From Caenimonas soli (lineage in GTDB: Bacteria; Pseudomonadota; Gammaproteobacteria; Burkholderiales; Burkholderiaceae_C), in assembly GCF_013155545.1 (NCBI RefSeq), contig NZ_JABJVV010000006.1:62001-126000 (forward strand): 64,000 bases of DNA. The letters run 5' to 3'. The position numbers and the translations under genes were made by a program. Every line of letters begins with the position of its first letter. Within the stretch, counting starts at the first letter, position 1. Under the pieces are notes generated by a model. The model saw only the letters and a program-made list of their open reading frames with translations. It did not search any database and had not been told where the DNA came from. Of the stretch, positions 1 through 64,000 are shown one piece after another.

Positions 1-216
1 GGCCATCCAGAAGATGACGACCATGAACCAGGAGGTGCCCAGGAGATTGCGGAAGTTCTTCAGCTCCGCGTGCCAGGCGTCGTCGTGGTCGGTGGCGCGC
101 TCGCGGAACGTGAACAGGAAGGCCGTCACGCTCACCACGACGAGGATCCCGAAAACGATGATGAACAGCGCGGCCACCTGCTGGGTGGGCGTGAGTTCGC
201 GCAGGAACTGGTTCAA
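1..216 (-). CDS. Phosphatidate cytidylyltransferase-like protein (N-terminal part, cut by window edge)
   Basis: Only the first 72 codons lie in the window; the gene runs off the left edge. The proposed TTG start at 216 lies 2 bp after the plsC stop and has a GAGG-like site within the end of plsC. The visible N-terminus opens with a polar stretch (NQFLRELTPTQQ), a hydrophobic segment (about residues 14-33), a charged segment rich in R/E/D/H, and the beginning of a second membrane segment (FMVVIFWMA). This pattern and its place behind an acyltransferase fit CdsA-type enzymes, which turn phosphatidic acid and CTP into CDP-diacylglycerol in the inner membrane, the step after PlsC. No catalytic residue is visible in this part, so the identification leans on context and remembered family N-termini. 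Confidence 0.6.
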   Translation of the reverse strand, partial: MNQFLRELTPTQQVAALFIIVFGILVVVSVTAFLFTFRERATDHDDAWHAELKNFRNLLGTSWFMVVIFWMA

Positions 217-218
217 GC

Positions 219-830
219 TTAGACCTCGCGCAGTGCGATAACGGCTTGCCGCGCGCGGTCGAGGAACGCTCGGCGCTCTTCCTCGGCCTCCAGCCGGATC
301 GGCGAGCCGAAGGTCACGGAGCAGAGAATCGGCACCGGCACGACTTCGCCCTTGGGCATGACCCGCTGGATGTTGTCGATCCAGGCCGGCACCAGCACCA
401 CCTGTGGAAACCTCTGTGCCAGGTTGTACAGGCCTGCCTTGAACGGCTGCGGCTCTTCGGCATGGCCGCGCGTGCCCTCGGGAAAGATGATCAGCGAATC
501 GCCGGCTTCCAGCGCGTCCACCAGCGGTTGCAGCGGGTCTTCGTCGCCCTTGCGCTCGCGTTCCACGTAAACCGCATTGAAGACCGCCGTGGTGATCCAC
601 TGCTTGAAAGGCGTCTTGGTCCAGTAATCCTTGGCGGCGATGGGCCGGGTGATGCTGCGAAGTTCTTCAGGCAAGGCCGCCCAGATCATCACCAGGTCGG
701 CGTGGCTCTGGTGGTTGGCGAAATAGATTCGCTGCTCCGCCTTGGGCGGGCAGCCGTACCAGCGCGCCTGGGCGCCCGTGAGCATGCGCACGATGCCCAG
801 GAGTAACAAGCTCATCAGTTTGGCCAGCAT
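219..830 (-). CDS. plsC: 1-acyl-sn-glycerol-3-phosphate acyltransferase (PlsC family)
   Basis: This 203-residue protein should acylate lysophosphatidic acid to phosphatidic acid at the inner membrane. The acyltransferase motif HxxxxD is seen at H40-D45 (NHQSHAD), the substrate-binding motif FPEGTR at 116-121, and a short hydrophobic N-terminus (residues 5-16) could anchor it. The length is usual for short PlsC proteins. The ATG at 830 gives the hydrophobic N-terminus. It lies 33 bp behind mtgA and directly before the cdsA-like gene, so phosphatidic acid synthesis and its activation appear to be co-transcribed. Family assignment is firm; the preferred acyl donor cannot be read from sequence. 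Confidence 0.9.
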   Translation of the reverse strand: MLAKLMSLLLLGIVRMLTGAQARWYGCPPKAEQRIYFANHQSHADLVMIWAALPEELRSITRPIAAKDYWTKTPFKQWITTAVFNAVYVERERKGDEDPLQPLVDALEAGDSLIIFPEGTRGHAEEPQPFKAGLYNLAQRFPQVVLVPAWIDNIQRVMPKGEVVPVPILCSVTFGSPIRLEAEEERRAFLDRARQAVIALREV

Positions 831-863
831 GGCGCGATCATAGGGCCGCCCGCGGGGGCCGCC

Positions 864-1613
864 CTAGGGCAGCTCGGCGTCGCGCATGCGGGCCGCGATG
901 GTCGAGGCCCGATTGGAGAGGTAGCCCGAGTGGGGGACTTTCTCGAAGTACTTGGGCCGCGGCAGCATCACCGCCAGGCGCGCCGCTTCATAGGCGGACA
1001 GCTGCGATGCGCTCTTGCGGTAGTAGTGGCGGGCGGCGGCCTCGGCGCCGAACACACCTTCGCCCCATTCCACGCTGTTCAGGTAGATCTCCAGGATGCG
1101 TTCCTTGCTCAGCATCCTCTCCAGCGCGAACGCCAGCACGAACTCCTGCCCCTTGCGCAGCAGGGTGCGCTCGCCGGACAACAGCAGGTTCTTGGCCAGC
1201 TGCTGCGTGATGGTGGATCCGCCGACGATCTTGGGGCGCTTGGCGGTGGGCGCCAGCTGGGAGCGCGTCACCTGTCGCGGCTTTTGCCGCGCAGCGCGTT
1301 CCTCGGCCTGGGTATTGCGCTGCCAGGCCTTTTCGATCGCCTCCCAGTCCACGCCGTCGTGGTTGGTGAAGCTGCCGTCCTCGGACGCGATGACCGCGCG
1401 CTTGAGGTTGTCGGAGATCTCGTCGTAAGGCAGCCACTGCTGGCGCCAGCGCAGCTGCCCTTTTTGCGTGGCGATGCGCCAGGCCTCGGACCGCTGGAAG
1501 CTGGTGGACTGCGGATCGACAGTGGCCGCCAGCGCGATGCGGGCCACGAAAAAAACCTGCAAAGCGGCGCCCGCCACCAGCAGCAGGGCGATCAAGCGGA
1601 GCAGGGCCTTCAT
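864..1613 (-). CDS. mtgA: Monofunctional biosynthetic peptidoglycan transglycosylase
   Basis: A 249-residue family GT51 glycosyltransferase that polymerises lipid II into glycan strands at the outer face of the inner membrane. It has one N-terminal membrane anchor (about residues 5-25). The GT51 motifs are visible: EDxxFxxHxG at 78-87 with the catalytic Glu at 78, then the GGSTITQQ motif, and LEIYLNSVEWGEGVFG further on. No transpeptidase domain follows, which separates it from bifunctional class A PBPs, and the length fits MtgA. The gene follows aroE by 7 bp and is in the same transcription run as plsC. Confidence 0.95.
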   Translation of the reverse strand: MKALLRLIALLLVAGAALQVFFVARIALAATVDPQSTSFQRSEAWRIATQKGQLRWRQQWLPYDEISDNLKRAVIASEDGSFTNHDGVDWEAIEKAWQRNTQAEERAARQKPRQVTRSQLAPTAKRPKIVGGSTITQQLAKNLLLSGERTLLRKGQEFVLAFALERMLSKERILEIYLNSVEWGEGVFGAEAAARHYYRKSASQLSAYEAARLAVMLPRPKYFEKVPHSGYLSNRASTIAARMRDAELP

Positions 1614-1620
1614 CGCGGGC

Positions 1621-2454
1621 TCAAGCCAGCGTGGCGCGCAGCTCGGCCAGCACCTGGGCGGAGGGCGGGCGTACCCCGCGCCAGATCAGGAAGGCCTCGG
1701 CCGCCTGTTCCACCAGCATCCCCAGGCCGTCACGCGCCACGGCGCCGTGCTGCCGCGCCCAATCCAGGAAACCCTGCGCGGCGGGGCCGTACATCATGTC
1801 GCAGGCCAGTGCGCCGGGCTTGAGCACGCCGGGGGGCACCGGGACCCCCGCGCCGCTCATGCTGGTGGTCGTGGCGTTGATCACCACGTCGAATGCGTCG
1901 CGAACCTCGTGCAGCTCGGGCGCCTCCAGCCGCACGCCGTGCCGCGCGGCAAGAGCCGAATGCCGCTCGATCAGGACACCGGCCTTGGCCTGGGTGCGGT
2001 TGGCGACGACGATGCGCCGCGGCTTGGCCTCTATCAAAGGCCCCAGCACGCCCGAGGCCGCGCCGCCGGCGCCGATCAGCAGCACGTCGCGGCCGGCAAG
2101 AGCGACACCCGCGTTGCGCGCGATGTCGTTGGCCAGGCCCACGCCGTCGGTGTTGTCGGCAAAGACTTCGTCGCCGTCGAAGCGCAGCGTGTTGCAGGCG
2201 CCCGCCAGCTCGGCGCGCGGCGTCAGCTGGGTGGCCAGCGGCGCCGCTTCGAATTTGAACGGCACCGTGACATTGCAGCCTTTGCCGCCCTCGGCGCGGA
2301 ACGCCTGCACGGACTTGCGAAAACCATCCAACGGAATCAGCCGCTTGACGTACTGCAGATCCTGGCCGGTGAGTTGCGCGAAACGGGCGTGGATCCACGG
2401 CGACTTGCTGTGTTCCACGGGGTTTCCCATGACGCAGTACAGGTCGGTCGTCAT
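1621..2454 (-). CDS. aroE: Shikimate dehydrogenase
   Basis: A 277-residue AroE that reduces 3-dehydroshikimate to shikimate with NADPH, the fourth step of the shikimate pathway. The N-terminal substrate domain has the HSKSP motif near residue 15 and the catalytic lysine at K67 in NVTVPFK. The partner aspartate lies in NTDG at 101-104. The nucleotide-binding loop GAGGA is at 128-132, and the NRT motif near 152 favours NADP. The ATG at 2454 overlaps the stop of the tonB-like gene as ATGA, which points to translational coupling. The same window carries the attenuator-controlled first enzyme of this pathway (DAHP synthase, 25788-26912). Confidence 0.96.
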   Translation of the reverse strand: MTTDLYCVMGNPVEHSKSPWIHARFAQLTGQDLQYVKRLIPLDGFRKSVQAFRAEGGKGCNVTVPFKFEAAPLATQLTPRAELAGACNTLRFDGDEVFADNTDGVGLANDIARNAGVALAGRDVLLIGAGGAASGVLGPLIEAKPRRIVVANRTQAKAGVLIERHSALAARHGVRLEAPELHEVRDAFDVVINATTTSMSGAGVPVPPGVLKPGALACDMMYGPAAQGFLDWARQHGAVARDGLGMLVEQAAEAFLIWRGVRPPSAQVLAELRATLA

Positions 2455-3305
2455 CGGTCGGTCAGCTTGGTTTCCAGCGTTTCGTCGCGGGTGAACTTGA
2501 AGCGCGACACCACGACGATCTGGTCGGCCTTGCGGCGCATGGCATCGCTGAAGCGGCCGAACGGCCCGGCGCTGCGGGCGATGCTCTTAGCGCGGCGATC
2601 GAGCACGAGGCTGCCCGAGGTTTCGGCCACTTCGGTGTCCAGCACCTTGCCGTCGAAATTGACGGTGACGATCATGGTCAGTTCGCCGTAAAGCTTCTTG
2701 CCCGCAACCTCGGGGAAGTTGTGCGTGCCTTTCTCCTCGATCTTGCGGCGCAGCCCGTCGTAGTAGATGGCATACACCTCTTCGCGGGTGGAGGGGCTGA
2801 TGTAGCGCTTCTTGGGCCGGGCGTTTTCTTCGTTGATCCGCCGTTCGATCTCGGCCAGCATCTTCAGCAGCTGGCGGCGCTTGTCCTCGCGCGCCACTGC
2901 CTGCGGGTTGTTGGCGGGTTGCTTCGGATCGGGCGGCGGCAGGGCCGCCAGCATCTTGCGCACCTGCGCCAGCAGCAAGGTCTGCTGCTCCTGCATGGCC
3001 TCGACCTTCTTCTGCGCGTCTTCCGCCGCGTCGCCCATCTCGGTGAGCGCAGAGGGCGGCAAGGGCGAAGTGGCATGGCCCTTGGCGGCCTCGCCTCCGC
3101 CGGCCAGGGAGGTCTGGGCGATGGCGCGGGCCTTGTCGGCTTTCTCGTGGGTCTTGGTGTTGACCAGGATCACTTCGAGGGGAGTGTCCTGGAAAACCCG
3201 GTTGAAGCTCTCGGGGTCGACGAAGCGCACCGTCAGGAGGACGGCATGCACGGCAAAGGAGACGCCGAGCGCGATCTGCAGGGTACTGAACGAACGCAAA
3301 TTCAC
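2451..3305 (-). CDS. TonB-family energy-transducer-like protein
   Basis: A 284-residue protein with a single N-terminal membrane segment (about residues 8-26), a charged and Ala/Gln-rich periplasmic linker with coiled-coil character (about 95-160), and a C-terminal TonB-like domain (about 172-270) containing the pattern GELTMIVTVNFDGKVLDTEV. It starts with GTG at 3305; the GTGA overlap with the RNB gene stop supports this start. No exbB/exbD is adjacent, so it may use a distant ExbBD pair or have a structural role. Its place between an exoribonuclease and aroE is one I associate with Comamonadaceae genomes. Confidence 0.8.
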   Translation of the reverse strand: MNLRSFSTLQIALGVSFAVHAVLLTVRFVDPESFNRVFQDTPLEVILVNTKTHEKADKARAIAQTSLAGGGEAAKGHATSPLPPSALTEMGDAAEDAQKKVEAMQEQQTLLLAQVRKMLAALPPPDPKQPANNPQAVAREDKRRQLLKMLAEIERRINEENARPKKRYISPSTREEVYAIYYDGLRRKIEEKGTHNFPEVAGKKLYGELTMIVTVNFDGKVLDTEVAETSGSLVLDRRAKSIARSAGPFGRFSDAMRRKADQIVVVSRFKFTRDETLETKLTDR

Positions 3306-5356
3306 GAAGACGGATTATCCCCGGAGACAGCGGGAGTCTCGCCAGTGTCCTCGACATCGACGGCGATGGCAATCGGGCCGGCCACGGGTTCGTCCTCGGC
3401 CTCTTCCTCGGCTTCCACGGGCTCGGGCGTTACATCCAGGCGTTCGAGGACCGTGCCCCTCACGTCCAGGGTGATCGGATCGATGTCGCCGAGCTTGATC
3501 CGCAGCTTGGCGCCGCGCGGCAAGTCGGAGCCGCCCAGCACCGGCAGCACCAGGGGCAGGTCGTCGGCCCGCACCAAGCCTTCCTTGAACAGCGTGCCCA
3601 CCAGTTCGTCGATGCCTTGCTGCTCCAGGTACTTGAGCGTCCAGAAGCGTTCCATTCCCGCCTGATGCGCGTTGTAGGCGGAATAAGCGGCGTCGAACCC
3701 CGAGATGATGGAAAAAAGCTCCGCATCCTTGGGCTTGAACGGAGCAGCCAGGGCTGCGGTCCGACCATGTCGTGCCGCCGCGATGATCTGCCACTGGTTC
3801 ACGAGGTCGGTGTATCGGCGCAACGGAGACGTGCTCCATGCGTAGCTCTTGACGCCGATGCCAGCGTGCGGCAGAGCCTTGGTGCCCATGCGCACCTTGA
3901 CGCCGGGGGCCATGCTCGCCTGGCTGCGGTAGATCGCCGGCACGCCGAGTTCGCCCAGCCAGTTGCCCCAGGTGCTGTTGGCCAGGATCATCGCCTCGGC
4001 CACGATCAGGTCCAGCGGCGCGCCGCGCCGGCGCACGCTGATCTCCACCTGCTCGTCACCGACGGGCTCCGCGCCGTCATTGCCGACCAGGCGGAAGTTG
4101 TAATCGGGGCGGTTGAAGTTCTCGGGCTTGCCGCGCACCAACTCGCGCAGCGACTTGAGGTGCAGGGCCAGCCGGTACAGGAAGGACAGCTGGGGATGGA
4201 GCCCCGACAGTTGCGGGGCGGCCTCGGTTCCCGCGGAGGGCTCTTGCAGCCACTCCTCGGTGACGACGGCGTCGAGCTGGTCGTGGCGAAGGTTCACCCT
4301 GATCGGCACGCGCTCCAGCCGCGTCTGGGTGTCCTTGAGGGCCAGCGTGGCTTCGTCGAAGGTGGCGTACAGCGAGACGGACGGGCAGTCGCGGCCCTCC
4401 TGCAAGGTGTAGGCCTGAACCACGTCGTCGGGCAACATGGTGATCTTGTAGCCCGGCATGTACACCGTGGAGAGGCGCTGGCGGGCGACCTGGTCGACGG
4501 CGCTGGAGGGCTGCAGCACCAGGCCGGGCGCCGCGATGTGGATGCCTACCGTCACGGTTCCCGAGCCCAGGCCCTGGACCGAAAGCGCGTCGTCGATCTC
4601 GGTCGTGCTCGAGTCGTCGATGGAGAACGCCTGCACATCGGCCAGCGGCAGTTCGTCCTTGATGGCGGGCGCCTGCAGCGGCGGGAACGCGGTCCCCTTG
4701 GGGAAGTTCTCGAACAGGAATCGCTGCCAGTGGAACTGGTAGGGAGACGCGATGGCACCGGCGTGTTTGAGCAGGTCCAGCGGCGCGGTCTGCGTGGCGC
4801 GGGAGGCTTCGACGACCGCCTTGTATTCGGATGCGTTCTTGTCGGGCTTGAACAGTATCTTGAACAGCTGTTCGCGGATGGGAGCGGGGCAGCTGCCGGC
4901 GGCCAGCTCCGCCGCCCATCCTGCGATCTGGGCCTGGACCTGCTTTTTCTTCTCGATCGCAGCCAGCGCCTGCTGCAGGATTTCGGCGGGCGCCTTCTTG
5001 AAGCGGCCCTTGCCGGCGCGGCGGAAATAGTGCGGCGCCTCGAACAGGCGCAGCAGAGCGCCCGCTTGCTGCGCCAGAGTGGCCTTCTCGCTGAAATAGT
5101 CGCGCGCCAGGTCGGCAAAGCCGAATTCTTCCTGGGGGGCGAACTCCCAGGCCAGTTCCAGCTCGATGGTCTGCGCCAGGGCCTGGGCCTCGCGCATCAG
5201 CTCCGCGGGCGAGGGCTTCTCGAATTTCAGCAGGATGCTGGCGGCCTTGACCTTGACCCGCTTGCCGCTGTCGAGCTCGACCTGGGCCGACGACTCCGCT
5301 TCGGACAACACCCGCCCCGCCTGGAATTTCCCGGCTTCTTCAAACAATGCAAACAT
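3302..5356 (-). CDS. RNB-domain exoribonuclease (RNase II/R-like)
   Basis: A 684-residue 3'-to-5' exoribonuclease candidate. The RNB catalytic core begins near residue 240, with the metal-binding pattern IDDSSTTEIDDAL (D247, D248, D255, D256). The first 230 residues are a family-specific RNA-binding region instead of the usual two cold-shock domains, and the tail after about 650 is acidic (E/D-rich). The open frame extends upstream to 5791, but that part lies inside the esterase gene in another frame and is Arg-rich low-complexity sequence. The ATG at 5356 (MFALFEEAG) gives a natural N-terminus 26 bp behind the esterase. The stop overlaps the tonB-like GTG start. Confidence 0.9.
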   Translation of the reverse strand: MFALFEEAGKFQAGRVLSEAESSAQVELDSGKRVKVKAASILLKFEKPSPAELMREAQALAQTIELELAWEFAPQEEFGFADLARDYFSEKATLAQQAGALLRLFEAPHYFRRAGKGRFKKAPAEILQQALAAIEKKKQVQAQIAGWAAELAAGSCPAPIREQLFKILFKPDKNASEYKAVVEASRATQTAPLDLLKHAGAIASPYQFHWQRFLFENFPKGTAFPPLQAPAIKDELPLADVQAFSIDDSSTTEIDDALSVQGLGSGTVTVGIHIAAPGLVLQPSSAVDQVARQRLSTVYMPGYKITMLPDDVVQAYTLQEGRDCPSVSLYATFDEATLALKDTQTRLERVPIRVNLRHDQLDAVVTEEWLQEPSAGTEAAPQLSGLHPQLSFLYRLALHLKSLRELVRGKPENFNRPDYNFRLVGNDGAEPVGDEQVEISVRRRGAPLDLIVAEAMILANSTWGNWLGELGVPAIYRSQASMAPGVKVRMGTKALPHAGIGVKSYAWSTSPLRRYTDLVNQWQIIAAARHGRTAALAAPFKPKDAELFSIISGFDAAYSAYNAHQAGMERFWTLKYLEQQGIDELVGTLFKEGLVRADDLPLVLPVLGGSDLPRGAKLRIKLGDIDPITLDVRGTVLERLDVTPEPVEAEEEAEDEPVAGPIAIAVDVEDTGETPAVSGDNPSS

Positions 5357-5382
5357 GGGGTCGATTGTCCCATGCAGATGTT

Positions 5383-5967
5383 TCAGGCCAGATCGAGGAA
5401 ATCGAACACTTCGTCGATGTGGCTGTCGAAGTCCGACAGCGCATGGTCGCTTGCTTCCAGCAACTTGATCCGGGCACCCGGATAGCGGCCGGTCATCTCC
5501 CGCCAATCCAGCACCTCGTCGCCCTTGGCGATCACCGCGAAGTAGTTCTCCGGGCGGGCGAGCTGCCCGCCTTCGAGCGCCCGCAGTTCGTCCACGAAAT
5601 GCGGCTCGAAGAAGAAATGCTCGCCCGGGTCGTGCCAGGCCGTCTGCTCGCCGACGTACTTGGCCAGGTCGCGTGAAGGGTGGACGGCGGGATTGAGAAG
5701 CACGGCCTTGCAGCCGATCGCTTCGGCCACGCAGGTGGCGTAGAAACCGCCCAGCGACGAGCCCACCACCGCCATGTGCGGCCTCGGCCATGCCGCGATG
5801 CCTTCCATAACCATGTCAATTGCCGCTCTGGGGGAGGGCGGCAGTTGCGGACACCACCAAGTCACCTGCGGGTGGCGCCCAGCGACCCGCGCCGCCACCT
5901 GGCGGGCCTTGGTGGACTGGGGCGAGGAGCGGAAACCGTGGAGATAGAGCAAGTGGGTGACGGCCAT
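5383..5967 (-). CDS. YqiA-like alpha/beta-fold esterase
   Basis: A 194-residue protein of the YqiA/UPF0227 group of small serine hydrolases. The N-terminus YLHGFRSSP forms the first strand and oxyanion loop, the nucleophile elbow is GSSLGG (about residues 69-74), and the C-terminal part holds an acidic residue (AKGDEVLDW) and a histidine (EASDHALSDF) suited to a Ser-His-Asp triad. An ATG at 5982 would add five residues; 5967 was chosen because MAVTHLLYLHGF matches the usual family N-terminus. It is the first gene of the minus-strand run and diverges from the hybrid kinase gene. Confidence 0.85.
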   Translation of the reverse strand: MAVTHLLYLHGFRSSPQSTKARQVAARVAGRHPQVTWWCPQLPPSPRAAIDMVMEGIAAWPRPHMAVVGSSLGGFYATCVAEAIGCKAVLLNPAVHPSRDLAKYVGEQTAWHDPGEHFFFEPHFVDELRALEGGQLARPENYFAVIAKGDEVLDWREMTGRYPGARIKLLEASDHALSDFDSHIDEVFDFLDLA

Positions 5968-6072
5968 GCGGGATGTTCCCATACTCGAGGTCCAGGGTTA
6001 ACCATATCCGCCATTCCGGGGGTTGGCGGGTGACGCGTTTCCGGCGACACTCGCGCAGCACCGAGGAATGGG

Positions 6073-7836
6073 ATGAGCCAGGGGGATACCACCGCCGCCA
6101 GCGCCGACGCGAGCGACGAACTGATCGCGCGCAGCATTGCCATGATCCTGCCCCAGTCGCGGGCCGGAGCGGCGACCGCCATCGTGCTGGGCGCCATGTT
6201 CGGTTTCCTGTTCGTTCCGGCGGCGGGATGGGCGCCGTACCTGGCGTGGTACGGCATCGTTGCTGCCGGCTTCATCGGCAGGCAGGTCTACTTCGAGAGG
6301 CAGGTCGCCCGGCAGGGTGCGACGCGGCGCAGCCTGTTCCTGATTGCCGCCGTATCCGCGGTGACGGGATGGATGGCGGTGGCCTGCGTTCCGCTGTTCG
6401 CACGCTTCCTGTCCGTCGCGGACATCGGCGTCCTGACCATTGTCATGGTGGGATGGATCGCCCTGGCGGTTTCGGTGCTCGCCGTGCAGCCCAGGATCTA
6501 CCTAGCCTACATCTTCGCGTGCCTCGCGACCGTGTATGTGGGGTGGATGTGGCACGCCAATAGCCGTGACCTGATCATCATCGGGCTGGCCATGATCCTG
6601 GGCGGCCTGATGCTGGCGCGCCTGGCACGCACGATCTGGATGCAGTTGAGCGATACGGTGCAGCTGGGCCGGGCCAACGCCGACCTGGTCGGGCAGCTGC
6701 GCACCTCGCTCGCCATGCAACAGGAGGCCCAGCGTTCCCGATCGCGCTTTCTTGGCGCCGCAAGCCACGACCTGCGCCAGCCGGTACAGGCGTTGTTGCT
6801 GCTCGCCGATATCTTTCGCCGTTCATCCGACACCGACAGGCGGGAAACAGTGGCCCTGCAGATGGCGCGCACGGCGGAATCCATCGACTCCATGTTCAAG
6901 GGACTGGTCGACCTGGCGCAGATCGACGCCGGGACGATGAAGGTCGCGCTCCAGCCCCTTCACGTCGAGCAGCTGGTGCAGGGCGCCAGCCTGGGTTTCC
7001 CCGAGAAATGCGCGGTCAAGGGGCTGTTCTTTCGCATCAAGGCACCTCCGGACGCCGGCGGTCTGACGGTTTCGGCCGACGCGGTGTTGCTTGAACGCAT
7101 TCTTCGCAACCTGCTGGACAACGCCTACAAGTTTTCGCTCAAGGGAGAGATCGTGCTCGAGATTTCCTCCCAGGCATCGCACGCGCTCATCGAGGTACGC
7201 GACCAGGGCATCGGGATGGACGCTTCCGATCTCAAGCAGGCCTGCAACGCCTTTTTCCGCGGGCGCTCCGCCAGCGTCGCCGAGGCTGAGGGAATCGGCC
7301 TGGGGCTCGCGATCTGCAAGCACATGGCCGGCCTGATGGGTGCCGAACTCACGTTGGAATCGAGGGTGGGAGCCGGGACGCGGATCGCGCTGCGCCTGCC
7401 CATGGCCAGCATCACGAGCGTCTCCACGGCCCGCGCCGAGCGCTTGGCGGCGCTGGCGGGCATCACCGTGGCCGTGATCGAGGACGACCGGATCGCCCGT
7501 GAGGCGCTCAAGCTCTGGCTGGAGGAGGCCGGCGGCCGGGTGATCTGTGCTTCGGGCCTGGACCAGCTGCTGTCTTCCTTGCGCGACGCCGGCGCGACGC
7601 CTGATTTCATCGTGGCCGACTACCGCCTGGCCAGCGGCAATGGCCTCGCGGCGATCCAGCGGCTGCGCACGGAATATGGCGCGGTGCCGGCTGTCATCGT
7701 TTCCGGCGAGCGCCATCTTGCCCTCGACGGCTACGGCATTCCGGTGCTGCAGAAGCCCGTGGCGCCGCAGCAGCTGATGGAACACATCTGCTCGGCCTTG
7801 CCTGCCGGCGCCCAGCAACCGATGGAGTACCCGTGA
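6073..7836 (+). CDS. Hybrid sensor histidine kinase with C-terminal receiver domain
   Basis: A 587-residue membrane-bound kinase. About five or six hydrophobic segments lie between residues 33 and 182, with no large periplasmic domain, so it may sense a membrane or intramembrane signal. The HisKA domain has the phosphoacceptor H232 in ASHDLRQPVQ; the HATPase domain shows the N box (NLLDNAYKFS, near 346), G1 box (RDQGIGM) and G2 box (GIGLGLAI). A receiver follows (about 463-575) with acidic residues E470-D472, phosphoacceptor D516 and K561. The last codons overlap the GTG of the three-enzyme fusion by 4 bp (GTGA), so the kinase and that enzyme are very probably co-translated. A LuxR-type response regulator lies convergently beyond the enzyme and may be its partner. 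Confidence 0.92.
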   Translation: MSQGDTTAASADASDELIARSIAMILPQSRAGAATAIVLGAMFGFLFVPAAGWAPYLAWYGIVAAGFIGRQVYFERQVARQGATRRSLFLIAAVSAVTGWMAVACVPLFARFLSVADIGVLTIVMVGWIALAVSVLAVQPRIYLAYIFACLATVYVGWMWHANSRDLIIIGLAMILGGLMLARLARTIWMQLSDTVQLGRANADLVGQLRTSLAMQQEAQRSRSRFLGAASHDLRQPVQALLLLADIFRRSSDTDRRETVALQMARTAESIDSMFKGLVDLAQIDAGTMKVALQPLHVEQLVQGASLGFPEKCAVKGLFFRIKAPPDAGGLTVSADAVLLERILRNLLDNAYKFSLKGEIVLEISSQASHALIEVRDQGIGMDASDLKQACNAFFRGRSASVAEAEGIGLGLAICKHMAGLMGAELTLESRVGAGTRIALRLPMASITSVSTARAERLAALAGITVAVIEDDRIAREALKLWLEEAGGRVICASGLDQLLSSLRDAGATPDFIVADYRLASGNGLAAIQRLRTEYGAVPAVIVSGERHLALDGYGIPVLQKPVAPQQLMEHICSALPAGAQQPMEYP

Positions 7837-10800
7837 ACAAGAAGGAAGCGAAAGACGCGGGCGCGCAGCCCCTGTCGGTCTCCTGGCGCGACTGGGTTGC
7901 GGGCTTTGAAAAATGGAACTGGGCCGACGGCGCCGACGCCCCCGCTTTCGATGCGATCGTCGTGGGCTCGGGCTATGGCGGCAGCGTCGCGGCCCTGCGG
8001 CTCGCCGAAAAAGGCTATCGCACGCTCGTTATCGAACGCGGCAGCGAGTACCTTCCCGGCGATTTTCCCAACGACTTCTCCCTGGTACCGAAGTATTTCC
8101 GCGTCAACCTGCCGGGCAGGGGCGTGCCGGCGGGCCGTGCCTCCGGGCTGGTCGAAGTCCACGTCGGCCAGGGCCTGGTCGGGGTCACCGGCAACGGCTT
8201 GGGCGGCGGCAGCCTGATCAATGCCGGCGTGGTCATCCAGCCCGACAAGGACGTTTTCGACCAGCCGCAGTGGCCGGCGGCGCTCCGGGATCGGGAAGGA
8301 AAAACCGACGACGAATGGGCGCTGCAGCGGTACTTCGACCAGGCCCGCTCCGAATTGGGAAGCGCGCTGTGGGAATCAGGCCTTCCTGGCAACCAGGCCC
8401 TTTGCAAGTCCGTGGCGCTGCAGCGGCTGGGAGAGCGGCTGGGAGAGGGCGGCGTATACAAGACGGCCGAACTGACGATCGACCCATCTCGCTGCGCCCG
8501 TTGCGGCGATTGCGCGGCCGGGTGCAATCGTCCCGATGCCAAGAAGGCGCTGGCGGCGACCTACCTGCAAAAGGCGATGAAGACCGGTCTGGTGCAGATC
8601 GTCACGCAGGCGGAGGTCTACCGGTTCGAGCGCAGTGGCACCGAAAATCAGCACCGGGGCTGGACGGTTCGGGTGTTTTCAACCGACGTTCAGCATCAGT
8701 ACCTGTCGACGCGTGAGTTGTTCAACGAAAAATCGCCGGCCCCGACCGCCCGCAAGCTCACCGCGCCCAGGCTGTACCTGTGTGCAGGCACCTTCGGCTC
8801 CACCCAGCTGCTGCAACGATCCCAGGCGCTGGCAGACCGCTGCCTGGCGTTTTCGCCCGCGCTGGGCACGCGCCTTTCAGGGAACGGCGACAGTATTTCG
8901 GTCAGCGCCAACGAGCCCGACATCGCCAACAGCGTGGGTCTCGGTGACAAAGGCCTGCGGGAATGGGATGCGTGGGACCGTGACGGGACTGCCCCGCAGC
9001 GCGACCACATCGTCGGGCCGACGATCACCGGCATGATCGATCTGCGCGGCCGGCACCAGCCCCTGGAAAAAAGGATCCTGATCCAGGACGCCGCGATTCC
9101 CACGGCGATCGCCCAGGCCTATCGTGAGCTCCTCGCCACTGCCTGGTCGCTCAAGCAGCTGGGAGACTGGTGGTTCGAACGCCCCTTCGGCCCGCGCGGC
9201 AAGGATGCCGAGGATCCCTTGGCGGCCGGGACGATGGCCGACCACACACAGGTGCTCCTGGCGATGGGGCACGACGGTTCGCCGGGCCGGATCGTCTGGC
9301 TCGAGGGCGATGACCGGTCGGCGCCGTATCTCCTGAATCCCGAACAGCTGGGGGTGTATGTCGAGCAGCAACGGCTGTTCGACAAGATGGGCAAGAAGCA
9401 CGTCCATAACCCGCTGTGGCGAGTGCTGCCCGAGGCCGCCCTGGACGCGATGGACGGACCCAAACCGCCTCAGACCATCACCACCGTGCATCCGCTGGGC
9501 GGCTGCGTGATGAGCGAGCACCCGGACAACGGTGTGGTCGATCACCTGGGGCGAGTGTGGATGCACGACCCAGGCCGGAGATTCGTGAGCGCCGATGCGG
9601 TGCAACCGCCCTTGAACGAAGGCTACGCGAATTCGCCGCGCACCTACAAAGGCCTGTACGTGATCGACGGCTCCATCGTTCCGACATCGCTGGGGTGCAA
9701 TCCGCTGCTGACCATCACGGCCCTGGCGGAGAGGGTGATGGCTCATTTGCCTGCCAACGACGTCCGCAGGACACCGCCGCAGCCTGCGGCTTCGCCCGCC
9801 CGGTCGCCCCGGATCATGCCCTCCACGGATGTGGCTGTGAGCGCCAGGCTGAACGAAGTGCTGGTGGGGCGGGCCATCGAGATCGGCGGGGAACTGGCCG
9901 ATGTACTGCGGGGCCCCCGCGTAGTCGCCCGGTTTTCCGCCAGCTTCGAGGCGCCGAACCTGCTGCAGGCGATGCGCCAGGAGCGCCACGGCATCGCCCC
10001 CAAGGCCGAGCTCGCGTTCGGGTGCGGCGACGATCCCAGCGGCTCCGAGGCGGCGGCCCTGGTCTACGAAAGCGAAGGCGAAAGCAACATCTTCGAGCCC
10101 CTGCCCGCGAACTGGGGCAGTGCCGGGCCATGGCTGCTGATGCGTTCCCTGCTCGAACTGGCCGCGTTGCCGGTAATGGTGCTGGCCGCGATAGCGATCG
10201 CCGTTAACCACGGGTTCACGGCCAAGGCATTTGCGATTCTCGCGGCGGCCCTCATCGTCGCCGCCATCGCCGTGGTGCTCCTTCCCTTTTGGCGGACGGT
10301 TCTGACCTGGTTGGTGCTGCGCGGCGCGAACGACTGGCGCGACCGCGACCAGGCGGTACCCGTTTTGCGATCGCTCCGGCAATGGCTCTTCCGGTTTCCC
10401 GGACTGCTCAAGCAATGGATCCACGCGACCGAAAAGCGCGTGATGCGCTACCGCATCCACATGCGCCGCAAAACGGTGCCTGGCGAGGCCGGGCAGGGCA
10501 AGGGCAAGGGCCCGAGGGTGGCCGGCCGCATCACGCTTTATGCCACCAAGCGGGTGGCCTACCGGGCCAGCCTGGGCGAGTTCGTGAGCTGGCTGCTGGG
10601 GCGCAGCCCGCAGCTGCGTCCCACCTTCTGGGAGCAGGTGATGGACGCCGATGTGCGGGTGGTCCGCGCAGGCCGGCGTTCCTGGTGGCCGGCGCTGGCA
10701 AGAGGTCGCTTCAGCATGGGGTTCGACAACCTGCTCGCCACAAGCCGCAGCGACGCCGCTGGACGCTCGCGGCCCGGCGCCATGGAGTTGCTCGAGAGGG

Positions 10801-13800
10801 GTGACAGCACTTCCGGCATGCTGGCCCTGGCCTCGTACCCGCTGCTGTTCCTGCGTTTCGCCCTCAAGACGCGCCTGCTGGATTTCCGCCTGCCCAACTA
10901 TTCCGGCCTTCCTGTGTCCGACAGCGCCTCGCAGGAAGACACGCGGCTGCGCGTGCCGGGTGCAGCGGCGTCGGATCCGGGCATCGTGCCGGAACTGGTA
11001 TGGCTCGAGGATGTGGAGCGCGGCAAGTCGACCAGCGATCAAGGCGACGAACCGCAGGGCTCGTTGCGCTTGCCCCTGTGGCGTTACAGGCGGCGGGAGA
11101 CCGGGCGGCCCGAGGTGAACCCGGAGGCGGAATGGCTCGGTATTCCCGTCGCCCGCGCGAAGTCCGTTCTGCTGGTGCACGCCTTCGGGCAGTCCGGCCT
11201 TTCGTTCACCTTCAAGCAAACCGGCCGGAATCTTGCCGAGCACTTCTACGAGCAAGGCTATGAGGTGTGGGTCCTCGAAACCCGAATGTCCACGCGCACC
11301 GCCTATGCGCTGCAGCCCTCGACGGTGGATCAGATCGCCCAGTACGACATTCCTGCAGCCGTGTGCAAGATCACGGCGCTGCTGAAGGACGAACTGCAGG
11401 CGCATCACCCCGTGCAGATTTGCGCGTTCGCCCAGTGCATAGGGGCGGCTGCGCTGTGGATGTCGCTGCTGTCCGGAAAATTGAGCTATGGCAAGGCGCC
11501 GGCGGGCACGGCGGCTGCGGCAAAAGGCGTTGCCACCCCGCAGTTGTCCATGATTTCGCATGCGATGTTCAGCCAGGTTCACCCCTGGATGGTCGGCTCC
11601 CCGGTGACGCGCGCGAAGACCTGGGTGCCCGCGCTGCTGCGCTCGCTGTTCAACCGCGGCACGGTGCCCTTTTCCGTTCGAGGCGGACAGGACGGATGGT
11701 TTGCGCCGCTCATGGACCGCGTCTTCGCGAGCATGCCCGCGCCTCCCGGGGAAAGCCGGCGTCCGCGCGGCGATGACGACGCCGCGGCGACTTGCAGGCG
11801 GATCCGCTATATCGAGGCGCCGCTTTTCCTGCACAAGAATATCAACGATGCCACGTTCCTGGCCATGAACCGGCTGTTCGGCGACGCGAACATCCGCTTG
11901 TTCGCGCATGCCCGCCGGTTCGTGGAGAAGGGGAAACTGGTGGACGAGGATGGCGTCAACGTCTACGTGACGGAAGCCCATATCCGCAAGCACCTGGCCT
12001 TTCCGATCCAGCTTCTGCACGGCGAAAAGAATGAACTGTTCGACGTCGACAGCGCCAGACACTCGTACCAGATGTTGCGCGCCATCCATCCGGAATGGAT
12101 CGATCAGTTCGCGCCCGAGGCCGGCATCGTCCAGGGATATGGCCATGTGGACGTACTGATCGGGCAGGATGCCCCCGCGGACGTTTACCCGCGCGTATCG
12201 GCATTCTTCGACAAGGCATTCCAGGCAGGCCCTCACAGGGTGGCTGCGGCAGGGCCGGTCGGCTGGACCTTGCGGGCGCCAAGAATCGGGCCGTTCCTGG
12301 GGTGGGTGCGCCCGGAAAATGGCCGCATCGCCATGCGGCTGTCGTTCATCCTTGACGACAAGGAAGGCGCCGCGCTCGGCGACACCGCGCAGCCGCGTGT
12401 GCTGGTGCGGTATCGCAAGCCCGGCGGCAAGTGGACCAGCCTGCCGCCGGAGCAGTGGCGATACAGCTTTTACGATGCGAGGGGCCACGGCGAGGACCAG
12501 CAGGCGAGCGGGCCGGGGAACAAGGGTGCGGTGGTGCTGCGTGCGGTGCGTGTCGACGTCCTGCTCGACAAAGACGCGGCCGAAGGGTCACTCCAAGTCC
12601 TTTCCTTGCATCAAGTCAGTCATCCGGCTGTCGAGCCGCTGCCGGACCACCCGGACGACGAGGCCATCGACAGGTTTTTCGAGACGGTGCTTGGCCAGAC
12701 CCGGGGACCGGCGCCGGTCGGCCAGGGCAGCGGCGGACGCCGTTACATCGGGTTCGACGCTGCCGAGGTGGCTGTACCTACCGCCGCGTTGGCGACCCTT
12801 GGGAGCGGAGCGGACGTGAGTTTTTCCGTGGCCTGCTGCCGCCATCCGGGGTTCGGCCCGGACCAGGGCCGCGTGGACCGAAGCGTGGACCGCATGCTGT
12901 GCGAACATGAAAAGGAGCCGCTGGCCTTTGCGATGCTCCTGGGCGACCAGATCTATGCCGACGCGACCGCCGGGTTGGTCGACCCGACCAGTCCGCTGGA
13001 GCGTTTTTACGAGCGGCACGAAACCGCCTTCTCCGCCCCCGGCATGCGCCGATTGCTGCGAACGCTGCCCACCTACATGACTCCGGACGACCACGAGTGG
13101 ATAGACGCATACCCGAGCGGCAGTCCGCTGGTCAAGGAGCGCTGGCCGGACTGGACTTCCAATTCCGGATTCGCGTCGAGACAGAAGCGCGCATTCCGGG
13201 TGGCCACCAATGCATTGACGGCATTCCAGCGCTTCCAGCGCGGCGGCAGTTACCGCTCTTATGCGTACCAGCATGGCTGCGTACGGGTCTTTGTGATCGA
13301 TACCCGGTTTGCTCGCCAACGCAATTCGCCCTCGATCGTCAGCCCCGGCGTCATGGCGAGCCTGCGCAACTGGCTGCAGGCGCCTGAGGCGCGCGATTGC
13401 CTGAATGTCGTCGCGTCGGGCTCGGTAGTGCTGCCGGGCCTGCGACCGGATGCCGATCCCGCCAATCCCGGCGTCATCGATACCTGGCAGTACGCGCCGC
13501 AGGAACGCAGCGAGTTGCTGGAAATGCTGGTGCAGCACGCCGGCGGCGCATTCCTGCTGCTGTCGGGGGACTATCACGTGAGCGCCGCGGCGGAAATCCG
13601 CTGCGACGGCAGGATCGTGGGGGCCGCGATCGTCGCACCGCCGTTGTATGCGCCGCTGCCCTACGCCAATGCCACCCCGGAAGCGCTGGACCTGGAAGAG
13701 AACATCCGGTTGCGCAGCGGCACCATGGACATGGCGGTGCCCGCAGGAGCGGAGGGGGCGAGAGGTTCCGGTTGGGGCCGCATCTCGGTGCGCAAGCTTC

Positions 13801-13949
13801 CGGTGGGTTTCGAGATCACCTACGGGCGCGACCTGTGGACCTGGGAGGCGGCTCTCGGCCAGCAGCCACAGGCCGTCATCCGCTTGCCCGGTTTTCCGCT
13901 GCCCGCGCCGCTGCAGGCGCCGGCCCAGGATTCAGCAACCGTGGCCTGA
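7833..13949 (+). CDS. Three-enzyme fusion: GMC oxidoreductase, alpha/beta hydrolase, PhoD-like metallophosphatase
   Basis: This 2038-residue protein joins three enzyme modules. (1) A cholesterol-oxidase-like GMC flavoprotein, about 38-640: FAD loop GSGYGG at 45-50, GNGLGGGS near 121, a Cys cluster CxxCxxCxxxC at 221-231 as in this GMC branch, and the conserved His (HPLGG, H553) and Asn (GCNPLLT, N623) of the active site. (2) A linker with two membrane segments (768-790, 798-820) forming a hairpin. (3) An alpha/beta hydrolase, about 1105-1465: LLVHAFGQS near 1113, nucleophile elbow AQCIG with Cys1202, acid candidate D1404, His1438. (4) A PhoD-like domain, about 1655-2005: GDQIYAD near 1704, PDDHEWID near 1751, SGDYHVS at 1911-1917. 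There is no signal peptide. Both soluble parts should face the same side of the membrane. The domains are recognised; the substrate is unknown, a lipid or sterol-like compound being a guess. It starts with GTG coupled to the kinase gene. Confidence 0.88.
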   Translation: MNKKEAKDAGAQPLSVSWRDWVAGFEKWNWADGADAPAFDAIVVGSGYGGSVAALRLAEKGYRTLVIERGSEYLPGDFPNDFSLVPKYFRVNLPGRGVPAGRASGLVEVHVGQGLVGVTGNGLGGGSLINAGVVIQPDKDVFDQPQWPAALRDREGKTDDEWALQRYFDQARSELGSALWESGLPGNQALCKSVALQRLGERLGEGGVYKTAELTIDPSRCARCGDCAAGCNRPDAKKALAATYLQKAMKTGLVQIVTQAEVYRFERSGTENQHRGWTVRVFSTDVQHQYLSTRELFNEKSPAPTARKLTAPRLYLCAGTFGSTQLLQRSQALADRCLAFSPALGTRLSGNGDSISVSANEPDIANSVGLGDKGLREWDAWDRDGTAPQRDHIVGPTITGMIDLRGRHQPLEKRILIQDAAIPTAIAQAYRELLATAWSLKQLGDWWFERPFGPRGKDAEDPLAAGTMADHTQVLLAMGHDGSPGRIVWLEGDDRSAPYLLNPEQLGVYVEQQRLFDKMGKKHVHNPLWRVLPEAALDAMDGPKPPQTITTVHPLGGCVMSEHPDNGVVDHLGRVWMHDPGRRFVSADAVQPPLNEGYANSPRTYKGLYVIDGSIVPTSLGCNPLLTITALAERVMAHLPANDVRRTPPQPAASPARSPRIMPSTDVAVSARLNEVLVGRAIEIGGELADVLRGPRVVARFSASFEAPNLLQAMRQERHGIAPKAELAFGCGDDPSGSEAAALVYESEGESNIFEPLPANWGSAGPWLLMRSLLELAALPVMVLAAIAIAVNHGFTAKAFAILAAALIVAAIAVVLLPFWRTVLTWLVLRGANDWRDRDQAVPVLRSLRQWLFRFPGLLKQWIHATEKRVMRYRIHMRRKTVPGEAGQGKGKGPRVAGRITLYATKRVAYRASLGEFVSWLLGRSPQLRPTFWEQVMDADVRVVRAGRRSWWPALARGRFSMGFDNLLATSRSDAAGRSRPGAMELLERGDSTSGMLALASYPLLFLRFALKTRLLDFRLPNYSGLPVSDSASQEDTRLRVPGAAASDPGIVPELVWLEDVERGKSTSDQGDEPQGSLRLPLWRYRRRETGRPEVNPEAEWLGIPVARAKSVLLVHAFGQSGLSFTFKQTGRNLAEHFYEQGYEVWVLETRMSTRTAYALQPSTVDQIAQYDIPAAVCKITALLKDELQAHHPVQICAFAQCIGAAALWMSLLSGKLSYGKAPAGTAAAAKGVATPQLSMISHAMFSQVHPWMVGSPVTRAKTWVPALLRSLFNRGTVPFSVRGGQDGWFAPLMDRVFASMPAPPGESRRPRGDDDAAATCRRIRYIEAPLFLHKNINDATFLAMNRLFGDANIRLFAHARRFVEKGKLVDEDGVNVYVTEAHIRKHLAFPIQLLHGEKNELFDVDSARHSYQMLRAIHPEWIDQFAPEAGIVQGYGHVDVLIGQDAPADVYPRVSAFFDKAFQAGPHRVAAAGPVGWTLRAPRIGPFLGWVRPENGRIAMRLSFILDDKEGAALGDTAQPRVLVRYRKPGGKWTSLPPEQWRYSFYDARGHGEDQQASGPGNKGAVVLRAVRVDVLLDKDAAEGSLQVLSLHQVSHPAVEPLPDHPDDEAIDRFFETVLGQTRGPAPVGQGSGGRRYIGFDAAEVAVPTAALATLGSGADVSFSVACCRHPGFGPDQGRVDRSVDRMLCEHEKEPLAFAMLLGDQIYADATAGLVDPTSPLERFYERHETAFSAPGMRRLLRTLPTYMTPDDHEWIDAYPSGSPLVKERWPDWTSNSGFASRQKRAFRVATNALTAFQRFQRGGSYRSYAYQHGCVRVFVIDTRFARQRNSPSIVSPGVMASLRNWLQAPEARDCLNVVASGSVVLPGLRPDADPANPGVIDTWQYAPQERSELLEMLVQHAGGAFLLLSGDYHVSAAAEIRCDGRIVGAAIVAPPLYAPLPYANATPEALDLEENIRLRSGTMDMAVPAGAEGARGSGWGRISVRKLPVGFEITYGRDLWTWEAALGQQPQAVIRLPGFPLPAPLQAPAQDSATVA

Positions 13950-13957
13950 GGCCGTTT

Positions 13958-14653
13958 TTACCTGGCGAGCGCCTCTCTCTTGTCCTGCGGTCCCGCGGCC
14001 AGGTCGTGGATGCTCAGCCCCGCACGGGCCACCGCATAGACGGCCTGGGTTCGATTGGTGAGGCCCAGCGCATCGAAGATGTGCGCGATATGCGTTTTGA
14101 CGGTGCCGTCCGAGATGCCCAGGTCCCGGGCGATCACCTTGTTCGGCTTGCCCTGGATCAGCGCCAGCAGCACCTCGCGCTGGCGCTCTGTCAGGTGCAC
14201 GCCCAGCCTGCTCCACCGGTCGGCGGCGTCGCGGCCGTTGGGCGTCCCGGCCGACGCAATGCTGAGGCAACTGGCGGGCAGGAACACGCCGCCCGACAGC
14301 ACCAGCTTCAGCGCCTGTTGCAGGGCCTCGGCAGGCGCGGCCTTCGGCAGAAAGCCGCACGCTCCCATGTCGATGCAGTGCTGGATGGTGCCGGGATCGT
14401 CCTGGCCCGACAGCACCAGCACCGGGATCTCCGGACACGAAGCGCGGGCGCGCTGCAGGGCCGAAAGCCCCGTGTAGCCCGGCATGTGGAGGTCCAGAAC
14501 CATCAGGTCCACCTGCAGGCCCGCCTCCACCCGCTCTAGCGCGGTATCGATCAGGCCGCATTCCACGATCTCGGCCGAGGGGTCGTTCGCATGCAGTGCC
14601 TGTACGACGCCCGCTCGAAACAGCGCATGGTCATCGACAACGAGGATTTTCAT
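13958..14653 (-). CDS. LuxR/NarL-family response regulator
   Basis: A 231-residue response regulator. The receiver starts with ILVVDDHALFRAG, has the phosphoacceptor D54 in VLDLHMPG and the conserved K104 (FLPKAAPAEAL). The C-terminal helix-turn-helix is the LuxR type (LTERQREVLLAL, then DGTVKTHIAHIFDALG). The frame opens at 14677, but the ATG at 14653 puts the receiver at residue 2, as is normal. It is convergent with the three-enzyme fusion, with only 8 bp between the stops. Together with the hybrid kinase on the other side it frames that gene, which makes it the likely regulator of the cassette; this is inference. Confidence 0.92.
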   Translation of the reverse strand: MKILVVDDHALFRAGVVQALHANDPSAEIVECGLIDTALERVEAGLQVDLMVLDLHMPGYTGLSALQRARASCPEIPVLVLSGQDDPGTIQHCIDMGACGFLPKAAPAEALQQALKLVLSGGVFLPASCLSIASAGTPNGRDAADRWSRLGVHLTERQREVLLALIQGKPNKVIARDLGISDGTVKTHIAHIFDALGLTNRTQAVYAVARAGLSIHDLAAGPQDKREALAR

Positions 14654-14762
14654 TTCTTTGCCCCTGTGAGAAGCCAAATGCTAACCTCTGATGAGCGGGC
14701 CAGGGCTACTCCTTTTGGCAGATGCGGGCCGCTCCCCAACGCGTCGCCGATAATTCCAACCT

Positions 14763-15917
14763 ATGTCCGCAGTATTCGACAAACCCTCCTTCCTGCAGCG
14801 CGCCGCGCCGATGCTGCACGGCTTCGACGGCCCGCTGGCCTTCGCGGTCTTCCTCCTGGCCTGCGCCGGCCTGCTGACGATGTATTCGTCGGGCTTCGAC
14901 CATGGTTCGCGCTTCATGGACCACGGGCGCAACATGCTCATCGCCGGCATGCTCATGTTCGTCGTAGCCCAGGTGCCGCCGCAGCGGCTCATGAGTTTTG
15001 CCGTGCCGCTCTATGTGGTGGGCGTGGGGTTGCTGGTGGCGGTGGCGGTGTTCGGCATCACCAAAAAGGGGGCCAGGCGCTGGGTCAACGTGGGCATCGT
15101 GATCCAGCCCAGCGAAATACTGAAGATCGCGATGCCGCTGATGCTGGCCTGGTGGTTCCAGAAACGCGAGGGCCAGTTGCGCGCGACCGACTTCGTGTTC
15201 GCCGCGCTGCTGCTGGTCGTGCCGGTGGGCCTGATCATGAAGCAGCCCGACCTCGGCACCGCCATCCTGGTGCTGGTGGCCGGCGTCTCCGTGATGTTTT
15301 TCGCGGGGCTGTCGTGGAAACTGATCGTTCCGCCGGTGCTGCTTGGACTGACGGCAGCCATCTTGCTGATCGTGTTCGAGTCGCAGTTGTGCGCCGAGGG
15401 CGTGCGTTGGCCGCTGCTGCACGACTACCAGCAGCAGCGCATCTGCACCCTGCTCGACCCGGGCAAGGACCCGCTGGGCAAAGGCTTCCACATCATCCAG
15501 GGCATGATCGCCATCGGCTCCGGCGGCATGTTCGGCAAGGGCTTCATGCAAGGCACGCAGACCCACCTGGAATTCATCCCTGAGCGCACCACCGACTTCA
15601 TCTTCGCCGCCTACTCCGAAGAGTTCGGACTCGTCGGCAACCTGTGCCTGATCGCCGGTTTCGCTTTCCTGCTGCTGCGGGGCCTGGCCATTGCGCTGGA
15701 GGCCTCGTCGGTCTTCTCGCGCCTGCTCGCAGGCGCCATCACCATGATTTTCTTCACCTATGCCTTCGTCAACATGGGCATGGTGAGCGGGATCCTGCCT
15801 GTGGTCGGCGTGCCATTGCCCTTCATCAGCTACGGCGGCACCGCCATGGTGACACTGGGCATGGGCCTGGGCATCCTGATGTCCATTGCCCGGACCAAGC
15901 GGCTGGTGCAGAGCTAG
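14763..15917 (+). CDS. rodA: Rod-shape-determining protein RodA (SEDS glycosyltransferase)
   Basis: A 384-residue polytopic membrane protein of the SEDS family that polymerises peptidoglycan for lateral wall growth with PBP2. About ten membrane segments are visible. Family signatures include GARRWVNVG and QPSEILKIA near residues 103-122, KQPDLGTA further on, and FISYGGTAMVTLGMGLGILMS at the C-terminus (given here in two parts, FISYGGTAM and GMGLGILMS). In related genomes rodA usually follows mreBCD and mrdA; here the upstream neighbour is a divergently read response regulator, so the mre/mrd genes are not directly adjacent. Confidence 0.95.
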   Translation: MSAVFDKPSFLQRAAPMLHGFDGPLAFAVFLLACAGLLTMYSSGFDHGSRFMDHGRNMLIAGMLMFVVAQVPPQRLMSFAVPLYVVGVGLLVAVAVFGITKKGARRWVNVGIVIQPSEILKIAMPLMLAWWFQKREGQLRATDFVFAALLLVVPVGLIMKQPDLGTAILVLVAGVSVMFFAGLSWKLIVPPVLLGLTAAILLIVFESQLCAEGVRWPLLHDYQQQRICTLLDPGKDPLGKGFHIIQGMIAIGSGGMFGKGFMQGTQTHLEFIPERTTDFIFAAYSEEFGLVGNLCLIAGFAFLLLRGLAIALEASSVFSRLLAGAITMIFFTYAFVNMGMVSGILPVVGVPLPFISYGGTAMVTLGMGLGILMSIARTKRLVQS

Positions 15918-15939
15918 GACAAGAAATGCCCCGTGTTTG

Positions 15940-15959
15940 CATCCCCCGAAAGGGGGGTA
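15940..15959. promoter_or_regulatory. GC-rich palindrome upstream of response regulator gene (candidate operator)
   Basis: CATCCCC and GGGGGTA half-sites are separated by 6 bp (CGAAAG); the centre lies about 83 bp before the GTG of the response regulator at 16033. A TATGCT hexamer at 15991-15996 could be the -10 element. A closely similar palindrome (CATCCCC-N6-GGGGATG) occurs at 28065-28084, about 87 bp before another start codon. A LuxR-type regulator site is a plausible reading. A hairpin without a T-run in the rodA 3' end is the alternative. Confidence 0.45.
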
Positions 15960-16032
15960 CGCATCAGGGGCTTTCCGCGGATGAGGAGCGTATGCTCGGC
16001 CGCTATCCATCTGGCAACGACGGGCGGCTCGA

Positions 16033-16719
16033 GTGTGGCAAGTACTGATAGTTGAGGACGATCCGACGACCCTGGCCTTTTTCGCCGAGGCCGTCTCTCG
16101 CAGCGACCGGCTGGTCCTGGCCGCCGGCGTGGGAACGCTGGCGCAGGCGAAGACGTGGCTCGACGACCCCTCGCACAAGGTGGACGTGCTCCTGACCGAC
16201 CTCGGGCTGCCGGACGGCAGCGGGCTGGCTGGTATCCGTCACGCGATGGCCCGCAACCCTGCGTGCGAGGTCTTGGTCATATCCATGTTCGGCGACGAGG
16301 AAAACGTGCTGGCCAGTATCGAGGCGGGCGCCCTGGGGTACATCCACAAGGACTCGACCCCGGACGACATCGCGCTGACCATCCTCGAAATGAAGGACGG
16401 CGGCTCACCCATCTCGCCGATGATCGCCCGCCGCGTGCTCGCGAAATACCGCGGTTTCCGCGAGGAGCCGCCAGCTGCGGCGCAGCCGGTCCCGGCCGCG
16501 CCGGGCGGGCGTGCACTCTCGCCGCGCGAACACGAGGTGCTGGAGCTGATCGCGCGCGGCTTTTCCTATGCCGACATCGCCCGGCTGAAGTCCGTCAGCG
16601 TGCATACGATCAAGAGCCACATCAAGAGCTTGTACGGCAAGCTGGCCGTGAGCTCGAAGAGCGAAGCGGTGTACGAGGCCACCCAGATGGGTCTGCTGAG
16701 GCCGCCGGGCAGGACGTGA
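16033..16719 (+). CDS. LuxR/NarL-family response regulator
   Basis: A 228-residue response regulator with GTG start. The receiver opens with QVLIVEDDPTTLAFF; phosphoacceptor D56 lies in LLTDLGLPDGSG and the conserved Lys in GYIHKDSTPDD. An Ala/Pro-rich linker (about 148-162) leads to a LuxR-type DNA-binding domain (LSPREHEVLELIARG, then SVHTIKSHIKSLYGKL). The gene is 27 bp upstream of a sensor kinase of the matching NarX/DesK-like class, so the two form a likely two-component pair. The palindrome at 15940-15959 may be an autoregulatory site. Confidence 0.92.
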   Translation: MWQVLIVEDDPTTLAFFAEAVSRSDRLVLAAGVGTLAQAKTWLDDPSHKVDVLLTDLGLPDGSGLAGIRHAMARNPACEVLVISMFGDEENVLASIEAGALGYIHKDSTPDDIALTILEMKDGGSPISPMIARRVLAKYRGFREEPPAAAQPVPAAPGGRALSPREHEVLELIARGFSYADIARLKSVSVHTIKSHIKSLYGKLAVSSKSEAVYEATQMGLLRPPGRT

Positions 16720-16746
16720 GGAGCGCGCGGCCGCTACCATGCGGCC

Positions 16747-18582
16747 ATGAACTGTCGCGTGTTGAGGAATATTGCAGCGGGCCTTTTCGCCGTCCTGGCG
16801 CTGGCCGCCGGCGCGGCGACGATTGAACTGACGCAGGCCCGCGCCACGATTTCGGTAGCGGGCGCTACGACACTCACCCAGGTGGTGCTGCCCTACCATC
16901 TGGATCGCGAACAAGGCACCCGCCCGGCCCAGGCCACCTTCGAGATTCCATTCAGCATTTCCGGGCAGGTGGACCAGCCTTGGGGCCTGTACCTCGCGCG
17001 CGTCGGCAACAGCGCCGAGATCTGGCTCAATGACAGCCTGCTGGCCCAACTGGGCGATATCCGTCAAAGCAACGCCGCCGACTATTCCAAGGCGCCCCAG
17101 TACCTGCCGATCCCGGCGCGCCTGCTGGAGCGGGAGAACCTGCTCCGGATCCACGTGCGAGCCGACGGTGGGCGGCGCGGCGGGCTGTCATCGCTGGTGG
17201 TCGGCCCGGACCACGAAGTCAGGCCACTGTTCGCGCAGGCGTCCCGCTGGCGCATGTCCGCCTCGCTGGTGGTGGCGGTCTTCAGCCTGCTGGTGGGAAC
17301 GATTGCGCTGGTCCTGTGGGCGACGCAGTCCGACCCTGGGCGCGATACGCATGTGCGCGACAGCATCTACCTGAGCGCCGGCGTTGCCGAATTCTGCTGG
17401 GCCCTGCGCGTGGGCGACATCGCCATCGACCATCCGCCGCTGCCGTGGCCGGTCTGGGGCGTGGTGGTGACGGCCGCATTCGCCGGCTGGATTTGCTGCA
17501 TCGCGCTGTTTTGCCACCATGTGGCGGGCTGGCACCGTCATCCCCGCATGCCCTGGATGCGGCTCACGCTCTGGTCGCTGTTCGGCAGTTCGATCCTGGC
17601 CTCGTCCCTGGGCTATGCGCTGAACAAACCCCTGTTCCTCACGGCGTGGCTGGGTTGCGCCAACCTTTTCTTCATCGGCTATGCCACGGTCTACCTGGTG
17701 ACGGCGCTGCGTACCCCGACCACGGCGCGCGTGCTCGTGGGATTGGCGGGAGCTGTGAACGTGATGGTAGGCGTGCGTGACTGGGTCGCGATCCGGATCA
17801 GCGGCGATTACTCCCAATCGACCTGGATTCGCTACTCGTCGGTACTGTTCGGGCTGGCGCTGGGTTATATCGTCATCATGCGCTTCCGGTCGGCCACCGT
17901 GCAGGCCCGCGACCTGATGGCCAACCTGTCGGCCCGCGTCGCCGAAAAGGAGAAGGAACTGTCCCTGAGCTACGAACGGCTCGAGCAGATGGCGCGCGAA
18001 CAGGAGCGCGCGTCGGAGCGCTCCCGCATCCTGCGCGACATGCACGACGGCGTCGGCTCGCACATCAGCTCGGCGATCCGCCAACTCGAATCAGGCAGGG
18101 CCGACGGCGACCAGGTGCTGCAGACGCTGCGCGACTCGCTGGACCAGCTGAAGCTGTCGATCGACGCCATGAACCTGGCGCCCGGCGACGTCACGGCCTT
18201 GCTGGCCGGGATGCGCTACCGGCTTGAGCCGCGTTTCGCCGCCTCGGACGTGGAACTTCAATGGCATGTGGACGAGATCGCCGCCGTGCGCGGCCTCGAC
18301 GGGTCCGCGATGCGGCACCTGCAGTTCATGGTGCTGGAAGCCCTGTCCAACGTGTTGCAGCACGCCCGGGCCCGGGTGTTGCGCATCGAGGCGCGCGCCC
18401 GCGGCGAGGGGGCGCACCTGAAGATCATTGACGACGGCTGCGGCTTCGACCTGGCGCGGCCGCTGCGCCAGGGGCTGCTTTCCATGCACGAGCGCGCCGC
18501 TGCCATCGGCGCCACGTTGTCGCTGGAGAGCCAACCAGGGCGCACGGTGGTGGATATCCTGCTGCCGGGCAAGGCTGCTTGA
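16747..18582 (+). CDS. Sensor histidine kinase with periplasmic beta-domain and multi-TM sensor (7TMR-DISM-like)
   Basis: A 611-residue sensor kinase. It has a signal peptide (about residues 8-23), a periplasmic beta-rich domain (about 25-160; the WLNDSLLAQLG segment resembles jelly-roll carbohydrate-binding-like sensor domains), then about seven hydrophobic segments between 171 and 380. A coiled coil (about 388-425) precedes the dimerisation/phosphoacceptor helix with H433 in LRDMHDGVGSHI, typical of HisKA_3-type kinases that pair with LuxR-type regulators. The ATPase domain has LEALSNVLQHA (N box) and DDGCGFD (G box). The pairing with the response regulator just upstream is strongly suggested by adjacency and class. 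The ligand is unknown. Confidence 0.9.
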   Translation: MNCRVLRNIAAGLFAVLALAAGAATIELTQARATISVAGATTLTQVVLPYHLDREQGTRPAQATFEIPFSISGQVDQPWGLYLARVGNSAEIWLNDSLLAQLGDIRQSNAADYSKAPQYLPIPARLLERENLLRIHVRADGGRRGGLSSLVVGPDHEVRPLFAQASRWRMSASLVVAVFSLLVGTIALVLWATQSDPGRDTHVRDSIYLSAGVAEFCWALRVGDIAIDHPPLPWPVWGVVVTAAFAGWICCIALFCHHVAGWHRHPRMPWMRLTLWSLFGSSILASSLGYALNKPLFLTAWLGCANLFFIGYATVYLVTALRTPTTARVLVGLAGAVNVMVGVRDWVAIRISGDYSQSTWIRYSSVLFGLALGYIVIMRFRSATVQARDLMANLSARVAEKEKELSLSYERLEQMAREQERASERSRILRDMHDGVGSHISSAIRQLESGRADGDQVLQTLRDSLDQLKLSIDAMNLAPGDVTALLAGMRYRLEPRFAASDVELQWHVDEIAAVRGLDGSAMRHLQFMVLEALSNVLQHARARVLRIEARARGEGAHLKIIDDGCGFDLARPLRQGLLSMHERAAAIGATLSLESQPGRTVVDILLPGKAA

Positions 18583-18606
18583 ACGGTGACTGTCAGCAGC
18601 AAAAAA

Positions 18607-18630
18607 AATGCCCCGCTCGCGCGGGGCATT
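18607..18630 (-). terminator. Intrinsic terminator of the large lipoprotein gene
   Basis: The inverted repeat AATGCCCCGC / GCGGGGCATT has a 4-nt loop. Read on the minus strand it is followed by a run of T (the A-run at 18601-18606), as expected for Rho-independent termination. It lies 26 bp behind the lipoprotein stop and also just behind the kinase stop on the other strand. Confidence 0.85.
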
Positions 18631-18655
18631 CTTCATCTGGTCCGGACGGGAGAGC

Positions 18656-21022
18656 TTACCGTCGCGTGCCGACTATGCTTTGCACCGGCTCGGCCGGGTC
18701 GGTCGCCGTGAACGTTCCGCTGACCGCGCCGGCCAGGAAGTCCAGGATGCCGCTGAACACCCCGTCGCCAAAGGTGACGGTAACTGCGCCGCTGGCCGGC
18801 GTTACCGATACCGAGCAGGTTTCCTGCGTGGCCGGGCTGGTGCTGTTACTCAGGCACTGCGCACTGGAGCCATTGCCAAACAGGCGCAAGGTGGTCGACT
18901 GGCTCGGGTCGGTCTCGCCGGCCGCGGTGACGACCCAGTCGCCTTGGTAGGACGCCTGCGTCAGCGCCAGCGGCGTGTCCGGATCGACGGCCGGCAAACC
19001 CAGCTGGCTGAATAGCGCGCCGGCTGCCGTCGTGTTCAGGCGCGCCGTGCTGGTGGCCGTGGGCTTGTTCTGGTAGCCCAGGTAGACCTTGCCCCCGCGC
19101 TCCACGAAGACCCGGTTGTAGGTCAGTGCGGCGGTCTGGGCGGGCGGGTTGCCGAGGGTCAGGATGCGAGCGTCGCCCAGCGTCGTCACCGTGTAGTTGC
19201 CGGTGCCGATCAGGTCGCAGTTGCGCGACGAGCCATCGGTCGATCGTTGCTGGCAACTGAAGTAGTTCACGGCGTTGCCTGCACCGAAGGCCACCCGCAG
19301 CAGGGTGTTGGTCGTCCAGTACGAAGTCTGCACCCCGCCGGTCGGCGCGGTCCCAAGGACGCCCACGCTGATCGAACTCTGGCTCCACCACTCATTGCGC
19401 GAGCCGCTCGACACCGTCGTGGTGCCGCCGAAGGAGGTGGAAACCACCACTGTGCCGGGGCCGAACACGCAGGGCGTACCCGGATTGGCGGCAATGACGC
19501 TCTCGAGCGTGGTGGCGGGCGATTGATAGCTGCTCGACGGCGTGCTCGGAGTGATCGAGGCGCAGGCGGAGGTGGTGTCGCTGGCAGAGGTCTTGCCGGC
19601 TGCCACCGCCGCGTTCGTGTTGACCACGATGCTGCTGCTGCCCGGGTAGTAGGCGGGTGCGGTGGTCAGCGGCGTGCCGACCTGATAGCCCAGCTTGGAG
19701 CCTACCGGGTAGGTGGCGCTGCCCAGCACAGTGGACGCCGAGGCGATGGTCAGGTTGGCGAAACCTGCGCCGGTCACCTGGTTGTACACATCGATCATGC
19801 TGCGGCCGGAAATATCGAAGAACGCGGTGTTGCTCCCTCCGGTTTCCAGCTTGTCGCAGTAGTCGTAGCTGCTCCTGCCCTGGGCGTCGCGCACGGAACT
19901 GCGGTTCTCGCCATTGAGGCCGCAATTGACCCAGCTGGCACCGTTCCAATGCAGGTCGGCCTGGCGAGTCGGGTCGCCACCGGTATTCCATTTCGCGACG
20001 ACGCCGGAGTTGCTGCGGCTGCGGCGGTCCACGAAGCGGACATTGCCGGACGAGTCGGGCGTGTTCTGTGCCAGCGTGCTGGTGAAAACCCGTGCGAACC
20101 AGGCCTGGGCGCTGGTGAAATTCAGCTGACGCAGGGTGAAGCCCGCGCTCGGCATGTCCACTGCGGGCGCTCCGGCGGCGGACTGGTTGTTGATGGCGAC
20201 GACGGTGGCCACTGCCGTGGCCGTCAGGCCCGTGCCGGGAGCCGCCACCAGTTCCTGGGCTACCGCGGCGACGGCTTCTGCTTTGGCTTCCGGCGTTGTC
20301 GCGGCCAGGATTCGCGGATCCGACGTGGCGGTCACCAGCGCAGACAGGTTCTCAAGCATCTTCTGCTCGATCGCCTTGTTCAGGTCGGCCTGAGTGATGA
20401 CGGTGCCGTCGACCGCTGCGGTGCCCACGGCGGAAGCCAGGGCGGCGCTTTGTTCCTGCGTGGCCACGACGACCATCCGGGCAATGGCGCCGGCATTGGC
20501 GCTGTCGGTGCTGGTACTCTTGGTGAAATCGTCGAACAGCGAGACATTGATGCCCAGTTGTGCCTTGACCGAGGTCTCGGCCTCGGCGCTGGTCGCGCCG
20601 GTGTTGTCGACCGCGGTTTGCACCAAGGTGGTCAGCGGGCTGACCACGGTGGTCCGGTCCGCCGGGGCCTTCATCACGAAGGGTTGCGTCACAGGCCCAT
20701 GGTCGGCGTCCACCGCGTCCGTGCCCACGACGGCCAGAACGGGATACCTGCCGACGTCTGCTGCTTCGACCTGCAGGACGACATTGCCCGCGTTGTCGGT
20801 CCGCCCCGAGGGCTCATCGCTGTCGCAAGCCCCGTTGAGGTTCTTGTCCAGGCAGACGGTGGCGTTTCGGATGACACCGTCGATGACGGTGACGGGAACG
20901 CTGCTGAGGGTCGAGCTGGTGTCCGGTGCAGGGCTTGATCCTCCACCGCCACCGCCGCAACCCGCTAGAAATATGGCCGTACTCGCTAGCGCGAAAAGCA
21001 GCCGTGAGGGTGTGGTCTTCAT
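18656..21022 (-). CDS. Large secreted lipoprotein of unknown function
   Basis: A 788-residue protein. A lipoprotein signal peptide ends in the lipobox LAGC (Cys22), directly followed by six glycines and a Ser/Pro/Thr-rich tether, which suggests outer-membrane or surface exposure. At 59-70 the sequence DKNLNGACDSDE resembles a Ca-binding loop of the dockerin or EF-hand kind, within what looks like a beta-sandwich domain. The centre is Ala-rich and helical (about 150-300); the C-terminal half is Ser/Thr/Gly/Asn-rich with several Cys pairs, typical of extracellular beta domains. The frame stays open to 21871, but an excellent ribosome site (AGGAGG, 7 bp before the ATG at 21022) and the signal peptide fix the start. 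No enzyme motif was recognised. It forms its own unit with the terminator at 18607-18630. Confidence 0.82.
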   Translation of the reverse strand: MKTTPSRLLFALASTAIFLAGCGGGGGGSSPAPDTSSTLSSVPVTVIDGVIRNATVCLDKNLNGACDSDEPSGRTDNAGNVVLQVEAADVGRYPVLAVVGTDAVDADHGPVTQPFVMKAPADRTTVVSPLTTLVQTAVDNTGATSAEAETSVKAQLGINVSLFDDFTKSTSTDSANAGAIARMVVVATQEQSAALASAVGTAAVDGTVITQADLNKAIEQKMLENLSALVTATSDPRILAATTPEAKAEAVAAVAQELVAAPGTGLTATAVATVVAINNQSAAGAPAVDMPSAGFTLRQLNFTSAQAWFARVFTSTLAQNTPDSSGNVRFVDRRSRSNSGVVAKWNTGGDPTRQADLHWNGASWVNCGLNGENRSSVRDAQGRSSYDYCDKLETGGSNTAFFDISGRSMIDVYNQVTGAGFANLTIASASTVLGSATYPVGSKLGYQVGTPLTTAPAYYPGSSSIVVNTNAAVAAGKTSASDTTSACASITPSTPSSSYQSPATTLESVIAANPGTPCVFGPGTVVVSTSFGGTTTVSSGSRNEWWSQSSISVGVLGTAPTGGVQTSYWTTNTLLRVAFGAGNAVNYFSCQQRSTDGSSRNCDLIGTGNYTVTTLGDARILTLGNPPAQTAALTYNRVFVERGGKVYLGYQNKPTATSTARLNTTAAGALFSQLGLPAVDPDTPLALTQASYQGDWVVTAAGETDPSQSTTLRLFGNGSSAQCLSNSTSPATQETCSVSVTPASGAVTVTFGDGVFSGILDFLAGAVSGTFTATDPAEPVQSIVGTRR

Positions 21023-21206
21023 AGGGGCCTCCTGTGAGCCTGTTTGTGAAAGGGTGGGCTTGGGTTGCCGAAACAGGCCGCCTCGCCAGTCCCAATGCCG
21101 GTGGCGATCGTAGGCAACAAAACGTATCTTTTGAATCACCCATTTAGGGGAGACCCGGCCGCGGAGGCATCGCGGCCGAGCTGCAGGCGGGGCAATAATC
21201 GCCCAC

Positions 21207-22076
21207 ATGAAATCCACGGTCAGCATCGTCGGTGTCGGCAATATGGGTGGGGGAATGGCCACGCATCTGCTGGAACAAGGCTGGCCGGTGCAGGTGTGCG
21301 ACCTGGACGCCGGCAAGGTCCGGGCCATGAAAGCATTGGGAGCCCAAGGCCGCAGCGATCCGGCTGGCGTGGCTGCCGGGTGCCAGGCGCTGATCGTGTG
21401 CGTGGTCGACGCGATCCAGGCCGACCAGGTGCTGTTCGGCCCGCTCGGAGCCGCGAAGGTCATGGGGCCGGGCCAGGCCGTGCTGTTATGCCCGACCATC
21501 GCCCCACAGGACGTCGAGGATATTGCCCGGCGCCTCACCGAGCGAGGCATTGGGGCCATCGATGCGCCCATGTCCGGCGGTCCCGCACGCGCCAGGGATG
21601 GCACGATGAGTCTCATGGTGGCCTGCGCCGACGCCGAGTTCGAGCGGCGGCGCGAACTGATCGAAGCGTTGAGCAGCAAGGTCTTTCGCATCAGCGAGCG
21701 GCCTGGCGACGGCGCCCGGACCAAGCTGGTGAACAACCTCCTGGCGGGCATCAACCTCGCGGGCGCAGCGGAGGCGATGGCCATGGCCCAGCGGATGGGA
21801 TTGCGCCTGGACAAGACCCTGGACGTCATCGAGCAATCCAGCGGCCAGAGCTGGATCGGCTCGGACCGCATGCGCCGCGCGATCGCCGGCGACTATGAGC
21901 CGCGCGCCCATGTCACGTTGCTGCAGAAGGACACGCGGCTGGCTGTAGAGGCGGCGTTGGCGGCCGGATTCGAAGCACAGCTCGGCCCGGTCGCACGCGA
22001 CCTCTTCGCGCGAGCGGCGCAGGCCGGCCTGGCGGATCTGGACGACGCCGCATTGTTCAGGTTGATGTCGCAGTGA
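21207..22076 (+). CDS. NAD(P)-dependent beta-hydroxyacid dehydrogenase (3-hydroxyisobutyrate dehydrogenase family)
   Basis: A 289-residue member of the beta-hydroxyacid dehydrogenase family. The Rossmann loop GVGNMG is at 9-14, the substrate-binding motif DAPMSGG at 119-125, and the catalytic lysine is probably K173 in ARTKLVNN. An Asp at the end of the second strand (CDLD, near 31-34) suggests NAD over NADP. The substrate cannot be told: hydroxyisobutyrate, tartronate semialdehyde and sugar acids are all used in this family. The stop overlaps the GTG of the cyclase-kinase gene by 4 bp, an unusual partner for a metabolic dehydrogenase. Confidence 0.87.
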   Translation: MKSTVSIVGVGNMGGGMATHLLEQGWPVQVCDLDAGKVRAMKALGAQGRSDPAGVAAGCQALIVCVVDAIQADQVLFGPLGAAKVMGPGQAVLLCPTIAPQDVEDIARRLTERGIGAIDAPMSGGPARARDGTMSLMVACADAEFERRRELIEALSSKVFRISERPGDGARTKLVNNLLAGINLAGAAEAMAMAQRMGLRLDKTLDVIEQSSGQSWIGSDRMRRAIAGDYEPRAHVTLLQKDTRLAVEAALAAGFEAQLGPVARDLFARAAQAGLADLDDAALFRLMSQ

Positions 22077-23548
22077 CCACCATCCAGGCGACGGTGCTGT
22101 TCGCCGACATCCGCAATTTCACTTCGCTGGCGGAGAAACTCAGCTCGCTCGAAGTCGCCGAGCTCCTGACCGAATACTTCGAGCGCAGCTGTGAGCCGGT
22201 GCTGAAGAACGGTGGCCGGTACCTGAAGTTCTTCGGTGACGGCCTGATGGGCGTGTTCGCCGATACATTGGGCGGCTCCCCGCTGCCGGCGTCGCGCCGG
22301 GCTATTTCGGCGGCACTGGGCATGGCACGGGCCACACAGGAATTTCGCGTCTGGATGGATAAGCGGTTCGCCCAGCGCGGGCTGCCGCCCTTTGCGATCG
22401 GTGTCGGCCTGCATGCGGGTGAAGTGGCGATCTGCCGCCTGGGTCCGGCGCAGCACAAGGAAGCCACGCCGGTCGGCGACACCGTCAACGTCGCGGCCCG
22501 ACTGGAAGCGGCGAGCAAGGAGCTGGGCTGGACGGTCGTGGCCAGCAGCGCCGTGCTGGCCGGCGCGGGCGAGGGCGTACAGACGGGTGGCATGACGTCG
22601 CTGCGCGTGCGGGGCAAGAACGGCTTCGTGGACGTCGCGGAGATCACCGGCCTGGTCGCCAATAGCGAGGACAAGCGCCACGGCATGGCGACGCTCACCG
22701 AGCGTGCCGCCGAGGACGGTGAGCCGCTGCGGCTCAAAGGCTACCGCCTGACGCGCAAGATAGGCACCGGCGGCATGACCGAGGTGTTCCTGGCATTGCG
22801 CGAAGCCGATCGGCTGCCGGTGGTGCTCAAGTTGCTCGATGCCGGCGGAAAGGCCGCGGCGGACCACCTGACCCGCTTCATCCAGGAATACGCGCTGCTC
22901 TCCAGCATCGCGCATCCGCATGTGATCCGCATCTACGACCAGGGCTTCACCGACGACCACGCCTATATCGCCATGGAGTATTTCGAGCGCGGCGACCTGC
23001 GCGCCGAGATCACCGCCGGCATCGGCCAGCAGCGTGTGGTCGACATCGTTTCCCAGACCGCGCAGGCGCTGGATGCCATCCACGCGCGGGGGATCATCCA
23101 TCGCGACGTCAAGCCCGGGAACATCATGCTGCGGCCCGACGGCAGCGTGGCGCTCGCGGACTTCGGCATTGCCAAGTCGATGCTCGAGGCCGAGCACCTG
23201 GATTTGACGCAGACGCGCCATGGCGACGTGGTGGGCACACCCTACTACCTGAGCCCCGAGCAGGTCTCCGGCCGGCCGATCACACCGCAGTCCGATCTGT
23301 ACAGCCTGGGCGTAATGATGTTCGAGATGCTGGCCCGCGAGCGGCCGTTTCACGCGGAATCGCTCGATCTGCTCCTGGCCCGGCATTTGTCCGCTCCCAC
23401 GCCCTTTTTGCCCGCGGCTCATGCGGCTTTGCAGCCCGTCATCGAGAAACTGATGGCCAAGCAGCCCCAGGATCGCTATGCCTCGGCCCGGGCCCTGCTG
23501 GAAGACCTGGGTGCCCGCGGCTTCTCAAGGGCAGCCGCGCAAGTCTAG
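22073..23548 (+). CDS. Class III nucleotide cyclase fused to Ser/Thr protein kinase
   Basis: A 491-residue two-domain signalling protein. The N-terminal cyclase domain (about 4-195) has the metal-binding Asp pair D12 (FADIRNF) and D56 (FFGDG), the purine-selecting Lys at 52, and the VGDTVNVAARLEAAS segment with transition-state residues N140 and R144; these residues fit an active adenylate cyclase. The kinase domain (about 225-480) has the loop IGTGGM, ATP lysine K254, the HRDVKPGN catalytic loop with D346, and DFG with D364, so it too looks active. No membrane segment is present. The GTG start overlaps the dehydrogenase stop (GTGA). Whether the cyclase controls the kinase or both respond to one input is open. 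Confidence 0.9.
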   Translation: MTTIQATVLFADIRNFTSLAEKLSSLEVAELLTEYFERSCEPVLKNGGRYLKFFGDGLMGVFADTLGGSPLPASRRAISAALGMARATQEFRVWMDKRFAQRGLPPFAIGVGLHAGEVAICRLGPAQHKEATPVGDTVNVAARLEAASKELGWTVVASSAVLAGAGEGVQTGGMTSLRVRGKNGFVDVAEITGLVANSEDKRHGMATLTERAAEDGEPLRLKGYRLTRKIGTGGMTEVFLALREADRLPVVLKLLDAGGKAAADHLTRFIQEYALLSSIAHPHVIRIYDQGFTDDHAYIAMEYFERGDLRAEITAGIGQQRVVDIVSQTAQALDAIHARGIIHRDVKPGNIMLRPDGSVALADFGIAKSMLEAEHLDLTQTRHGDVVGTPYYLSPEQVSGRPITPQSDLYSLGVMMFEMLARERPFHAESLDLLLARHLSAPTPFLPAAHAALQPVIEKLMAKQPQDRYASARALLEDLGARGFSRAAAQV

Positions 23549-23557
23549 AATGAGCCG

Positions 23558-25018
23558 ATGATCTCCCGTGAACCCACTATCGAGCGGCTGGCCATCGCGC
23601 AACGCCTCCTGCTCGAGCCGTTCGGCCTGAACGAAACCCATCTGCTGCGCGCCCTGGGAGAAATCACCGCCCGCAAGGTCGATGACGCCGACCTGTATTT
23701 CCAGTACACCCGCAGCGAGGGCTGGAGCCTGGAGGAAGGAATTGTCAAAACCGGCAGTTTCAGCATCGACCAGGGCGTGGGCGTGCGAGCCGTGAGCGGC
23801 GAGAAGACGGCGTTTGCATATTCCGACGACATCTCCGAGGCGTCGCTGCTGGACGCGGCCCGCACCGTGCGCACCATATCAGCGGCGGCGGGCACGGGCC
23901 GGGCCAAGGTCGGCGCCAAGAAGATCGCGGGTGGCCGCTCCTTGTACGAGGGCCTGGACCCGATTGCCACGCTCGACAGCACGGCCAAGGTCAAGCTGCT
24001 GGAGCGGGCGGAAAAGCTGGCGCGCTCCAAGGATCCGCGTGTCGCGCAGGTCATGGCCGGGCTGGCCAGTGAATACGACGTGGTGATGGTGGCGCGCGCT
24101 GATGGCACGCTGGCCGCTGACGTGCGGCCGCTGGTGCGCATGTCGATCACCGTGATCGCCGAGCAGAACGGCCGGCGCGAAATGGGATCGGGCGGCGGCG
24201 GCGGCCGCTTCGGCCTGGGGTACTTCGACGACGCCATCATCGACACCTATGTCAATGATGCGGTGAACGCGGCGTTGACCAACCTCGATTCGCGGCCGGC
24301 ACCCGCCGGCGAGATGACGGTGGTCTTGGGCCCGGGCTGGCCCGGGATCCTGCTGCACGAAGCTATCGGCCACGGCCTGGAGGGCGACTTCAACCGCAAG
24401 GGCTCGAGCGCATTCTCCGGCCGCGTCGGCAAGCGCGTCGCCGCCAAGGGCGTGACGGTGCTGGACGACGGCACGATCGCGGACCGGCGCGGCTCGCTGA
24501 ACGTGGACGACGAAGGCAATGCCAGCCAGCGCAACGTGCTGATCGAAGACGGCATCCTGCGCGGCTACATCCAGGATTCGCTCAACGCCCGCCTGATGGG
24601 CGTGGCGCCCACCGGCAACGGCCGCCGCGAGAGCTATGCGCACATCCCCATGCCGCGCATGACCAACACCTACATGCTCGGCGGCGACAAGGCCCCCGAG
24701 GAGATCGTCGCCAGCATCAAGAAGGGGTTGTACGCGACCAACTTCGGCGGCGGCCAGGTCGACATCACTTCGGGCAAGTTCGTCTTCTCGGCGAGCGAAG
24801 CCTACTGGGTCGAGAACGGCAAGATCCTCTACCCCGTCAAGGGCGCGACCATCGTTGGCAACGGGCCGGACGCGCTGACGCGGGTCACCATGATCGGCAA
24901 CGACATGAAGCTCGACAGCGGCGTGGGCACCTGCGGCAAGGAAGGCCAGAGCGTGCCGGTGGGCGTGGGCCAGCCGACCTTGCGCATCGACGGCCTGACG
25001 GTCGGCGGCACCGCCTAA
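23558..25018 (+). CDS. tldD: Metalloprotease TldD
   Basis: A 486-residue TldD, the metal-bearing subunit of the TldD/TldE protease that trims unfolded peptides and matures modified peptides such as microcin B17. The zinc motif HEAIGH is at 267-272 (LLHEAIGHGLEGDF), and the Gly-rich C-terminal region (NDMKLDSGVGTCGKEGQ) is typical. The length matches the family. It starts 9 bp after the cyclase-kinase gene. The partner tldE/pmbA is not in the window. Confidence 0.95.
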   Translation: MISREPTIERLAIAQRLLLEPFGLNETHLLRALGEITARKVDDADLYFQYTRSEGWSLEEGIVKTGSFSIDQGVGVRAVSGEKTAFAYSDDISEASLLDAARTVRTISAAAGTGRAKVGAKKIAGGRSLYEGLDPIATLDSTAKVKLLERAEKLARSKDPRVAQVMAGLASEYDVVMVARADGTLAADVRPLVRMSITVIAEQNGRREMGSGGGGGRFGLGYFDDAIIDTYVNDAVNAALTNLDSRPAPAGEMTVVLGPGWPGILLHEAIGHGLEGDFNRKGSSAFSGRVGKRVAAKGVTVLDDGTIADRRGSLNVDDEGNASQRNVLIEDGILRGYIQDSLNARLMGVAPTGNGRRESYAHIPMPRMTNTYMLGGDKAPEEIVASIKKGLYATNFGGGQVDITSGKFVFSASEAYWVENGKILYPVKGATIVGNGPDALTRVTMIGNDMKLDSGVGTCGKEGQSVPVGVGQPTLRIDGLTVGGTA

Positions 25019-25042
25019 GGTCCAGCGGCTGCGGCATCCGCC

Positions 25043-25597
25043 ATGTCGACGAATTCACGCCTTCGCCTGAATCCGTCCACGAACCTGCCGAGCATCAACT
25101 CGTTCGGCGAACTCAGCAACTTCCTGCGCAGCTCGGTCGCGGACGAGGACAGCCGGCTCATGTCCGAAAGCATGAGCCAGCTCTCGGTCCACATCGAAGC
25201 CATCATCGCCGGCTTGCGCCTGAACCGGCAGCGGACCGCCGTCGCGCCGATGCTGGTGGACCTGCTCACCGTGTTGCGCGGCCACCGCAACCTGGTCGTC
25301 AACCTGGGCCTGCCCTGGCGCGGGCTCTACGAGTACGCGGCCTATCTCCAGGCGCTCAACAACTTCCGCGTGCTCATCGGCCAGTGGCTGCTCGATGGCG
25401 GCCCCGGCAGCGCCGAGTTGCTGCTGTGCGCCGAGGATTTCGAGTTGGTCGCTTGGCGCACATTGGGCGAAGGCATGCTGCTGATCGACATGTACGAGCA
25501 GTGGATCGCCAGCGATCATGAGCATTCGGCGCTGGGTTCGCTCGAGGAGCCGCAGGTGGAGCGGGCCATCCAGTGGTGGAAGAAATTGCGGCTTTAG
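25043..25597 (+). CDS. Conserved hypothetical protein, helical
   Basis: A 184-residue protein that I do not recognise. It is predicted to be mostly helical and soluble, without signal peptide or membrane segment. A Ser/Asn-rich N-terminus (about 1-35) precedes amphipathic helices with a Trp-containing pattern (GLPWRGLYEYAAYL, then AIQWWKKLRL at the C-terminus). It lies 24 bp behind tldD on the same strand and ends just before the aroG leader; the likely aroG promoter overlaps its last codons. Codon use looks like that of its neighbours, so it is probably a real gene. Confidence 0.65.
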   Translation: MSTNSRLRLNPSTNLPSINSFGELSNFLRSSVADEDSRLMSESMSQLSVHIEAIIAGLRLNRQRTAVAPMLVDLLTVLRGHRNLVVNLGLPWRGLYEYAAYLQALNNFRVLIGQWLLDGGPGSAELLLCAEDFELVAWRTLGEGMLLIDMYEQWIASDHEHSALGSLEEPQVERAIQWWKKLRL

Positions 25598-25613
25598 CCG
25601 CCTGTGCTACATT
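25586..25613 (+). promoter_or_regulatory. Candidate sigma70 promoter for the aroG leader
   Basis: TTGCGG (25586-25591) and TACATT (25608-25613) are separated by 16 bp. Transcription would begin near 25619-25621, at or next to the leader-peptide ATG, giving a leaderless or nearly leaderless leader transcript. The -35 element overlaps the last codons of the upstream gene. Confidence 0.45.
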
Positions 25614-25620
25614 GGGCCCC

Positions 25621-25695
25621 ATGCGCATGGCTTCCGCCTATTTCTTTTTTGGCTACTTTTGGTCTTTCCCGTCCCCCGGCGGTAGAGAGAACTGA
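25621..25695 (+). CDS. Aromatic-rich leader peptide of the aroG attenuator
   Basis: A 24-codon reading frame with the stop at 25693-25695. Codons 7-16 read YFFFGYFWSF, so eight of ten consecutive residues are Phe, Tyr or Trp, the end products of the pathway begun by DAHP synthase. A second in-frame ATG lies at 25627. The frame is followed by mutually exclusive RNA structures (25673-25761) and the aroG gene. This is the arrangement of ribosome-stalling attenuation: low charged aromatic tRNA would stall the ribosome in codons 7-16 and prevent termination. The frame is too short to be found by ordinary gene callers. Confidence 0.8.
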   Translation: MRMASAYFFFGYFWSFPSPGGREN

Positions 25696-25739
25696 GCGTA
25701 CCCAGACAAGACGCACACGAACTCACCAAAACCGCCGGG
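25673..25739 (+). promoter_or_regulatory. Candidate antiterminator of the aroG leader
   Basis: CCCCCGGCGGT at 25673-25683, inside the leader peptide frame, can pair with ACCGCCGGG at 25731-25739. The identical 11-mer recurs at 25743-25753 as the 3' arm of the terminator, so the segment 25731-25739 must choose between the two. A ribosome that reaches the leader stop would cover 25673-25683 and allow termination; one stalled at the aromatic codons would leave it free. Confidence 0.7.
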
Positions 25740-25761
25740 AAACCCCCGGCGGTTTTTTTTT
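25728..25761 (+). terminator. Attenuator terminator before aroG
   Basis: ACCGCCGGG (25731-25739) and CCCGGCGGT (25745-25753) form a 9-bp GC-rich stem with a 5-nt loop, flanked by AAA before the stem and a run of nine T ending at 25761. It lies 26 bp before the aroG ATG, between leader peptide and gene, so it would cut transcription before aroG unless overridden. Confidence 0.88.
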
Positions 25762-25787
25762 GGATTTTTGAACCAGAGGAGCCACGA

Positions 25788-26912
25788 ATGAACGCGAAAA
25801 CCACCGCCGCCAGCGATGCCTGGTATACGCACCCCGTCGACAAAACCAGCCAGACCGACGACGAGCGCATCAAGGACATCACCGTGCTACCTCCCCCCGA
25901 ACACCTGATCCGCTTCTTCCCCATCCGGGGCACGGCGGTGGAATCGCTGATCACCGACACCCGCCGCAACATTCACCACATCATGGCGGCCAAGGACGAC
26001 CGGCTGCTGGTGATCATCGGTCCGTGCTCGATCCACGATCCGGGCGCGGCGCTCGACTACGCTCGCCGCTTGAAGGAGGCGCGTACCCGCTACAGCGGCA
26101 CTCTGGAAATCGTCATGCGTGTCTATTTCGAGAAGCCGCGCACCACGGTGGGCTGGAAGGGCCTGATCAACGACCCCTACCTGGACGAGAGCTTCCGCAT
26201 CGACGAGGGCCTGCGTATCGCCCGGCAGTTGCTGATCGAGATCAATCGCCTGGGCCTGCCTGCGGGCAGCGAATTCCTGGACGTGATCTCGCCCCAGTAC
26301 ATCGGCGATCTGATCTCATGGGGCGCGATCGGGGCGCGAACCACCGAAAGCCAGGTGCACCGTGAACTGGCTTCTGGCCTGTCGGCGCCCATCGGTTTCA
26401 AGAACGGCACCGACGGCAACATCCGCATCGCCACCGACGCCATCCAGGCGGCTGCCCGCGGCCACCATTTCCTGTCGGTCCACAAGAACGGACAGGTGGC
26501 GATCGTGCAGACCAACGGCAACAAGGATTGCCACGTGATCCTGCGCGGCGGCAAAACGCCGAACTATGACGCCGCCAGCGTCGCGGCTGCGTGCAAGGAG
26601 TTGGAAACCTCCAAGCTGCCGGCGACGTTGATGGTCGATTGCAGCCATGCCAACAGCAGCAAGCAGCACGACAAGCAGATCGACGTGGCGCGCGAAATCG
26701 CCAGCCAGGTATCCAAGGGCTCGCATTGCGTGTTCGGGGTGATGGTGGAAAGCCACCTGAACTCCGGCGCCCAGAAGTTCAGCCCCGGCAAGGACGACCC
26801 TGCGGCCCTCGAATACGGCAAAAGCATTACGGATGCCTGCCTGGGCTGGGGCGATTCCCTTCAAGTACTGGAATTGCTCTCCGAAGCCGTCAAAGTTCGG
26901 CGCAATCGGTGA
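25788..26912 (+). CDS. aroG: 3-deoxy-7-phosphoheptulonate synthase (DAHP synthase, class I)
   Basis: A 374-residue type I alpha DAHP synthase that condenses phosphoenolpyruvate with erythrose 4-phosphate, the entry step to aromatic amino acids. Recognised segments are VIIGPCSIHDP (metal-binding Cys), RVYFEKPRTTVGWKG, GARTTESQVHRE, GFKNGTDG, and DCSHANSSK with the metal-binding region near the C-terminus. The length equals that of the E. coli feedback-regulated isozymes; which amino acid inhibits it is not readable by eye. Ribosome site AGAGGAG precedes the ATG. Expression is probably set by the leader-peptide attenuator directly upstream. Confidence 0.96.
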   Translation: MNAKTTAASDAWYTHPVDKTSQTDDERIKDITVLPPPEHLIRFFPIRGTAVESLITDTRRNIHHIMAAKDDRLLVIIGPCSIHDPGAALDYARRLKEARTRYSGTLEIVMRVYFEKPRTTVGWKGLINDPYLDESFRIDEGLRIARQLLIEINRLGLPAGSEFLDVISPQYIGDLISWGAIGARTTESQVHRELASGLSAPIGFKNGTDGNIRIATDAIQAAARGHHFLSVHKNGQVAIVQTNGNKDCHVILRGGKTPNYDAASVAAACKELETSKLPATLMVDCSHANSSKQHDKQIDVAREIASQVSKGSHCVFGVMVESHLNSGAQKFSPGKDDPAALEYGKSITDACLGWGDSLQVLELLSEAVKVRRNR

Positions 26913-26932
26913 TCGATTTGCCGAAAGAGATA

Positions 26933-26961
26933 TTTACACAAGGTAACATGTAGCTTATATT
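26933..26961 (+). promoter_or_regulatory. Sigma70-type promoter for the tandem paralogue genes
   Basis: TTTACA (26933-26938) and TATATT (26956-26961) are spaced by exactly 17 bp in an AT-rich island, in sharp contrast to the surrounding GC-rich DNA. The likely transcript starts near 26968, about 40 bp before the ATG at 27008. Confidence 0.65.
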
Positions 26962-27007
26962 TGTTGCTCAATCAGTTTCGCGACCAGCAGTAAAGGGCAA
27001 GCGCGAC

Positions 27008-28036
27008 ATGACTCTTGAGCTTCCAGTATTTCGCCTCGGCCTGGCCGGCTTCTCGGCCCAGCAGGAGGCGGAATTGTCAGCCGTCCTGGCCAGCGGCGCG
27101 CCCGGGGCGATGGTGTGGGAGCGCGGGCAGATGGCAGACTGCGACGCATGGTGGGTCAACGGGGCCCGCGTCCAGTGGCTGGGTGACGAAACCGTGATGG
27201 TGCCGGCGGGCAACCCCGCCGGGCACTCCTTCCAGTTTCACTTGCCGGAGGTGGAGCGGCCGGTCGCGTTCTCCATGCCTCTGGCCTGCGTGGACTTCCA
27301 GCCCACGTACAGCTTCATAGCGGCTTCGCGGCGCAGCATGGACGCAGTGCTGGAAAAATTCGAGGCCTGGCTGTCGCCGCTGTCGGCCCAGTTCTGCCTG
27401 GCCTCGCATATCGTCGAACACGAAACCGCCCTGGGCGCGGGGACTTTCCACGTCCGCCTGAATTCGACCTTGCTGGCCGTAGTCAACATGCCGGGCGAAA
27501 TCGCCGTCCTGCCCAGCGCCAGTCCGGCCGATTTCGAAGAGGCAGTTTGGAGCCGCCAGCATCCGGGCATCGAGATTCCCGACAATTTCTTGCGCACCAC
27601 TGTCTCGCAGCTGATGTGGCAATACGCTGTCCGGACGCAGCGCGACGTGCTGCCCAATCACTATCGAACCAGCCTGCTGTACTACCGCCGGCCGCCCCGC
27701 GTGCCGCAACTGGCCGTCACGGATTCACATCTGCTTCTCATGCGCGAACTGGCCTGCGCGCCTGCCACCTTCGACGCGCTGCAGGAGCGGTGCGCCCTCG
27801 ACTCCAGGCAACTGGCTCGTGACCTGGCGGCCCTTTATTTCGTCGGCAGCATCACGTCGAATCCAAGGCGCGCGGGGCTCAAGCCGAAGCCACGCCGCAA
27901 GGGCCGTTCCGAGGCGGCGCAAGGGTTGCACAGCAGCATGCCTTCCGCGTTGGATTCGGTCTTCCCGGAGGAGGCGATGCGCAAGAGCCCGGTATTTCGC
28001 GACCTGACGGTCCCTGCGGCGCTCGCCCCGCGCTAG
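27008..28036 (+). CDS. Unknown protein, tandem paralogue A
   Basis: A 342-residue soluble protein that I cannot assign. It shares its whole architecture with the next gene: an N-terminal part beginning LGLAGFSAQQEAELSAVLA, then DCDAWWVNG (44-52), VERPVAFSMPL, a central LNSTLLAVVNMP segment, YRTSLLYYRRPPRVPQL, and a C-terminal helical module (DSHLLLMRELACAPATFDAL) that resembles a winged helix. A basic tail (KPKPRRKGRS) follows. The first 60 residues have a faint receiver-like pattern (hydrophobic strand, helix, then DADAWW in the paralogue), but no clear phosphoacceptor site. It has its own promoter at 26933-26961. Confidence 0.7.
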   Translation: MTLELPVFRLGLAGFSAQQEAELSAVLASGAPGAMVWERGQMADCDAWWVNGARVQWLGDETVMVPAGNPAGHSFQFHLPEVERPVAFSMPLACVDFQPTYSFIAASRRSMDAVLEKFEAWLSPLSAQFCLASHIVEHETALGAGTFHVRLNSTLLAVVNMPGEIAVLPSASPADFEEAVWSRQHPGIEIPDNFLRTTVSQLMWQYAVRTQRDVLPNHYRTSLLYYRRPPRVPQLAVTDSHLLLMRELACAPATFDALQERCALDSRQLARDLAALYFVGSITSNPRRAGLKPKPRRKGRSEAAQGLHSSMPSALDSVFPEEAMRKSPVFRDLTVPAALAPR

Positions 28037-28064
28037 AGACCTGCGGTCGCTTTGAATTCGGCGT

Positions 28065-28084
28065 CATCCCCCAAATTGGGGATG
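28065..28084. promoter_or_regulatory. Perfect 7-bp palindrome upstream of paralogue B (candidate operator)
   Basis: CATCCCC-N6-GGGGATG, with spacer CAAATT. The centre is about 87 bp before the GTG at 28162, close to the distance of the similar palindrome at 15940-15959 from its gene. A TACGAT hexamer at 28110-28115 could be the -10 element. It may be a site for a dimeric regulator that also acts at the response regulator gene at 16033. Confidence 0.5.
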
Positions 28085-28161
28085 GCAAGACATTTGGCAG
28101 GGAGCAAGATACGATCCTCGGAGCCGTGCCGCGCAGCGAGCACGCGTTGAAAGGAGAAGTT

Positions 28162-29220
28162 GTGACAGCTGGCATACATGCTGGCAAGACTACGACGGAA
28201 CAGCCCATTTTGTGGCTGGGGATGTCGGGCTTTGCCCCACAGCAGCGGCCGGTGCTGGAAGCGTCGTTGGCGCGTTCTCCAGGTTCACCGAGCTGGCGGA
28301 CCTGCGCCTTCAGCGACGCTGACGCCTGGTGGATCAACGGCCGCAACGTGCGCGTGATGCCTAGCGGCAACCTGAAAGTCGCTGCCGGCCTGCCCACCGA
28401 AAGGGCCCTGAATCTCAACTTGAGCGAAGTCGACCGGCCCGTGGCTTTCGCGTTGCCGCTGGCTTCCAGCGATATCGAGCCGCGCTGTACGTTCGACCCA
28501 GCCTCGGAAGCTTCCATGCACGGGGTACTCGCACAGTTCGAGGGCTGGTTGCGGCTGCTGCGTGCCGAGTTCGTGCTGGGTGCGCAGCTCATAGAGCGCG
28601 GGCCCAGCCTGCGCCAGGGCGTTTATCACGTCAGCCACAACGGCAGCCTGCTCGCCGTGCTCGACTTCCACCAAGGCCAGGGCGCGATTTCACCCGCCGC
28701 CCACCCGGTCGACCTGTGGGAAGCCCGATGGGACAAGCGCCCGGTGGGCGCGCGCGACATGCCCCCGGGTTTCGTGGCTGTTACGCCGGCCCAACTGGCC
28801 TGGGCCTACGTGCGCCGCACCGATCGAGATCTGTTGCCGCCGCGCTATCGCACCGAGACGATCTACTACCACCATGTGCCCCGGGTCCCCGTGCGGTGGT
28901 TGCATGATTCACAGCTGATGTTGTTGCGCGAGCTGTCCCTGGAGCCGGGAACCTTCGATTCCCTGCGTCAGCGCACCGGGTTCACGGTGAAGCATCTCGT
29001 GCACGACCTGACTTGCCTGTACTACGCAACGGCGATCACCACCACCCGGTCCAAAGGTGCCAAAGCGTCCGTGGCACGGCGGGACAGCCATCCGGCTTCG
29101 GCGGGGCCGGGACTGGATTCGCTGCTCAACAACGACGGCCACTCGTATCCACAAGGCGATCTCACCGCCCCGGCCCTGCTCGAACGCAGGTCCGGCACGC
29201 CGAATTCGACGGCTACCTAG
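28162..29220 (+). CDS. Unknown protein, tandem paralogue B
   Basis: A 352-residue soluble protein clearly related to the preceding gene: LGMSGFAPQQRPVLEASLA, DADAWWING (52-60), VDRPVAFALPL, NGSLLAVLDF, YRTETIYYHHVPRVPV and DSQLMLLRELSLEPGTFDSLR align one to one with its parts. The frame opens at 28126, but a GTG at 28162 has a strong ribosome site (AAGGAG at 28151-28156), so that start is preferred. The C-terminal tail (about 305-352) is Ser/Ala-rich and differs from paralogue A. Its stop overlaps that of mpl on the other strand. Function unknown; duplication followed by divergence is plain. Confidence 0.7.
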   Translation: MTAGIHAGKTTTEQPILWLGMSGFAPQQRPVLEASLARSPGSPSWRTCAFSDADAWWINGRNVRVMPSGNLKVAAGLPTERALNLNLSEVDRPVAFALPLASSDIEPRCTFDPASEASMHGVLAQFEGWLRLLRAEFVLGAQLIERGPSLRQGVYHVSHNGSLLAVLDFHQGQGAISPAAHPVDLWEARWDKRPVGARDMPPGFVAVTPAQLAWAYVRRTDRDLLPPRYRTETIYYHHVPRVPVRWLHDSQLMLLRELSLEPGTFDSLRQRTGFTVKHLVHDLTCLYYATAITTTRSKGAKASVARRDSHPASAGPGLDSLLNNDGHSYPQGDLTAPALLERRSGTPNSTAT

Positions 29221-30581
29221 CGCAGCGCCTGCAGCAATTTGGCGTGGATGTCGCCAAAGCCGCCATTGCTCATGCACAGGATGTGGTCACCCGCACCGGC
29301 CGCCTTCGACACCTGCCGCACCAGCTCTTCGATGTTGGGGGCTGTCCGGGCCTTCTGGCCCATGGGCGCCAGCACCTCGGCCGCGTCCCAATCCAGGCCA
29401 CCCGTGTGGCAGAACGACAAGTCGGCCTGCTCCAGGCTCCAGGGCAGCTGGGATTTCATCGCGCCCAGTTTCATCGTGTTGCTGCGCGGCTCGAACACGG
29501 CCAGGATTCGTTGTGTGCCGACCTTGCGGCGCAATCCATCCACCGTGGTTCGGATGGCGGTGGGGTGGTGGGCGAAATCGTCGTAGACGGTGACACCTTT
29601 CACCGTGCCACGCACTTCCATGCGGCGCTTGACATTGCGAAACTCCCGCAAGGCGCGCGCCGCCGCTTCCGGTGCAACGCCCACATGCTGCGCCGCCGCG
29701 ATGGCGGCCAGCGCATTGAGCTGGTTGTGCACCCCCGAAAGCTCCCAATCGAGCCGCGCCACGGGCCGGCCGCGCTCGAGCACTTCGAAGCTGTGGGGCT
29801 CGCCCAGCGCGCAAAAATCGCTGACGGCGGCGCCGAAACTGCGCAGCTCGCTCCAGCAACCCATGTGCAGCACGCGCGCCAGGCTTTCTTCGAGCCCATT
29901 CATCACTATGCGGCCGGTGGACGGCACGATGCGCACCAGGTGATGGAACTGCCGCTCGATCGCCGCCAGGTCGTCGAAGATGTCGGCGTGGTCGTACTCC
30001 AGGTTGTTGAGTACGGCGGTACGGGGCCGGTAGTGGACGAACTTGCTGCGCTTGTCGAAGAAGGCGGTGTCGTACTCGTCCGCCTCGATCGCAAAGCAGC
30101 TGCCCTGGCCCAGCCGTGCCGAGATGTCGAAGTTGCTTGGCACGCCGCCCACCAGGAAGCCGGGCTGCAGGCCCGCATGCTCCAGGATCCAGGCGAGCAT
30201 CGATGTGGTGGTGGTCTTGCCATGGGTACCGGCCACAGCCAGCACGTGCCGGCCCTGCAGCACGTGCCGGGCCAGCCACTCGGGGCCGCTGGTATAGGGC
30301 AGGCCGGCATCCAGGATGGCTTCCATCAGCGGGAAGCGCGGCGTGCCGTCGGCCAGCCGCGCCCGTGACACCACGTTGCCGACGACCCAGATGTCGGGCT
30401 TGAGCGCAAGCTGGTCGGTGCCGAAGCCCTCGATGAGATCGATGCCCAGGGCCCGCAGCTGACCGCTCATGGGCGGATAGACGCCCGCGTCGCAGCCCGT
30501 GACTTTGTGCCCGGCTTCGCGGGCGAGTGCGGCGACGCCTCCCATGAACGTGCCGCAGATGCCGAGAATGTGAATATGCAT
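29217..30581 (-). CDS. mpl: UDP-N-acetylmuramate:L-alanyl-gamma-D-glutamyl-meso-diaminopimelate ligase
   Basis: A 454-residue Mur ligase of the recycling pathway: it attaches the tripeptide recovered from old murein to UDP-MurNAc. The N-terminus HIHILGICGTFMGG is typical of Mpl and differs from MurC. The ATP loop is AGTHGKTTTTSM (near 116-127), followed by EADEYDTAF and LNNLEYDHADIFDD, and the C-terminal DDFAHHPTAI motif. The frame stays open to 31304, but the ATG at 30581 gives the known N-terminus. It diverges from the next gene, with 48 bp between the start codons. Confidence 0.95.
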   Translation of the reverse strand: MHIHILGICGTFMGGVAALAREAGHKVTGCDAGVYPPMSGQLRALGIDLIEGFGTDQLALKPDIWVVGNVVSRARLADGTPRFPLMEAILDAGLPYTSGPEWLARHVLQGRHVLAVAGTHGKTTTTSMLAWILEHAGLQPGFLVGGVPSNFDISARLGQGSCFAIEADEYDTAFFDKRSKFVHYRPRTAVLNNLEYDHADIFDDLAAIERQFHHLVRIVPSTGRIVMNGLEESLARVLHMGCWSELRSFGAAVSDFCALGEPHSFEVLERGRPVARLDWELSGVHNQLNALAAIAAAQHVGVAPEAAARALREFRNVKRRMEVRGTVKGVTVYDDFAHHPTAIRTTVDGLRRKVGTQRILAVFEPRSNTMKLGAMKSQLPWSLEQADLSFCHTGGLDWDAAEVLAPMGQKARTAPNIEELVRQVSKAAGAGDHILCMSNGGFGDIHAKLLQALR

Positions 30582-30629
30582 CACCCGATTATCGGCGGGC
30601 GCTTCCGGCAAGATGCAGAATCTCCGGCC

Positions 30630-31223
30630 ATGGACAGCGTGAAATTGGAGATCGCCCACACCGCCGCCCGCATGGTGGTGGAAGAGGGCCTGGAGTACGG
30701 GCCGGCCAAGCGCCGTGCCGTCAAGCAGCTCGGGATGAATGCCCGCACCGGCCTGCCTGACAACGACACCGTGGAAGAAGCCGTGCGCGAATACATTGCG
30801 CTCTTTTGCGCGGACACCCAGCCGGCGGAGCTGGCGGCGCTGCGCAAACTGGCGCTGGCCTGGATGGAGCGCCTCGCACAGTTCAGGCCCTACCTGGGCG
30901 GGGCCGTATGGCACGGCACGGCCACCCGGTTGTCCGACATCTACATCCAGCTGTTCTGCGACGATTCCAAGTCGGCGGAGCTCGCGCTCATAGAGAACAA
31001 GGTGGGCTACGAAGCCCGGACCGTGACGGGCTTCAACGGCGAACCCGTGGAGGCCTTGAGCCTTTCCAGCATCAGCCGCGAGCTGGGCGAGGCCATCGGC
31101 GTCCACTTGATGGTCTACGACCATGACGACGTGCGCGGGGCACTGCGGCCCGATGCCAAGGGGCGGACGCCGCGCGGCGATACGGCCGCGGTCCGCGCGT
31201 TGCTGGAGAATGGGGCCGCATGA
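30630..31223 (+). CDS. Conserved hypothetical protein, possibly nucleotidyltransferase-like
   Basis: A 197-residue protein starting MDSVKLEIAH; upstream in-frame ATGs at 30576 and 30507 would overlap mpl and were not chosen. It has helical N-terminal repeats and a central segment GGAVWHGTATRLSDIYIQLFCDD that I read only as reminiscent of the G...DxD strand pattern of nucleotidyltransferases (segment abbreviated: key residues G, D of SDI and DD of FCDD). No named family is recognised. The ATGA overlap with the TlpA-like gene points to co-translation, and I associate this gene with mpl/tlpA loci of Comamonadaceae. Function is unknown. Confidence 0.75.
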   Translation: MDSVKLEIAHTAARMVVEEGLEYGPAKRRAVKQLGMNARTGLPDNDTVEEAVREYIALFCADTQPAELAALRKLALAWMERLAQFRPYLGGAVWHGTATRLSDIYIQLFCDDSKSAELALIENKVGYEARTVTGFNGEPVEALSLSSISRELGEAIGVHLMVYDHDDVRGALRPDAKGRTPRGDTAAVRALLENGAA

Positions 31224-31777
31224 ATGCTGGAACACAAGAATACGAGAGCCTGTCGCCTGGTCGCCGCAAGCTGCTCTACGCCGGTGTGGCGGGCGCCGCC
31301 GCACTGGCGGGGGCGGGCGCTGCGTGGTGGAAATGGAGCCCCGGCGACGTCGGGCCGGACGCGGCGGATGCGATCTGGCCGCTGACTTTCGAGACCCCGA
31401 CCGGTTCGACCCTGGTCATGCAGGCCCTGCGCGGCAAGCCGTTGCTGCTGAATTTCTGGGCAACGTGGTGTCCGCCTTGCGTGGAAGAGATGCCGCTGCT
31501 CGACGGCTTCTTCCGCAAAAACGCAGCGAAAAACTGGCAAGTGGTCGGTTTGGCCATCGACCAGCCCAACGCGGTGCGCACTTTCCTGCAGCGCACCCCG
31601 GTCAGCTTTCCCGTCGGCATGGCCGGCTTGGGCGGCACCGACCTGGCCAGGACGCTTGGCAACCTGACGGGTGGGCTGCCGTTCACCGTCGTGCTGGATT
31701 CGGCGGGGAACGTGGTGCAGCGTAGAATGGGCCGGGTCACGCCCGCAGATCTCGCTGCCTGGAGCCGGCTGGGTTAG
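31220..31777 (+). CDS. TlpA-like periplasmic thiol-disulfide oxidoreductase
   Basis: A 185-residue membrane-anchored thioredoxin-fold protein. A signal anchor with an N-terminal RRK lies at about 15-36. The active site is WCPPC (NFWATWCPPCVEEMP, about residues 80-84), with a cis-proline segment GGLPFTVVLD near the C-terminus. The CPPC site is common in TlpA/ResA reductants of periplasmic disulfides. The ATG at 31220 overlaps the preceding stop. Its substrate is not indicated by the neighbours. Confidence 0.9.
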   Translation: MNAGTQEYESLSPGRRKLLYAGVAGAAALAGAGAAWWKWSPGDVGPDAADAIWPLTFETPTGSTLVMQALRGKPLLLNFWATWCPPCVEEMPLLDGFFRKNAAKNWQVVGLAIDQPNAVRTFLQRTPVSFPVGMAGLGGTDLARTLGNLTGGLPFTVVLDSAGNVVQRRMGRVTPADLAAWSRLG

Positions 31778-31851
31778 TTCGTCTGGCCAGGCCGCGGCGT
31801 CAAGCCAAACGTTGAAAAACTAATTAGAAATAAGCGACGAAATGCAAAATA

Positions 31852-31875
31852 GGCGAATTTTGCTGTAAATTCGCC
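31852..31875. promoter_or_regulatory. Inverted repeat in the accB upstream region
   Basis: GGCGAATTT and AAATTCGCC are perfect 9-bp arms around TGCTGT, 30 bp before the accB ATG, within a notably AT-rich stretch (31810-31870). It could be an operator or an RNA hairpin in the 5' leader that sets acetyl-CoA carboxylase expression. There is no T-run directly after it, so it is not a standard terminator. Confidence 0.5.
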
Positions 31876-31904
31876 TCCTTTCGTTCGCATGCGTTGGAGA
31901 GCAA

Positions 31905-32354
31905 ATGGACTTGCGCAAACTCAAGACGTTGATCGACCTGGTGTCGGAATCCAACGTTTCCGAACTTGAGATCACCGAGGCAGAAGGCAAGGTTCGCATC
32001 GTCAAGGGAGGCGGGGCGATAGTGCAATATGCGCACGCACCGGCGTCGCAGGTGGCCGCGCCCGCACTGGCGGCGGCGGCGCAGCCCGCGGCGGCACCGG
32101 CCGCACCCGAAGTGCCGGCCGGGCATACGGTCAAGTCGCCCATGGTGGGCACCTTCTACCGGTCCTCGAGTCCCGGCGCCAAGCCCTTCGTGGAAATCGG
32201 CAGCCAGGTCAAGGAAGGCGAGACCATCTGCATCATCGAGGCCATGAAGATCCTCAACGAGATCGAATCCGATAAGAGCGGCACCGTCACCAAGATCCTC
32301 TGCGAGAACGGGCAGGCCGTGGAATACGGCCAGGCCCTGTTCGTGATCGAGTAA
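31905..32354 (+). CDS. accB: Biotin carboxyl carrier protein of acetyl-CoA carboxylase
   Basis: A 149-residue BCCP. The N-terminal 35 residues mediate complex formation, an Ala/Pro-rich linker spans about 47-72, and the biotinyl domain carries the biotin site K115 in [10 protein letters not shown]. The usual thumb segment is seen around [14 protein letters not shown]. Together with AccC directly downstream and AccAD elsewhere it forms the enzyme for malonyl-CoA synthesis. A ribosome site (TTGGAGAG) precedes the ATG. Confidence 0.97.
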
Positions 32355-32363
32355 GCCCGCCTC

Positions 32364-33713
32364 ATGTTCAAGAAGATTCTTGTCGCCAATCGAGGCGAGA
32401 TTGCCTTGAGGATCCAGCGCGCTTGCCGCGAGTTGGGTGTCAAGGCCGTGATGGTCTATTCTGAGGCCGACCGCGAAGCCAAGTACGTGAAGCTGGCCGA
32501 AGAGGCCGTCTGCATCGGGCCCGCGCCTTCGCCCCAGAGCTACCTCAACATGCCGGCCATCATCTCGGCAGCCGAGGTGACCGATGCCGAGGCCATCCAC
32601 CCCGGCTACGGGTTTCTTTCCGAGAACGCCGATTTCGCCGAACGGGTCGAGAAAAGCGGATTCCAGTTCATCGGGCCCACACCCGAATCGATCCGGATCA
32701 TGGGCGACAAGGTCTCGGCCAAGCAGGCCATGATCAAGGCGGGCGTGCCCTGCGTGCCAGGCTCCGAAGGCGAGCTGCCGGACGATCCGGTCGTGATCCG
32801 CCGCACCGCGAAATCGGTGGGCTACCCCGTGATCATCAAGGCCGCCGGCGGCGGCGGTGGCCGCGGAATGCGGGTGGTCCACACCGAAGCCGCCCTGATC
32901 AACGCCGTGCAGATGACCAAGGCGGAGGCGGGCGCCGCCTTCGGCAATCCGGCGGTGTACATGGAGAAATTCCTGCAAAACCCGCGGCACGTCGAAATCC
33001 AGATCCTGTGCGACAAGCACAAGAACGGCGTGTACCTGGGGGAGCGCGATTGCTCCATGCAGCGCCGGCACCAGAAAGTGATCGAGGAAGCGCCGGCCCC
33101 GGGCATCCCGCGCAAGCTGATCGAAAAGATCGGCGAGCGTTGCGTGGCGGCCTGCAAGCGCATCGGCTATCGGGGCGCCGGCACGTTCGAATTCCTGTAC
33201 GAGAACGGCGAGTTCTATTTCATCGAGATGAACACCCGCGTGCAGGTGGAGCATCCGGTGACCGAGCTGATCAGCGGCGTGGACATCGTCAAGACGCAGA
33301 TCATGGTCGCGGCCGGGGAGAGATTGCCTTTCGCCCAGCGCGACATCGTGCTGCGCGGCCATGCGATCGAATGCCGGGTCAACGCCGAAGATCCCTATAA
33401 GTTCGTGCCGTCACCCGGCCGCATCACCATGTGGCACGCCCCGGGCGGCCCGGGCGTGCGGGTCGATTCGCACGTCTATACCAACTACTTCGTGCCGCCC
33501 AACTACGATTCGATGATCGGCAAGATCATCGTGCACGGCGACACCCGCGAGCAGGCGCTGGCCCGCATGCGCACGGCCCTGCTGGAAACGGTCGTCGAGG
33601 GCATCAACACCAACATTCCGCTGCACCGCGAGCTGATGGTGGACGCCAAGTTCATGGATGGCGGCACCAACATCCACTACCTGGAAGAGTGGCTGTCCCA
33701 CCACAAACGCTGA
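32364..33713 (+). CDS. accC: Biotin carboxylase subunit of acetyl-CoA carboxylase
   Basis: A 449-residue ATP-grasp enzyme that carboxylates the biotin on AccB using bicarbonate and ATP. Visible family marks are [14 protein letters not shown] at the start, the Gly-rich ATP lid GGGGRGMR (about 166-173), [14 protein letters not shown] in the active site, and the length of the E. coli protein. It begins 9 bp after accB. Its stop shares one base with the prmA start (TGATG), so accB-accC-prmA should be one transcript. Confidence 0.97.
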
Positions 33714-34594
33714 TGTTCGAACTGCGTCTTCTGTGCCCGGAAGACCGCATCGAGGCGGTCAGCGAGGCGCTGGACCTGCTCGATGCACTGAGCGTGTCGG
33801 TGGAAGACGCGGATGCGCAGACCGATGCCGAACAGGCGCTGTTCGGCGAGCCCGGCCTGCCGCCGCCCAAGGAAGGCTGGCAGCGCTCCCGTGTGCTGGC
33901 GCTGTTCGCCAACGAGGCGGCCGCGCAGGAGGCGGGGCGTTTGCTGCAGGTCCAGGACTTCTTCGGCGGTTGCAAATTGCTGGGCATCGTGCCCGTGCCC
34001 GACCAGGACTGGGTGCGCCTGACGCAGTCGCAATTCACCCCCGTGGAGATCACGCCGGAATTCTGGATCGTGCCGACCTGGCACGAGCCGCCCGCCCAGG
34101 CGCGGCAGGTGATCCGGCTGGACCCGGGCCTTGCCTTCGGCACCGGAACGCATCCCACGACCCGCATGTGCCTGCGCTGGATCGCCCAGCATCCGCCCCG
34201 GGGACAACGCATACTGGATTACGGCTGCGGCTCGGGCATCCTGGCGATCGGTGGCGCCCGGTTCGGCGCGGCACGGATCGACGCGGTCGATATCGATCCG
34301 GCCGCGGTGGAGTCCACGCAGGCCAACGCGCAGGCCAACGGCGTGCAGCTCAATGCGGGGCTCCCCGATCAGGCGACCGGCCAATACCAGGTGGTGCTGG
34401 CCAACATCCTGGCCACGCCATTGAAGTTGCTGGCGCCGCTGCTGTGCTCGCTGGTCGCGCCGGGTGGCTCGCTCGTGCTGGCCGGCATCCTGGAGCGCCA
34501 GGCCGGCGAATTGAAGGCCGCCTACGCCCCCTACGCCGTGCTGGACGTGTCCGACACGGTGGACGGCTGGGTGCTCATGACGGCATCCCTCTAG
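33713..34594 (+). CDS. prmA: Ribosomal protein L11 methyltransferase
   Basis: A 293-residue PrmA that trimethylates ribosomal protein L11 with S-adenosylmethionine. An N-terminal L11-binding domain precedes the methyltransferase core, with GLAFGTGTHPTTRMCL, the SAM loop DYGCGSGILAIGG and the acidic motif VDIDP. The catalytic-region segment VLANILATPL takes the place of the family NxxPxxL-like loop. The ATG at 33713 overlaps accC by one base; the accC-prmA linkage is widespread in betaproteobacteria. Confidence 0.95.
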   Translation: MFELRLLCPEDRIEAVSEALDLLDALSVSVEDADAQTDAEQALFGEPGLPPPKEGWQRSRVLALFANEAAAQEAGRLLQVQDFFGGCKLLGIVPVPDQDWVRLTQSQFTPVEITPEFWIVPTWHEPPAQARQVIRLDPGLAFGTGTHPTTRMCLRWIAQHPPRGQRILDYGCGSGILAIGGARFGAARIDAVDIDPAAVESTQANAQANGVQLNAGLPDQATGQYQVVLANILATPLKLLAPLLCSLVAPGGSLVLAGILERQAGELKAAYAPYAVLDVSDTVDGWVLMTASL

Positions 34595-34633
34595 CGCGGG
34601 CGCCGCGAGGGCCCTGGCTACAATCGCTGGCTC

Positions 34634-35581
34634 ATGAGCCTGATCACGCGCTGCCCCGCCTGCGGGACGATGTTCAAAGTCGTGCCGGACCAACTCAGGA
34701 TCTCGGAAGGCTGGGTGCGCTGCGGCCACTGTGCCGACGTTTTCGATGCCGCCGCGCATCTTCAGCCCGATGACCAAGAGGTCGCCGCGACCGAGTCGTC
34801 TCCATCCCTGCAACCGACCGTCCCCGCGAGCCTCGCCGGCCCGGAGTCCGAAGATTTTCCGCCGTCGGTGCATTCCGAAATCGACGAAAGCCTGCTCTCC
34901 GAGGCGCCCGACTCGACCCAGTTGTACGAGGAAGCACAAGCGCTGCGCGAGACGCCACTGGACCAACCGTTCGAGCTTCGGCGTCAGGATCCCGGCGACG
35001 CCGTGCCGCAGCCGCCCGTCTCCGTGCGTGCGCAGCTGGAGCCCGAGCCGGAACTGCATGAATTGTCCTTTGTCCGCCAGGCGCGGCGCGAAGAGTTCTG
35101 GCAGCGGCGCGGGGTTCGGGCGACAGCACTGGTGGCCCTGACGATCCTGGGCGCGATGCTGGCACTGCAGGTCGTCCTGCATGACCGCGACCGCCTGGCC
35201 GCGAGCGACCCCGGGCTGCGGCCCTTGCTGGCCCGGCTGTGCCAACCGCTGAATTGCAGTGTGCGATCGCCTCGCCAGATCGACTCGCTGGCCATCGACA
35301 GCTCCGCATTCACCAAATTGGCCGGCGACAGCTACCGGCTCAGCGTCACCTTGAAGAACCAGGCGAGCACCGAAGTCGCCATGCCGGCATTGGAGCTGAC
35401 GCTCACCGACGCGCAGGACCAGGCGGTGGTGCGTCGCGTGCTGATGCCGACCGAGCTTGGCACCCATCCGGGCGTGATCGCGGCCGGCTCCGAGTGGTCG
35501 GGCGCCGTGGTGCTCACGGTGGCGGCCAACGGCGCCGGCGCCCGCATCGCCGGCTACCGGCTGCTCGCCTTTTACCCCTAA
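34634..35581 (+). CDS. Zinc-ribbon and DUF3426 membrane protein
   Basis: A 315-residue protein with an N-terminal MJ0042-type zinc ribbon (C7, C10, C30, C33), a long acidic, disordered-looking linker (about 40-150), one membrane segment (about 163-182) and a C-terminal extracytoplasmic DUF3426 domain (about 200-312) with the pattern YRLSVTLKNQASTEVAMPALELTLTDA (abbreviated; strands around 232-256). The topology is zinc ribbon in the cytoplasm and DUF3426 outside. The role is not known. It follows prmA, a common order in Burkholderiales. Confidence 0.88.
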   Translation: MSLITRCPACGTMFKVVPDQLRISEGWVRCGHCADVFDAAAHLQPDDQEVAATESSPSLQPTVPASLAGPESEDFPPSVHSEIDESLLSEAPDSTQLYEEAQALRETPLDQPFELRRQDPGDAVPQPPVSVRAQLEPEPELHELSFVRQARREEFWQRRGVRATALVALTILGAMLALQVVLHDRDRLAASDPGLRPLLARLCQPLNCSVRSPRQIDSLAIDSSAFTKLAGDSYRLSVTLKNQASTEVAMPALELTLTDAQDQAVVRRVLMPTELGTHPGVIAAGSEWSGAVVLTVAANGAGARIAGYRLLAFYP

Positions 35582-35600
35582 CCCCTACTAGAGACTCTCT

Positions 35601-36503
35601 ATGGCAGCAGTGATCTGTGGCTCCCTGGCCTTCGACACCATCATGACTTTCGAGGGGCGCTTTGCCGAGCAGATCCTGCCGGACCAGTTGCACATCCTCA
35701 ACGTGTCCTTCCTGGTGCCGGCGCTGCGGCGCGATTTCGGCGGCTGCGCCGGCAACATCGCCTACAGCCTCAAGCTCCTGGGCGGAGAGCCGCTGCCGAT
35801 GGCGACGGTGGGAAGCGACGGCGCGGACTATATCGCGCGGCTGCAGGCGCTGGGCATCGGCACGCAGTTCGTGCGCCAGGTGGCGGACACCTACACGGCG
35901 CAGGCGATGATCATGACCGACCGCGACAACAACCAGATCACCGCATTTCATCCCGGCGCGATGATGCAGGCGCACATCACGAAGATCGAGCCGCGCGCGG
36001 ACATCAAGCTGGGCATCATTTCGCCCGACGGCCGCGACGCGATGCTGCAGCACGCACAGCAGTTCAAGGCGGCGGGCATCCCCTTCGTGTTCGATCCGGG
36101 CCAGGGCTTGCCCATGTTCGACGGCGGCGAACTGGCGGCCTTCATCGGGCAGTCGACCTGGGTCACCGTCAACGACTACGAAGGCAAGATGCTCAGCGAT
36201 CGCACCGGCTGGAGCAGTGCGGAAATCTCCCGCAGGGTCCAGGGCCTGGTCGTGACCCTGGGCGGCCAGGGCTGCGAAGTGTGGATCGGAGGTGAAAAAA
36301 CCGTGGTGCCGCCGGTCAAGGCCAGCGGGATCGTCGATCCCACCGGCTGCGGCGACGCCTGGCGCGGCGCGTTGCTCTACGGCCTGGAGCAGGGCTGGCC
36401 GCTGGCCCGCTGCGCCGAGCTGGGCAACCGCGTCGGCGCCGTCAAGATCGCCAGCCGCGGGCCGCAGAACTACACGCTGCAAGAGTTGTCATTGCGAACC
36501 TGA
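35601..36503 (+). CDS. PfkB-family carbohydrate/nucleoside kinase
   Basis: A 300-residue ribokinase-fold kinase. The N-terminal pattern ICGSLAFDTIM and FGGCAGNIAYSL (near 46-57) bind substrate, and the PfkB signature DPTGCGDAWRGALL carries the catalytic base D252. The form resembles adenosine kinase-like members of the family, but sugar substrates cannot be excluded. It starts 19 bp after the DUF3426 gene. Downstream lies the inverted-repeat element at 36536-37020. Confidence 0.88.
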   Translation: MAAVICGSLAFDTIMTFEGRFAEQILPDQLHILNVSFLVPALRRDFGGCAGNIAYSLKLLGGEPLPMATVGSDGADYIARLQALGIGTQFVRQVADTYTAQAMIMTDRDNNQITAFHPGAMMQAHITKIEPRADIKLGIISPDGRDAMLQHAQQFKAAGIPFVFDPGQGLPMFDGGELAAFIGQSTWVTVNDYEGKMLSDRTGWSSAEISRRVQGLVVTLGGQGCEVWIGGEKTVVPPVKASGIVDPTGCGDAWRGALLYGLEQGWPLARCAELGNRVGAVKIASRGPQNYTLQELSLRT

Positions 36504-36535
36504 TCCGCAATCCACAGCGTGGATCCGGTCAAGCC

Positions 36536-37020
36536 CACTACTGTCCGGAGACCTGTTGCGCGCCAACACCTCGCGGCAAGGCTGTGCGCCGGTCGGCTGC
36601 GGCGCGCGGACCAGCCGTTCGGCGCTGGGAGCGTGTTGGAGTGCGAAAGCCCTCGGCGCGCCAGCCAAGTCCGAGCGAAGCCGCGTGTGGGCGGGCTGGG
36701 GCGCGCAATCAGGGCTGCCCGAGGCGTCGGGGAATGGACTTGCGGGCGTTGCGCGCGATCAGCGCGCGGGCCTCTCCGGAGTGCGAGGACAGTCCACGAT
36801 TAGTCTGAAGCCCGCAAGTCCGTTCCCCGGCGCCGCTTCCGCGCCTTGAAAAGGCGCGGAACGGGCTGACCGCGCGTCACAGCCCGCCCACACGTGGCTT
36901 CGCCGCCCACACCCAGGCCTGCAACAGCAGCGGACAGCCAACCGCTCGCGACCATGGGTCACAGGGCAAGCTCACATCCACGAGCCATTGCCAGCGCTCT
37001 GAAATCTCCGGACAGTAGTG
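36536..37020. mobile_element. Transposase-less inverted-repeat element (MITE-like), 485 bp
   Basis: The ends are perfect 16-bp inverted repeats (CACTACTGTCCGGAGA at 36536-36551 and its complement at 37005-37020). They are flanked by an exact 9-bp direct repeat GGTCAAGCC (36527-36535 and 37021-37029), as expected of a target-site duplication. Inside, further arms pair: 36676-36698 with 36880-36902 (22 of 23) and 36729-36747 with 36810-36828 (18 of 19), plus a small hairpin at 36838-36860. The centre of symmetry is near 36778. No reading frame resembles a transposase. It fills the 541-bp gap between the PfkB kinase and the SDR gene and no gene was seen in it. A degraded insertion sequence is the alternative. 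Confidence 0.75.
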
Positions 37021-37044
37021 GGTCAAGCCCGGGATGACAGCCCG

Positions 37045-37812
37045 TTAGCCGCGTGCGAGCGTGACGCCGCCATCGACCACGATGGTTTCGCCCACCACGT
37101 AGTCGCCGGCCCGCGAGGCCAGGTAGATGGCCACGCCCGCCATGTCCTCGTCGGTGCCGATGCGGCCGGCCGGAATGCGTTGCGCCACTTCTTCGCCGTG
37201 GTCGCGCGCGTCCCGGTTCATCTCGGAGGCGAACGCGCCGGGCGCGATGCCGCTGACAACGATGTTGTCCTGCACCAGGCGCAGCGACATGCGCTTGATC
37301 AGGTGGATCAGGCCGGCTTTGCTGGCTGCGTACGAATACGTCTCCATGGGATTGACCGAGACGCCGTCGATGGAAGCGATGTTGATCACCTTGGCGGGCC
37401 GGGACTTGCCCGCCTTGCGCAGCGGCTCATGCAGGGCTTGCGTGAGGAAGAAGGGCGACTTCAGGTTCAGGTCCATGACCTTGTCCCAGCCCTTTTCGGG
37501 GAAGGTATCGAAGGACTCGCCCCAGGCGGCGCCGGCGTTGTTGACCAGGATGTCCAGCGAGCCTTCCTTGGCCGCATAGGCCGCGGCCAGGCCCCGGGCG
37601 CCCTCGACGGTCGACACGTCGGCCGGCAGCGCAATGCAGGTTCCCAATGCGGAAAGCTCCTTGGCAGTGTCCTCGCAGGCAGCCGCCTTGCGCGAAGAGA
37701 TATAGACCTTGGCGCCTTGGGCCAGGAAGCCGGCGGCGATCATGCGGCCGATGCCGCGCGAGCCGCCTGTGACCAGGGCCGTGCGGCCCTTGAGGGAGAA
37801 GAGATCTTTCAT
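37045..37812 (-). CDS. Short-chain dehydrogenase/reductase
   Basis: A 255-residue classical SDR. The cofactor loop TGGSRGIG is at 15-22 with R41 suggesting NADP, NNAG is at 91-94, and the catalytic residues are S147, Y161 and K165 (YAASK). The frame opens at 37836, but the ATG at 37812 has the better ribosome site (AAGGAA). The sequence resembles the glucose/gluconate dehydrogenase-like and RhlG-like branches; the substrate is uncertain. It lies next to the inverted-repeat element and is read towards it. Confidence 0.88.
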   Translation of the reverse strand: MKDLFSLKGRTALVTGGSRGIGRMIAAGFLAQGAKVYISSRKAAACEDTAKELSALGTCIALPADVSTVEGARGLAAAYAAKEGSLDILVNNAGAAWGESFDTFPEKGWDKVMDLNLKSPFFLTQALHEPLRKAGKSRPAKVINIASIDGVSVNPMETYSYAASKAGLIHLIKRMSLRLVQDNIVVSGIAPGAFASEMNRDARDHGEEVAQRIPAGRIGTDEDMAGVAIYLASRAGDYVVGETIVVDGGVTLARG

Positions 37813-37948
37813 GTGCGTTCCTTGTTGGGATGGCACAGGTTAGCGCCCACCGGGCGCCGGGCCAATCACCTGGATGACACGCTGGTCAGGGCCGCGGTCC
37901 GGAGCTAGGATGCACGGGCAGCCTCACTCATCCAATCGGGGAAACGTC

Positions 37949-39604
37949 ATGGCTTCGAGCACCGAACCCGCATCGGCGCCCTCGGTAAGGCACCTGAGGC
38001 AGGTGCTGCTGTGGCCCCTGCGGCTGATGCCGGTCGCCGGCAGCCGCAAGGCCGCCTGGGAAGTCCTGCGCGAAATGAGCGGCAGCTCGCCGTGGCGGGA
38101 GGTCGTGGACGAATACACCGGCGACAGAGAGGATTTCCACGAGCGGCACTATCACGAGTTCACCGCGTTCCTGCCCTATGTCCAGCGTTTCCTCTACGGT
38201 GAAGGGCGATCGCGGCGCCATACCGGGGAACGCGACTCGGGCTCGCCCATGCGCGTGTTCCGGCGCCACGATGTCGCACGGGTGCGTATGGCGGCGCGTC
38301 CGGCGGATGCGCCGCTGATCCTGGACATCGTCCATGCCGATCTCTACTTCTTCTTCGACGTCGACCTGGTCATCCTGAACCTCGAAGTCAGCGCGAACGA
38401 CCTCTCGCTGGCCCAGGCCCAGGAACTGCTGTACCGGTTCGGCCGCGCCTATCCCGGCGGTTGGGATGACGACGGGCAGCCGCGGCACTGCATGGCGAGC
38501 GTGGAATGGCTGGGCCCGGATGGAACGGTGCTGGCGCACTCCGACGCCCAGCAGCGGGAGCTTTTCCTGGCGCATGTCTGCGAACACCGGGCCCCGCGCA
38601 TCTCGGCGCACTGGGCCTTCATGCTCCAGCCCTTCGTGAGCGACCACTCGAGCGATCCCGGGCTGCTGCGATTTCGCCAGATCGAGTACTACCGCATGCC
38701 GCTGATGGGCTATCTGGCGCTGGACAACCCCAAGTCGCTGACCCGCGCCGACTTTGCCAGATTGGCCATGGTGACCGGCGCGGGCGAGGCCGAGGCCGCA
38801 TCGCTGCCCTACGCCGAGCACTACCTGCAGGACTTCGAACAGCGCTTCTGCTACGACCGGTTCTGGGCCGAGGTCGGGCCGGCACCGAACACGCGCTACC
38901 TCTGCAGCGGTCATTCTCTGGTCGTGATCGGCGACGCGGCGTCGCAGTTTTACGGCTGCCAGGACCGCGGCGTGCTGGCGCAATTCCGGCACCAGCATTT
39001 CCTGCTCTTCCTGATCGCGCATTTCCAGAAGGCGGCGCTGCTGATGTTCTCGGACCAGCTGGTCGAGGCGCTGCGGGCGCTGCAGCTGGGCAACCTGGCC
39101 AGCGTGCGGCGCTTCAAGCGGGTCATCCGCGGCAGTTTCGAGGGGTTCCTGCGATTCACGCACCGCTACTGGTTCCACGAAATCTCGGACCAGGCTCAAG
39201 TCAAGGCCCTGTGGCGCCTGTGCGCGCGGCATCTGGAGCTCGATGCGCTCTACGTTGAAGTGAAGGATCGCATCGCCGACATGAACAGCTACCTGGACGC
39301 CGACAGTCTTCGCCGCCAGGCCAACACCATCGTGCGGCTCACCGTGGTCACCATCCTTGGGCTGATCGGCACCGTGACCACCGGCTTCCTGGGCATGAAC
39401 CTGATCGCCGAGGCGGACGCTTCACCCGGCCGCAAGATCCTGTATTTCCTGGTGGTCTTCGTTCTCACCATCCTCCTGACCTTCTACACCATAGGCAAGT
39501 CCAAGCCGCTGTCCGACTTCCTCGATGTGGTGTCGGACGAGCAGGCCAGCGCCTGGCAAAAGCTCAAGGCGCTGGTGACCGTCTGGCGCCGCCCCGGCGA
39601 CTGA
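37949..39604 (+). CDS. CorA-like membrane protein with large N-terminal domain
   Basis: A 551-residue protein. Two C-terminal membrane segments (about 462-484 and 497-516) surround GMN at 482-484 (GFLGMNL), the signature of CorA-type Mg/Co/Ni channels. The preceding long helix (about 415-460) matches the CorA stalk. The N-terminal domain of about 400 residues is larger than in CorA itself, which has about 316 residues in all, and includes aromatic-rich segments such as DLYFFFDVDLVILNLEV. The ATG at 37949 was chosen over an upstream opening at 37874. A divalent-cation transport role is likely but not certain. Confidence 0.75.
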   Translation: MASSTEPASAPSVRHLRQVLLWPLRLMPVAGSRKAAWEVLREMSGSSPWREVVDEYTGDREDFHERHYHEFTAFLPYVQRFLYGEGRSRRHTGERDSGSPMRVFRRHDVARVRMAARPADAPLILDIVHADLYFFFDVDLVILNLEVSANDLSLAQAQELLYRFGRAYPGGWDDDGQPRHCMASVEWLGPDGTVLAHSDAQQRELFLAHVCEHRAPRISAHWAFMLQPFVSDHSSDPGLLRFRQIEYYRMPLMGYLALDNPKSLTRADFARLAMVTGAGEAEAASLPYAEHYLQDFEQRFCYDRFWAEVGPAPNTRYLCSGHSLVVIGDAASQFYGCQDRGVLAQFRHQHFLLFLIAHFQKAALLMFSDQLVEALRALQLGNLASVRRFKRVIRGSFEGFLRFTHRYWFHEISDQAQVKALWRLCARHLELDALYVEVKDRIADMNSYLDADSLRRQANTIVRLTVVTILGLIGTVTTGFLGMNLIAEADASPGRKILYFLVVFVLTILLTFYTIGKSKPLSDFLDVVSDEQASAWQKLKALVTVWRRPGD

Positions 39605-39608
39605 GCCT

Positions 39609-40556
39609 TCAGGCGCGGGCGCGGCGGCGGTCGAGGAAGGCTTGCAGCTCGCCCACCACGCCCTTGCGGAAGGCCAGCACGCAGATGACGAAGATGGCGC
39701 CGATGATCACGGTGACCCAGGCGCCGACCTTGTCGGCCAGCAGGTTTTGCAGAGAAATCACGATGCCGGCGCCGACGACCGGGCCGAAGAAGGTGCCGAC
39801 GCCGCCCAGCAGGCTCATCAGGATCACCTCGCCGGACATCGACCAATGCACGTCGGACAGCGTCGCAAAGCCCATCACCAGCGTCTTGAGCGCGCCGGCC
39901 AGTCCCGCCAGCCCGGCCGAGAGCACGAAGGCGAGCAGCTTGTACTTGTCCACTTCGTACCCCAGCGAGATCGCGCGCGGCTCGTTCTCCCGGATCATCT
40001 TGAGCACCTGGCCGTACGGTGAGGTCACGATGCGGCCTATGCCCAGGAAGCAGGCGACGAAGATGGCGACCACCACGTAGTACATGGCGGTGTCCGAGGC
40101 CAACGAGACCAGTCCAAACAGGTTGCCGCGCGGCACGCCCTGCAGGCCGTCCTCGCCGCCGGTGAACGGCGCCTGCAGGCAGATGAAGAACACCATCTGG
40201 GCCAGCGCCAGCGTGATCATGGCGAAATAGATGCCCTGGCGGCGGATGGCGACAAGGCCGAACACCAGGCCCAGGAATGCCGATGCCGCCACGCCGGCGA
40301 GGATCGCCAGTTCGGGCGACCAGCCCTGCGCCTTGATGAACCAGCCGCTGACGTAAGCGGCGCTGCCGAAGAAGGCCGCATGGCCGAACGACAACAAGCC
40401 GGTGAAGCCCAGCAGCAGGTTGAAGGCGCAGGCGAACAGGGCGAAGCACAGCAGCTTCATCACGAAGACCGGATACAGGCCGATCAGCGGCGCGATGAGC
40501 AAGAGCGCCAGGATGGCGAGGTAGGTGGCGCGGACGAGTGTGTTGGAGTTTTTCAT
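39609..40556 (-). CDS. livM: Branched-chain amino acid-type ABC transporter permease (LivM family)
   Basis: A 315-residue permease with about eight or nine membrane segments and the family segments LLGFTGLLSFGHAAFFG (near 48-64) and EPRAISLGYEVDKYKLLAFVLSA (EAA-like loop, abbreviated to residues E, R and G of EPRAISLG). It is the last gene of a five-gene unit (livG, livF, binding protein, livH, livM). The ATG at 40556 lies 13 bp after livH; a GTG at 40565 would add three residues. The transported compound may be branched-chain amino acids, amides or related compounds. Confidence 0.92.
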   Translation of the reverse strand: MKNSNTLVRATYLAILALLLIAPLIGLYPVFVMKLLCFALFACAFNLLLGFTGLLSFGHAAFFGSAAYVSGWFIKAQGWSPELAILAGVAASAFLGLVFGLVAIRRQGIYFAMITLALAQMVFFICLQAPFTGGEDGLQGVPRGNLFGLVSLASDTAMYYVVVAIFVACFLGIGRIVTSPYGQVLKMIRENEPRAISLGYEVDKYKLLAFVLSAGLAGLAGALKTLVMGFATLSDVHWSMSGEVILMSLLGGVGTFFGPVVGAGIVISLQNLLADKVGAWVTVIIGAIFVICVLAFRKGVVGELQAFLDRRRARA

Positions 40557-40569
40557 GGGGCTCACGCTC

Positions 40570-41454
40570 TCAGGCTTCCTTGCCGAACAGGCCGGCGGGC
40601 CGCAGGATCAGCACGATCACCATGACCACGAAGACCACGACGCTGGAAGCCTCGGGGTAGAACACGCGGGTCATACCCTCGACTACGCCCAATCCCAGGC
40701 CGGTGATGACCGACCCGAGGATGGAGCCCATGCCGCCGATCACGACCACGGCGAACACCACGATGATCAGGTTGGAGCCCATCAGTGGCGTCACCTGGAT
40801 GATGGGCGCCGCCAGCACGCCGGCGAGCGCCGCCAGCCCCGCACCGGCGCCGTAGGTCAGCATGACCATCAGCGGCACGTTGACACCGAAGGCCTGCACC
40901 AGCTTGGCGTTCTCGGTGCCGGCACGCAGGTAGGCGCCCAGGCGGGTGCGCTCGATCAGGAACCAGGTGCCCAGGCAGACCAGCAGGGACGCCAGGACCA
41001 CGAAGGCCCGGTAGTTCGGCAAGACCATGAAGCCGAGGTTGGTGGCGCCGGAAAGCAATTCGGGCACCGGATACGACTGGCCCGAGACGCCGTAGAGTTC
41101 GCGGAACACGCCCTCGAAGATCAGCGACAGGCCGAAAGTCAGCAGCAGCCCGTACAGCGGGTCCAGCCCGTACAGGTGCTTGAGAAAAGTGCGTTCGATG
41201 ATCACACCCAGCACACCCACGATGAGCGGCGCCAGGATGAGCGCGAACCAGTAGTTGACGCCGAACTTGTCCAGCATGATCCAGGCGGCGAAGGCTCCCA
41301 GCATGTACAGCGCGCCGTGCGCGAAGTTGACGATGTCCAGCAGGCCAAAGATAACGGCCAGGCCCAGGCTGAGCATGGCGTAGAACGCGCCGTTGACCAG
41401 GCCGAGCATGAGCTGCCCGAGAAAGGCCTGATGGGGGATGCCGAAGATTTCCAT
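40570..41454 (-). CDS. livH: Branched-chain amino acid-type ABC transporter permease (LivH family)
   Basis: A 294-residue permease with about eight membrane segments. Typical LivH parts are LVNGAFYAMLSLGLAVIFGL (near 19-38), VNFAHGALYMLGA, and the coupling loop RTRLGAYLRAGTENAKLVQAFGVN (key residues R, G, A and E of RTRLGAYLRAGTEN). It pairs with LivM as the membrane channel of the transporter. It lies 55 bp behind the binding-protein gene. Confidence 0.94.
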   Translation of the reverse strand: MEIFGIPHQAFLGQLMLGLVNGAFYAMLSLGLAVIFGLLDIVNFAHGALYMLGAFAAWIMLDKFGVNYWFALILAPLIVGVLGVIIERTFLKHLYGLDPLYGLLLTFGLSLIFEGVFRELYGVSGQSYPVPELLSGATNLGFMVLPNYRAFVVLASLLVCLGTWFLIERTRLGAYLRAGTENAKLVQAFGVNVPLMVMLTYGAGAGLAALAGVLAAPIIQVTPLMGSNLIIVVFAVVVIGGMGSILGSVITGLGLGVVEGMTRVFYPEASSVVVFVVMVIVLILRPAGLFGKEA

Positions 41455-41509
41455 AAAGTCCGTCAGAACAAGTTGCAGCCGGCCCGCGGCCGGCTGCCTT
41501 TCACCTTAT

Positions 41510-42709
41510 TTACTTTTTCATCATGGCGCACTTGGACTCGGCAGGCGTCGTGAACGCCTGCTCGCCGGGCACCTTGGCTACCAGCTTGTAGTAGTCCCAA
41601 GGCGTCGTCGATTCCTTCGCGCCCTTGACCTGGAACAGGTACATGTCATGGACCATGCGGCCATCGGCGCGGATCTTGCCCTTGCTGTAGAAGTCGTTCG
41701 CCGGGGTCTTCTTCAGCTCGGCCATCACCTTGTCGGCGTCGGTCGTGCCGGCGGCTTTCACGGCCTTCAGGTAGGTGAGGGCGGCGGAGTAGTCAGCGGC
41801 TTGCAGGCTGGAAGGCATGCGCTTGTACTTCTCGAAGAAGCGCTGGGCGAACTTGCGCGATTCGGCGTCCTGGTTCCAGTACCAGCTGTCGGCCAGCTGC
41901 AGGCCTTCGGTGTTGGAAAGGCCCAGGCTGTGCACGTCGTTGATGAACACCAGCAGGCCGGCGATCTTCATCGTCTTGTTGATGCCGAATTCCTTGGCGG
42001 CCTTCATCGCGTTGGTGAAGTCGCCGCCGGCGTTCGCCAGGCCCAGGATCTGGGCCTTGGACGACTGGGCCTGCAGCAGGAACGAAGAGAAGTCCGATGC
42101 ATTCAGGGGATGGCGTACCGCGCCCGCCACCGTGCCGCCGTTGGCCTTGACCACGGTGGAGGCGTCGGCTTCCAGCGAGTGGCCGAAGGCGTAGTCGGCC
42201 GTCAGGAAATACCAGTTCTTGTTGCCGGCCTTGACCAGCGCAGTGCCCGCCACCTTGGCCAGGGCCACCGTGTCGTAGGCGTAGTGGACGGTGTAAGGGG
42301 TGCAGTCTTCATTGGTCAGGCGGGCCGAGCCGGCGCCGATGACCATGAAGGGGCGCTTCTTCTCGGCTGCCACCTTGGACATGGCCAGGGCCGTGCCGGA
42401 GCTGGTGCCGCCGACCAGCATGGAAAGGTTTTCCTTGTCCATCCACTCGCGGGCCTTGGAGCTGGCCACGTCGGCCTTGTTCTGGTGATCGGCAGTGAGA
42501 ACCTGGATGTCGCGGCCCAGCACCTTGCCGCCGAAGTCCTGGGCGGCCCACTTGACCATTTCACCGCCGGCCGGGCCGTCGATGTCGGCATAGAGGCTGG
42601 ACATGTCGGTGATGAAGCCGATCTTGACCGGGCCGGAGTTGCTTTGCGCGAAAGCGCCGACGGTGCCGAGCCCGACGGCCAGTGCCGCAACGAGGGTTTT
42701 GAGTTTCAT
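41510..42709 (-). CDS. Periplasmic binding protein of the Liv-type ABC transporter
   Basis: A 399-residue type I periplasmic binding protein with a signal peptide ending near AFAQ (residues 19-22). The N-terminal lobe begins PVKIGFITDMSSLYADIDG, and the segment MLVGGTSSGTALAMS is in the ligand-binding region of this family. The larger-than-usual length relative to LivK and the lack of obvious leucine-pocket identity leave the ligand open. It is placed in the middle of its operon between the ATPases and the permeases. Confidence 0.92.
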   Translation of the reverse strand: MKLKTLVAALAVGLGTVGAFAQSNSGPVKIGFITDMSSLYADIDGPAGGEMVKWAAQDFGGKVLGRDIQVLTADHQNKADVASSKAREWMDKENLSMLVGGTSSGTALAMSKVAAEKKRPFMVIGAGSARLTNEDCTPYTVHYAYDTVALAKVAGTALVKAGNKNWYFLTADYAFGHSLEADASTVVKANGGTVAGAVRHPLNASDFSSFLLQAQSSKAQILGLANAGGDFTNAMKAAKEFGINKTMKIAGLLVFINDVHSLGLSNTEGLQLADSWYWNQDAESRKFAQRFFEKYKRMPSSLQAADYSAALTYLKAVKAAGTTDADKVMAELKKTPANDFYSKGKIRADGRMVHDMYLFQVKGAKESTTPWDYYKLVAKVPGEQAFTTPAESKCAMMKK

Positions 42710-42751
42710 TGAAGTCTCCTTGGTGAAATCGATGGGTGGAAGCTGACGTTG

Positions 42752-43456
42752 CTAGACGCCGAGGAATTCCTGCAGCATGGCCTTGTTGTCCGCCAGTTCA
42801 TGCTGCGCAAACTGCTTGACGATGCGGCCATGTTCCATCACGTAGAACCGGTCGGCCAGCGGGGCGGCAAAGCGGAAGTTCTGCTCGACCAGGACCACGG
42901 TGTAGCCCTTGGCCTTGAGCGTGCGGATCATCTCGGCGAGCTTTTGCACGATGACGGGCGCGAGACCCTCGGAAATCTCGTCCAGGAGCAGCAGCCGCGC
43001 GCCGGTGCGCAGGATGCGCGCAACGGCCAGCATCTGCTGCTCGCCGCCCGACAGGCGCGTGCCGGGGCTGTTGGCGCGCTCCTTCAGGTTGGGGAACATC
43101 CCGTAGATCTCGGCAACGCTCATGCCGCCTGGCGCGATCACCGGAGGCAGCATCAGGTTCTCTTCGGCCGACAGGCTGGCGAAGATGCCGCGCTCTTCCG
43201 GGCAATAGCCCACGCCAAGCCGCGCAACCTTGTGCGGCGGCAGCTTGATCGCTTCTTCGCCATTGATCTTGATGGAGCCCTTGCGAGCACCTGTCAGGCC
43301 GACGATGGCCCGCATGGTGGTGGTGCGGCCCGCGCCGTTGCGCCCCAGCAGGCACACCACTTCGCCCTCATGAACGGTGAGATCGACGCCATGCAGGATG
43401 TGCGATTCGCCGTACCAGGCGTTCAGGCCCTCGATGCGCAGAAGCTCTTTGGCCAT
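42752..43456 (-). CDS. livF: ABC transporter ATPase LivF, with Arg in the Walker A lysine position
   Basis: A 234-residue ATPase. Walker A reads GRNGAGRT at 38-45: the lysine that normally contacts ATP is Arg44 (codon CGC). The rest is normal: signature LSGGEQQMLAVARIL and Walker B RLLLLDEISEGLAP. In Liv transporters two ATPases, LivG and LivF, form the motor; LivG here has an intact loop. It starts 2 bp after livG, so both are co-translated. I have a memory of similar Arg variants in other Burkholderiales LivF proteins, so it may be a lineage trait that still works. Confidence 0.93.
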   Translation of the reverse strand: MAKELLRIEGLNAWYGESHILHGVDLTVHEGEVVCLLGRNGAGRTTTMRAIVGLTGARKGSIKINGEEAIKLPPHKVARLGVGYCPEERGIFASLSAEENLMLPPVIAPGGMSVAEIYGMFPNLKERANSPGTRLSGGEQQMLAVARILRTGARLLLLDEISEGLAPVIVQKLAEMIRTLKAKGYTVVLVEQNFRFAAPLADRFYVMEHGRIVKQFAQHELADNKAMLQEFLGV

Positions 43457-43458
43457 GA

Positions 43459-44232
43459 TCAGTGTGCCCCTTGCAGAGCGGCGTCGGCGGTGCCCATGTA
43501 GGCTTCGATCACCAGGGGATTGGCCGAGACTTCGGCATAGGGGCCGTCGGCGATGATGGCGCCGCGCTGCAGCACCGTGATGCGATCCGCGATCGACGAC
43601 ACCACGTTCATGTTGTGCTCCACCATGAGGATGGTGCGGCCCGCAGACACCTTCTTGATCAGCTCGGTCACGCGATGCACGTCTTCGTGGCCCATGCCCT
43701 GCGTCGGCTCGTCCAGCAGCATCAGTTCGGGCTCCAGCGCCATCGTCGTGGCCAGTTCGAGCGCGCGTTTGCGGCCGTACGGCAGGTTCACGGTGAGTTC
43801 TTCGGCGAAATCCTGCAGATCCACGGCGGCCAGGAGTTCCTGGGCCCGTGCGTGCAAATGGACAAGGGATTGCTCGGGCTTCCAGAAATGGAAGGAGGTG
43901 CCAAGCCCGCGCTGCAGGGCTCCGCGCACGTTCTCCAGCACGGTCATGTGCGGGAAGACGGCCGATATCTGGAAGGAGCGGACGATGCCGCGGCGGGCGG
44001 TTTGCGCCGGTTTCTCGTGCGTGATGTCCACGCCGTTGTACGTGATCGTGCCGCGGGTCGGCGGCAGGAATTTGGTCAGCAGGTTGAAGAAGGTTGTCTT
44101 GCCCGCACCGTTCGGGCCGATCAGCGCGTGGATGTGGCCGCGGCGGACCTTGAGGTCCACGTTGTTCACGGCAACGAAGCCCTTGAACTCCTTGGTCAGG
44201 CCTTCCGTCTCGAGAATGAACTCACCTGGCAA
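43459..44232 (-). CDS. livG: ABC transporter ATPase LivG
   Basis: A 257-residue ATPase with Walker A GPNGAGKT at 39-46, a LivG-type signature LPYGRKRALELATTMA and Walker B LMLLDEPTQGM. The only suitable start is a TTG at 44232, supported by AGGAG 7 bp upstream. It is the first gene of the transporter unit. The 222 bp between it and icmF (44233-44454) hold an imperfect GC-rich hairpin near 44379-44402 without a T-run, and presumably the operon promoter; nothing else was seen there. Confidence 0.93.
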   Translation of the reverse strand: MPGEFILETEGLTKEFKGFVAVNNVDLKVRRGHIHALIGPNGAGKTTFFNLLTKFLPPTRGTITYNGVDITHEKPAQTARRGIVRSFQISAVFPHMTVLENVRGALQRGLGTSFHFWKPEQSLVHLHARAQELLAAVDLQDFAEELTVNLPYGRKRALELATTMALEPELMLLDEPTQGMGHEDVHRVTELIKKVSAGRTILMVEHNMNVVSSIADRITVLQRGAIIADGPYAEVSANPLVIEAYMGTADAALQGAH

Positions 44233-44454
44233 ATCGCGCTCCTGGGGGTGGATGCCCGGCGCGTGCCCGGCATGAAGATGGCGAATGCTAGGGAGCAGTG
44301 TTGCAGTGCGGTAGCGGGTAAAGCCTTAAGTAGTTTTGCGTGATGCGCGCGGCGGGCGCGCCAAGCGGGCCTTCCACCGCTGGGCGGAGGCCTCTTTTCG
44401 GCGGGCCAGGCGGAGCCCGGCCGTCGATGGATGCTGTCAGAAGCCTGACTGAAA

Positions 44455-47400
44455 TTACATATTGCGGCGGTACTGGCCGCCCACTTCAAACAGGGCGTTG
44501 GTGATCTGGCCCAGCGAACACACCCGCACCGCATCCATCAGCACCTCGAACACGTTCCGGTCGTCGATGACAGCCTGCTGCAGCCGCTTGAGCATGGCGG
44601 GCGCCTGTTTGGCGTTTCGGGCGTGGAAGTCCTGCAGCCGCTTGAGCTGGCTTTGCTTTTCTTCCTCGGTCGATCGCGCCAGTTCGAGCTTGTCCTGCAC
44701 TTGGTCGCCGTGCGGATTGCGGAAGGTGTTGACGCCCACGATGGGCAGCTCGCCGGTGTGCTTGAGCATCTCGTAATGCATGCTCTCGTCCTGGATGCGG
44801 CCGCGCTGGTAGCCGGTCTCCATGGCACCCAGCACGCCACCGCGCTCGGCAATGCGCTCGAACTCGGCCAGAACGGCTTCTTCCACCAGTTCCGTCAGCT
44901 CTTCAATGATGAAGGCGCCTTGGCTGGGATTCTCGTTTTTCGCCAGGCCCCATTCCCGGTTGATGATCAGCTGGATCGCCATGGCCCGGCGCACGCTGTC
45001 CTCGGTGGGCGTGGTGATGGCCTCGTCGAACGCGTTGGTGTGCAGCGAGTTGCAGTTGTCGTAGATAGCGATCAGCGCCTGCAGCGTGGTGCGGATGTCG
45101 TTGAACTGGATTTCCTGGGCGTGCAGCGAGCGGCCCGAGGTCTGGATGTGGTACTTGAGCTTCTGGCTGCGCTCGTTGGCGCCGTACTTCTCCTTCATCG
45201 CCACGGCCCAGATGCGGCGGGCCACCCGGCCCATCACCGTGTACTCGGGGTCCATGCCGTTGGAGAAGAAGAACGACAGGTTGGGCGCGAAGTCGTCGAC
45301 GTGCATGCCACGCGCCAGGTACGCTTCCACGAATGTGAAGCCGTTGGACAGCGTGAACGCCAGCTGGCTGATCGGGTTGGCCCCGGCTTCGGCGATGTGA
45401 TAGCCCGAGATGGAGACCGAGTAGAAATTGCGCACGTTGTGGTGCACGAAGTACTGGGCGATGTCGCCCATCACCTTCAGGCTGAACTCGGTGGAGAAGA
45501 TGCAGGTGTTCTGGCCCTGGTCTTCCTTCAGGATGTCCGCCTGCACGGTGCCGCGCACGTTGGCCAGCACCCACTCGCGGATCTTCTGGCTTTCAGTGTC
45601 GGTGGGCTCGCGGCCGTTGTCGGCCTTGAACTTCTCCAGGTTCTGGTCGATGGCCGTGTTCATGAACATCGCCAGGATGGTCGGTGCCGGACCGTTGATC
45701 GTCATCGAGACCGAAGTGCTGGGACTGCACAGGTCAAAGCCGTCGTACAGCACCTTCATGTCGTCCAGCGTCGCGATCGACACGCCGGAGTTGCCGACCT
45801 TGCCGTAGATGTCGGGGCGCAGGTCGGGGTCGTTGCCGTAGAGCGTGACCGAGTCAAATGCCGTGGACAGGCGCTTGGCGGGCATGCCCGAACTCAGCAG
45901 CTTGAAGCGGGTATTGGTGCGGAAGGGGTCGCCCTCGCCGGCAAACATGCGGGTGGGGTCCTCGCCTTCGCGCTTGAAGGCGAAGGTGCCGGCTGTGTAG
46001 GGGTAGCTGCCCGGCACGTTGTCCAGCATCAGCCATTTGAGGATCTCGCCATGGTCCTCGTATTGCGGCAGGCTGACCTTGCGGATCGTCGTGCCCGAGA
46101 GCGACTTGGTGGTGAGCGCGGTGCGGATTTCCTTGTCGCGAATCTTGACCACATACTCGTCGCCGGAATAGGCCCTCTGCATCTGCGGCCACTGGGCCAG
46201 CAGCTTGCGTGCCGCGGGCTCCTGCGTCTGCTCGCGCTGCCCCGCGAGTTCCTCGGCGGCGTCACCGGCTTGCGCCTTGTCGGACTTTTCCGCACGCAAC
46301 ATGGCCGCGGCCGCGCGCAGCTGCTGGATCTCGCGCGCCAACCGGGCCTGCTCGCGGGCATTTTTCTTGTAGCCGCGAACGGTGTCGCTGATCTCGGCGA
46401 GGTAGCGGGTGCGGGCGGCGGGGACGATGGGCGTCTGGTTGGTGCTGTGGCGCACTGCCACCGCGGGCAACATGCCGTCCCCGAGCTTGAGGCCCAGTTC
46501 CGCGAGGCGCGGCTTCAGGGCCTGATACAGCGCCGTCACACCGTCGTCGTTGAAGCGCGCGGCCATGGTGCCGAACACCGGCATCTCGTCGGGCCGCTTG
46601 CCCCAGGCTTCCTTGTTGCGCTGGACCTGTTTGGCGACGTCGCGCAGGGCGTCGAGCGAGCCCTTGCGGTCGAATTTGTTGATCGCCACGAACTCGGCGA
46701 AATCCAGCATGTCGATCTTTTCGAGCTGGCTGGCGGCGCCGAACTCGGGCGTCATCACGTACATGGGCACGTCGACCAGTGGCACGATGGCGGCGTCACC
46801 CTGGCCGATGCCCGAGGTCTCCACCACGATCAGGTCGAAGCCGGCGGCTTTGCAGGCGGCAATGACATCGGGCAGGGCGGCGGAGATCTCGCTGCCGAAG
46901 TCGCGCGTGGCCAGCGAGCGCATGAAGACGCGCGGGCCCTGGCTCCAGGGGCCGATCGCATTCATGCGGATGCGGTCACCTAAAAGGGCGCCGCCGCTCT
47001 TGCGGCGCGACGGGTCGATCGAGATCACGGCCATCCGCAATTGGTCGCCCAGGTCCAGGCGCAGCCTGCGGATCAGCTCGTCAGTGAGGGAGGACTTGCC
47101 GGCGCCGCCGGTGCCGGTGATGCCCAGCACGGGGATCTTGCGGGCCTGCGCCTGCGTCTTGACGGCGGCCATGAGCTTGGGGTCGGCGCTGCCGTTCTCC
47201 AGCGCGGTGATCAGCTGCGCCAGCGCCCGCCAGTTCATCTCGCCATGGCCCTGGACGGCCTTGGCATCCTTGGGCGCATAGCCGGTGATGTCCTTGTCGC
47301 AGCGCATGACCATCTCGCCGATCATTCCGGCCAGGCCCATGCGCTGGCCGTCCTCGGGGCTGTAGATGCGCGTCACGCCATAGGCCTGCAGCTCGCGGAT

Positions 47401-47748
47401 TTCCGGCGGCACGATCACGCCGCCGCCGCCACCGAACACCTGGATGTGCTCGCCGCCGCGGGCCTTGAGCAGGTCCACCATGTACTTGAAGTACTCGACG
47501 TGGCCGCCCTGGTAGGAGCTGATGGCGATGCCCTGCACGTCTTCCTGCAGGGCGGCCGTCACGACGTCGTCCACGCTGCGGTTGTGGCCCAGGTGGATCA
47601 CCTCGGCGCCCATGCCCTGCAGGATGCGCCGCATGATGTTGATGGCCGCGTCGTGGCCGTCGAACAGGCTCGCGGCCGTGACGAAGCGCACCTTGTGGGC
47701 GGGGCGGTAGTTCGCGAGCGCCTTGAATTCGGCGGAAAGGTCGGTCAT
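44455..47748 (-). CDS. icmF: Fused isobutyryl-CoA mutase (IcmF type)
   Basis: A 1097-residue fusion of three modules. Residues 20-150 form the B12-binding domain with the cobalt-ligand motif DGHDAA (H32). Residues 200-420 are a G-protein chaperone (MeaI-like) with P-loop GTGGAGKS at 212-219. From about 540 comes the mutase barrel, with [25 protein letters not shown] and [11 protein letters not shown]. The order B12 domain, GTPase, barrel is that of IcmF, which interconverts isobutyryl- and n-butyryl-CoA or related acyl-CoAs with adenosylcobalamin and reloads its own cofactor. An Ala/Glu/Lys-rich helical linker lies at about 455-530. A good ribosome site (GGAGAT) precedes the ATG. A palindromic operator lies 28 bp upstream. 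Confidence 0.93.
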
Positions 47749-47776
47749 GAATACATCTCCAGGCCCGCTACCTTAC

Positions 47777-47798
47777 TTGACGTTTACGTAAACGTCAA
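47777..47798. promoter_or_regulatory. Perfect 22-bp palindromic operator upstream of icmF
   Basis: The half-site TTGACGTTTAC is followed at once by its exact complement, with no spacer. It ends 28 bp before the icmF ATG and lies 7 bp beyond the stop of the TRAP permease gene, so it can only serve icmF. A further partial half-site TGACGTT follows at 47800-47806. The ACGT core in a TTTACGTAAA context resembles operators reported for MerR-family LiuR regulators of branched-chain amino acid and acyl-CoA catabolism. The regulator gene is not in the window. Confidence 0.75.
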
Positions 47799-47805
47799 CT
47801 GACGT

Positions 47806-49746
47806 TCAGCCCCGGCTGTAGAGCAGTTGCGGCAGCCACAGTCCGATCTCGGGGAACATGTACAGCAGGAAGATGGCGACGACCTGGATTCCCATGAACG
47901 GCAGCATCCCCATGAAAATCTGGTTCAGCGACACGTGCGGCGGGCTCACTCCTTTCAGGTAGAAAGCCGCCATCGCCACCGGCGGCGACAGGAACGCCGT
48001 CTGCAGATTCAGGGCGACCAGCAGTCCGAAGAACAGCGGGTCGACCCCAAAGTTGTCCAGCAGCGGTATGAAGATCGGCATGAAGATCACGATGATCTCG
48101 GTCCATTCCAGCGGCCAGCCCAGCACGAAGATGATCACTTGTGAGAGCAGCAGGAACTGGGTCTTGGACAAGTCCATCGACAGCACCCAGCGCTCCACCA
48201 GTTCCTGGCCGCCCAGCAAGGCGAACGCGGCCGAGAAAATGGCCGAACCGACGAACAGCCAGCACACCATTGCCGAGGTCTTGGCGGTGAGGAAGACGCT
48301 TTCCTTGACCACGGCGAAGGTCAGCTGCCGATAGGCCACCGCCAGCAGGAACCCGCCCAACGCGCCCACTGCGGCTGCCTCGGTGGGGGTGGCCAGGCCC
48401 ATCACGATGGAGCCCAGCACTGCCAGGATCAGGATGAGCAGTGGGAAGAAGCTGGTCAACAGCATCTTGAAGATTTCCAGCCGGGTGAAGCTCAGCAGCG
48501 CGTAGAAGGCGACCAGCGCCGCGGCACCCACGCCCAGGCTGATCCAGTAACTGCGTGGGGCGGGCACGGTGCCGTCCGTCGCCGCACCTGGCGTCGTGGC
48601 AGCCGGGGCGGCGCCCGGAGGTTCCTTCACGCCGTCTGCGCCTGGCGGCTCCTTCACGCCTTCAGCGGGGGGCTCCTTGACGCTTTCGTCCGCCGGCGGC
48701 TCCTTCAGGCCTTCGGAAGGCGGCTCGGCGAGGCCTCCTTCCTGCCGCTCCGCAGGCGCCGCTGTATCGCCGATGCGCGTCATGGTCGATACTTCTTCGG
48801 CCACAGGGTGTGTCAAGGCCTGGTAGCTCCACAGCGCGACGACCACGAACAGCAATGCCGGCAGCAAGGCGATGAACAACTGCTTGAGGATGTAGGCCGT
48901 GGGCACATCCTGGTTGCGCGAGCCCTTCAGCGCGCCCACCAGTGCGGGCACGACGCGGGCGTTATGCGAGGGCGCGATCTTCTCGGACAAGGGCGGCAGT
49001 GGCACGTAGCGGTCAGCCATCGACAGAGGCGGGGCCAGCGCCGGCTTGAGTTTGGCGAGAACGATGACGTACACGATATACAGCCCGGCCAGCATCAGCC
49101 CGGGGAAGAACGCCCCTGCATACAGCTGGACCACCGAGACGCCGGCGGTCGCGCCGTACACGATCAGCAGCACCGACGGCGGGATCAGGATGCCCAGGCA
49201 GCCGCCCGCGGTGATGGCGCCGGCCGAGAGTTGCACGCTGTAGCCGGCCCGCAGCATCGCCGGGAATGCCAGCAGCCCCATGAGCGTCACCACCGCGCCG
49301 ACGATGCCCGTGGCGGTGGCGAACACGGCGCAGGTCACCAGGGTGGCCACGGCCAGCGCGCCCGGCAGCCTCACCAAAGCCAGGTGCAGGCTGCGAAACA
49401 GCTTTTCGATCAGGTTGGCGCGCTCGACCAGGTAGCCCATGAAGACGAACAGCGGAATGGAGATAAGGACGTCGTTGCCCATCACCTTGAACGCCGCCTG
49501 CACCATCAGGTCCAGCGTGTGCTTGATGTCCCGGTTATAGGCAAGCCACGTGAAGATCATGCCCATGCCCATGAGCGTGAACGCCGTGGGAAAGCCCAGC
49601 ATGATGGCGACCACGACGAGCGAGAGCATCAGCAGGCCCACGTGGCCGCTTTCGATCTTGGGGACGGTGATCAGCATGTAGAGCGCCGCCAGGACGATCA
49701 CTCCCATCAGGGAGAAGCCGAACCAGAGTTCCTTGCGAACCTTCAT
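47806..49746 (-). CDS. TRAP transporter large permease (DctM family) with repeat insertion
   Basis: A 646-residue polytopic membrane protein of the DctM family. The usual family length is about 430, and the excess sits between residues 230 and 400. That insert has a membrane segment (about 288-310) and a soluble loop with five EPP repeats (338-378). Family parts include LGFPTAFTLMG, GGCLGILIPPSVLLIVYG and LPLLDNFGVDPLFFG-like segments near the C-terminus. It imports its solute with Na or H gradients together with DctQ and the binding protein. Its ATG overlaps the dctQ stop (ATGA). Long TRAP permeases with central inserts are known to me as a subgroup, but the repeats stand out. Confidence 0.92.
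   Translation of the reverse strand: MKVRKELWFGFSLMGVIVLAALYMLITVPKIESGHVGLLMLSLVVVAIMLGFPTAFTLMGMGMIFTWLAYNRDIKHTLDLMVQAAFKVMGNDVLISIPLFVFMGYLVERANLIEKLFRSLHLALVRLPGALAVATLVTCAVFATATGIVGAVVTLMGLLAFPAMLRAGYSVQLSAGAITAGGCLGILIPPSVLLIVYGATAGVSVVQLYAGAFFPGLMLAGLYIVYVIVLAKLKPALAPPLSMADRYVPLPPLSEKIAPSHNARVVPALVGALKGSRNQDVPTAYILKQLFIALLPALLFVVVALWSYQALTHPVAEEVSTMTRIGDTAAPAERQEGGLAEPPSEGLKEPPADESVKEPPAEGVKEPPGADGVKEPPGAAPAATTPGAATDGTVPAPRSYWISLGVGAAALVAFYALLSFTRLEIFKMLLTSFFPLLILILAVLGSIVMGLATPTEAAAVGALGGFLLAVAYRQLTFAVVKESVFLTAKTSAMVCWLFVGSAIFSAAFALLGGQELVERWVLSMDLSKTQFLLLSQVIIFVLGWPLEWTEIIVIFMPIFIPLLDNFGVDPLFFGLLVALNLQTAFLSPPVAMAAFYLKGVSPPHVSLNQIFMGMLPFMGIQVVAIFLLYMFPEIGLWLPQLLYSRG
48613..48735 (-). 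repeat. Tandem coding repeats (EPP motif) inside the TRAP permease
   Basis: Five imperfect units of 8-9 codons encode GLAEPP, GLKEPP, SVKEPP, GVKEPP and GVKEPP (residues 338-378). Each unit is separated by two or three small or acidic residues. The DNA shows a recurring GGCTCCTTCACGCC-like word on the plus strand. Such repeats can change in number by slippage. Confidence 0.85.
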
Positions 49747-50363
49747 GGCCTGCCCCCGTCCTTGGCCACCAATTTGTCCAAGGCCTTGATGTCCTCGTCC
49801 TTGACATGCACCATGGCCTTGAGCTTGTCGACGTCGACTTCCTCGACGTCCTGTTCGCGCGAGGGCCAGGCGCCGGTGCGGATACAGATGACGCAGCGCG
49901 CGATCTCCACCAGGCCTTGCAGCAGTAGGATGGCAGCTGCAAACGGGATGAAGAACTTGAAGGGATAGACCGGGATCGGGTCGGCGTTGAACGTCTGTTC
50001 ACGGATCGCCAGCGAGTCGGTGAAGTAGGTCCAGCCGGCCCAGGTCATGGCAATCACGCCGGGCAGGAAAAACAGGATATAGAGGATCAGGTCCAGCGTG
50101 GCCTGCGTGCGCGGACGGAAGAACCCGTACAGCACGTCACCACGCACGTGGCCGTTCTTGGCCAGTGTGTACGCGCCTGCCATCATGAACAGCACGCCGT
50201 ACAGCATGATCTGCGCGTCCAGCATCCATCCATGGGGATTGCCCAGGACATAGCGCGAGAAGACCTCCCAGGAGATCATCACCGTAAGGAACACGATGGC
50301 CCACGCGAAAAGCTGTCCCAGCCACGTGGACAGCCGGTCGACGCCCAGCAATAGTTTTTGCAT
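49743..50363 (-). CDS. TRAP transporter small permease (DctQ family)
   Basis: A 206-residue protein with four membrane segments (about 15-33, 47-66, 87-105, 133-155), as is normal for DctQ. The family segment TVMISWEVFSRYVLGNPHGW is seen in the first half. The C-terminal tail (about 165-206) is long and acidic (EEVDVDKLKAMVHVKDEDIKAL). It lies between the binding-protein gene and dctM, with a terminator structure upstream at 50386-50410. Confidence 0.92.
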   Translation of the reverse strand: MQKLLLGVDRLSTWLGQLFAWAIVFLTVMISWEVFSRYVLGNPHGWMLDAQIMLYGVLFMMAGAYTLAKNGHVRGDVLYGFFRPRTQATLDLILYILFFLPGVIAMTWAGWTYFTDSLAIREQTFNADPIPVYPFKFFIPFAAAILLLQGLVEIARCVICIRTGAWPSREQDVEEVDVDKLKAMVHVKDEDIKALDKLVAKDGGRP

Positions 50364-50385
50364 ATTGTTCTTTCAACCAAAAAAA

Positions 50386-50410
50386 GGGGCGGCCTTCAGC
50401 TGGCCGCCCC
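50386..50410 (-). terminator. Intrinsic terminator between TRAP binding-protein and permease genes
   Basis: GGGGCGGCC (50386-50394) and GGCCGCCCC (50402-50410) form a perfect 9-bp stem with a 7-nt loop; on the minus strand a run of seven T follows. It lies 18 bp behind the binding-protein stop and before dctQ. It probably terminates most transcripts after the binding-protein gene, giving more binding protein than permease. Confidence 0.88.
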
Positions 50411-50428
50411 CTTCAGGAAACGGGCGGG

Positions 50429-51544
50429 TCAGGCCTTTTTGACCTTGCTGAAATAGCGGTTGTACGCCATCTTGAAGTCAACCATGTAGTCGTTTTGCCA
50501 TTGGCCGGCGCGCTCGGCGAATACGCGCTGGGAATCGAGCACTTTCTTGAAGTGCGGGTTCTCGGCGGTCTTCTTGGCGATCACCTTGTCCCAGGCGTCC
50601 AGCTGCGCTTTCAGGATGGCGTCGGGCGTCTTGTAGAAGTTGACCTTGTCCTTGGTCTTGAGCTCGATGTAGTCCTTGGAGTTGCGGTCGATCGCCTTCC
50701 AGCTCATGTCCGCGCTGGCGGCCTGCACGGCGTAGTCGATGATGGCTTTCAGTTCGGCCGACAGGGCGTTGTATTTGGTCTTGTTGAGCAGGATTTCGAA
50801 CTGCTCGCCCGACTGGTGGAAGCTCTGCAGCATGCAGTTCTTGGCGACGTCGGCGAAGCCCAAGACCCGGTCGGACGATGCGTTGTTGAACTCCGCCGCG
50901 TCGATCAATCCGCGGTCCAGCGCCGGCACGATCTCGCCGCCAGGAAGCGGGTTCACCGCGGCGCCGAGCTCGTTGAAGATGTCGACCGAGAGGCCCACCG
51001 TGCGAAACTTCAGGCCCTTGAGTTGCGCGACGTTGGACACCGGCTTCTTGAACCAGCCCAGCGGCTGGGTAGGCATCGGTCCGTACAGGTACGAGACCAC
51101 GTCCATGTTGATGGCCTTGTAGATCTCCTCCAGCAGCGCCTTGCCGCCGCCGTAGTAGTGCCACGAGAGCACCATATTGGGATCCATGCCAAAAGCCGGC
51201 CCCGATCCCCAAAGCGCCAGGGCCGAGTTCTTGCCGTAGTGGTAGGCCACCACGCCATGGCCGCCGTCCAGCGTGCCCTTGTTGACGGCTTCCAGGAGCT
51301 GGAACGCCGGCACCACCGCACCCGACGGCAGTACTTCGATCTTCAGCCGTCCGCCGGCCATGTCGTTGACCTTCTTGGCAAAGTCGTTCGCGTATTCGTG
51401 GAAGATGTCCTTGGACGGCCAGGTGCTCTGGAAGCGGAAGGATGTGGTCTGCGCCACGGCGACCATCGGGGCCGACATCGCGCCTGCGGCGACGGCGGCG
51501 CCCTTGAGCAGGGTGCGGCGGCGGGGGGTTTTGGGCTCGGTCAT
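50429..51544 (-). CDS. TRAP transporter solute-binding protein (DctP/TakP family)
   Basis: A 371-residue binding protein. The N-terminus PRRRTLLKGAAVAAGAM is a probable Tat-type signal (RRRTLLK), with cleavage after AVAQ near residue 32. The mature part has ESTW-like FQSTWPSKD, then the long-helix region PGGEIVPALDRGLIDAAEF with the conserved Arg/Glu elements of the TakP subgroup, which binds 2-oxo acids or related carboxylates. The frame opens at 51625, but the ATG at 51544 has AGGAGA at the right distance and yields the signal peptide. It is the first gene of the TRAP unit and diverges from the persulfide dioxygenase gene. Confidence 0.92.
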   Translation of the reverse strand: MTEPKTPRRRTLLKGAAVAAGAMSAPMVAVAQTTSFRFQSTWPSKDIFHEYANDFAKKVNDMAGGRLKIEVLPSGAVVPAFQLLEAVNKGTLDGGHGVVAYHYGKNSALALWGSGPAFGMDPNMVLSWHYYGGGKALLEEIYKAINMDVVSYLYGPMPTQPLGWFKKPVSNVAQLKGLKFRTVGLSVDIFNELGAAVNPLPGGEIVPALDRGLIDAAEFNNASSDRVLGFADVAKNCMLQSFHQSGEQFEILLNKTKYNALSAELKAIIDYAVQAASADMSWKAIDRNSKDYIELKTKDKVNFYKTPDAILKAQLDAWDKVIAKKTAENPHFKKVLDSQRVFAERAGQWQNDYMVDFKMAYNRYFSKVKKA

Positions 51545-51702
51545 AGCTTGTCTCCTGTGGTTGAATTCCATAGTTAGCAAGCTATCTTTGGCTTCCGACA
51601 TCAAGATGTGAAACAGGGTTTTCACCGAGCGGTCAGGGTGCCGTCAGGCGGGCTGCGGTGCTTTGGTACTTATGTCTATGTCCTCGAGGAAGGAGCGCTG
51701 TC

Positions 51703-52812
51703 ATGCAACCGATCCAGCTATTCGACCCGGCATCCAGCACCTACACCTATCTGATATTCGATCCCGATACCCGCGAAGCAGTGATCATCGACCCGGTCGA
51801 CGAGCAGCTGGAACGCGACATGGCGGCACTGGGCGAGCACGGGTTGCGCCTGGTGTGGTCCGTGGAGACTCATACCCATGCCGACCACATCACCAGCGCC
51901 GCGCTCCTGGCCGAACATGCCGGAGCCCGGACGGCCGCGCCCGAGGGCTGCGGCATCGGTACGGCGGCGGTACAGCTCAAGAACGGTGATGTCCTGCGTT
52001 TCGGCGGCGAGGAGCTCAAGGCGCTGCATACGCCTGGCCACACCGCCGGCAGCATGTGCTACCTGTGGCGCGGGAATGTCTTCACCGGCGACACCCTGCT
52101 CATCAATGGCTGCGGGCGCACGGACTTCCAATCGGGGAGCGCGGCGGCCTTGTACCGCAGCCTGACGGAGATCCTTTTTCGCCTGGATGACGAGACCGTG
52201 GTCTGGCCCGCACACGATTACAACGGGCGCAGCCATTCCACGATAGGCGCCGAGAAAGCCGGCAACGCCCGGGTGGCCGGCAAGACGCTGGCAGAATTCA
52301 CGTCCATCATGAACGAGCTGCACCTGCCCAAACCCAAGCGCCTGGACGAGGCCGTCCCCGCCAACCGGCACTCCGGCCTGCGCCACGACGCGGGCGGGGG
52401 ACCAGCCGCGCCCCGGAACACAGCGGGCTATGCCGGCGACGTCGAGCCGCAGCTGGCCTGCGAATGGTGGCAAAAGGGCGACGCGATCCTGGTGGACGTG
52501 CGCACCGACGCCGAGCGTGAGTGGGTCGGCTTCGTGCCCGGGGCCGTGCCCCTGCCCTGGAAGAAGTGGCCCGGCATGGCCCTGAACGAAGAGTTCGACG
52601 AAAGCCTCAAGGCCGCGGTCCCACCAGGCAAAAAGGCCGTCTTCATGTGCCGCAGCGGCGTGCGCTCGATTGCGGCCGCCAAGCGGGCCACCGAGCTGGG
52701 TATCGAGGCCTACAACGTTCTCGAAGGCTTCGAGGGCGACCCCGACGAGAACGGCCAGCGCGGAAAGCGCGGCGGCTGGCGCTTGCGCGGCTTGCCCTGG
52801 CGCCAGGGCTGA
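51703..52812 (+). CDS. Persulfide dioxygenase-rhodanese fusion (PRF type)
   Basis: A 369-residue two-domain enzyme. The metallo-beta-lactamase domain (about 1-245) is of the ETHE1 type: THTHADH at 56-62, H113 and D130 as iron ligands, H171 further on; it should oxidise glutathione persulfide to sulfite. The C-terminal rhodanese domain (about 255-365) has the active cysteine C316 in CRSGVRS and moves sulfane sulfur between thiols. Proteins of this build are known from Burkholderia as PRF and serve sulfide/persulfide detoxification. AAGGAG precedes the ATG at 51703; an earlier in-frame start at 51658 lacks such a site. Confidence 0.92.
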   Translation: MQPIQLFDPASSTYTYLIFDPDTREAVIIDPVDEQLERDMAALGEHGLRLVWSVETHTHADHITSAALLAEHAGARTAAPEGCGIGTAAVQLKNGDVLRFGGEELKALHTPGHTAGSMCYLWRGNVFTGDTLLINGCGRTDFQSGSAAALYRSLTEILFRLDDETVVWPAHDYNGRSHSTIGAEKAGNARVAGKTLAEFTSIMNELHLPKPKRLDEAVPANRHSGLRHDAGGGPAAPRNTAGYAGDVEPQLACEWWQKGDAILVDVRTDAEREWVGFVPGAVPLPWKKWPGMALNEEFDESLKAAVPPGKKAVFMCRSGVRSIAAAKRATELGIEAYNVLEGFEGDPDENGQRGKRGGWRLRGLPWRQG

Positions 52813-52860
52813 AGCCGTCCTCTTTCGTTTTCTTTCAACCACAAACACAACAAGAGCAAC

Positions 52861-54087
52861 ATGGCTGTCAATCTGACCGCGCCCCGGCCGGGCGACCTGC
52901 ATCCCGTCCCGGGCCTGCGCATCGGAGTCGCCGAGGCCGGCATCCGCAAAGCCAACCGGCGCGACCTGACGGTCGTCCTGATCGACCCGGGCGCGTCCGT
53001 CGCGGGCGTATTCACCCAGAACCGCTTCTGCGCGGCCCCTGTGCAGGTGTGCCGCGATCACCTGGCGCGTGGCGACATCCGCGCCATGGTGATCAACACG
53101 GGCAACGCCAACGCCGGCACTGGCCAGGATGGCCTCGTGCGCGCCCGCTCGACCTGCATCGCCCTGGCCCGCAAGCTGGAATTGGCGCCCGAGCAGATAC
53201 TGCCGTTTTCCACGGGAGTGATCATGGAGCCGCTGCCTGTGGATCGCATCGAGGCCGGTTTGCCCGCTGCGCTGGCGGACGCCGGGCCGGACAACTGGTT
53301 GCGCGCCGCCGAGGGCATCATGACCACCGATACGGTGCCCAAGGCCTTCAGCCGGCGCCTGAAAATCGACGGCGTCGAGGTGACGATCACGGGAATCAGC
53401 AAAGGCGCGGGGATGATCCGTCCCAACATGGCAACCATGCTGGGGTTCATGGCGACCGACGCACGGATCGACCAGTCGCTGATGCAGCAGCTGGCGCTGG
53501 ACCTCGCCGAAGGCTCGTTCAACCGCGTGACGGTGGACGGCGACACTTCGACCAACGACTCGTTCGTGGTCATCGCGACCAACCAGGCCGCGCATCCAGT
53601 CGTCACCTCGCTGGACAGCCCCGCCGGGAAGGCGCTGAAGGCAGGGATGCTCGACGTCGCGCGGCAGCTGGCCCAGGCCATCGTGCGCGACGGCGAAGGC
53701 GCGACCAAGTTCATCACCGTGCGGGTCGAGGGCGGAAAGACCAGCGAGGAATGCCGCAAGGTGGCCTATGCGATTGCGCATTCGCCCCTGGTCAAGACCG
53801 CGTTCTTCGCCAGCGATCCCAACCTGGGCCGCATTCTGGCGGCGGTGGGCTATGCCGGCATCGACGACCTCGATCAGACCAAGATCGATCTCTACCTGGA
53901 TGACGTGCATGTCGCCGTCAACGGCGGCCGCAATCCGGCCTACCGAGAGGAAGACGGCCAGCGCGTGATGAAACAAAGCGAAATCACCGTGCGGGTCGGA
54001 TTGGGCCGCGGCACGCAGGCCGACACCGTGTGGACCTGCGATTTCAGCCACGACTACGTCACCATCAACGCCGACTACCGTTCATGA
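52861..54087 (+). CDS. argJ: Bifunctional ornithine acetyltransferase/N-acetylglutamate synthase
   Basis: A 408-residue ArgJ that recycles the acetyl group in arginine synthesis. It is made as a precursor that cuts itself before the nucleophile Thr192 in the motif [14 protein letters not shown]; the A/T junction at 191/192 is present. [12 protein letters not shown] and [11 protein letters not shown] are further family marks. Whether it is bifunctional or only an ornithine acetyltransferase cannot be told by eye. Its stop overlaps the next ATG (ATGA), so argJ, the AAA+ ATPase and the Nudix gene are coupled. Confidence 0.96.
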
Positions 54088-54956
54088 ACGAAAAATTCGA
54101 GCAGCTGATCGAGCGTGCCGGGCAACTGCTCACGCGCATCGAATCCATATTGCCCCAGCCGCTATCTGCGCCGGACTGGAGCGCATCCATTGCATGGCGC
54201 TATCGCAAACGCTCTTCAGGCCACGGCGTCCTGGAGCCGGTTCGCCATGTGGCCGAGATCCGGTTGGACGACCTCAAGGAAATCGAGCCGCAAAAGGAAA
54301 AGATCCGGCGCAACACCCTGCAGTTCGTCCAGGGCCAGCCGGCCAATAACGTTCTGTTGACAGGCGCGCGCGGCACCGGCAAATCCTCGTTGATCAAAGC
54401 CTGCCTCAACGAATACTCCGGCCAGGGCCTTCGCCTGATCGAGGTGGACAAGGTCGACTTGGTGGACCTGCCCGACCTGATCGATGTGGTGGCGGCACGG
54501 CCCGAAAAATTCATCGTGTATTGCGACGACCTGAGTTTCGAGGAGGGCGAGCCGGGCTACAAGGCGCTGAAGTCCATCCTCGACGGTTCGGTCTCGGCCG
54601 GGACGGCCAATGTGCTGATTTACGCCACCAGCAACCGCCGGCACCTGCTACCCGAGTACATGACGGAAAACCTGAGCTACAAGCACACGGAGGACGGCGA
54701 AGTGCATCCCGGCGAGGTCGTCGAAGAGAAGATCTCCCTGTCCGAGCGTTTCGGCTTGTGGGTGAGCTTCTATCCGTTCAGCCAGGATGAATACCTCGCC
54801 ATTGCCGCCCAATGGCTGTCCTGGTTCGGCGTGAGTGCGCAGGCCATCGAGGCGGCCCGGCCTGAGGCCCTGGTCTGGGCCCTGGAGCGCGGATCCCGCA
54901 GCGGCCGCGTCGCCTACCAGTTCGCCCGCGACTACGCCGGCCAGCACGCGGCATGA
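54084..54956 (+). CDS. AAA+ ATPase of the DUF815 family
   Basis: A 290-residue ATPase with Walker A GARGTGKS at 94-101 and Walker B-like [14 protein letters not shown] (about 152-165), then a sensor region [15 protein letters not shown]815 proteins are widespread, and their role is unsettled. The ATG at 54084 overlaps the argJ stop; the frame opening at 54030 was rejected. The stop overlaps the Nudix start (ATGA). Confidence 0.9.
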
Positions 54957-55435
54957 CCAAGACCCCGCTGGTTGCGCACGGCGATCGGCCGCGCGAAGGC
55001 GGACCGGATCGCAAGGAGGTCGAAGTGGCAGTGGGCGTGCTCGTCCGCCCGGACGGCGCGTTCCTGCTGACCTCCCGTCCGCCCGGCAAGGTCTACGAAG
55101 GCTATTGGGAGTTCCCCGGCGGCAAGGTCGAACCGGGTGAAACGGTCGAGCAGGCGCTGCGCCGCGAACTGGCCGAGGAAATTGGCGTGGCCATCGGCGA
55201 AGTCCATCCTTGGCGAGTGGAGCGCGTGGACTATCCGCACGCGCTGGTGCGCCTGAACTTCTGCAAGGTGTTCGATTGGCGGGGGGAGCTGCACATGCAC
55301 GAAGGCCAGGCCTTTGCGTGGCAGACGCTGCCGGTGCAGGTGCAGCCCGTGCTGCCCGGCACGGTGCCCGTGCTGGACTGGTTCGCCCAGGAGCGCGGGT
55401 TCGCGGGCGCGACCCACCTCGCCGAAATACCCTGA
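54953..55435 (+). CDS. Nudix hydrolase, MutT-like
   Basis: A 160-residue Nudix protein with the full box GX5EX7REUXEEXGU from G57 to V79 (E63, R71-E72, E75-E76). The sequence GYWEFPGGKVEPGE is that of MutT-type enzymes that remove 8-oxo-dGTP from the nucleotide pool. The N-terminal 20 residues are an extra, poorly conserved leader. It follows the AAA+ gene with a 4-bp overlap; the order argJ, DUF815, mutT next to yacG-zapD-coaE is familiar from Burkholderiales. Confidence 0.9.
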   Translation: MTKTPLVAHGDRPREGGPDRKEVEVAVGVLVRPDGAFLLTSRPPGKVYEGYWEFPGGKVEPGETVEQALRRELAEEIGVAIGEVHPWRVERVDYPHALVRLNFCKVFDWRGELHMHEGQAFAWQTLPVQVQPVLPGTVPVLDWFAQERGFAGATHLAEIP

Positions 55436-55439
55436 AGGG

Positions 55440-55631
55440 CTACTCCTCCTTGGTCGGCGTTTCGGCTGGGACGCGAAAATCCTCGCTGGCCCAAGCGCCC
55501 AGGTCCATGTTCTTGCACCGCTCCGAACAGAAGGGGCGGTATGGATTGGAAGGCGCGTAGACGCTGTCCCCGCCGCAGGCGGGGCAGCGCACCAGGCGCG
55601 GCTTCACGGCGGGCTCTTGCGGCTTTGCCAT
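55440..55631 (-). CDS. yacG: DNA gyrase inhibitor YacG
   Basis: A 63-residue zinc protein with the four-Cys motif CPAC...CSERC (residues 16, 19, 35, 39) and the family sequence NPYRPFCSERCKNMDLGAW. YacG binds GyrB and limits gyrase. The acidic C-terminus (PAETPTKEE) is usual. It follows zapD by 7 bp and converges with the Nudix gene, with only 4 bp between stops. Confidence 0.94.
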   Translation of the reverse strand: MAKPQEPAVKPRLVRCPACGGDSVYAPSNPYRPFCSERCKNMDLGAWASEDFRVPAETPTKEE

Positions 55632-55638
55632 CGCAACC

Positions 55639-56394
55639 TCAGGAACAAAGAGTCAGTTCGAACTGCGCGCTGTCGTTGCTGGCCTGAAGGCGATCAGGGG
55701 CCTCCTGCCGCATCAGCCGCACGGAAACCATGAGGCGGTTTCCGCTGATTTCGGGGACCAGCCCCAGCGCGGGATCCAGGCGCAGGCGCAGCAACTGAAA
55801 AGTGCGGCCCTGAGGCAGATTTTGCTGCAACTGCCCATGGCTCGCCATGACCTTCTGCGGCGTACCCGAGTCGCGCAAGAGTTTGAGCAGCATGTGGACG
55901 GACTCGGCCAGGGGCGCCAGCGTCGAGGCCCAGCGTTCCAGGTCGGCTTGGCGCGCCCGGGCATCGCGGTGCTGCCAGGCGTAGTAGCCCGGCAGGTCGA
56001 ACTCGCAGGTGCCGCCAGGAATGCTGATGCGACTGCGAATGCTCATGAGCCAGTCGTTCTCCGTCAGCGATTGCCCGACCTTGCCCGGCAGGTTGTTGAG
56101 CGTGGCGAAGTAGCGATCCAGCTTGCCGACGATATCGTCCAGCACGCCTTCGGCAATGGCGGGATTGCCGCGATAGCTGTTGAGGGCCTGCTTCTGCTTT
56201 TCCAGGTCCTTCATCACGTCGGACTTCAGGTCGGCGCGCGCCCCGACGTCCATGACCTCGAAGATCGTGGCCAAGGCGTAGTGATGGTCGATGGGATGGG
56301 AGCGCGGAACCAGCTCGCCGAGGCGGCGGAACAGGTGCTCCAGTCGCAGGTAGGTGCGGATGCGTTCGTTGAAAGGATATTCGTACAGGATCAC
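55639..56394 (-). CDS. zapD: Cell division protein ZapD
   Basis: A 251-residue ZapD, which bundles FtsZ filaments at the division ring. The N-terminus ILYEYPFNERIRTYLRLEHLF is diagnostic (key residues E, R, R and L of YPFNERIRTYLRLE). The frame extends to a TTG at 56439 just after the coaE stop, adding 15 residues rich in Ser and Lys; the GTG at 56394 was preferred because it gives the usual N-terminus and length. The zapD-coaE linkage supports the call. Confidence 0.92.
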   Translation of the reverse strand: MILYEYPFNERIRTYLRLEHLFRRLGELVPRSHPIDHHYALATIFEVMDVGARADLKSDVMKDLEKQKQALNSYRGNPAIAEGVLDDIVGKLDRYFATLNNLPGKVGQSLTENDWLMSIRSRISIPGGTCEFDLPGYYAWQHRDARARQADLERWASTLAPLAESVHMLLKLLRDSGTPQKVMASHGQLQQNLPQGRTFQLLRLRLDPALGLVPEISGNRLMVSVRLMRQEAPDRLQASNDSAQFELTLCS

Positions 56395-56439
56395 GCTGGG
56401 TGGGCTCTTGCTAGATGGACTCTTGCGCAAAGCGACCAA

Positions 56440-57042
56440 TCATAGCCCCAAGCGGCGACCCACCTGTACCACCTTGTCACGCAGCTGCTCCAGCGTGAGG
56501 CCCTCGTTGCAGATCACGATGTCGGCGGCGGCCAGCCGCTGGCTACGGCTCGCCTGCGCGGCCATGATCGCGCGGACCTCTTCGGGCTTCAAGCCGCTGC
56601 GGGACACCACGCGGTCCACCTGGGTCTGGGGCGAGCAGTCGACCACGAGCACACGGTCGACCTGGGCCCGCCAGCGGCCGGACTCGACCAGTAGCGGGAT
56701 GTCGAAAACGATGCAATGCACGCCCGCATCCAGCGCCGCTTGCACCTGGCGGGCACTTTCCTGGCCCACCAGCGGATGAATGATGTCTTCGAGATGCTTG
56801 CGCGACTGCGGGTCGCCATAGGCATGCTCGCGCATGCGGGCGCGGTCCAGCGCCCCTTCGAGGGTGATGAAGTCGGCTCCGAACCGCTCCGAGATGGCCG
56901 CGATGGCCGCCCCGCCCGCCGCCGTAGTGCTGCGGGAGATGGCATCGGCGTCGATCACGGCCGCGCCGAGCTCCGCCAGCATCTGCAGCACGGTGCTCTT
57001 GCCGCTGCCGATGCCGCCCGTGAGGCCGACCCGTATTGCCAT
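56440..57042 (-). CDS. coaE: Dephospho-CoA kinase
   Basis: A 200-residue kinase for the last step of coenzyme A synthesis. The P-loop GGIGSGKS lies at 9-16 (RVGLTGGIGSGKST), followed by DADAISR, the LID region and VVDCSPQTQVDRV. It begins 2 bp after pilD, and the next gene is zapD, the standard order pilD-coaE-zapD-yacG. Confidence 0.96.
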   Translation of the reverse strand: MAIRVGLTGGIGSGKSTVLQMLAELGAAVIDADAISRSTTAAGGAAIAAISERFGADFITLEGALDRARMREHAYGDPQSRKHLEDIIHPLVGQESARQVQAALDAGVHCIVFDIPLLVESGRWRAQVDRVLVVDCSPQTQVDRVVSRSGLKPEEVRAIMAAQASRSQRLAAADIVICNEGLTLEQLRDKVVQVGRRLGL

Positions 57043-57044
57043 CG

Positions 57045-57887
57045 CTAGAGTCCTATGGCGCTCAGGATCGATGAAGGCCCGAAGATCATGGCCGTCAGGC
57101 CGGCGCCGGCCAGGAACGGGCCGAAGGGCACGTAGCCGCCTTCACGCAAGCCGCTGGAAAACTTCATCGCAATGCCGACCACGGCGCCGATGACCGAGGC
57201 CATCAGGATGATGGGCACCAGGGCCTGCCAGCCGAACCAGGCGCCGAGCGCGGCGAACAGCTTGAAGTCGCCGTAGCCCATGCCTTCCTTGCCGGTCAGC
57301 AGCTTGAAAACCTTGTAGATCACCCAGAGCGACGCGTAGCCCGCTACCGCGCCCCAAAGGGCGTCGGCCAGCGGAACCGCGGTCCACCGGAGGGCTGCAG
57401 CGATCAGCCCGGCCCACAACAAGGGCAGGGTGATGTCGTCCGGCAGCAGCGTGGTATCCCAGTCGATCATGGCGAGCGCGACGATGGCTGCCGAGAAGGC
57501 GCACCAGGCCGCGCCTGCGGGCGTGGCGCCCCAGTGCTGCACGCAAAGAAAGAAGAGGACGCCCGTGACCAGTTCCACCAGCGGGTAGCGCAGGCCGATG
57601 GAGGTGCCGCAGGCCGAGCATTTGCCGCGCAGCACCAGGTAGCTCAGGATCGGCACGTTTTCATACCAGCGGATGACGTGGCCGCACTGCCGGCAACGCG
57701 AACGCGGCCGCACCAGGTTGAATTCTTCCGTTTCCGCAGCCGGCGTGCCATTCAGTTCCGCGCACTCGGCCGCCCACTCGCGCTCCAGCATCTGCGGCAG
57801 GCGATAGATGACCACATTGAGGAAGCTGCCCACGAGCAGCCCGAGAACTCCGGCGAGGCCGGCATCGATCGCGGGCGAAACCAACAT
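57045..57887 (-). CDS. pilD: Prepilin peptidase/N-methyltransferase
   Basis: A 280-residue polytopic membrane enzyme that cleaves and N-methylates type IV prepilins. The N-terminal motif VGSFLNVVIYRLP is followed by the zinc-type Cys set C65, C68, C90, C93. The two catalytic aspartates lie in MIDWDTTLLPDD (about D142) and GMGYGDFK (D207). The open frame extends to 58430 inside pilC, but the ATG at 57887, sharing one base with the pilC stop (TGATG), is the proper start. Confidence 0.95.
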   Translation of the reverse strand: MLVSPAIDAGLAGVLGLLVGSFLNVVIYRLPQMLEREWAAECAELNGTPAAETEEFNLVRPRSRCRQCGHVIRWYENVPILSYLVLRGKCSACGTSIGLRYPLVELVTGVLFFLCVQHWGATPAGAAWCAFSAAIVALAMIDWDTTLLPDDITLPLLWAGLIAAALRWTAVPLADALWGAVAGYASLWVIYKVFKLLTGKEGMGYGDFKLFAALGAWFGWQALVPIILMASVIGAVVGIAMKFSSGLREGGYVPFGPFLAGAGLTAMIFGPSSILSAIGL

Positions 57888-59101
57888 CAGACGACCTGGC
57901 CGAGCTTGAAGATGGGGAGATACATGGACACGACGATGCCGCCGATCAGGCCCCCCAGGAACACGATGATGATCGGCTCCATCAGGCTGGACAAGCCCGC
58001 CACCATGTCGTCGACCTCGGCTTCGTAGAAGTCGGCTGCCTTGCCCAGCATGTGGTCGAGCGCGCCGGACTCCTCGCCGATCGCGCACATCTGCAGCACC
58101 ATCGTGGGAAATACGTTGGCATTGGTCATGGCCGCCGTCAGGCTCGTGCCGGTGGATACTTCCATCTGGATCTTCTCGGTCGCCATGGCGTACACGGAGT
58201 TGCCGGATGCGCCACCCACGGAGTCGAGGGCCTCGACCAGCGGCACGCCTGCCGCGAACATGGTCGACAGCGTGCGGGTCCAGCGGGCGATCACCGACTT
58301 GTAGACCAGCGCACCGAACACCGGCACCTTGAGCATGATCCGGTCCATGAACATCTGGACCTTTTCGCTGCGCTTCCACGCCTGCATGAAGAAGTAGAAC
58401 CCGCCGCCGATCGTGCCGAAGATCAGCCACCAGTATTTGACGAACACCTCACTGATCGCGATCACGAACAGGGTAGGGGCCGGCAAATCGGCGCCGAAGG
58501 AGCTGAACACTTCCTTGAAGGCAGGGATCACGAAGATCATGATCACGGCAACCACGACGAAGGCAACGACCACCACCGAAATCGGGTACATCAGCGCCGA
58601 CTTGATCTTGGACTTGATCGCCTCGGTTTTTTCCATGTAGATCGCCAGGCGATCCAGCAACGCCTCCAGGATACCCGCCGCCTCGCCGGCTTCCACCAGG
58701 TTGCAGTAGAGGTTGTCGAAGTACAGCGGGTACTTGCGGAACGCGGCCGACAGCGAGGTGCCGGTTTCCACGTCGCTGCGCACGTCGTTGAGCAGCTTGG
58801 TGACGCTGGCGTTGGCGTTGCCGCGGCCCACGATGTCGAAAGACTGCAGCAGGGGCACGCCGGCTTTCATCATGGTGGCGAGCTGGCGCGTGAAGATCGC
58901 GATGTCCTTGGGCTTGATCGCGGCGCCTGAACGCATGCGGCGCTTCTTGACCTTGGTGGGCGAAACGCCCTGGCGGCGCAGCGCGGCCTGGACCTGGTTT
59001 TCGCCGGCGGCACGGGTCTCACCGCGAACCTGCTTTCCGTTGCGGTCGCGCCCCTCCCATTCGAAAACAAACTCGGTAACTTTGGTTGCAGCCGTGGCCA
59101 T
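57887..59101 (-). CDS. pilC: Type IV pilus inner-membrane platform protein PilC
   Basis: A 404-residue member of the GspF/PilC family with two homologous halves, each with FTRQLATMMKAGVPL-like (near 70-84) and TLSTMFAAGVPLVEAL (near 275-290) segments, and membrane segments around 170-200, 220-240 and 375-398. The platform links the PilB motor to pilus growth. The gene lies between pilB (19 bp gap) and pilD. Confidence 0.96.
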   Translation of the reverse strand: MATAATKVTEFVFEWEGRDRNGKQVRGETRAAGENQVQAALRRQGVSPTKVKKRRMRSGAAIKPKDIAIFTRQLATMMKAGVPLLQSFDIVGRGNANASVTKLLNDVRSDVETGTSLSAAFRKYPLYFDNLYCNLVEAGEAAGILEALLDRLAIYMEKTEAIKSKIKSALMYPISVVVVAFVVVAVIMIFVIPAFKEVFSSFGADLPAPTLFVIAISEVFVKYWWLIFGTIGGGFYFFMQAWKRSEKVQMFMDRIMLKVPVFGALVYKSVIARWTRTLSTMFAAGVPLVEALDSVGGASGNSVYAMATEKIQMEVSTGTSLTAAMTNANVFPTMVLQMCAIGEESGALDHMLGKAADFYEAEVDDMVAGLSSLMEPIIIVFLGGLIGGIVVSMYLPIFKLGQVV

Positions 59102-59120
59102 GCGCGTACTCCTCTAAATC

Positions 59121-60857
59121 TTATAAGTTGGTGCAGCCCAGCACCTCTTCGAGCGAGGTGACCCCCAACCTGACCTTGTTCAGGCCCGATTGGCGCAGGC
59201 TCTTAACCCCTTCGCTCTCGGCCTGCTTGGCGATCTCCAGCGAGCTGCCGTCGGCCAGGATGATGCGTTGGATGTCTTCGGTGATGGGCATCACCTGGTA
59301 GATGCCGACCCGGCCCTTGTAGCCGTTGTTGCAGGCTGAGCACCCGACCGGGCGATAGGGCGTCCAGGTCCCGTCGACGTCCTCTTCCTTGAAGCCCGCG
59401 TCGAGCAAGGTTTCGTGAGGGATGTCGGCCGGGGCCTTGCAGGTGGGGCAGAGGCGCCGCGCCAGCCGCTGCGCCGTGATCAGGATGACGCTGGAAGCGA
59501 TGTTGAAGGGCGCAATGCCCATGTTTCGCATCCGGGTGAGGGTGGTAGGCGCGTCATTGGTGTGCAAGGTGGACAGCACCAGGTGGCCGGTCTGTGCGGC
59601 CTTGATCGCGATGTCGGCGGTTTCCAGGTCGCGGATTTCGCCGACCATGATCACGTCCGGGTCCTGGCGCAGGAAGGACTTGAGCGCGGCGGCGAACGTC
59701 AGGCCGGCCTTGTCGTTGACGTTGACCTGGTTGACGCCAGGCATATTGATTTCGGACGGGTCTTCGGCGGTGGAAATGTTGACGCCCGGCTTGTTCAGTA
59801 TGTTCAGGCAGGTGTAGAGCGAAACCGTCTTGCCCGAGCCGGTGGGCCCGGTCACCAGCACCATGCCATAAGGCCTGCTCACGGCGTCCAGCAGGCGCTG
59901 TTTTTCCTCGGGCTCATAGCCCAGCGCGTCCACGCCCAGGCGCGCGCTGCTGGGATCCAGGATACGGATCACGATCTTTTCGCCGAACAGCGTGGGCAGG
60001 GTGGAGACCCGGAAATCGATGACGCGATCGGGACCGATCTTGAGCTTCATCTTGCCGTCCTGGGGGACGCGCTTCTCCGAGATGTCCATGCGCGAGATGA
60101 CCTTGATGCGCGAAGCCAGCTTGTCCTTGATGGCTATGGGCGGCGAGGCGATCTCCCGCAGTTCGCCGTCGACGCGAAAACGCACGCGATAGGTAGTCTC
60201 GTAGGGCTCGAAGTGCAGGTCGGAGGCCCGCATGCTGAAAGCATCCAGCAGCATTTTGTGCAGGAACTTGACGACAGGCGCGTCCTCGACTTCCGATGTG
60301 GCAGCGTCGGCGTCCTCGGTCGTCGACGCCTCCATGGTGGATTCGTCGAACTCGAAATCGTCGCCGATGATGCTGTCCATCGCCTCGGTGGCGCTGGCAG
60401 TCCCGGCTTCCACCATCTTGGTGAGCTTGTCGTATTCGGCAATGATCCAGTCCACGCCCATCTGGGTCGCGAACTTGATCTTTTCGGCCGCCTGCTGGTC
60501 CGACGGGTCGGCGGTGGCAACGATCAGGCGGTTGTTGCGCTTGCTCAGCACCACCACGCGGAAGGCCTGGCAGATCTTGGGGTCGAGCAGGCTCTTGGGC
60601 AGCCGCTGCAGGTCGATGGCTTCCAGGTCCAGGAGGGGCGCGCCGAACGCGGCCGACATGGTGTGGGCCAGATCCGACGCGGACACCGCGCCCGACCCCG
60701 TGAGTTCGGCGATGAAGCTGGTTCGGTTGGCCTGGGCCTTCCGGGAGAGTTCCTCTGCCGACTTCTGCCCGAGCTTGCCGGCTGAAATCAGCGCCTTGGC
60801 CAGGCCCGGGAGGGCCATGGACGGGGCTTCTAGAACAGAGGGATCGACAGCAGCCAT
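59121..60857 (-). CDS. pilB: Type IV pilus extension ATPase PilB
   Basis: A 578-residue secretion ATPase of the GspE/PilB family. An N-terminal MshEN-like region (about 20-140) precedes an acidic linker (about 165-192). The motor has Asp-box segments, Walker A GPTGSGKT at 337-344, Walker B near 400-408 (DVIMVGEIRD) and a zinc site C470, C473, C506, C509. It powers pilus extension; together with PilC and PilD it shows that the organism can make type IV pili, though no pilin gene is in the window. Confidence 0.96.
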   Translation of the reverse strand: MAAVDPSVLEAPSMALPGLAKALISAGKLGQKSAEELSRKAQANRTSFIAELTGSGAVSASDLAHTMSAAFGAPLLDLEAIDLQRLPKSLLDPKICQAFRVVVLSKRNNRLIVATADPSDQQAAEKIKFATQMGVDWIIAEYDKLTKMVEAGTASATEAMDSIIGDDFEFDESTMEASTTEDADAATSEVEDAPVVKFLHKMLLDAFSMRASDLHFEPYETTYRVRFRVDGELREIASPPIAIKDKLASRIKVISRMDISEKRVPQDGKMKLKIGPDRVIDFRVSTLPTLFGEKIVIRILDPSSARLGVDALGYEPEEKQRLLDAVSRPYGMVLVTGPTGSGKTVSLYTCLNILNKPGVNISTAEDPSEINMPGVNQVNVNDKAGLTFAAALKSFLRQDPDVIMVGEIRDLETADIAIKAAQTGHLVLSTLHTNDAPTTLTRMRNMGIAPFNIASSVILITAQRLARRLCPTCKAPADIPHETLLDAGFKEEDVDGTWTPYRPVGCSACNNGYKGRVGIYQVMPITEDIQRIILADGSSLEIAKQAESEGVKSLRQSGLNKVRLGVTSLEEVLGCTNL

Positions 60858-60994
60858 GGGCGAATTTGTACTCGGTGGAAACTAAGCCCTTCCTTTTGTA
60901 AAGAGGGGTTCACCGATCATCGCTCATTGCCCAGCTGGTGTAAATATTTCCAGTGGTAACGTGAGGGAGGCAGTTGGTACGAAGTCACGCGGGA

Positions 60995-61053
60995 AAATAC
61001 TGGTCGGGGTGAGAGGATTCGAACCTCCGGCCTCTACGTCCCGAACGTAGCGC
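60995..61053 (-). repeat. 3' fragment of tRNA-Pro (59-bp direct repeat, candidate attachment site)
   Basis: These 59 bp are identical to 62079-62137. Positions 61001-61053 are the 3' 53 nt of tRNA-Pro: CCA end, acceptor 3' strand, T arm, variable loop and anticodon arm. The identity ends abruptly at 61053, where the D arm should begin, so this copy cannot work as a tRNA. An intact tRNA and a 3' fragment in direct repeat are the usual scar of an element integrated at a tRNA 3' end. The stretch 60858-61341 holds no convincing gene apart from this fragment. Confidence 0.88.
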
Positions 61054-61341
61054 CTCCCCTGGGAACTCAACCTTGCCATGCAGCCTGAGCGGCTGGTCTG
61101 TGTAGCAGAGGCTGCCATTGTAACAAGCGGTACCCCCTGCGGGACTTGAGGGTTTACCTGTGCCGCCGATCACTCTACGCGGGACGACAAAGGGACGCGC
61201 ACCGAAGGTCAACGACATCCACGGTTGGCAGCCGGTTCGTTCTCAATTTGAGGTTGAACTAGCAGCCACACTATCGCTGCATCCGGCCGGCGGCGCTGAG
61301 GACGATCGGTTCGATGAAGCAGGCCCAGGACGCTACGCGAG

Positions 61342-61977
61342 CTAGCGCGCCGGCGCGCTGAAGGTCTTGAGCTCGCTGTCGCGCCGTCCCGGGCCCTGCA
61401 CATGCTTGTCAGTGCGCTGCAGCGCCTGTTTCACGAATATGCCGTGCTCGGGACTGAACCACTGCAGGTTCTCGTTGCCAAGGGTGTCACTTGTGCGCAC
61501 GCGAAAGACCTTGAACGTGCCGGCCGGCACCGTGACCTCTTCGTGCGCCTCGACGGTCTGCCGCGCCTCAAAGGCCGTTTCCTGATTCTGCGGGTGGACC
61601 TTAACCTTGTACTGACGCGTCCAGGACTTGCCGACTTCCAGCGGCCAGTCCCAGGAGAGCGGCGGGTCCCAGCTTAACGCCGGCTTGCCATCCCTGCCGA
61701 GCACGGTGACCCAGTTGCCATTGGGCATTGCCAGCAGCGTCGTTTGCGGCCCTTCGAACGCGATCATCTCCCGGCCCTCCCAGATGCGCTGCGCACGGCG
61801 GCCGGGCACATCGAAGCGGCCATTGCCGTAACTGCCGCTGTCCTGCTGCTGGGTAATCCAGGTGGCGCCGACAGGTGGCGCCACGTAGCGATCGACGCGA
61901 GGCGCCGAGGCGCAGCCGGCCACCAGCGCCAGGACCAGCGCGGTCGCAGCAGTCCAGAGAGCGTGGTTGTTGTTCAT
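61342..61977 (-). CDS. Putative lipoprotein of unknown function
   Basis: A 211-residue protein with a lipoprotein signal ending in the lipobox LVAGC (Cys22). The mature part is rich in Trp and beta-prone sequence (WDPPLSWDWPLEVGKSW, then VTVPAGTFKVFRVRTSD), resembling small periplasmic beta-barrel or DUF3108-like domains; I cannot name the family with confidence. The frame opens at 62031, but the ATG at 61977 has AAGGAG. It is the only gene between the two copies of the tRNA-Pro repeat, and so may be cargo of a lost or decayed integrated element. Confidence 0.78.
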   Translation of the reverse strand: MNNNHALWTAATALVLALVAGCASAPRVDRYVAPPVGATWITQQQDSGSYGNGRFDVPGRRAQRIWEGREMIAFEGPQTTLLAMPNGNWVTVLGRDGKPALSWDPPLSWDWPLEVGKSWTRQYKVKVHPQNQETAFEARQTVEAHEEVTVPAGTFKVFRVRTSDTLGNENLQWFSPEHGIFVKQALQRTDKHVQGPGRRDSELKTFSAPAR

Positions 61978-62078
61978 TGTTCGCTCCTTTCCATTAGCAG
62001 CGAAGAATAGTCGACGCACGCCGGACTTCAAGGAAGGGCTTCAGTTCGCCGAGGATGCCTGCCAATGGAATCAACGAC

Positions 62079-62137
62079 AAATACTGGTCGGGGTGAGAGG
62101 ATTCGAACCTCCGGCCTCTACGTCCCGAACGTAGCGC
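62079..62137 (-). repeat. Second copy of the 59-bp direct repeat, within the intact tRNA-Pro
   Basis: This copy is identical to 60995-61053 and covers the 3' two thirds of the functional tRNA-Pro gene plus 6 bp beyond its CCA end. The two copies lie in direct orientation 1084 bp apart. Confidence 0.9.
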
Positions 62138-62161
62138 TCTACCAGGCTAAGCTACACCCCG
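62085..62161 (-). tRNA. tRNA-Pro (anticodon CGG)
   Basis: A 77-nt tRNA with encoded CCA. The acceptor stem pairs CGGGGTG with CACCCCG. The anticodon arm CTACG-TTCGGGA-CGTAG shows the anticodon CGG, and the T arm has GGTTCGAATCC. The D arm is GCTTAGCCTGGTAGAGC. It lies 27 bp beyond the ispB stop on the same strand. Confidence 0.97.
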
Positions 62162-62188
62162 TCTGACACGCGCCGCTCACCTGAGTAA

Positions 62189-63172
62189 TCAGTTGCGGCG
62201 CGCAAGCAGTTGAGCCGCCAATTGTAGCAAACCCTGGCTGTAGGCATTGACGGGGAGGCGGCTCGCCGCATCGACGGCGCGCTGGGCCTCCGCCGCCGCG
62301 GCATCGCGAGTGACCTGTAGCGCCCCGGTTTCCTTCACGATCGCCACGATGCGATCCAGCTCGCTCACCGCGCCGGTTTCCACGGCGCTGCGGATGATGT
62401 CGCGCTGCTCGGTGTTGCCCCGTTGCATGGCGGCGATCAGCGGCAAGGTGGCTTTCCCCTCGCGCAGATCGTCGCCCAGATTCTTTCCCATCTCGCCCGC
62501 GTTGCCGTCGTAGTCCAGCACGTCGTCGATGACCTGGAAGGCCGTGCCCAGGGCCTGGCCGTAGCTGGCGCAGGCCTGCTCCATTTCGGTGCCGGCGCCC
62601 GCCAGCACCGCACCCAGGCGCGCGCTGGCTTCGAACAGCTTCGCGGTCTTGGAGCGGATCACGCGCAGGTAGCCCGCCTCGTCCAGCGACGCGTCGTGCA
62701 TGTTCATCAGCTGCAGCACTTCGCCTTCGGCGATCACGTTGGTCGCGTCGGCCAGGATTTCCATGACGCGCATCTGGCCGGCGTCCAGCATCATCTGGAA
62801 CGCGCGGGAATACAGGAAGTCGCCGACCAGCACGCTGGCGGGATTGCCGAAGCTCTCGTTGGCGGTCGCCCGGCCGCGCCGCAAGGTCGATTCGTCCACC
62901 ACGTCGTCGTGTAACAAAGTCGCAGTGTGTATGAATTCCACCACCGCGGCCAGGTTGAAGCGCTGGGGGCCGCGGTAGTCGAGCGCACCGCAAACCAGTA
63001 ACAAGAGGGCTGGCCGCAGGCGCTTGCCGCCGGCGGAAATGATGTAACGCGAGACCTGGCCGACCAGGGGCACGCCCGAGTCGAGCCGGCGCGCGATCAC
63101 GGCGTCGACCTCGCGCATGTCGTCGGCGACGAGAGAAAGCACGGAGGCGGTGCTGGTGGAGGAAGCAGTCAA
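62189..63172 (-). CDS. ispB: Polyprenyl (octaprenyl) diphosphate synthase
   Basis: A 327-residue trans-prenyltransferase that makes the side chain of ubiquinone. The two Asp-rich motifs are DDVVD at 89-93 and DDVLD at 216-220, with GGKRLRP at 48-54. The start is a TTG at 63172 without a strong ribosome site; the next Met is residue 19, just before conserved sequence. The gene is divergent from rplU, the classic ispB/rplU-rpmA arrangement. Chain length (C40) is inferred from the clade. Confidence 0.94.
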   Translation of the reverse strand: MTASSTSTASVLSLVADDMREVDAVIARRLDSGVPLVGQVSRYIISAGGKRLRPALLLLVCGALDYRGPQRFNLAAVVEFIHTATLLHDDVVDESTLRRGRATANESFGNPASVLVGDFLYSRAFQMMLDAGQMRVMEILADATNVIAEGEVLQLMNMHDASLDEAGYLRVIRSKTAKLFEASARLGAVLAGAGTEMEQACASYGQALGTAFQVIDDVLDYDGNAGEMGKNLGDDLREGKATLPLIAAMQRGNTEQRDIIRSAVETGAVSELDRIVAIVKETGALQVTRDAAAAEAQRAVDAASRLPVNAYSQGLLQLAAQLLARRN

Positions 63173-63261
63173 GGCGGAAGTGGAAGAGTTGGCCGATTAT
63201 AGAAACCAGGCATTACCCGCCTGGCGCAGCCCCCGCGGGCCCGGGGAGTAAACACAAACTA

Positions 63262-63270
63262 TGCTATAGT
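63262..63270 (+). promoter_or_regulatory. Extended -10 promoter element for rplU-rpmA
   Basis: TG-C-TATAGT at 63262-63270 is a good extended -10 element, about 53 bp before the rplU ATG. No clear -35 hexamer is seen at the right distance, which extended -10 promoters can do without. Confidence 0.5.
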
Positions 63271-63322
63271 GTTGGGCTCTGCGGAAATCCGTCCGGAGAG
63301 CTCTCAATTTCAAGAGGTCAAC

Positions 63323-63634
63323 ATGTACGCGGTCATAAAAACCGGCGGCAAGCAGTATCGCGTTGCTTCCGGCGAAAAAATTAAAGTAGAACAGATTGCT
63401 GCGGACGTAGGCCAGGAAATCGTGATCGATCAGGTTTTGGCAGTCGGAAACGGCAGCGAGATCAAGATCGGCACTCCCCTGGTGTCCGGCGCAACTGTGG
63501 TTGCCACTGTGGTGGCTCACGGCAAGCACGACAAGGTTCGCATCTTCAAGATGCGCCGTCGCAAGCACTATCAAAAGCGCCAGGGCCATCGCCAGCAGTT
63601 CACCGAACTGCAAATCGGCGCGATTGCAGGCTAA
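63323..63634 (+). CDS. rplU: 50S ribosomal protein L21
   Basis: A 103-residue L21, usual for the family. The N-terminus [14 protein letters not shown] and the C-terminal [21 protein letters not shown] region (key residues K and R of [14 protein letters not shown]) are diagnostic. The ATG at 63323 has an AAGAGG ribosome site; the earlier opening at 63269 was rejected. It is the first gene of rplU-rpmA. Confidence 0.98.
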
Positions 63635-63649
63635 GCAGGAGCAGTTGAA

Positions 63650-63907
63650 ATGGCACAGAAAAAAGGCGGCGGCTCTACGCGAAACGGGCGGGATTCCCAG
63701 CCCAAGATGCTCGGCGTGAAGGCTTTCGGCGGTGAACTCATCAGCGCCGGTTCCATCATCGTGCGCCAGCGCGGCACCAAGTTCCATCCCGGCACCAACG
63801 TCGGCTTGGGCAAGGACCACACCCTGTTTGCCCTGGTGGACGGCCACGTGTCGTTCGCGATCAAGGGCTCGATGAACAAGCAAACCGTGAGCGTGCTCCC
63901 GGCGTAA
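63650..63907 (+). CDS. rpmA: 50S ribosomal protein L27
   Basis: An 85-residue L27. The N-terminus [19 protein letters not shown] reaches the peptidyl transferase centre in this family, and [19 protein letters not shown] is the core segment. It begins 15 bp after rplU and is followed by an intrinsic terminator. Confidence 0.98.
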
Positions 63908-63930
63908 TCGATCACTTCGATTTCCCATCG

Positions 63931-63960
63931 AAGCCCCGACTCGTCGGGGCTTTGTTTTTT
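63931..63960 (+). terminator. Intrinsic terminator after rpmA
   Basis: AAGCCCCGA (63931-63939) and TCGGGGCTT (63944-63952) form a 9-bp stem with loop CTCG, followed by TGTTTTTT. It would end the ribosomal protein transcript, though some read-through into obgE 15 bp later is likely. Confidence 0.88.
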
Positions 63961-63974
63961 ATACTGAGCAAGCC

Positions 63975-64000
63975 ATGAAATTCGTTGACGAAGCCTTTAT
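63975..64000 (+). CDS. obgE: GTPase Obg/CgtA (first codons only, cut by window edge)
   Basis: Only the first eight complete codons are visible, reading MKFVDEAF. This is the standard N-terminus of the Obg ribosome-assembly GTPase, and obgE follows rplU-rpmA in most proteobacteria. The identification rests on these two facts. Confidence 0.85.

Follow-up and report, generated by a model that had tools for sequence, protein, structure and literature searches.

What would a bacterium do with an oxidoreductase, a hydrolase and a phosphoesterase joined in one polypeptide of 2038 residues, and does such a chain occur elsewhere? The question is raised by a gene in a stretch of 64,000 nucleotides from Caenimonas soli (contig NZ_JABJVV010000006.1), here called the window, whose relevant features are listed in Table 1. 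The frame begins with a GTG codon and is stop-free throughout in the ORF translation. A sequence-only reading had proposed that three modules share this uninterrupted frame, and the proposal was borne out by Pfam, by a family profile and by full-length homologues; judged from its sequence, the frame is genuine, and each of the three modules has kept its catalytic site. Above curated cut-offs, Pfam identified GMC_oxred_N (residues 42-332), GMC_oxred_C and PhoD (1694-1946), and the GMC and PhoD motifs were all found where that reading had placed them, namely GSGYGG at 45, HPLGG at 553, Asn623, GDQ at 1704, DDHEW at 1752 and GDYH at 1912. An antisense ORF of 1203 aa (8877-12488) lies opposite the fusion; since long ORFs arise by chance in GC-rich DNA, the claim of a fusion rests on homology and not on length. 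The middle region gave no significant match among PDB profiles (one at E 0.31), and two structure models, built on four-row alignments, reached pLDDT values of 37.9 and 35.0, too low for use.

Table 1. Features of the fusion locus, in window coordinates
Feature	Residues	Position	Strand	Remarks
Hybrid histidine kinase		6073..7836	+	Hydrophobic N-terminal half, HisKA, HATPase, receiver
Three-enzyme fusion	2038 aa	7833..13949	+	
GMC oxidoreductase module	39-640	7947..9752	+	His553/Asn623
CX2CX2CX3C motif	Cys221/224/227/231	8493..8525	+	Predicted Fe-S ligands
Middle region	656-1104	9798..11144	+	No known relative detected
Hydrophobic hairpin	767-830	10131..10322	+	Clade-specific
Alpha/beta-hydrolase-fold module	1105-1475	11145..12257	+	Cys1202, His1438, Asn1400
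Linker	1476-1662	12258..12818	+	Equivalent, in split loci, to the N-terminal portion of the stand-alone PhoD ORFs
PhoD-like metallophosphoesterase module	1663-2005	12819..13847	+	
Response regulator		13958..14677	-	Receiver and LuxR-type HTH; convergent with the fusion

The fusion is not unique. All three modules are found in one frame at 26 loci, of which one is an additional copy within a genome already counted; at 22 split loci PhoD is a separate neighbouring ORF. Seven homologues align along the whole chain with identities of 38-55%, and five more with 26-28%; the one at 38% belongs to a Gammaproteobacteria MAG. The three-module chain had been thought undescribed, and a full-text literature search on the fusion or its context, with most subscription literature outside its coverage, found no paper; the chain itself, on the other hand, is recurrent. 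Members of at least three phyla (Pseudomonadota, Bacteroidota and Spirochaetota) carry the two-module chain. RefSeq names of the members seen mention one domain only: WP_205239617.1 of Ensifer sp. PDNC004, with 1908 aa, is named "alpha/beta fold hydrolase" although it has, like the window fusion, three modules in a single frame. A tree of 66 rows was composed of the 26 fused and 22 split loci and 18 relatives without PhoD, leaving out L037, L038, L039, L043 and L070, in which GMC and hydrolase are not both in one ORF. On this tree, the distinction between fused and not fused needs 5 changes, and that between PhoD and no PhoD needs 1. Conservation of the catalytic residues across the relatives is nearly complete, and none of the modules lacks them, the hydrolase being a Cys-His-Asn variant.

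The first module belongs to the GMC family, as indicated by both Pfam domains, the glycine-rich FAD motif and the His/Asn pair; in the alignment of relatives His553 is kept in 66/66 and Asn623 in 65/66. The best PDB profile match (E 2e-41) is cholesterol oxidase (PDB 4u2l, 1b4v, 1coy), an FAD enzyme with the same His/Asn pair but without hydrolase or PhoD and without a four-cysteine motif at the place where the fusion has one. Identity as a cholesterol oxidase was rejected, the NF058674 equivalog giving 125.4 bits against a cut-off of 850. The CX2CX2CX3C motif, overlooked in the first reading, is present in the GMC domain of all 66 relatives; in L039, a GMC-only relative from the same genome as the fusion, His replaces Cys224. 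The spacing of Cys221/227/231 (6 and 4) is that of the ligands in Fe-S GMC dehydrogenases of the FAD-glucose dehydrogenase type, a likeness of spacing and not of structure. According to the accessible part of PMC6719666, the catalytic subunit of the Burkholderia cepacia enzyme (PDB 6a2u), also a GMC protein, holds a 3Fe-4S cluster with three ligands, Cys212/218/222, whereas the fusion has a fourth cysteine; the best stretch of sequence shared with 6a2u is the FAD motif only. Cys221/224/227/231 are thus predicted to form an Fe-S site with the spacing of FAD-glucose dehydrogenase plus one cysteine. A further paper (PMC12542777), in its accessible part, deals with a glucose-oxidising GMC enzyme and not with the three-module fusion.

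The second module proved to differ from the hydrolase first described. No Pfam model covers the region at E up to 1; the family profile searched against PDB found gastric and lysosomal acid lipases best (E 3e-7 to 2e-5). A hydrolase with catalytic His and Asp had been claimed, and the His stands (His1438, 67/67), but the usual Asp position is occupied by Asn1400 (66/67) and the elbow nucleophile is Cys1202 (67/67). Acid lipases have a Ser nucleophile with His and Asp. The closest PDB relatives (1hlg, 1k8q, 6v7n) share with the fusion an HxD motif aligned around the catalytic His and differ from it by Ser to Cys and Asp to Asn, the Asn-Asp match being read from the motif and not from a printed alignment. 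Membership of the acid lipase family was rejected on these two residues. PHA synthases have a Cys-His-Asp triad; this assignment was also discarded, with no PhaC Pfam match at E up to 1 and Asn where that triad has Asp. As a Cys-His-Asn variant, the module would not be confined to plain ester cleavage.

The third module is a PhoD member (PF09423, 54.7 bits against a gathering cut-off of 27). Ten active-site residues checked are kept in 26/26 fused rows and Asp1913 in 25/26; Cys1669, Asp1705, Asp1753, His1754 and His1915, the residues with metal roles in the PhoD site, occur in all 26. PF09423 and the active-site residues are shared with the PhoD phosphodiesterase of PDB 2yeq and with Streptomyces chromofuscus phospholipase D. 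Both of these are exported, according to the accessible part of PMC4223295, which also reports a role of PhoD enzymes in phosphate release. In contrast, the fusion has no Pfam match to PhoD_N and no hydrophobic stretch in its first 60 residues (by hydropathy, not by a signal-peptide predictor), and hydropathy points to a cytosolic placement. The membrane hairpin claimed between the first two modules is present as a hydrophobic hairpin, but it is a property of one clade: a stretch of its size occurs in 6/66 loci, with a shorter one in a seventh locus of the same clade. It is therefore not essential, and as a defining part of the family it was ruled out.

Just outside the coordinates given in the sequence-only reading (7833-13949), which missed this context, lies the strongest clue, a linked kinase and regulator. 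HisKA, HATPase and receiver domains, with the H, N and G boxes and the motifs of a receiver present, together with the LuxR-type regulator, identify a hybrid two-component system, and the kinase stop overlaps the GTG of the fusion by 4 nt. A kinase within 600 nt was found at 43/48 PhoD-bearing loci (24/26 fused, 19/22 split) against 0/18 without PhoD, a contrast that represents far fewer than 66 independent events because the kinase and PhoD both change state on the same single branch. A LuxR-type regulator within 4 kb accompanies 34/48 PhoD-bearing loci (24/26 fused, 10/22 split, so that 12/22 split loci have none near) against 1/18 without PhoD. The kinase is also present at 25 of 28 PhoD-bearing loci that were collected after the link had been noticed, chosen by enzyme matches only, and that did not contribute to the kinase profile. 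Distances in the kinase and enzyme trees are correlated (Mantel r 0.93, 42 loci), a value that includes shared species history. Moreover, the linkage appears in three gene orders and at different chromosomal places, and in L079 the kinase and three enzymes form one open frame of 2443 codons with the kinase motifs present. The association has exceptions. Four loci have the enzyme without kinase (L064, L065, L092, L097), L099 is cut by a contig end and the kinase of L033 is broken over two frames; the Ensifer chain, unlike the window fusion, adjoins neither kinase nor regulator, its divergent neighbour being an AAA_16/Guanylate_cyc protein. Beside rodA, the kinase-regulator pair also stands without an intervening enzyme, in 8 genomes possessing another module (L115 included) and in 3 without any enzyme match, and L114 has a further window-type kinase with neither enzyme nor regulator near. 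This persistence of the pair without the enzyme speaks against tight coupling. A role in defence was dropped, as PADLOC gave the fusion no match and the kinase and regulator only weak ones.

At the level of sequence it is established that three intact modules share one chain, that the third is repeatedly fused or separate and that, across deep divergence, a kinase lies directly upstream with a regulator nearby. In the explanation that we favour, belief and doubt being evenly matched, the chain is associated with the membrane, faces the cytosol and acts in three steps on a lipid-like alcohol or ester, under coupling to a phosphorelay of its own; that a lipid-like compound is processed in several steps is plausible. 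The GMC module would oxidise, by means of FAD, a hydroxyl on a hydrophobic substrate, and if the electrons leave through an Fe-S cluster held by the four cysteines, it would act as a dehydrogenase and not as an O2-using oxidase. The hydrolase-fold module would form an acyl-Cys1202 thioester, followed by hydrolysis or acyl transfer, of which transfer is likelier for a Cys, and PhoD may cleave a phosphodiester or phosphate on the same compound. The membrane kinase may sense substrate, product or membrane state and, via the regulator, would set expression of the overlapping fusion gene.

Two-component pairs are common beside catabolic genes, which counts for a more ordinary proposal: an imported lipid or sterol-like phospho-ester would be broken down into phosphate, fatty acid and oxidised alcohol, with kinase and regulator as a nutrient-inducible switch. 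Its relatives are indeed degradative (cholesterol oxidase, acid lipase, PhoD), with phosphate release and one phospholipase D reported in the accessible part of PMC4223295. We consider this unlikely, though worth keeping in view, given the replaced Ser and Asp of the hydrolase, a probable cytosolic placement ill-suited to a scavenger, and shared neighbours of the fusion that, in a partially annotated neighbour clustering, include no transporter or catabolic gene. That fusion serves nothing but co-expression, each module having a substrate of its own and the kinase link being an inherited position without function, would agree with the kinase-regulator pair alone beside rodA in several genomes and with the single branch on which kinase and PhoD presence change. 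It is nonetheless very improbable, as the three sites are intact down to about 26% identity, the modules stay adjacent even when split, and the kinase keeps its place by the enzyme in three arrangements at different chromosomal places.

Alternatively, the chain may make or remove a lipid-like signal read by the linked kinase, as in synthase-sensor pairs. The Cqs/Lqs synthase, a PLP enzyme, is unrelated to the fusion, for which a signal role is a candidate. In the accessible part of PMC3376566, Cqs/Lqs alpha-hydroxyketone signalling clusters pair this synthase with a membrane sensor kinase, the enzyme gene adjoining that of the kinase and, in some, a regulator, as at the fusion locus. The conserved linkage in three gene orders, the kinase-enzyme fusion of L079 and receiver-only loci resembling listeners agree with such a role, but a candidate ligand is lacking, the enzyme chemistry is unlike that of known synthases and in Ensifer no kinase accompanies the enzyme, so that we regard it as rather improbable. 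Its fullest form, a new class of lipid signal made or erased by the three-site chain, read by the coupled hybrid kinase and relayed to the LuxR-type regulator, with other strains keeping the receiver half only, is likewise doubtful.

From the point of view of enzymology, the family would provide a predicted four-cysteine Fe-S GMC dehydrogenase and a predicted Cys-His-Asn member of an acid-lipase-like fold. Its usual company of kinase and regulator makes this uncharacterised enzyme-plus-sensor system testable: if the linkage reflects function, the enzyme has a built-in reporter, and its substrate could be found by genetics and not by guesswork.

The fusion opens with GTG and runs through 2038 codons without a stop. 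In Pfam, its N-terminal part scores as a GMC oxidoreductase and its C-terminal part as PhoD, both above the curated cut-offs, and no Pfam model covers the hydrolase module, even at E up to 1. Module profiles built from 13 full-length chains and compared with the PDB matched cholesterol oxidases (oxidoreductase, E 2e-41), gastric and lysosomal acid lipases (hydrolase, E 3e-7 to 2e-5) and B. subtilis PhoD (phosphatase, E 1e-14); the middle region (residues 656-1104) gave no significant match in the same kind of search. The Pfam and family-profile matches bear out the three enzyme modules in one open frame proposed by the sequence-only reading, and the fusion is a real, conserved joining of known enzyme kinds.

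Features of the window and of related loci (L-numbers), each in the coordinates of its own sequence
Sequence	Feature	Position	Strand	Remark
Window	Hybrid histidine kinase	6073-7836	+	Stop codon overlaps the fusion GTG by 4 nt
Window	Three-enzyme fusion	7833-13949	+	
Window	Antisense ORF, 1203 aa	8877-12488	-	Overlaps the fusion; probably a shadow frame due to high GC
Window	LuxR-type regulator	13958-14677	-	Faces the fusion gene
Window	Second regulator and membrane kinase pair	16033-18582		Directly after rodA
Window	Two tRNA-Pro (cgg) genes	61001-62161	-	~1 kb apart
L066	Phosphoesterase-like gene	7200-9014		Below Pfam cut-off
L110	Phosphoesterase-like gene	732-2048		No Pfam match
L079	Four-module frame	5403-12731		2443 codons

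In the hydrolase module, Cys1202 and His1438 are kept in all 67 rows (66 loci and one stand-alone Rhodococcus hydrolase) and Asn1400 in 66. The alpha/beta-hydrolase fold seldom pairs a Cys nucleophile with Asn at the acid site, and for this reason acyl transfer would be at least as likely as hydrolysis. The GMC module keeps all four cysteines of a CX2CX2CX3C motif and His553 in 66/66 rows, and Asn623 in 65; cholesterol oxidase, by contrast, lacks the Cys motif. In B. cepacia FAD-GDH, Cys212, Cys218 and Cys222 hold a 3Fe-4S cluster (PMC6719666); Cys221, Cys227 and Cys231 of the fusion are spaced in the same way. With Cys224 as a putative additional ligand, the predicted cluster of the fusion is of the 4Fe-4S type. 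Among the PhoD residues checked in 26 fused rows, ten are invariant, and Asp1913, Gly1912 and Ser1917 are kept in 25, 24 and 22. Decayed PhoD copies occur in two split loci (PhoD in a separate neighbouring ORF), L092, also without kinase, and L080, whose PhoD is broken into two frames. A phospholipase D is among the members of the PhoD family (PMC4223295), which would fit a lipid substrate. Related phosphoesterase-like genes adjoin the GMC-hydrolase genes of PhoD-less L066 and L110, weakly suggesting phosphoester chemistry as part of the pathway.

Hydrophobic stretches of the middle region are hairpin-sized in 6/66 loci and shorter in L024; 11 others hold just one, 19-26 residues long, and the remaining loci have none. 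Since hydropathy finds no hydrophobic stretch at the N-terminus and a hairpin would bring the chain back to the side it came from, the catalytic sites are probably cytosolic.

The fusion is more common than the sequence-only reading supposed; 26 fused loci were analysed beside 22 split and 18 PhoD-less ones, all taken from search hits rather than a random sample. In the window genus, 16/48 genomes match the full fusion profile at E 1e-20, with the triple chain in one frame in 8, the split form in 8 (in G363 with the GMC part on a different contig) and a fragment only in 1, one genome holding both forms. In surveys that scored the two best candidates per genome, so that misses are possible, 50/250 family genomes match at E 1e-20 (triple chain in 11, frames checked) and 28/299 of a phylum sample at E 1e-10 (triple chain in the window's own genome only). 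Ensifer, Hydrogenophaga sp. NFH-34 and two MAGs (one of Burkholderiales, one of Gammaproteobacteria) carry the triple chain as well. A quick-method 66-locus tree, with long branches flagged (L029, L080) and several rows of odd composition, gives five changes between fused and not fused and one between PhoD and no PhoD. A literature search, in which subscription papers were poorly covered, found no published account of the three-enzyme fusion, which is weak evidence of absence.

In tblastn searches, relatives of the window kinase and regulator also adjoin the enzyme gene in distant loci that occupy different sites in their genomes. By a domain map of 71 sequences, the kinase lies within 600 nt in 24/26 fused, 19/22 split and 0/18 PhoD-less loci, on the same strand as the enzyme gene in 42/43; since the presence of the kinase and that of PhoD switch on one and the same branch, the loci counted do not represent independent events. 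At most ten of the analysed loci went into the kinase profile, and among later-fetched PhoD-bearing loci outside it the kinase is present in 25/28. The regulator lies within 4 kb, in several arrangements, in 24/26 fused, 10/22 split and 1/18 PhoD-less loci (L077 match weak). Six PhoD-less GMC-hydrolase loci (L071, L103-L107) have related ORFs as neighbours; that of L103 encodes a Trans_reg_C / NTPase / TPR regulator, which is another dedicated-regulator pattern. L079 comes from a one-contig genome, and its kinase (motifs present), GMC, hydrolase and PhoD form one frame. Distances in the kinase tree correlate with those in the enzyme tree (r 0.93, 42 loci, 0/2000 permutations as high), with species history not removed and a long-branched FastTree kinase tree.

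Against tight coupling, a window-type kinase-regulator pair stands beside rodA, with no enzyme between, in 8 genomes holding another module (L115 among them), and is kept in 3 genomes without any enzyme hit; L114 has a window-type kinase with neither enzyme nor regulator, and the Ensifer triple chain has neither kinase nor regulator. In the window genus, the window-type kinase occurs in 12/16 genomes with an enzyme hit vs 3/32 without (hand-compiled counts, Fisher p 9e-6, relatedness not removed). In L111-L113 (G026, G023, G030), convergent kinase and regulator genes lie between yqiA and rodA without the fusion; these are either natural empty sites or losses.

The linkage of the fusion is of greater interest than its length. 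Built on the observed modules, residues and linkage, the proposed mechanism would comprise dehydrogenation via FAD and the predicted Fe-S cluster, acyl transfer or hydrolysis at Cys1202 and phosphoester cleavage, with sensing by the linked kinase.
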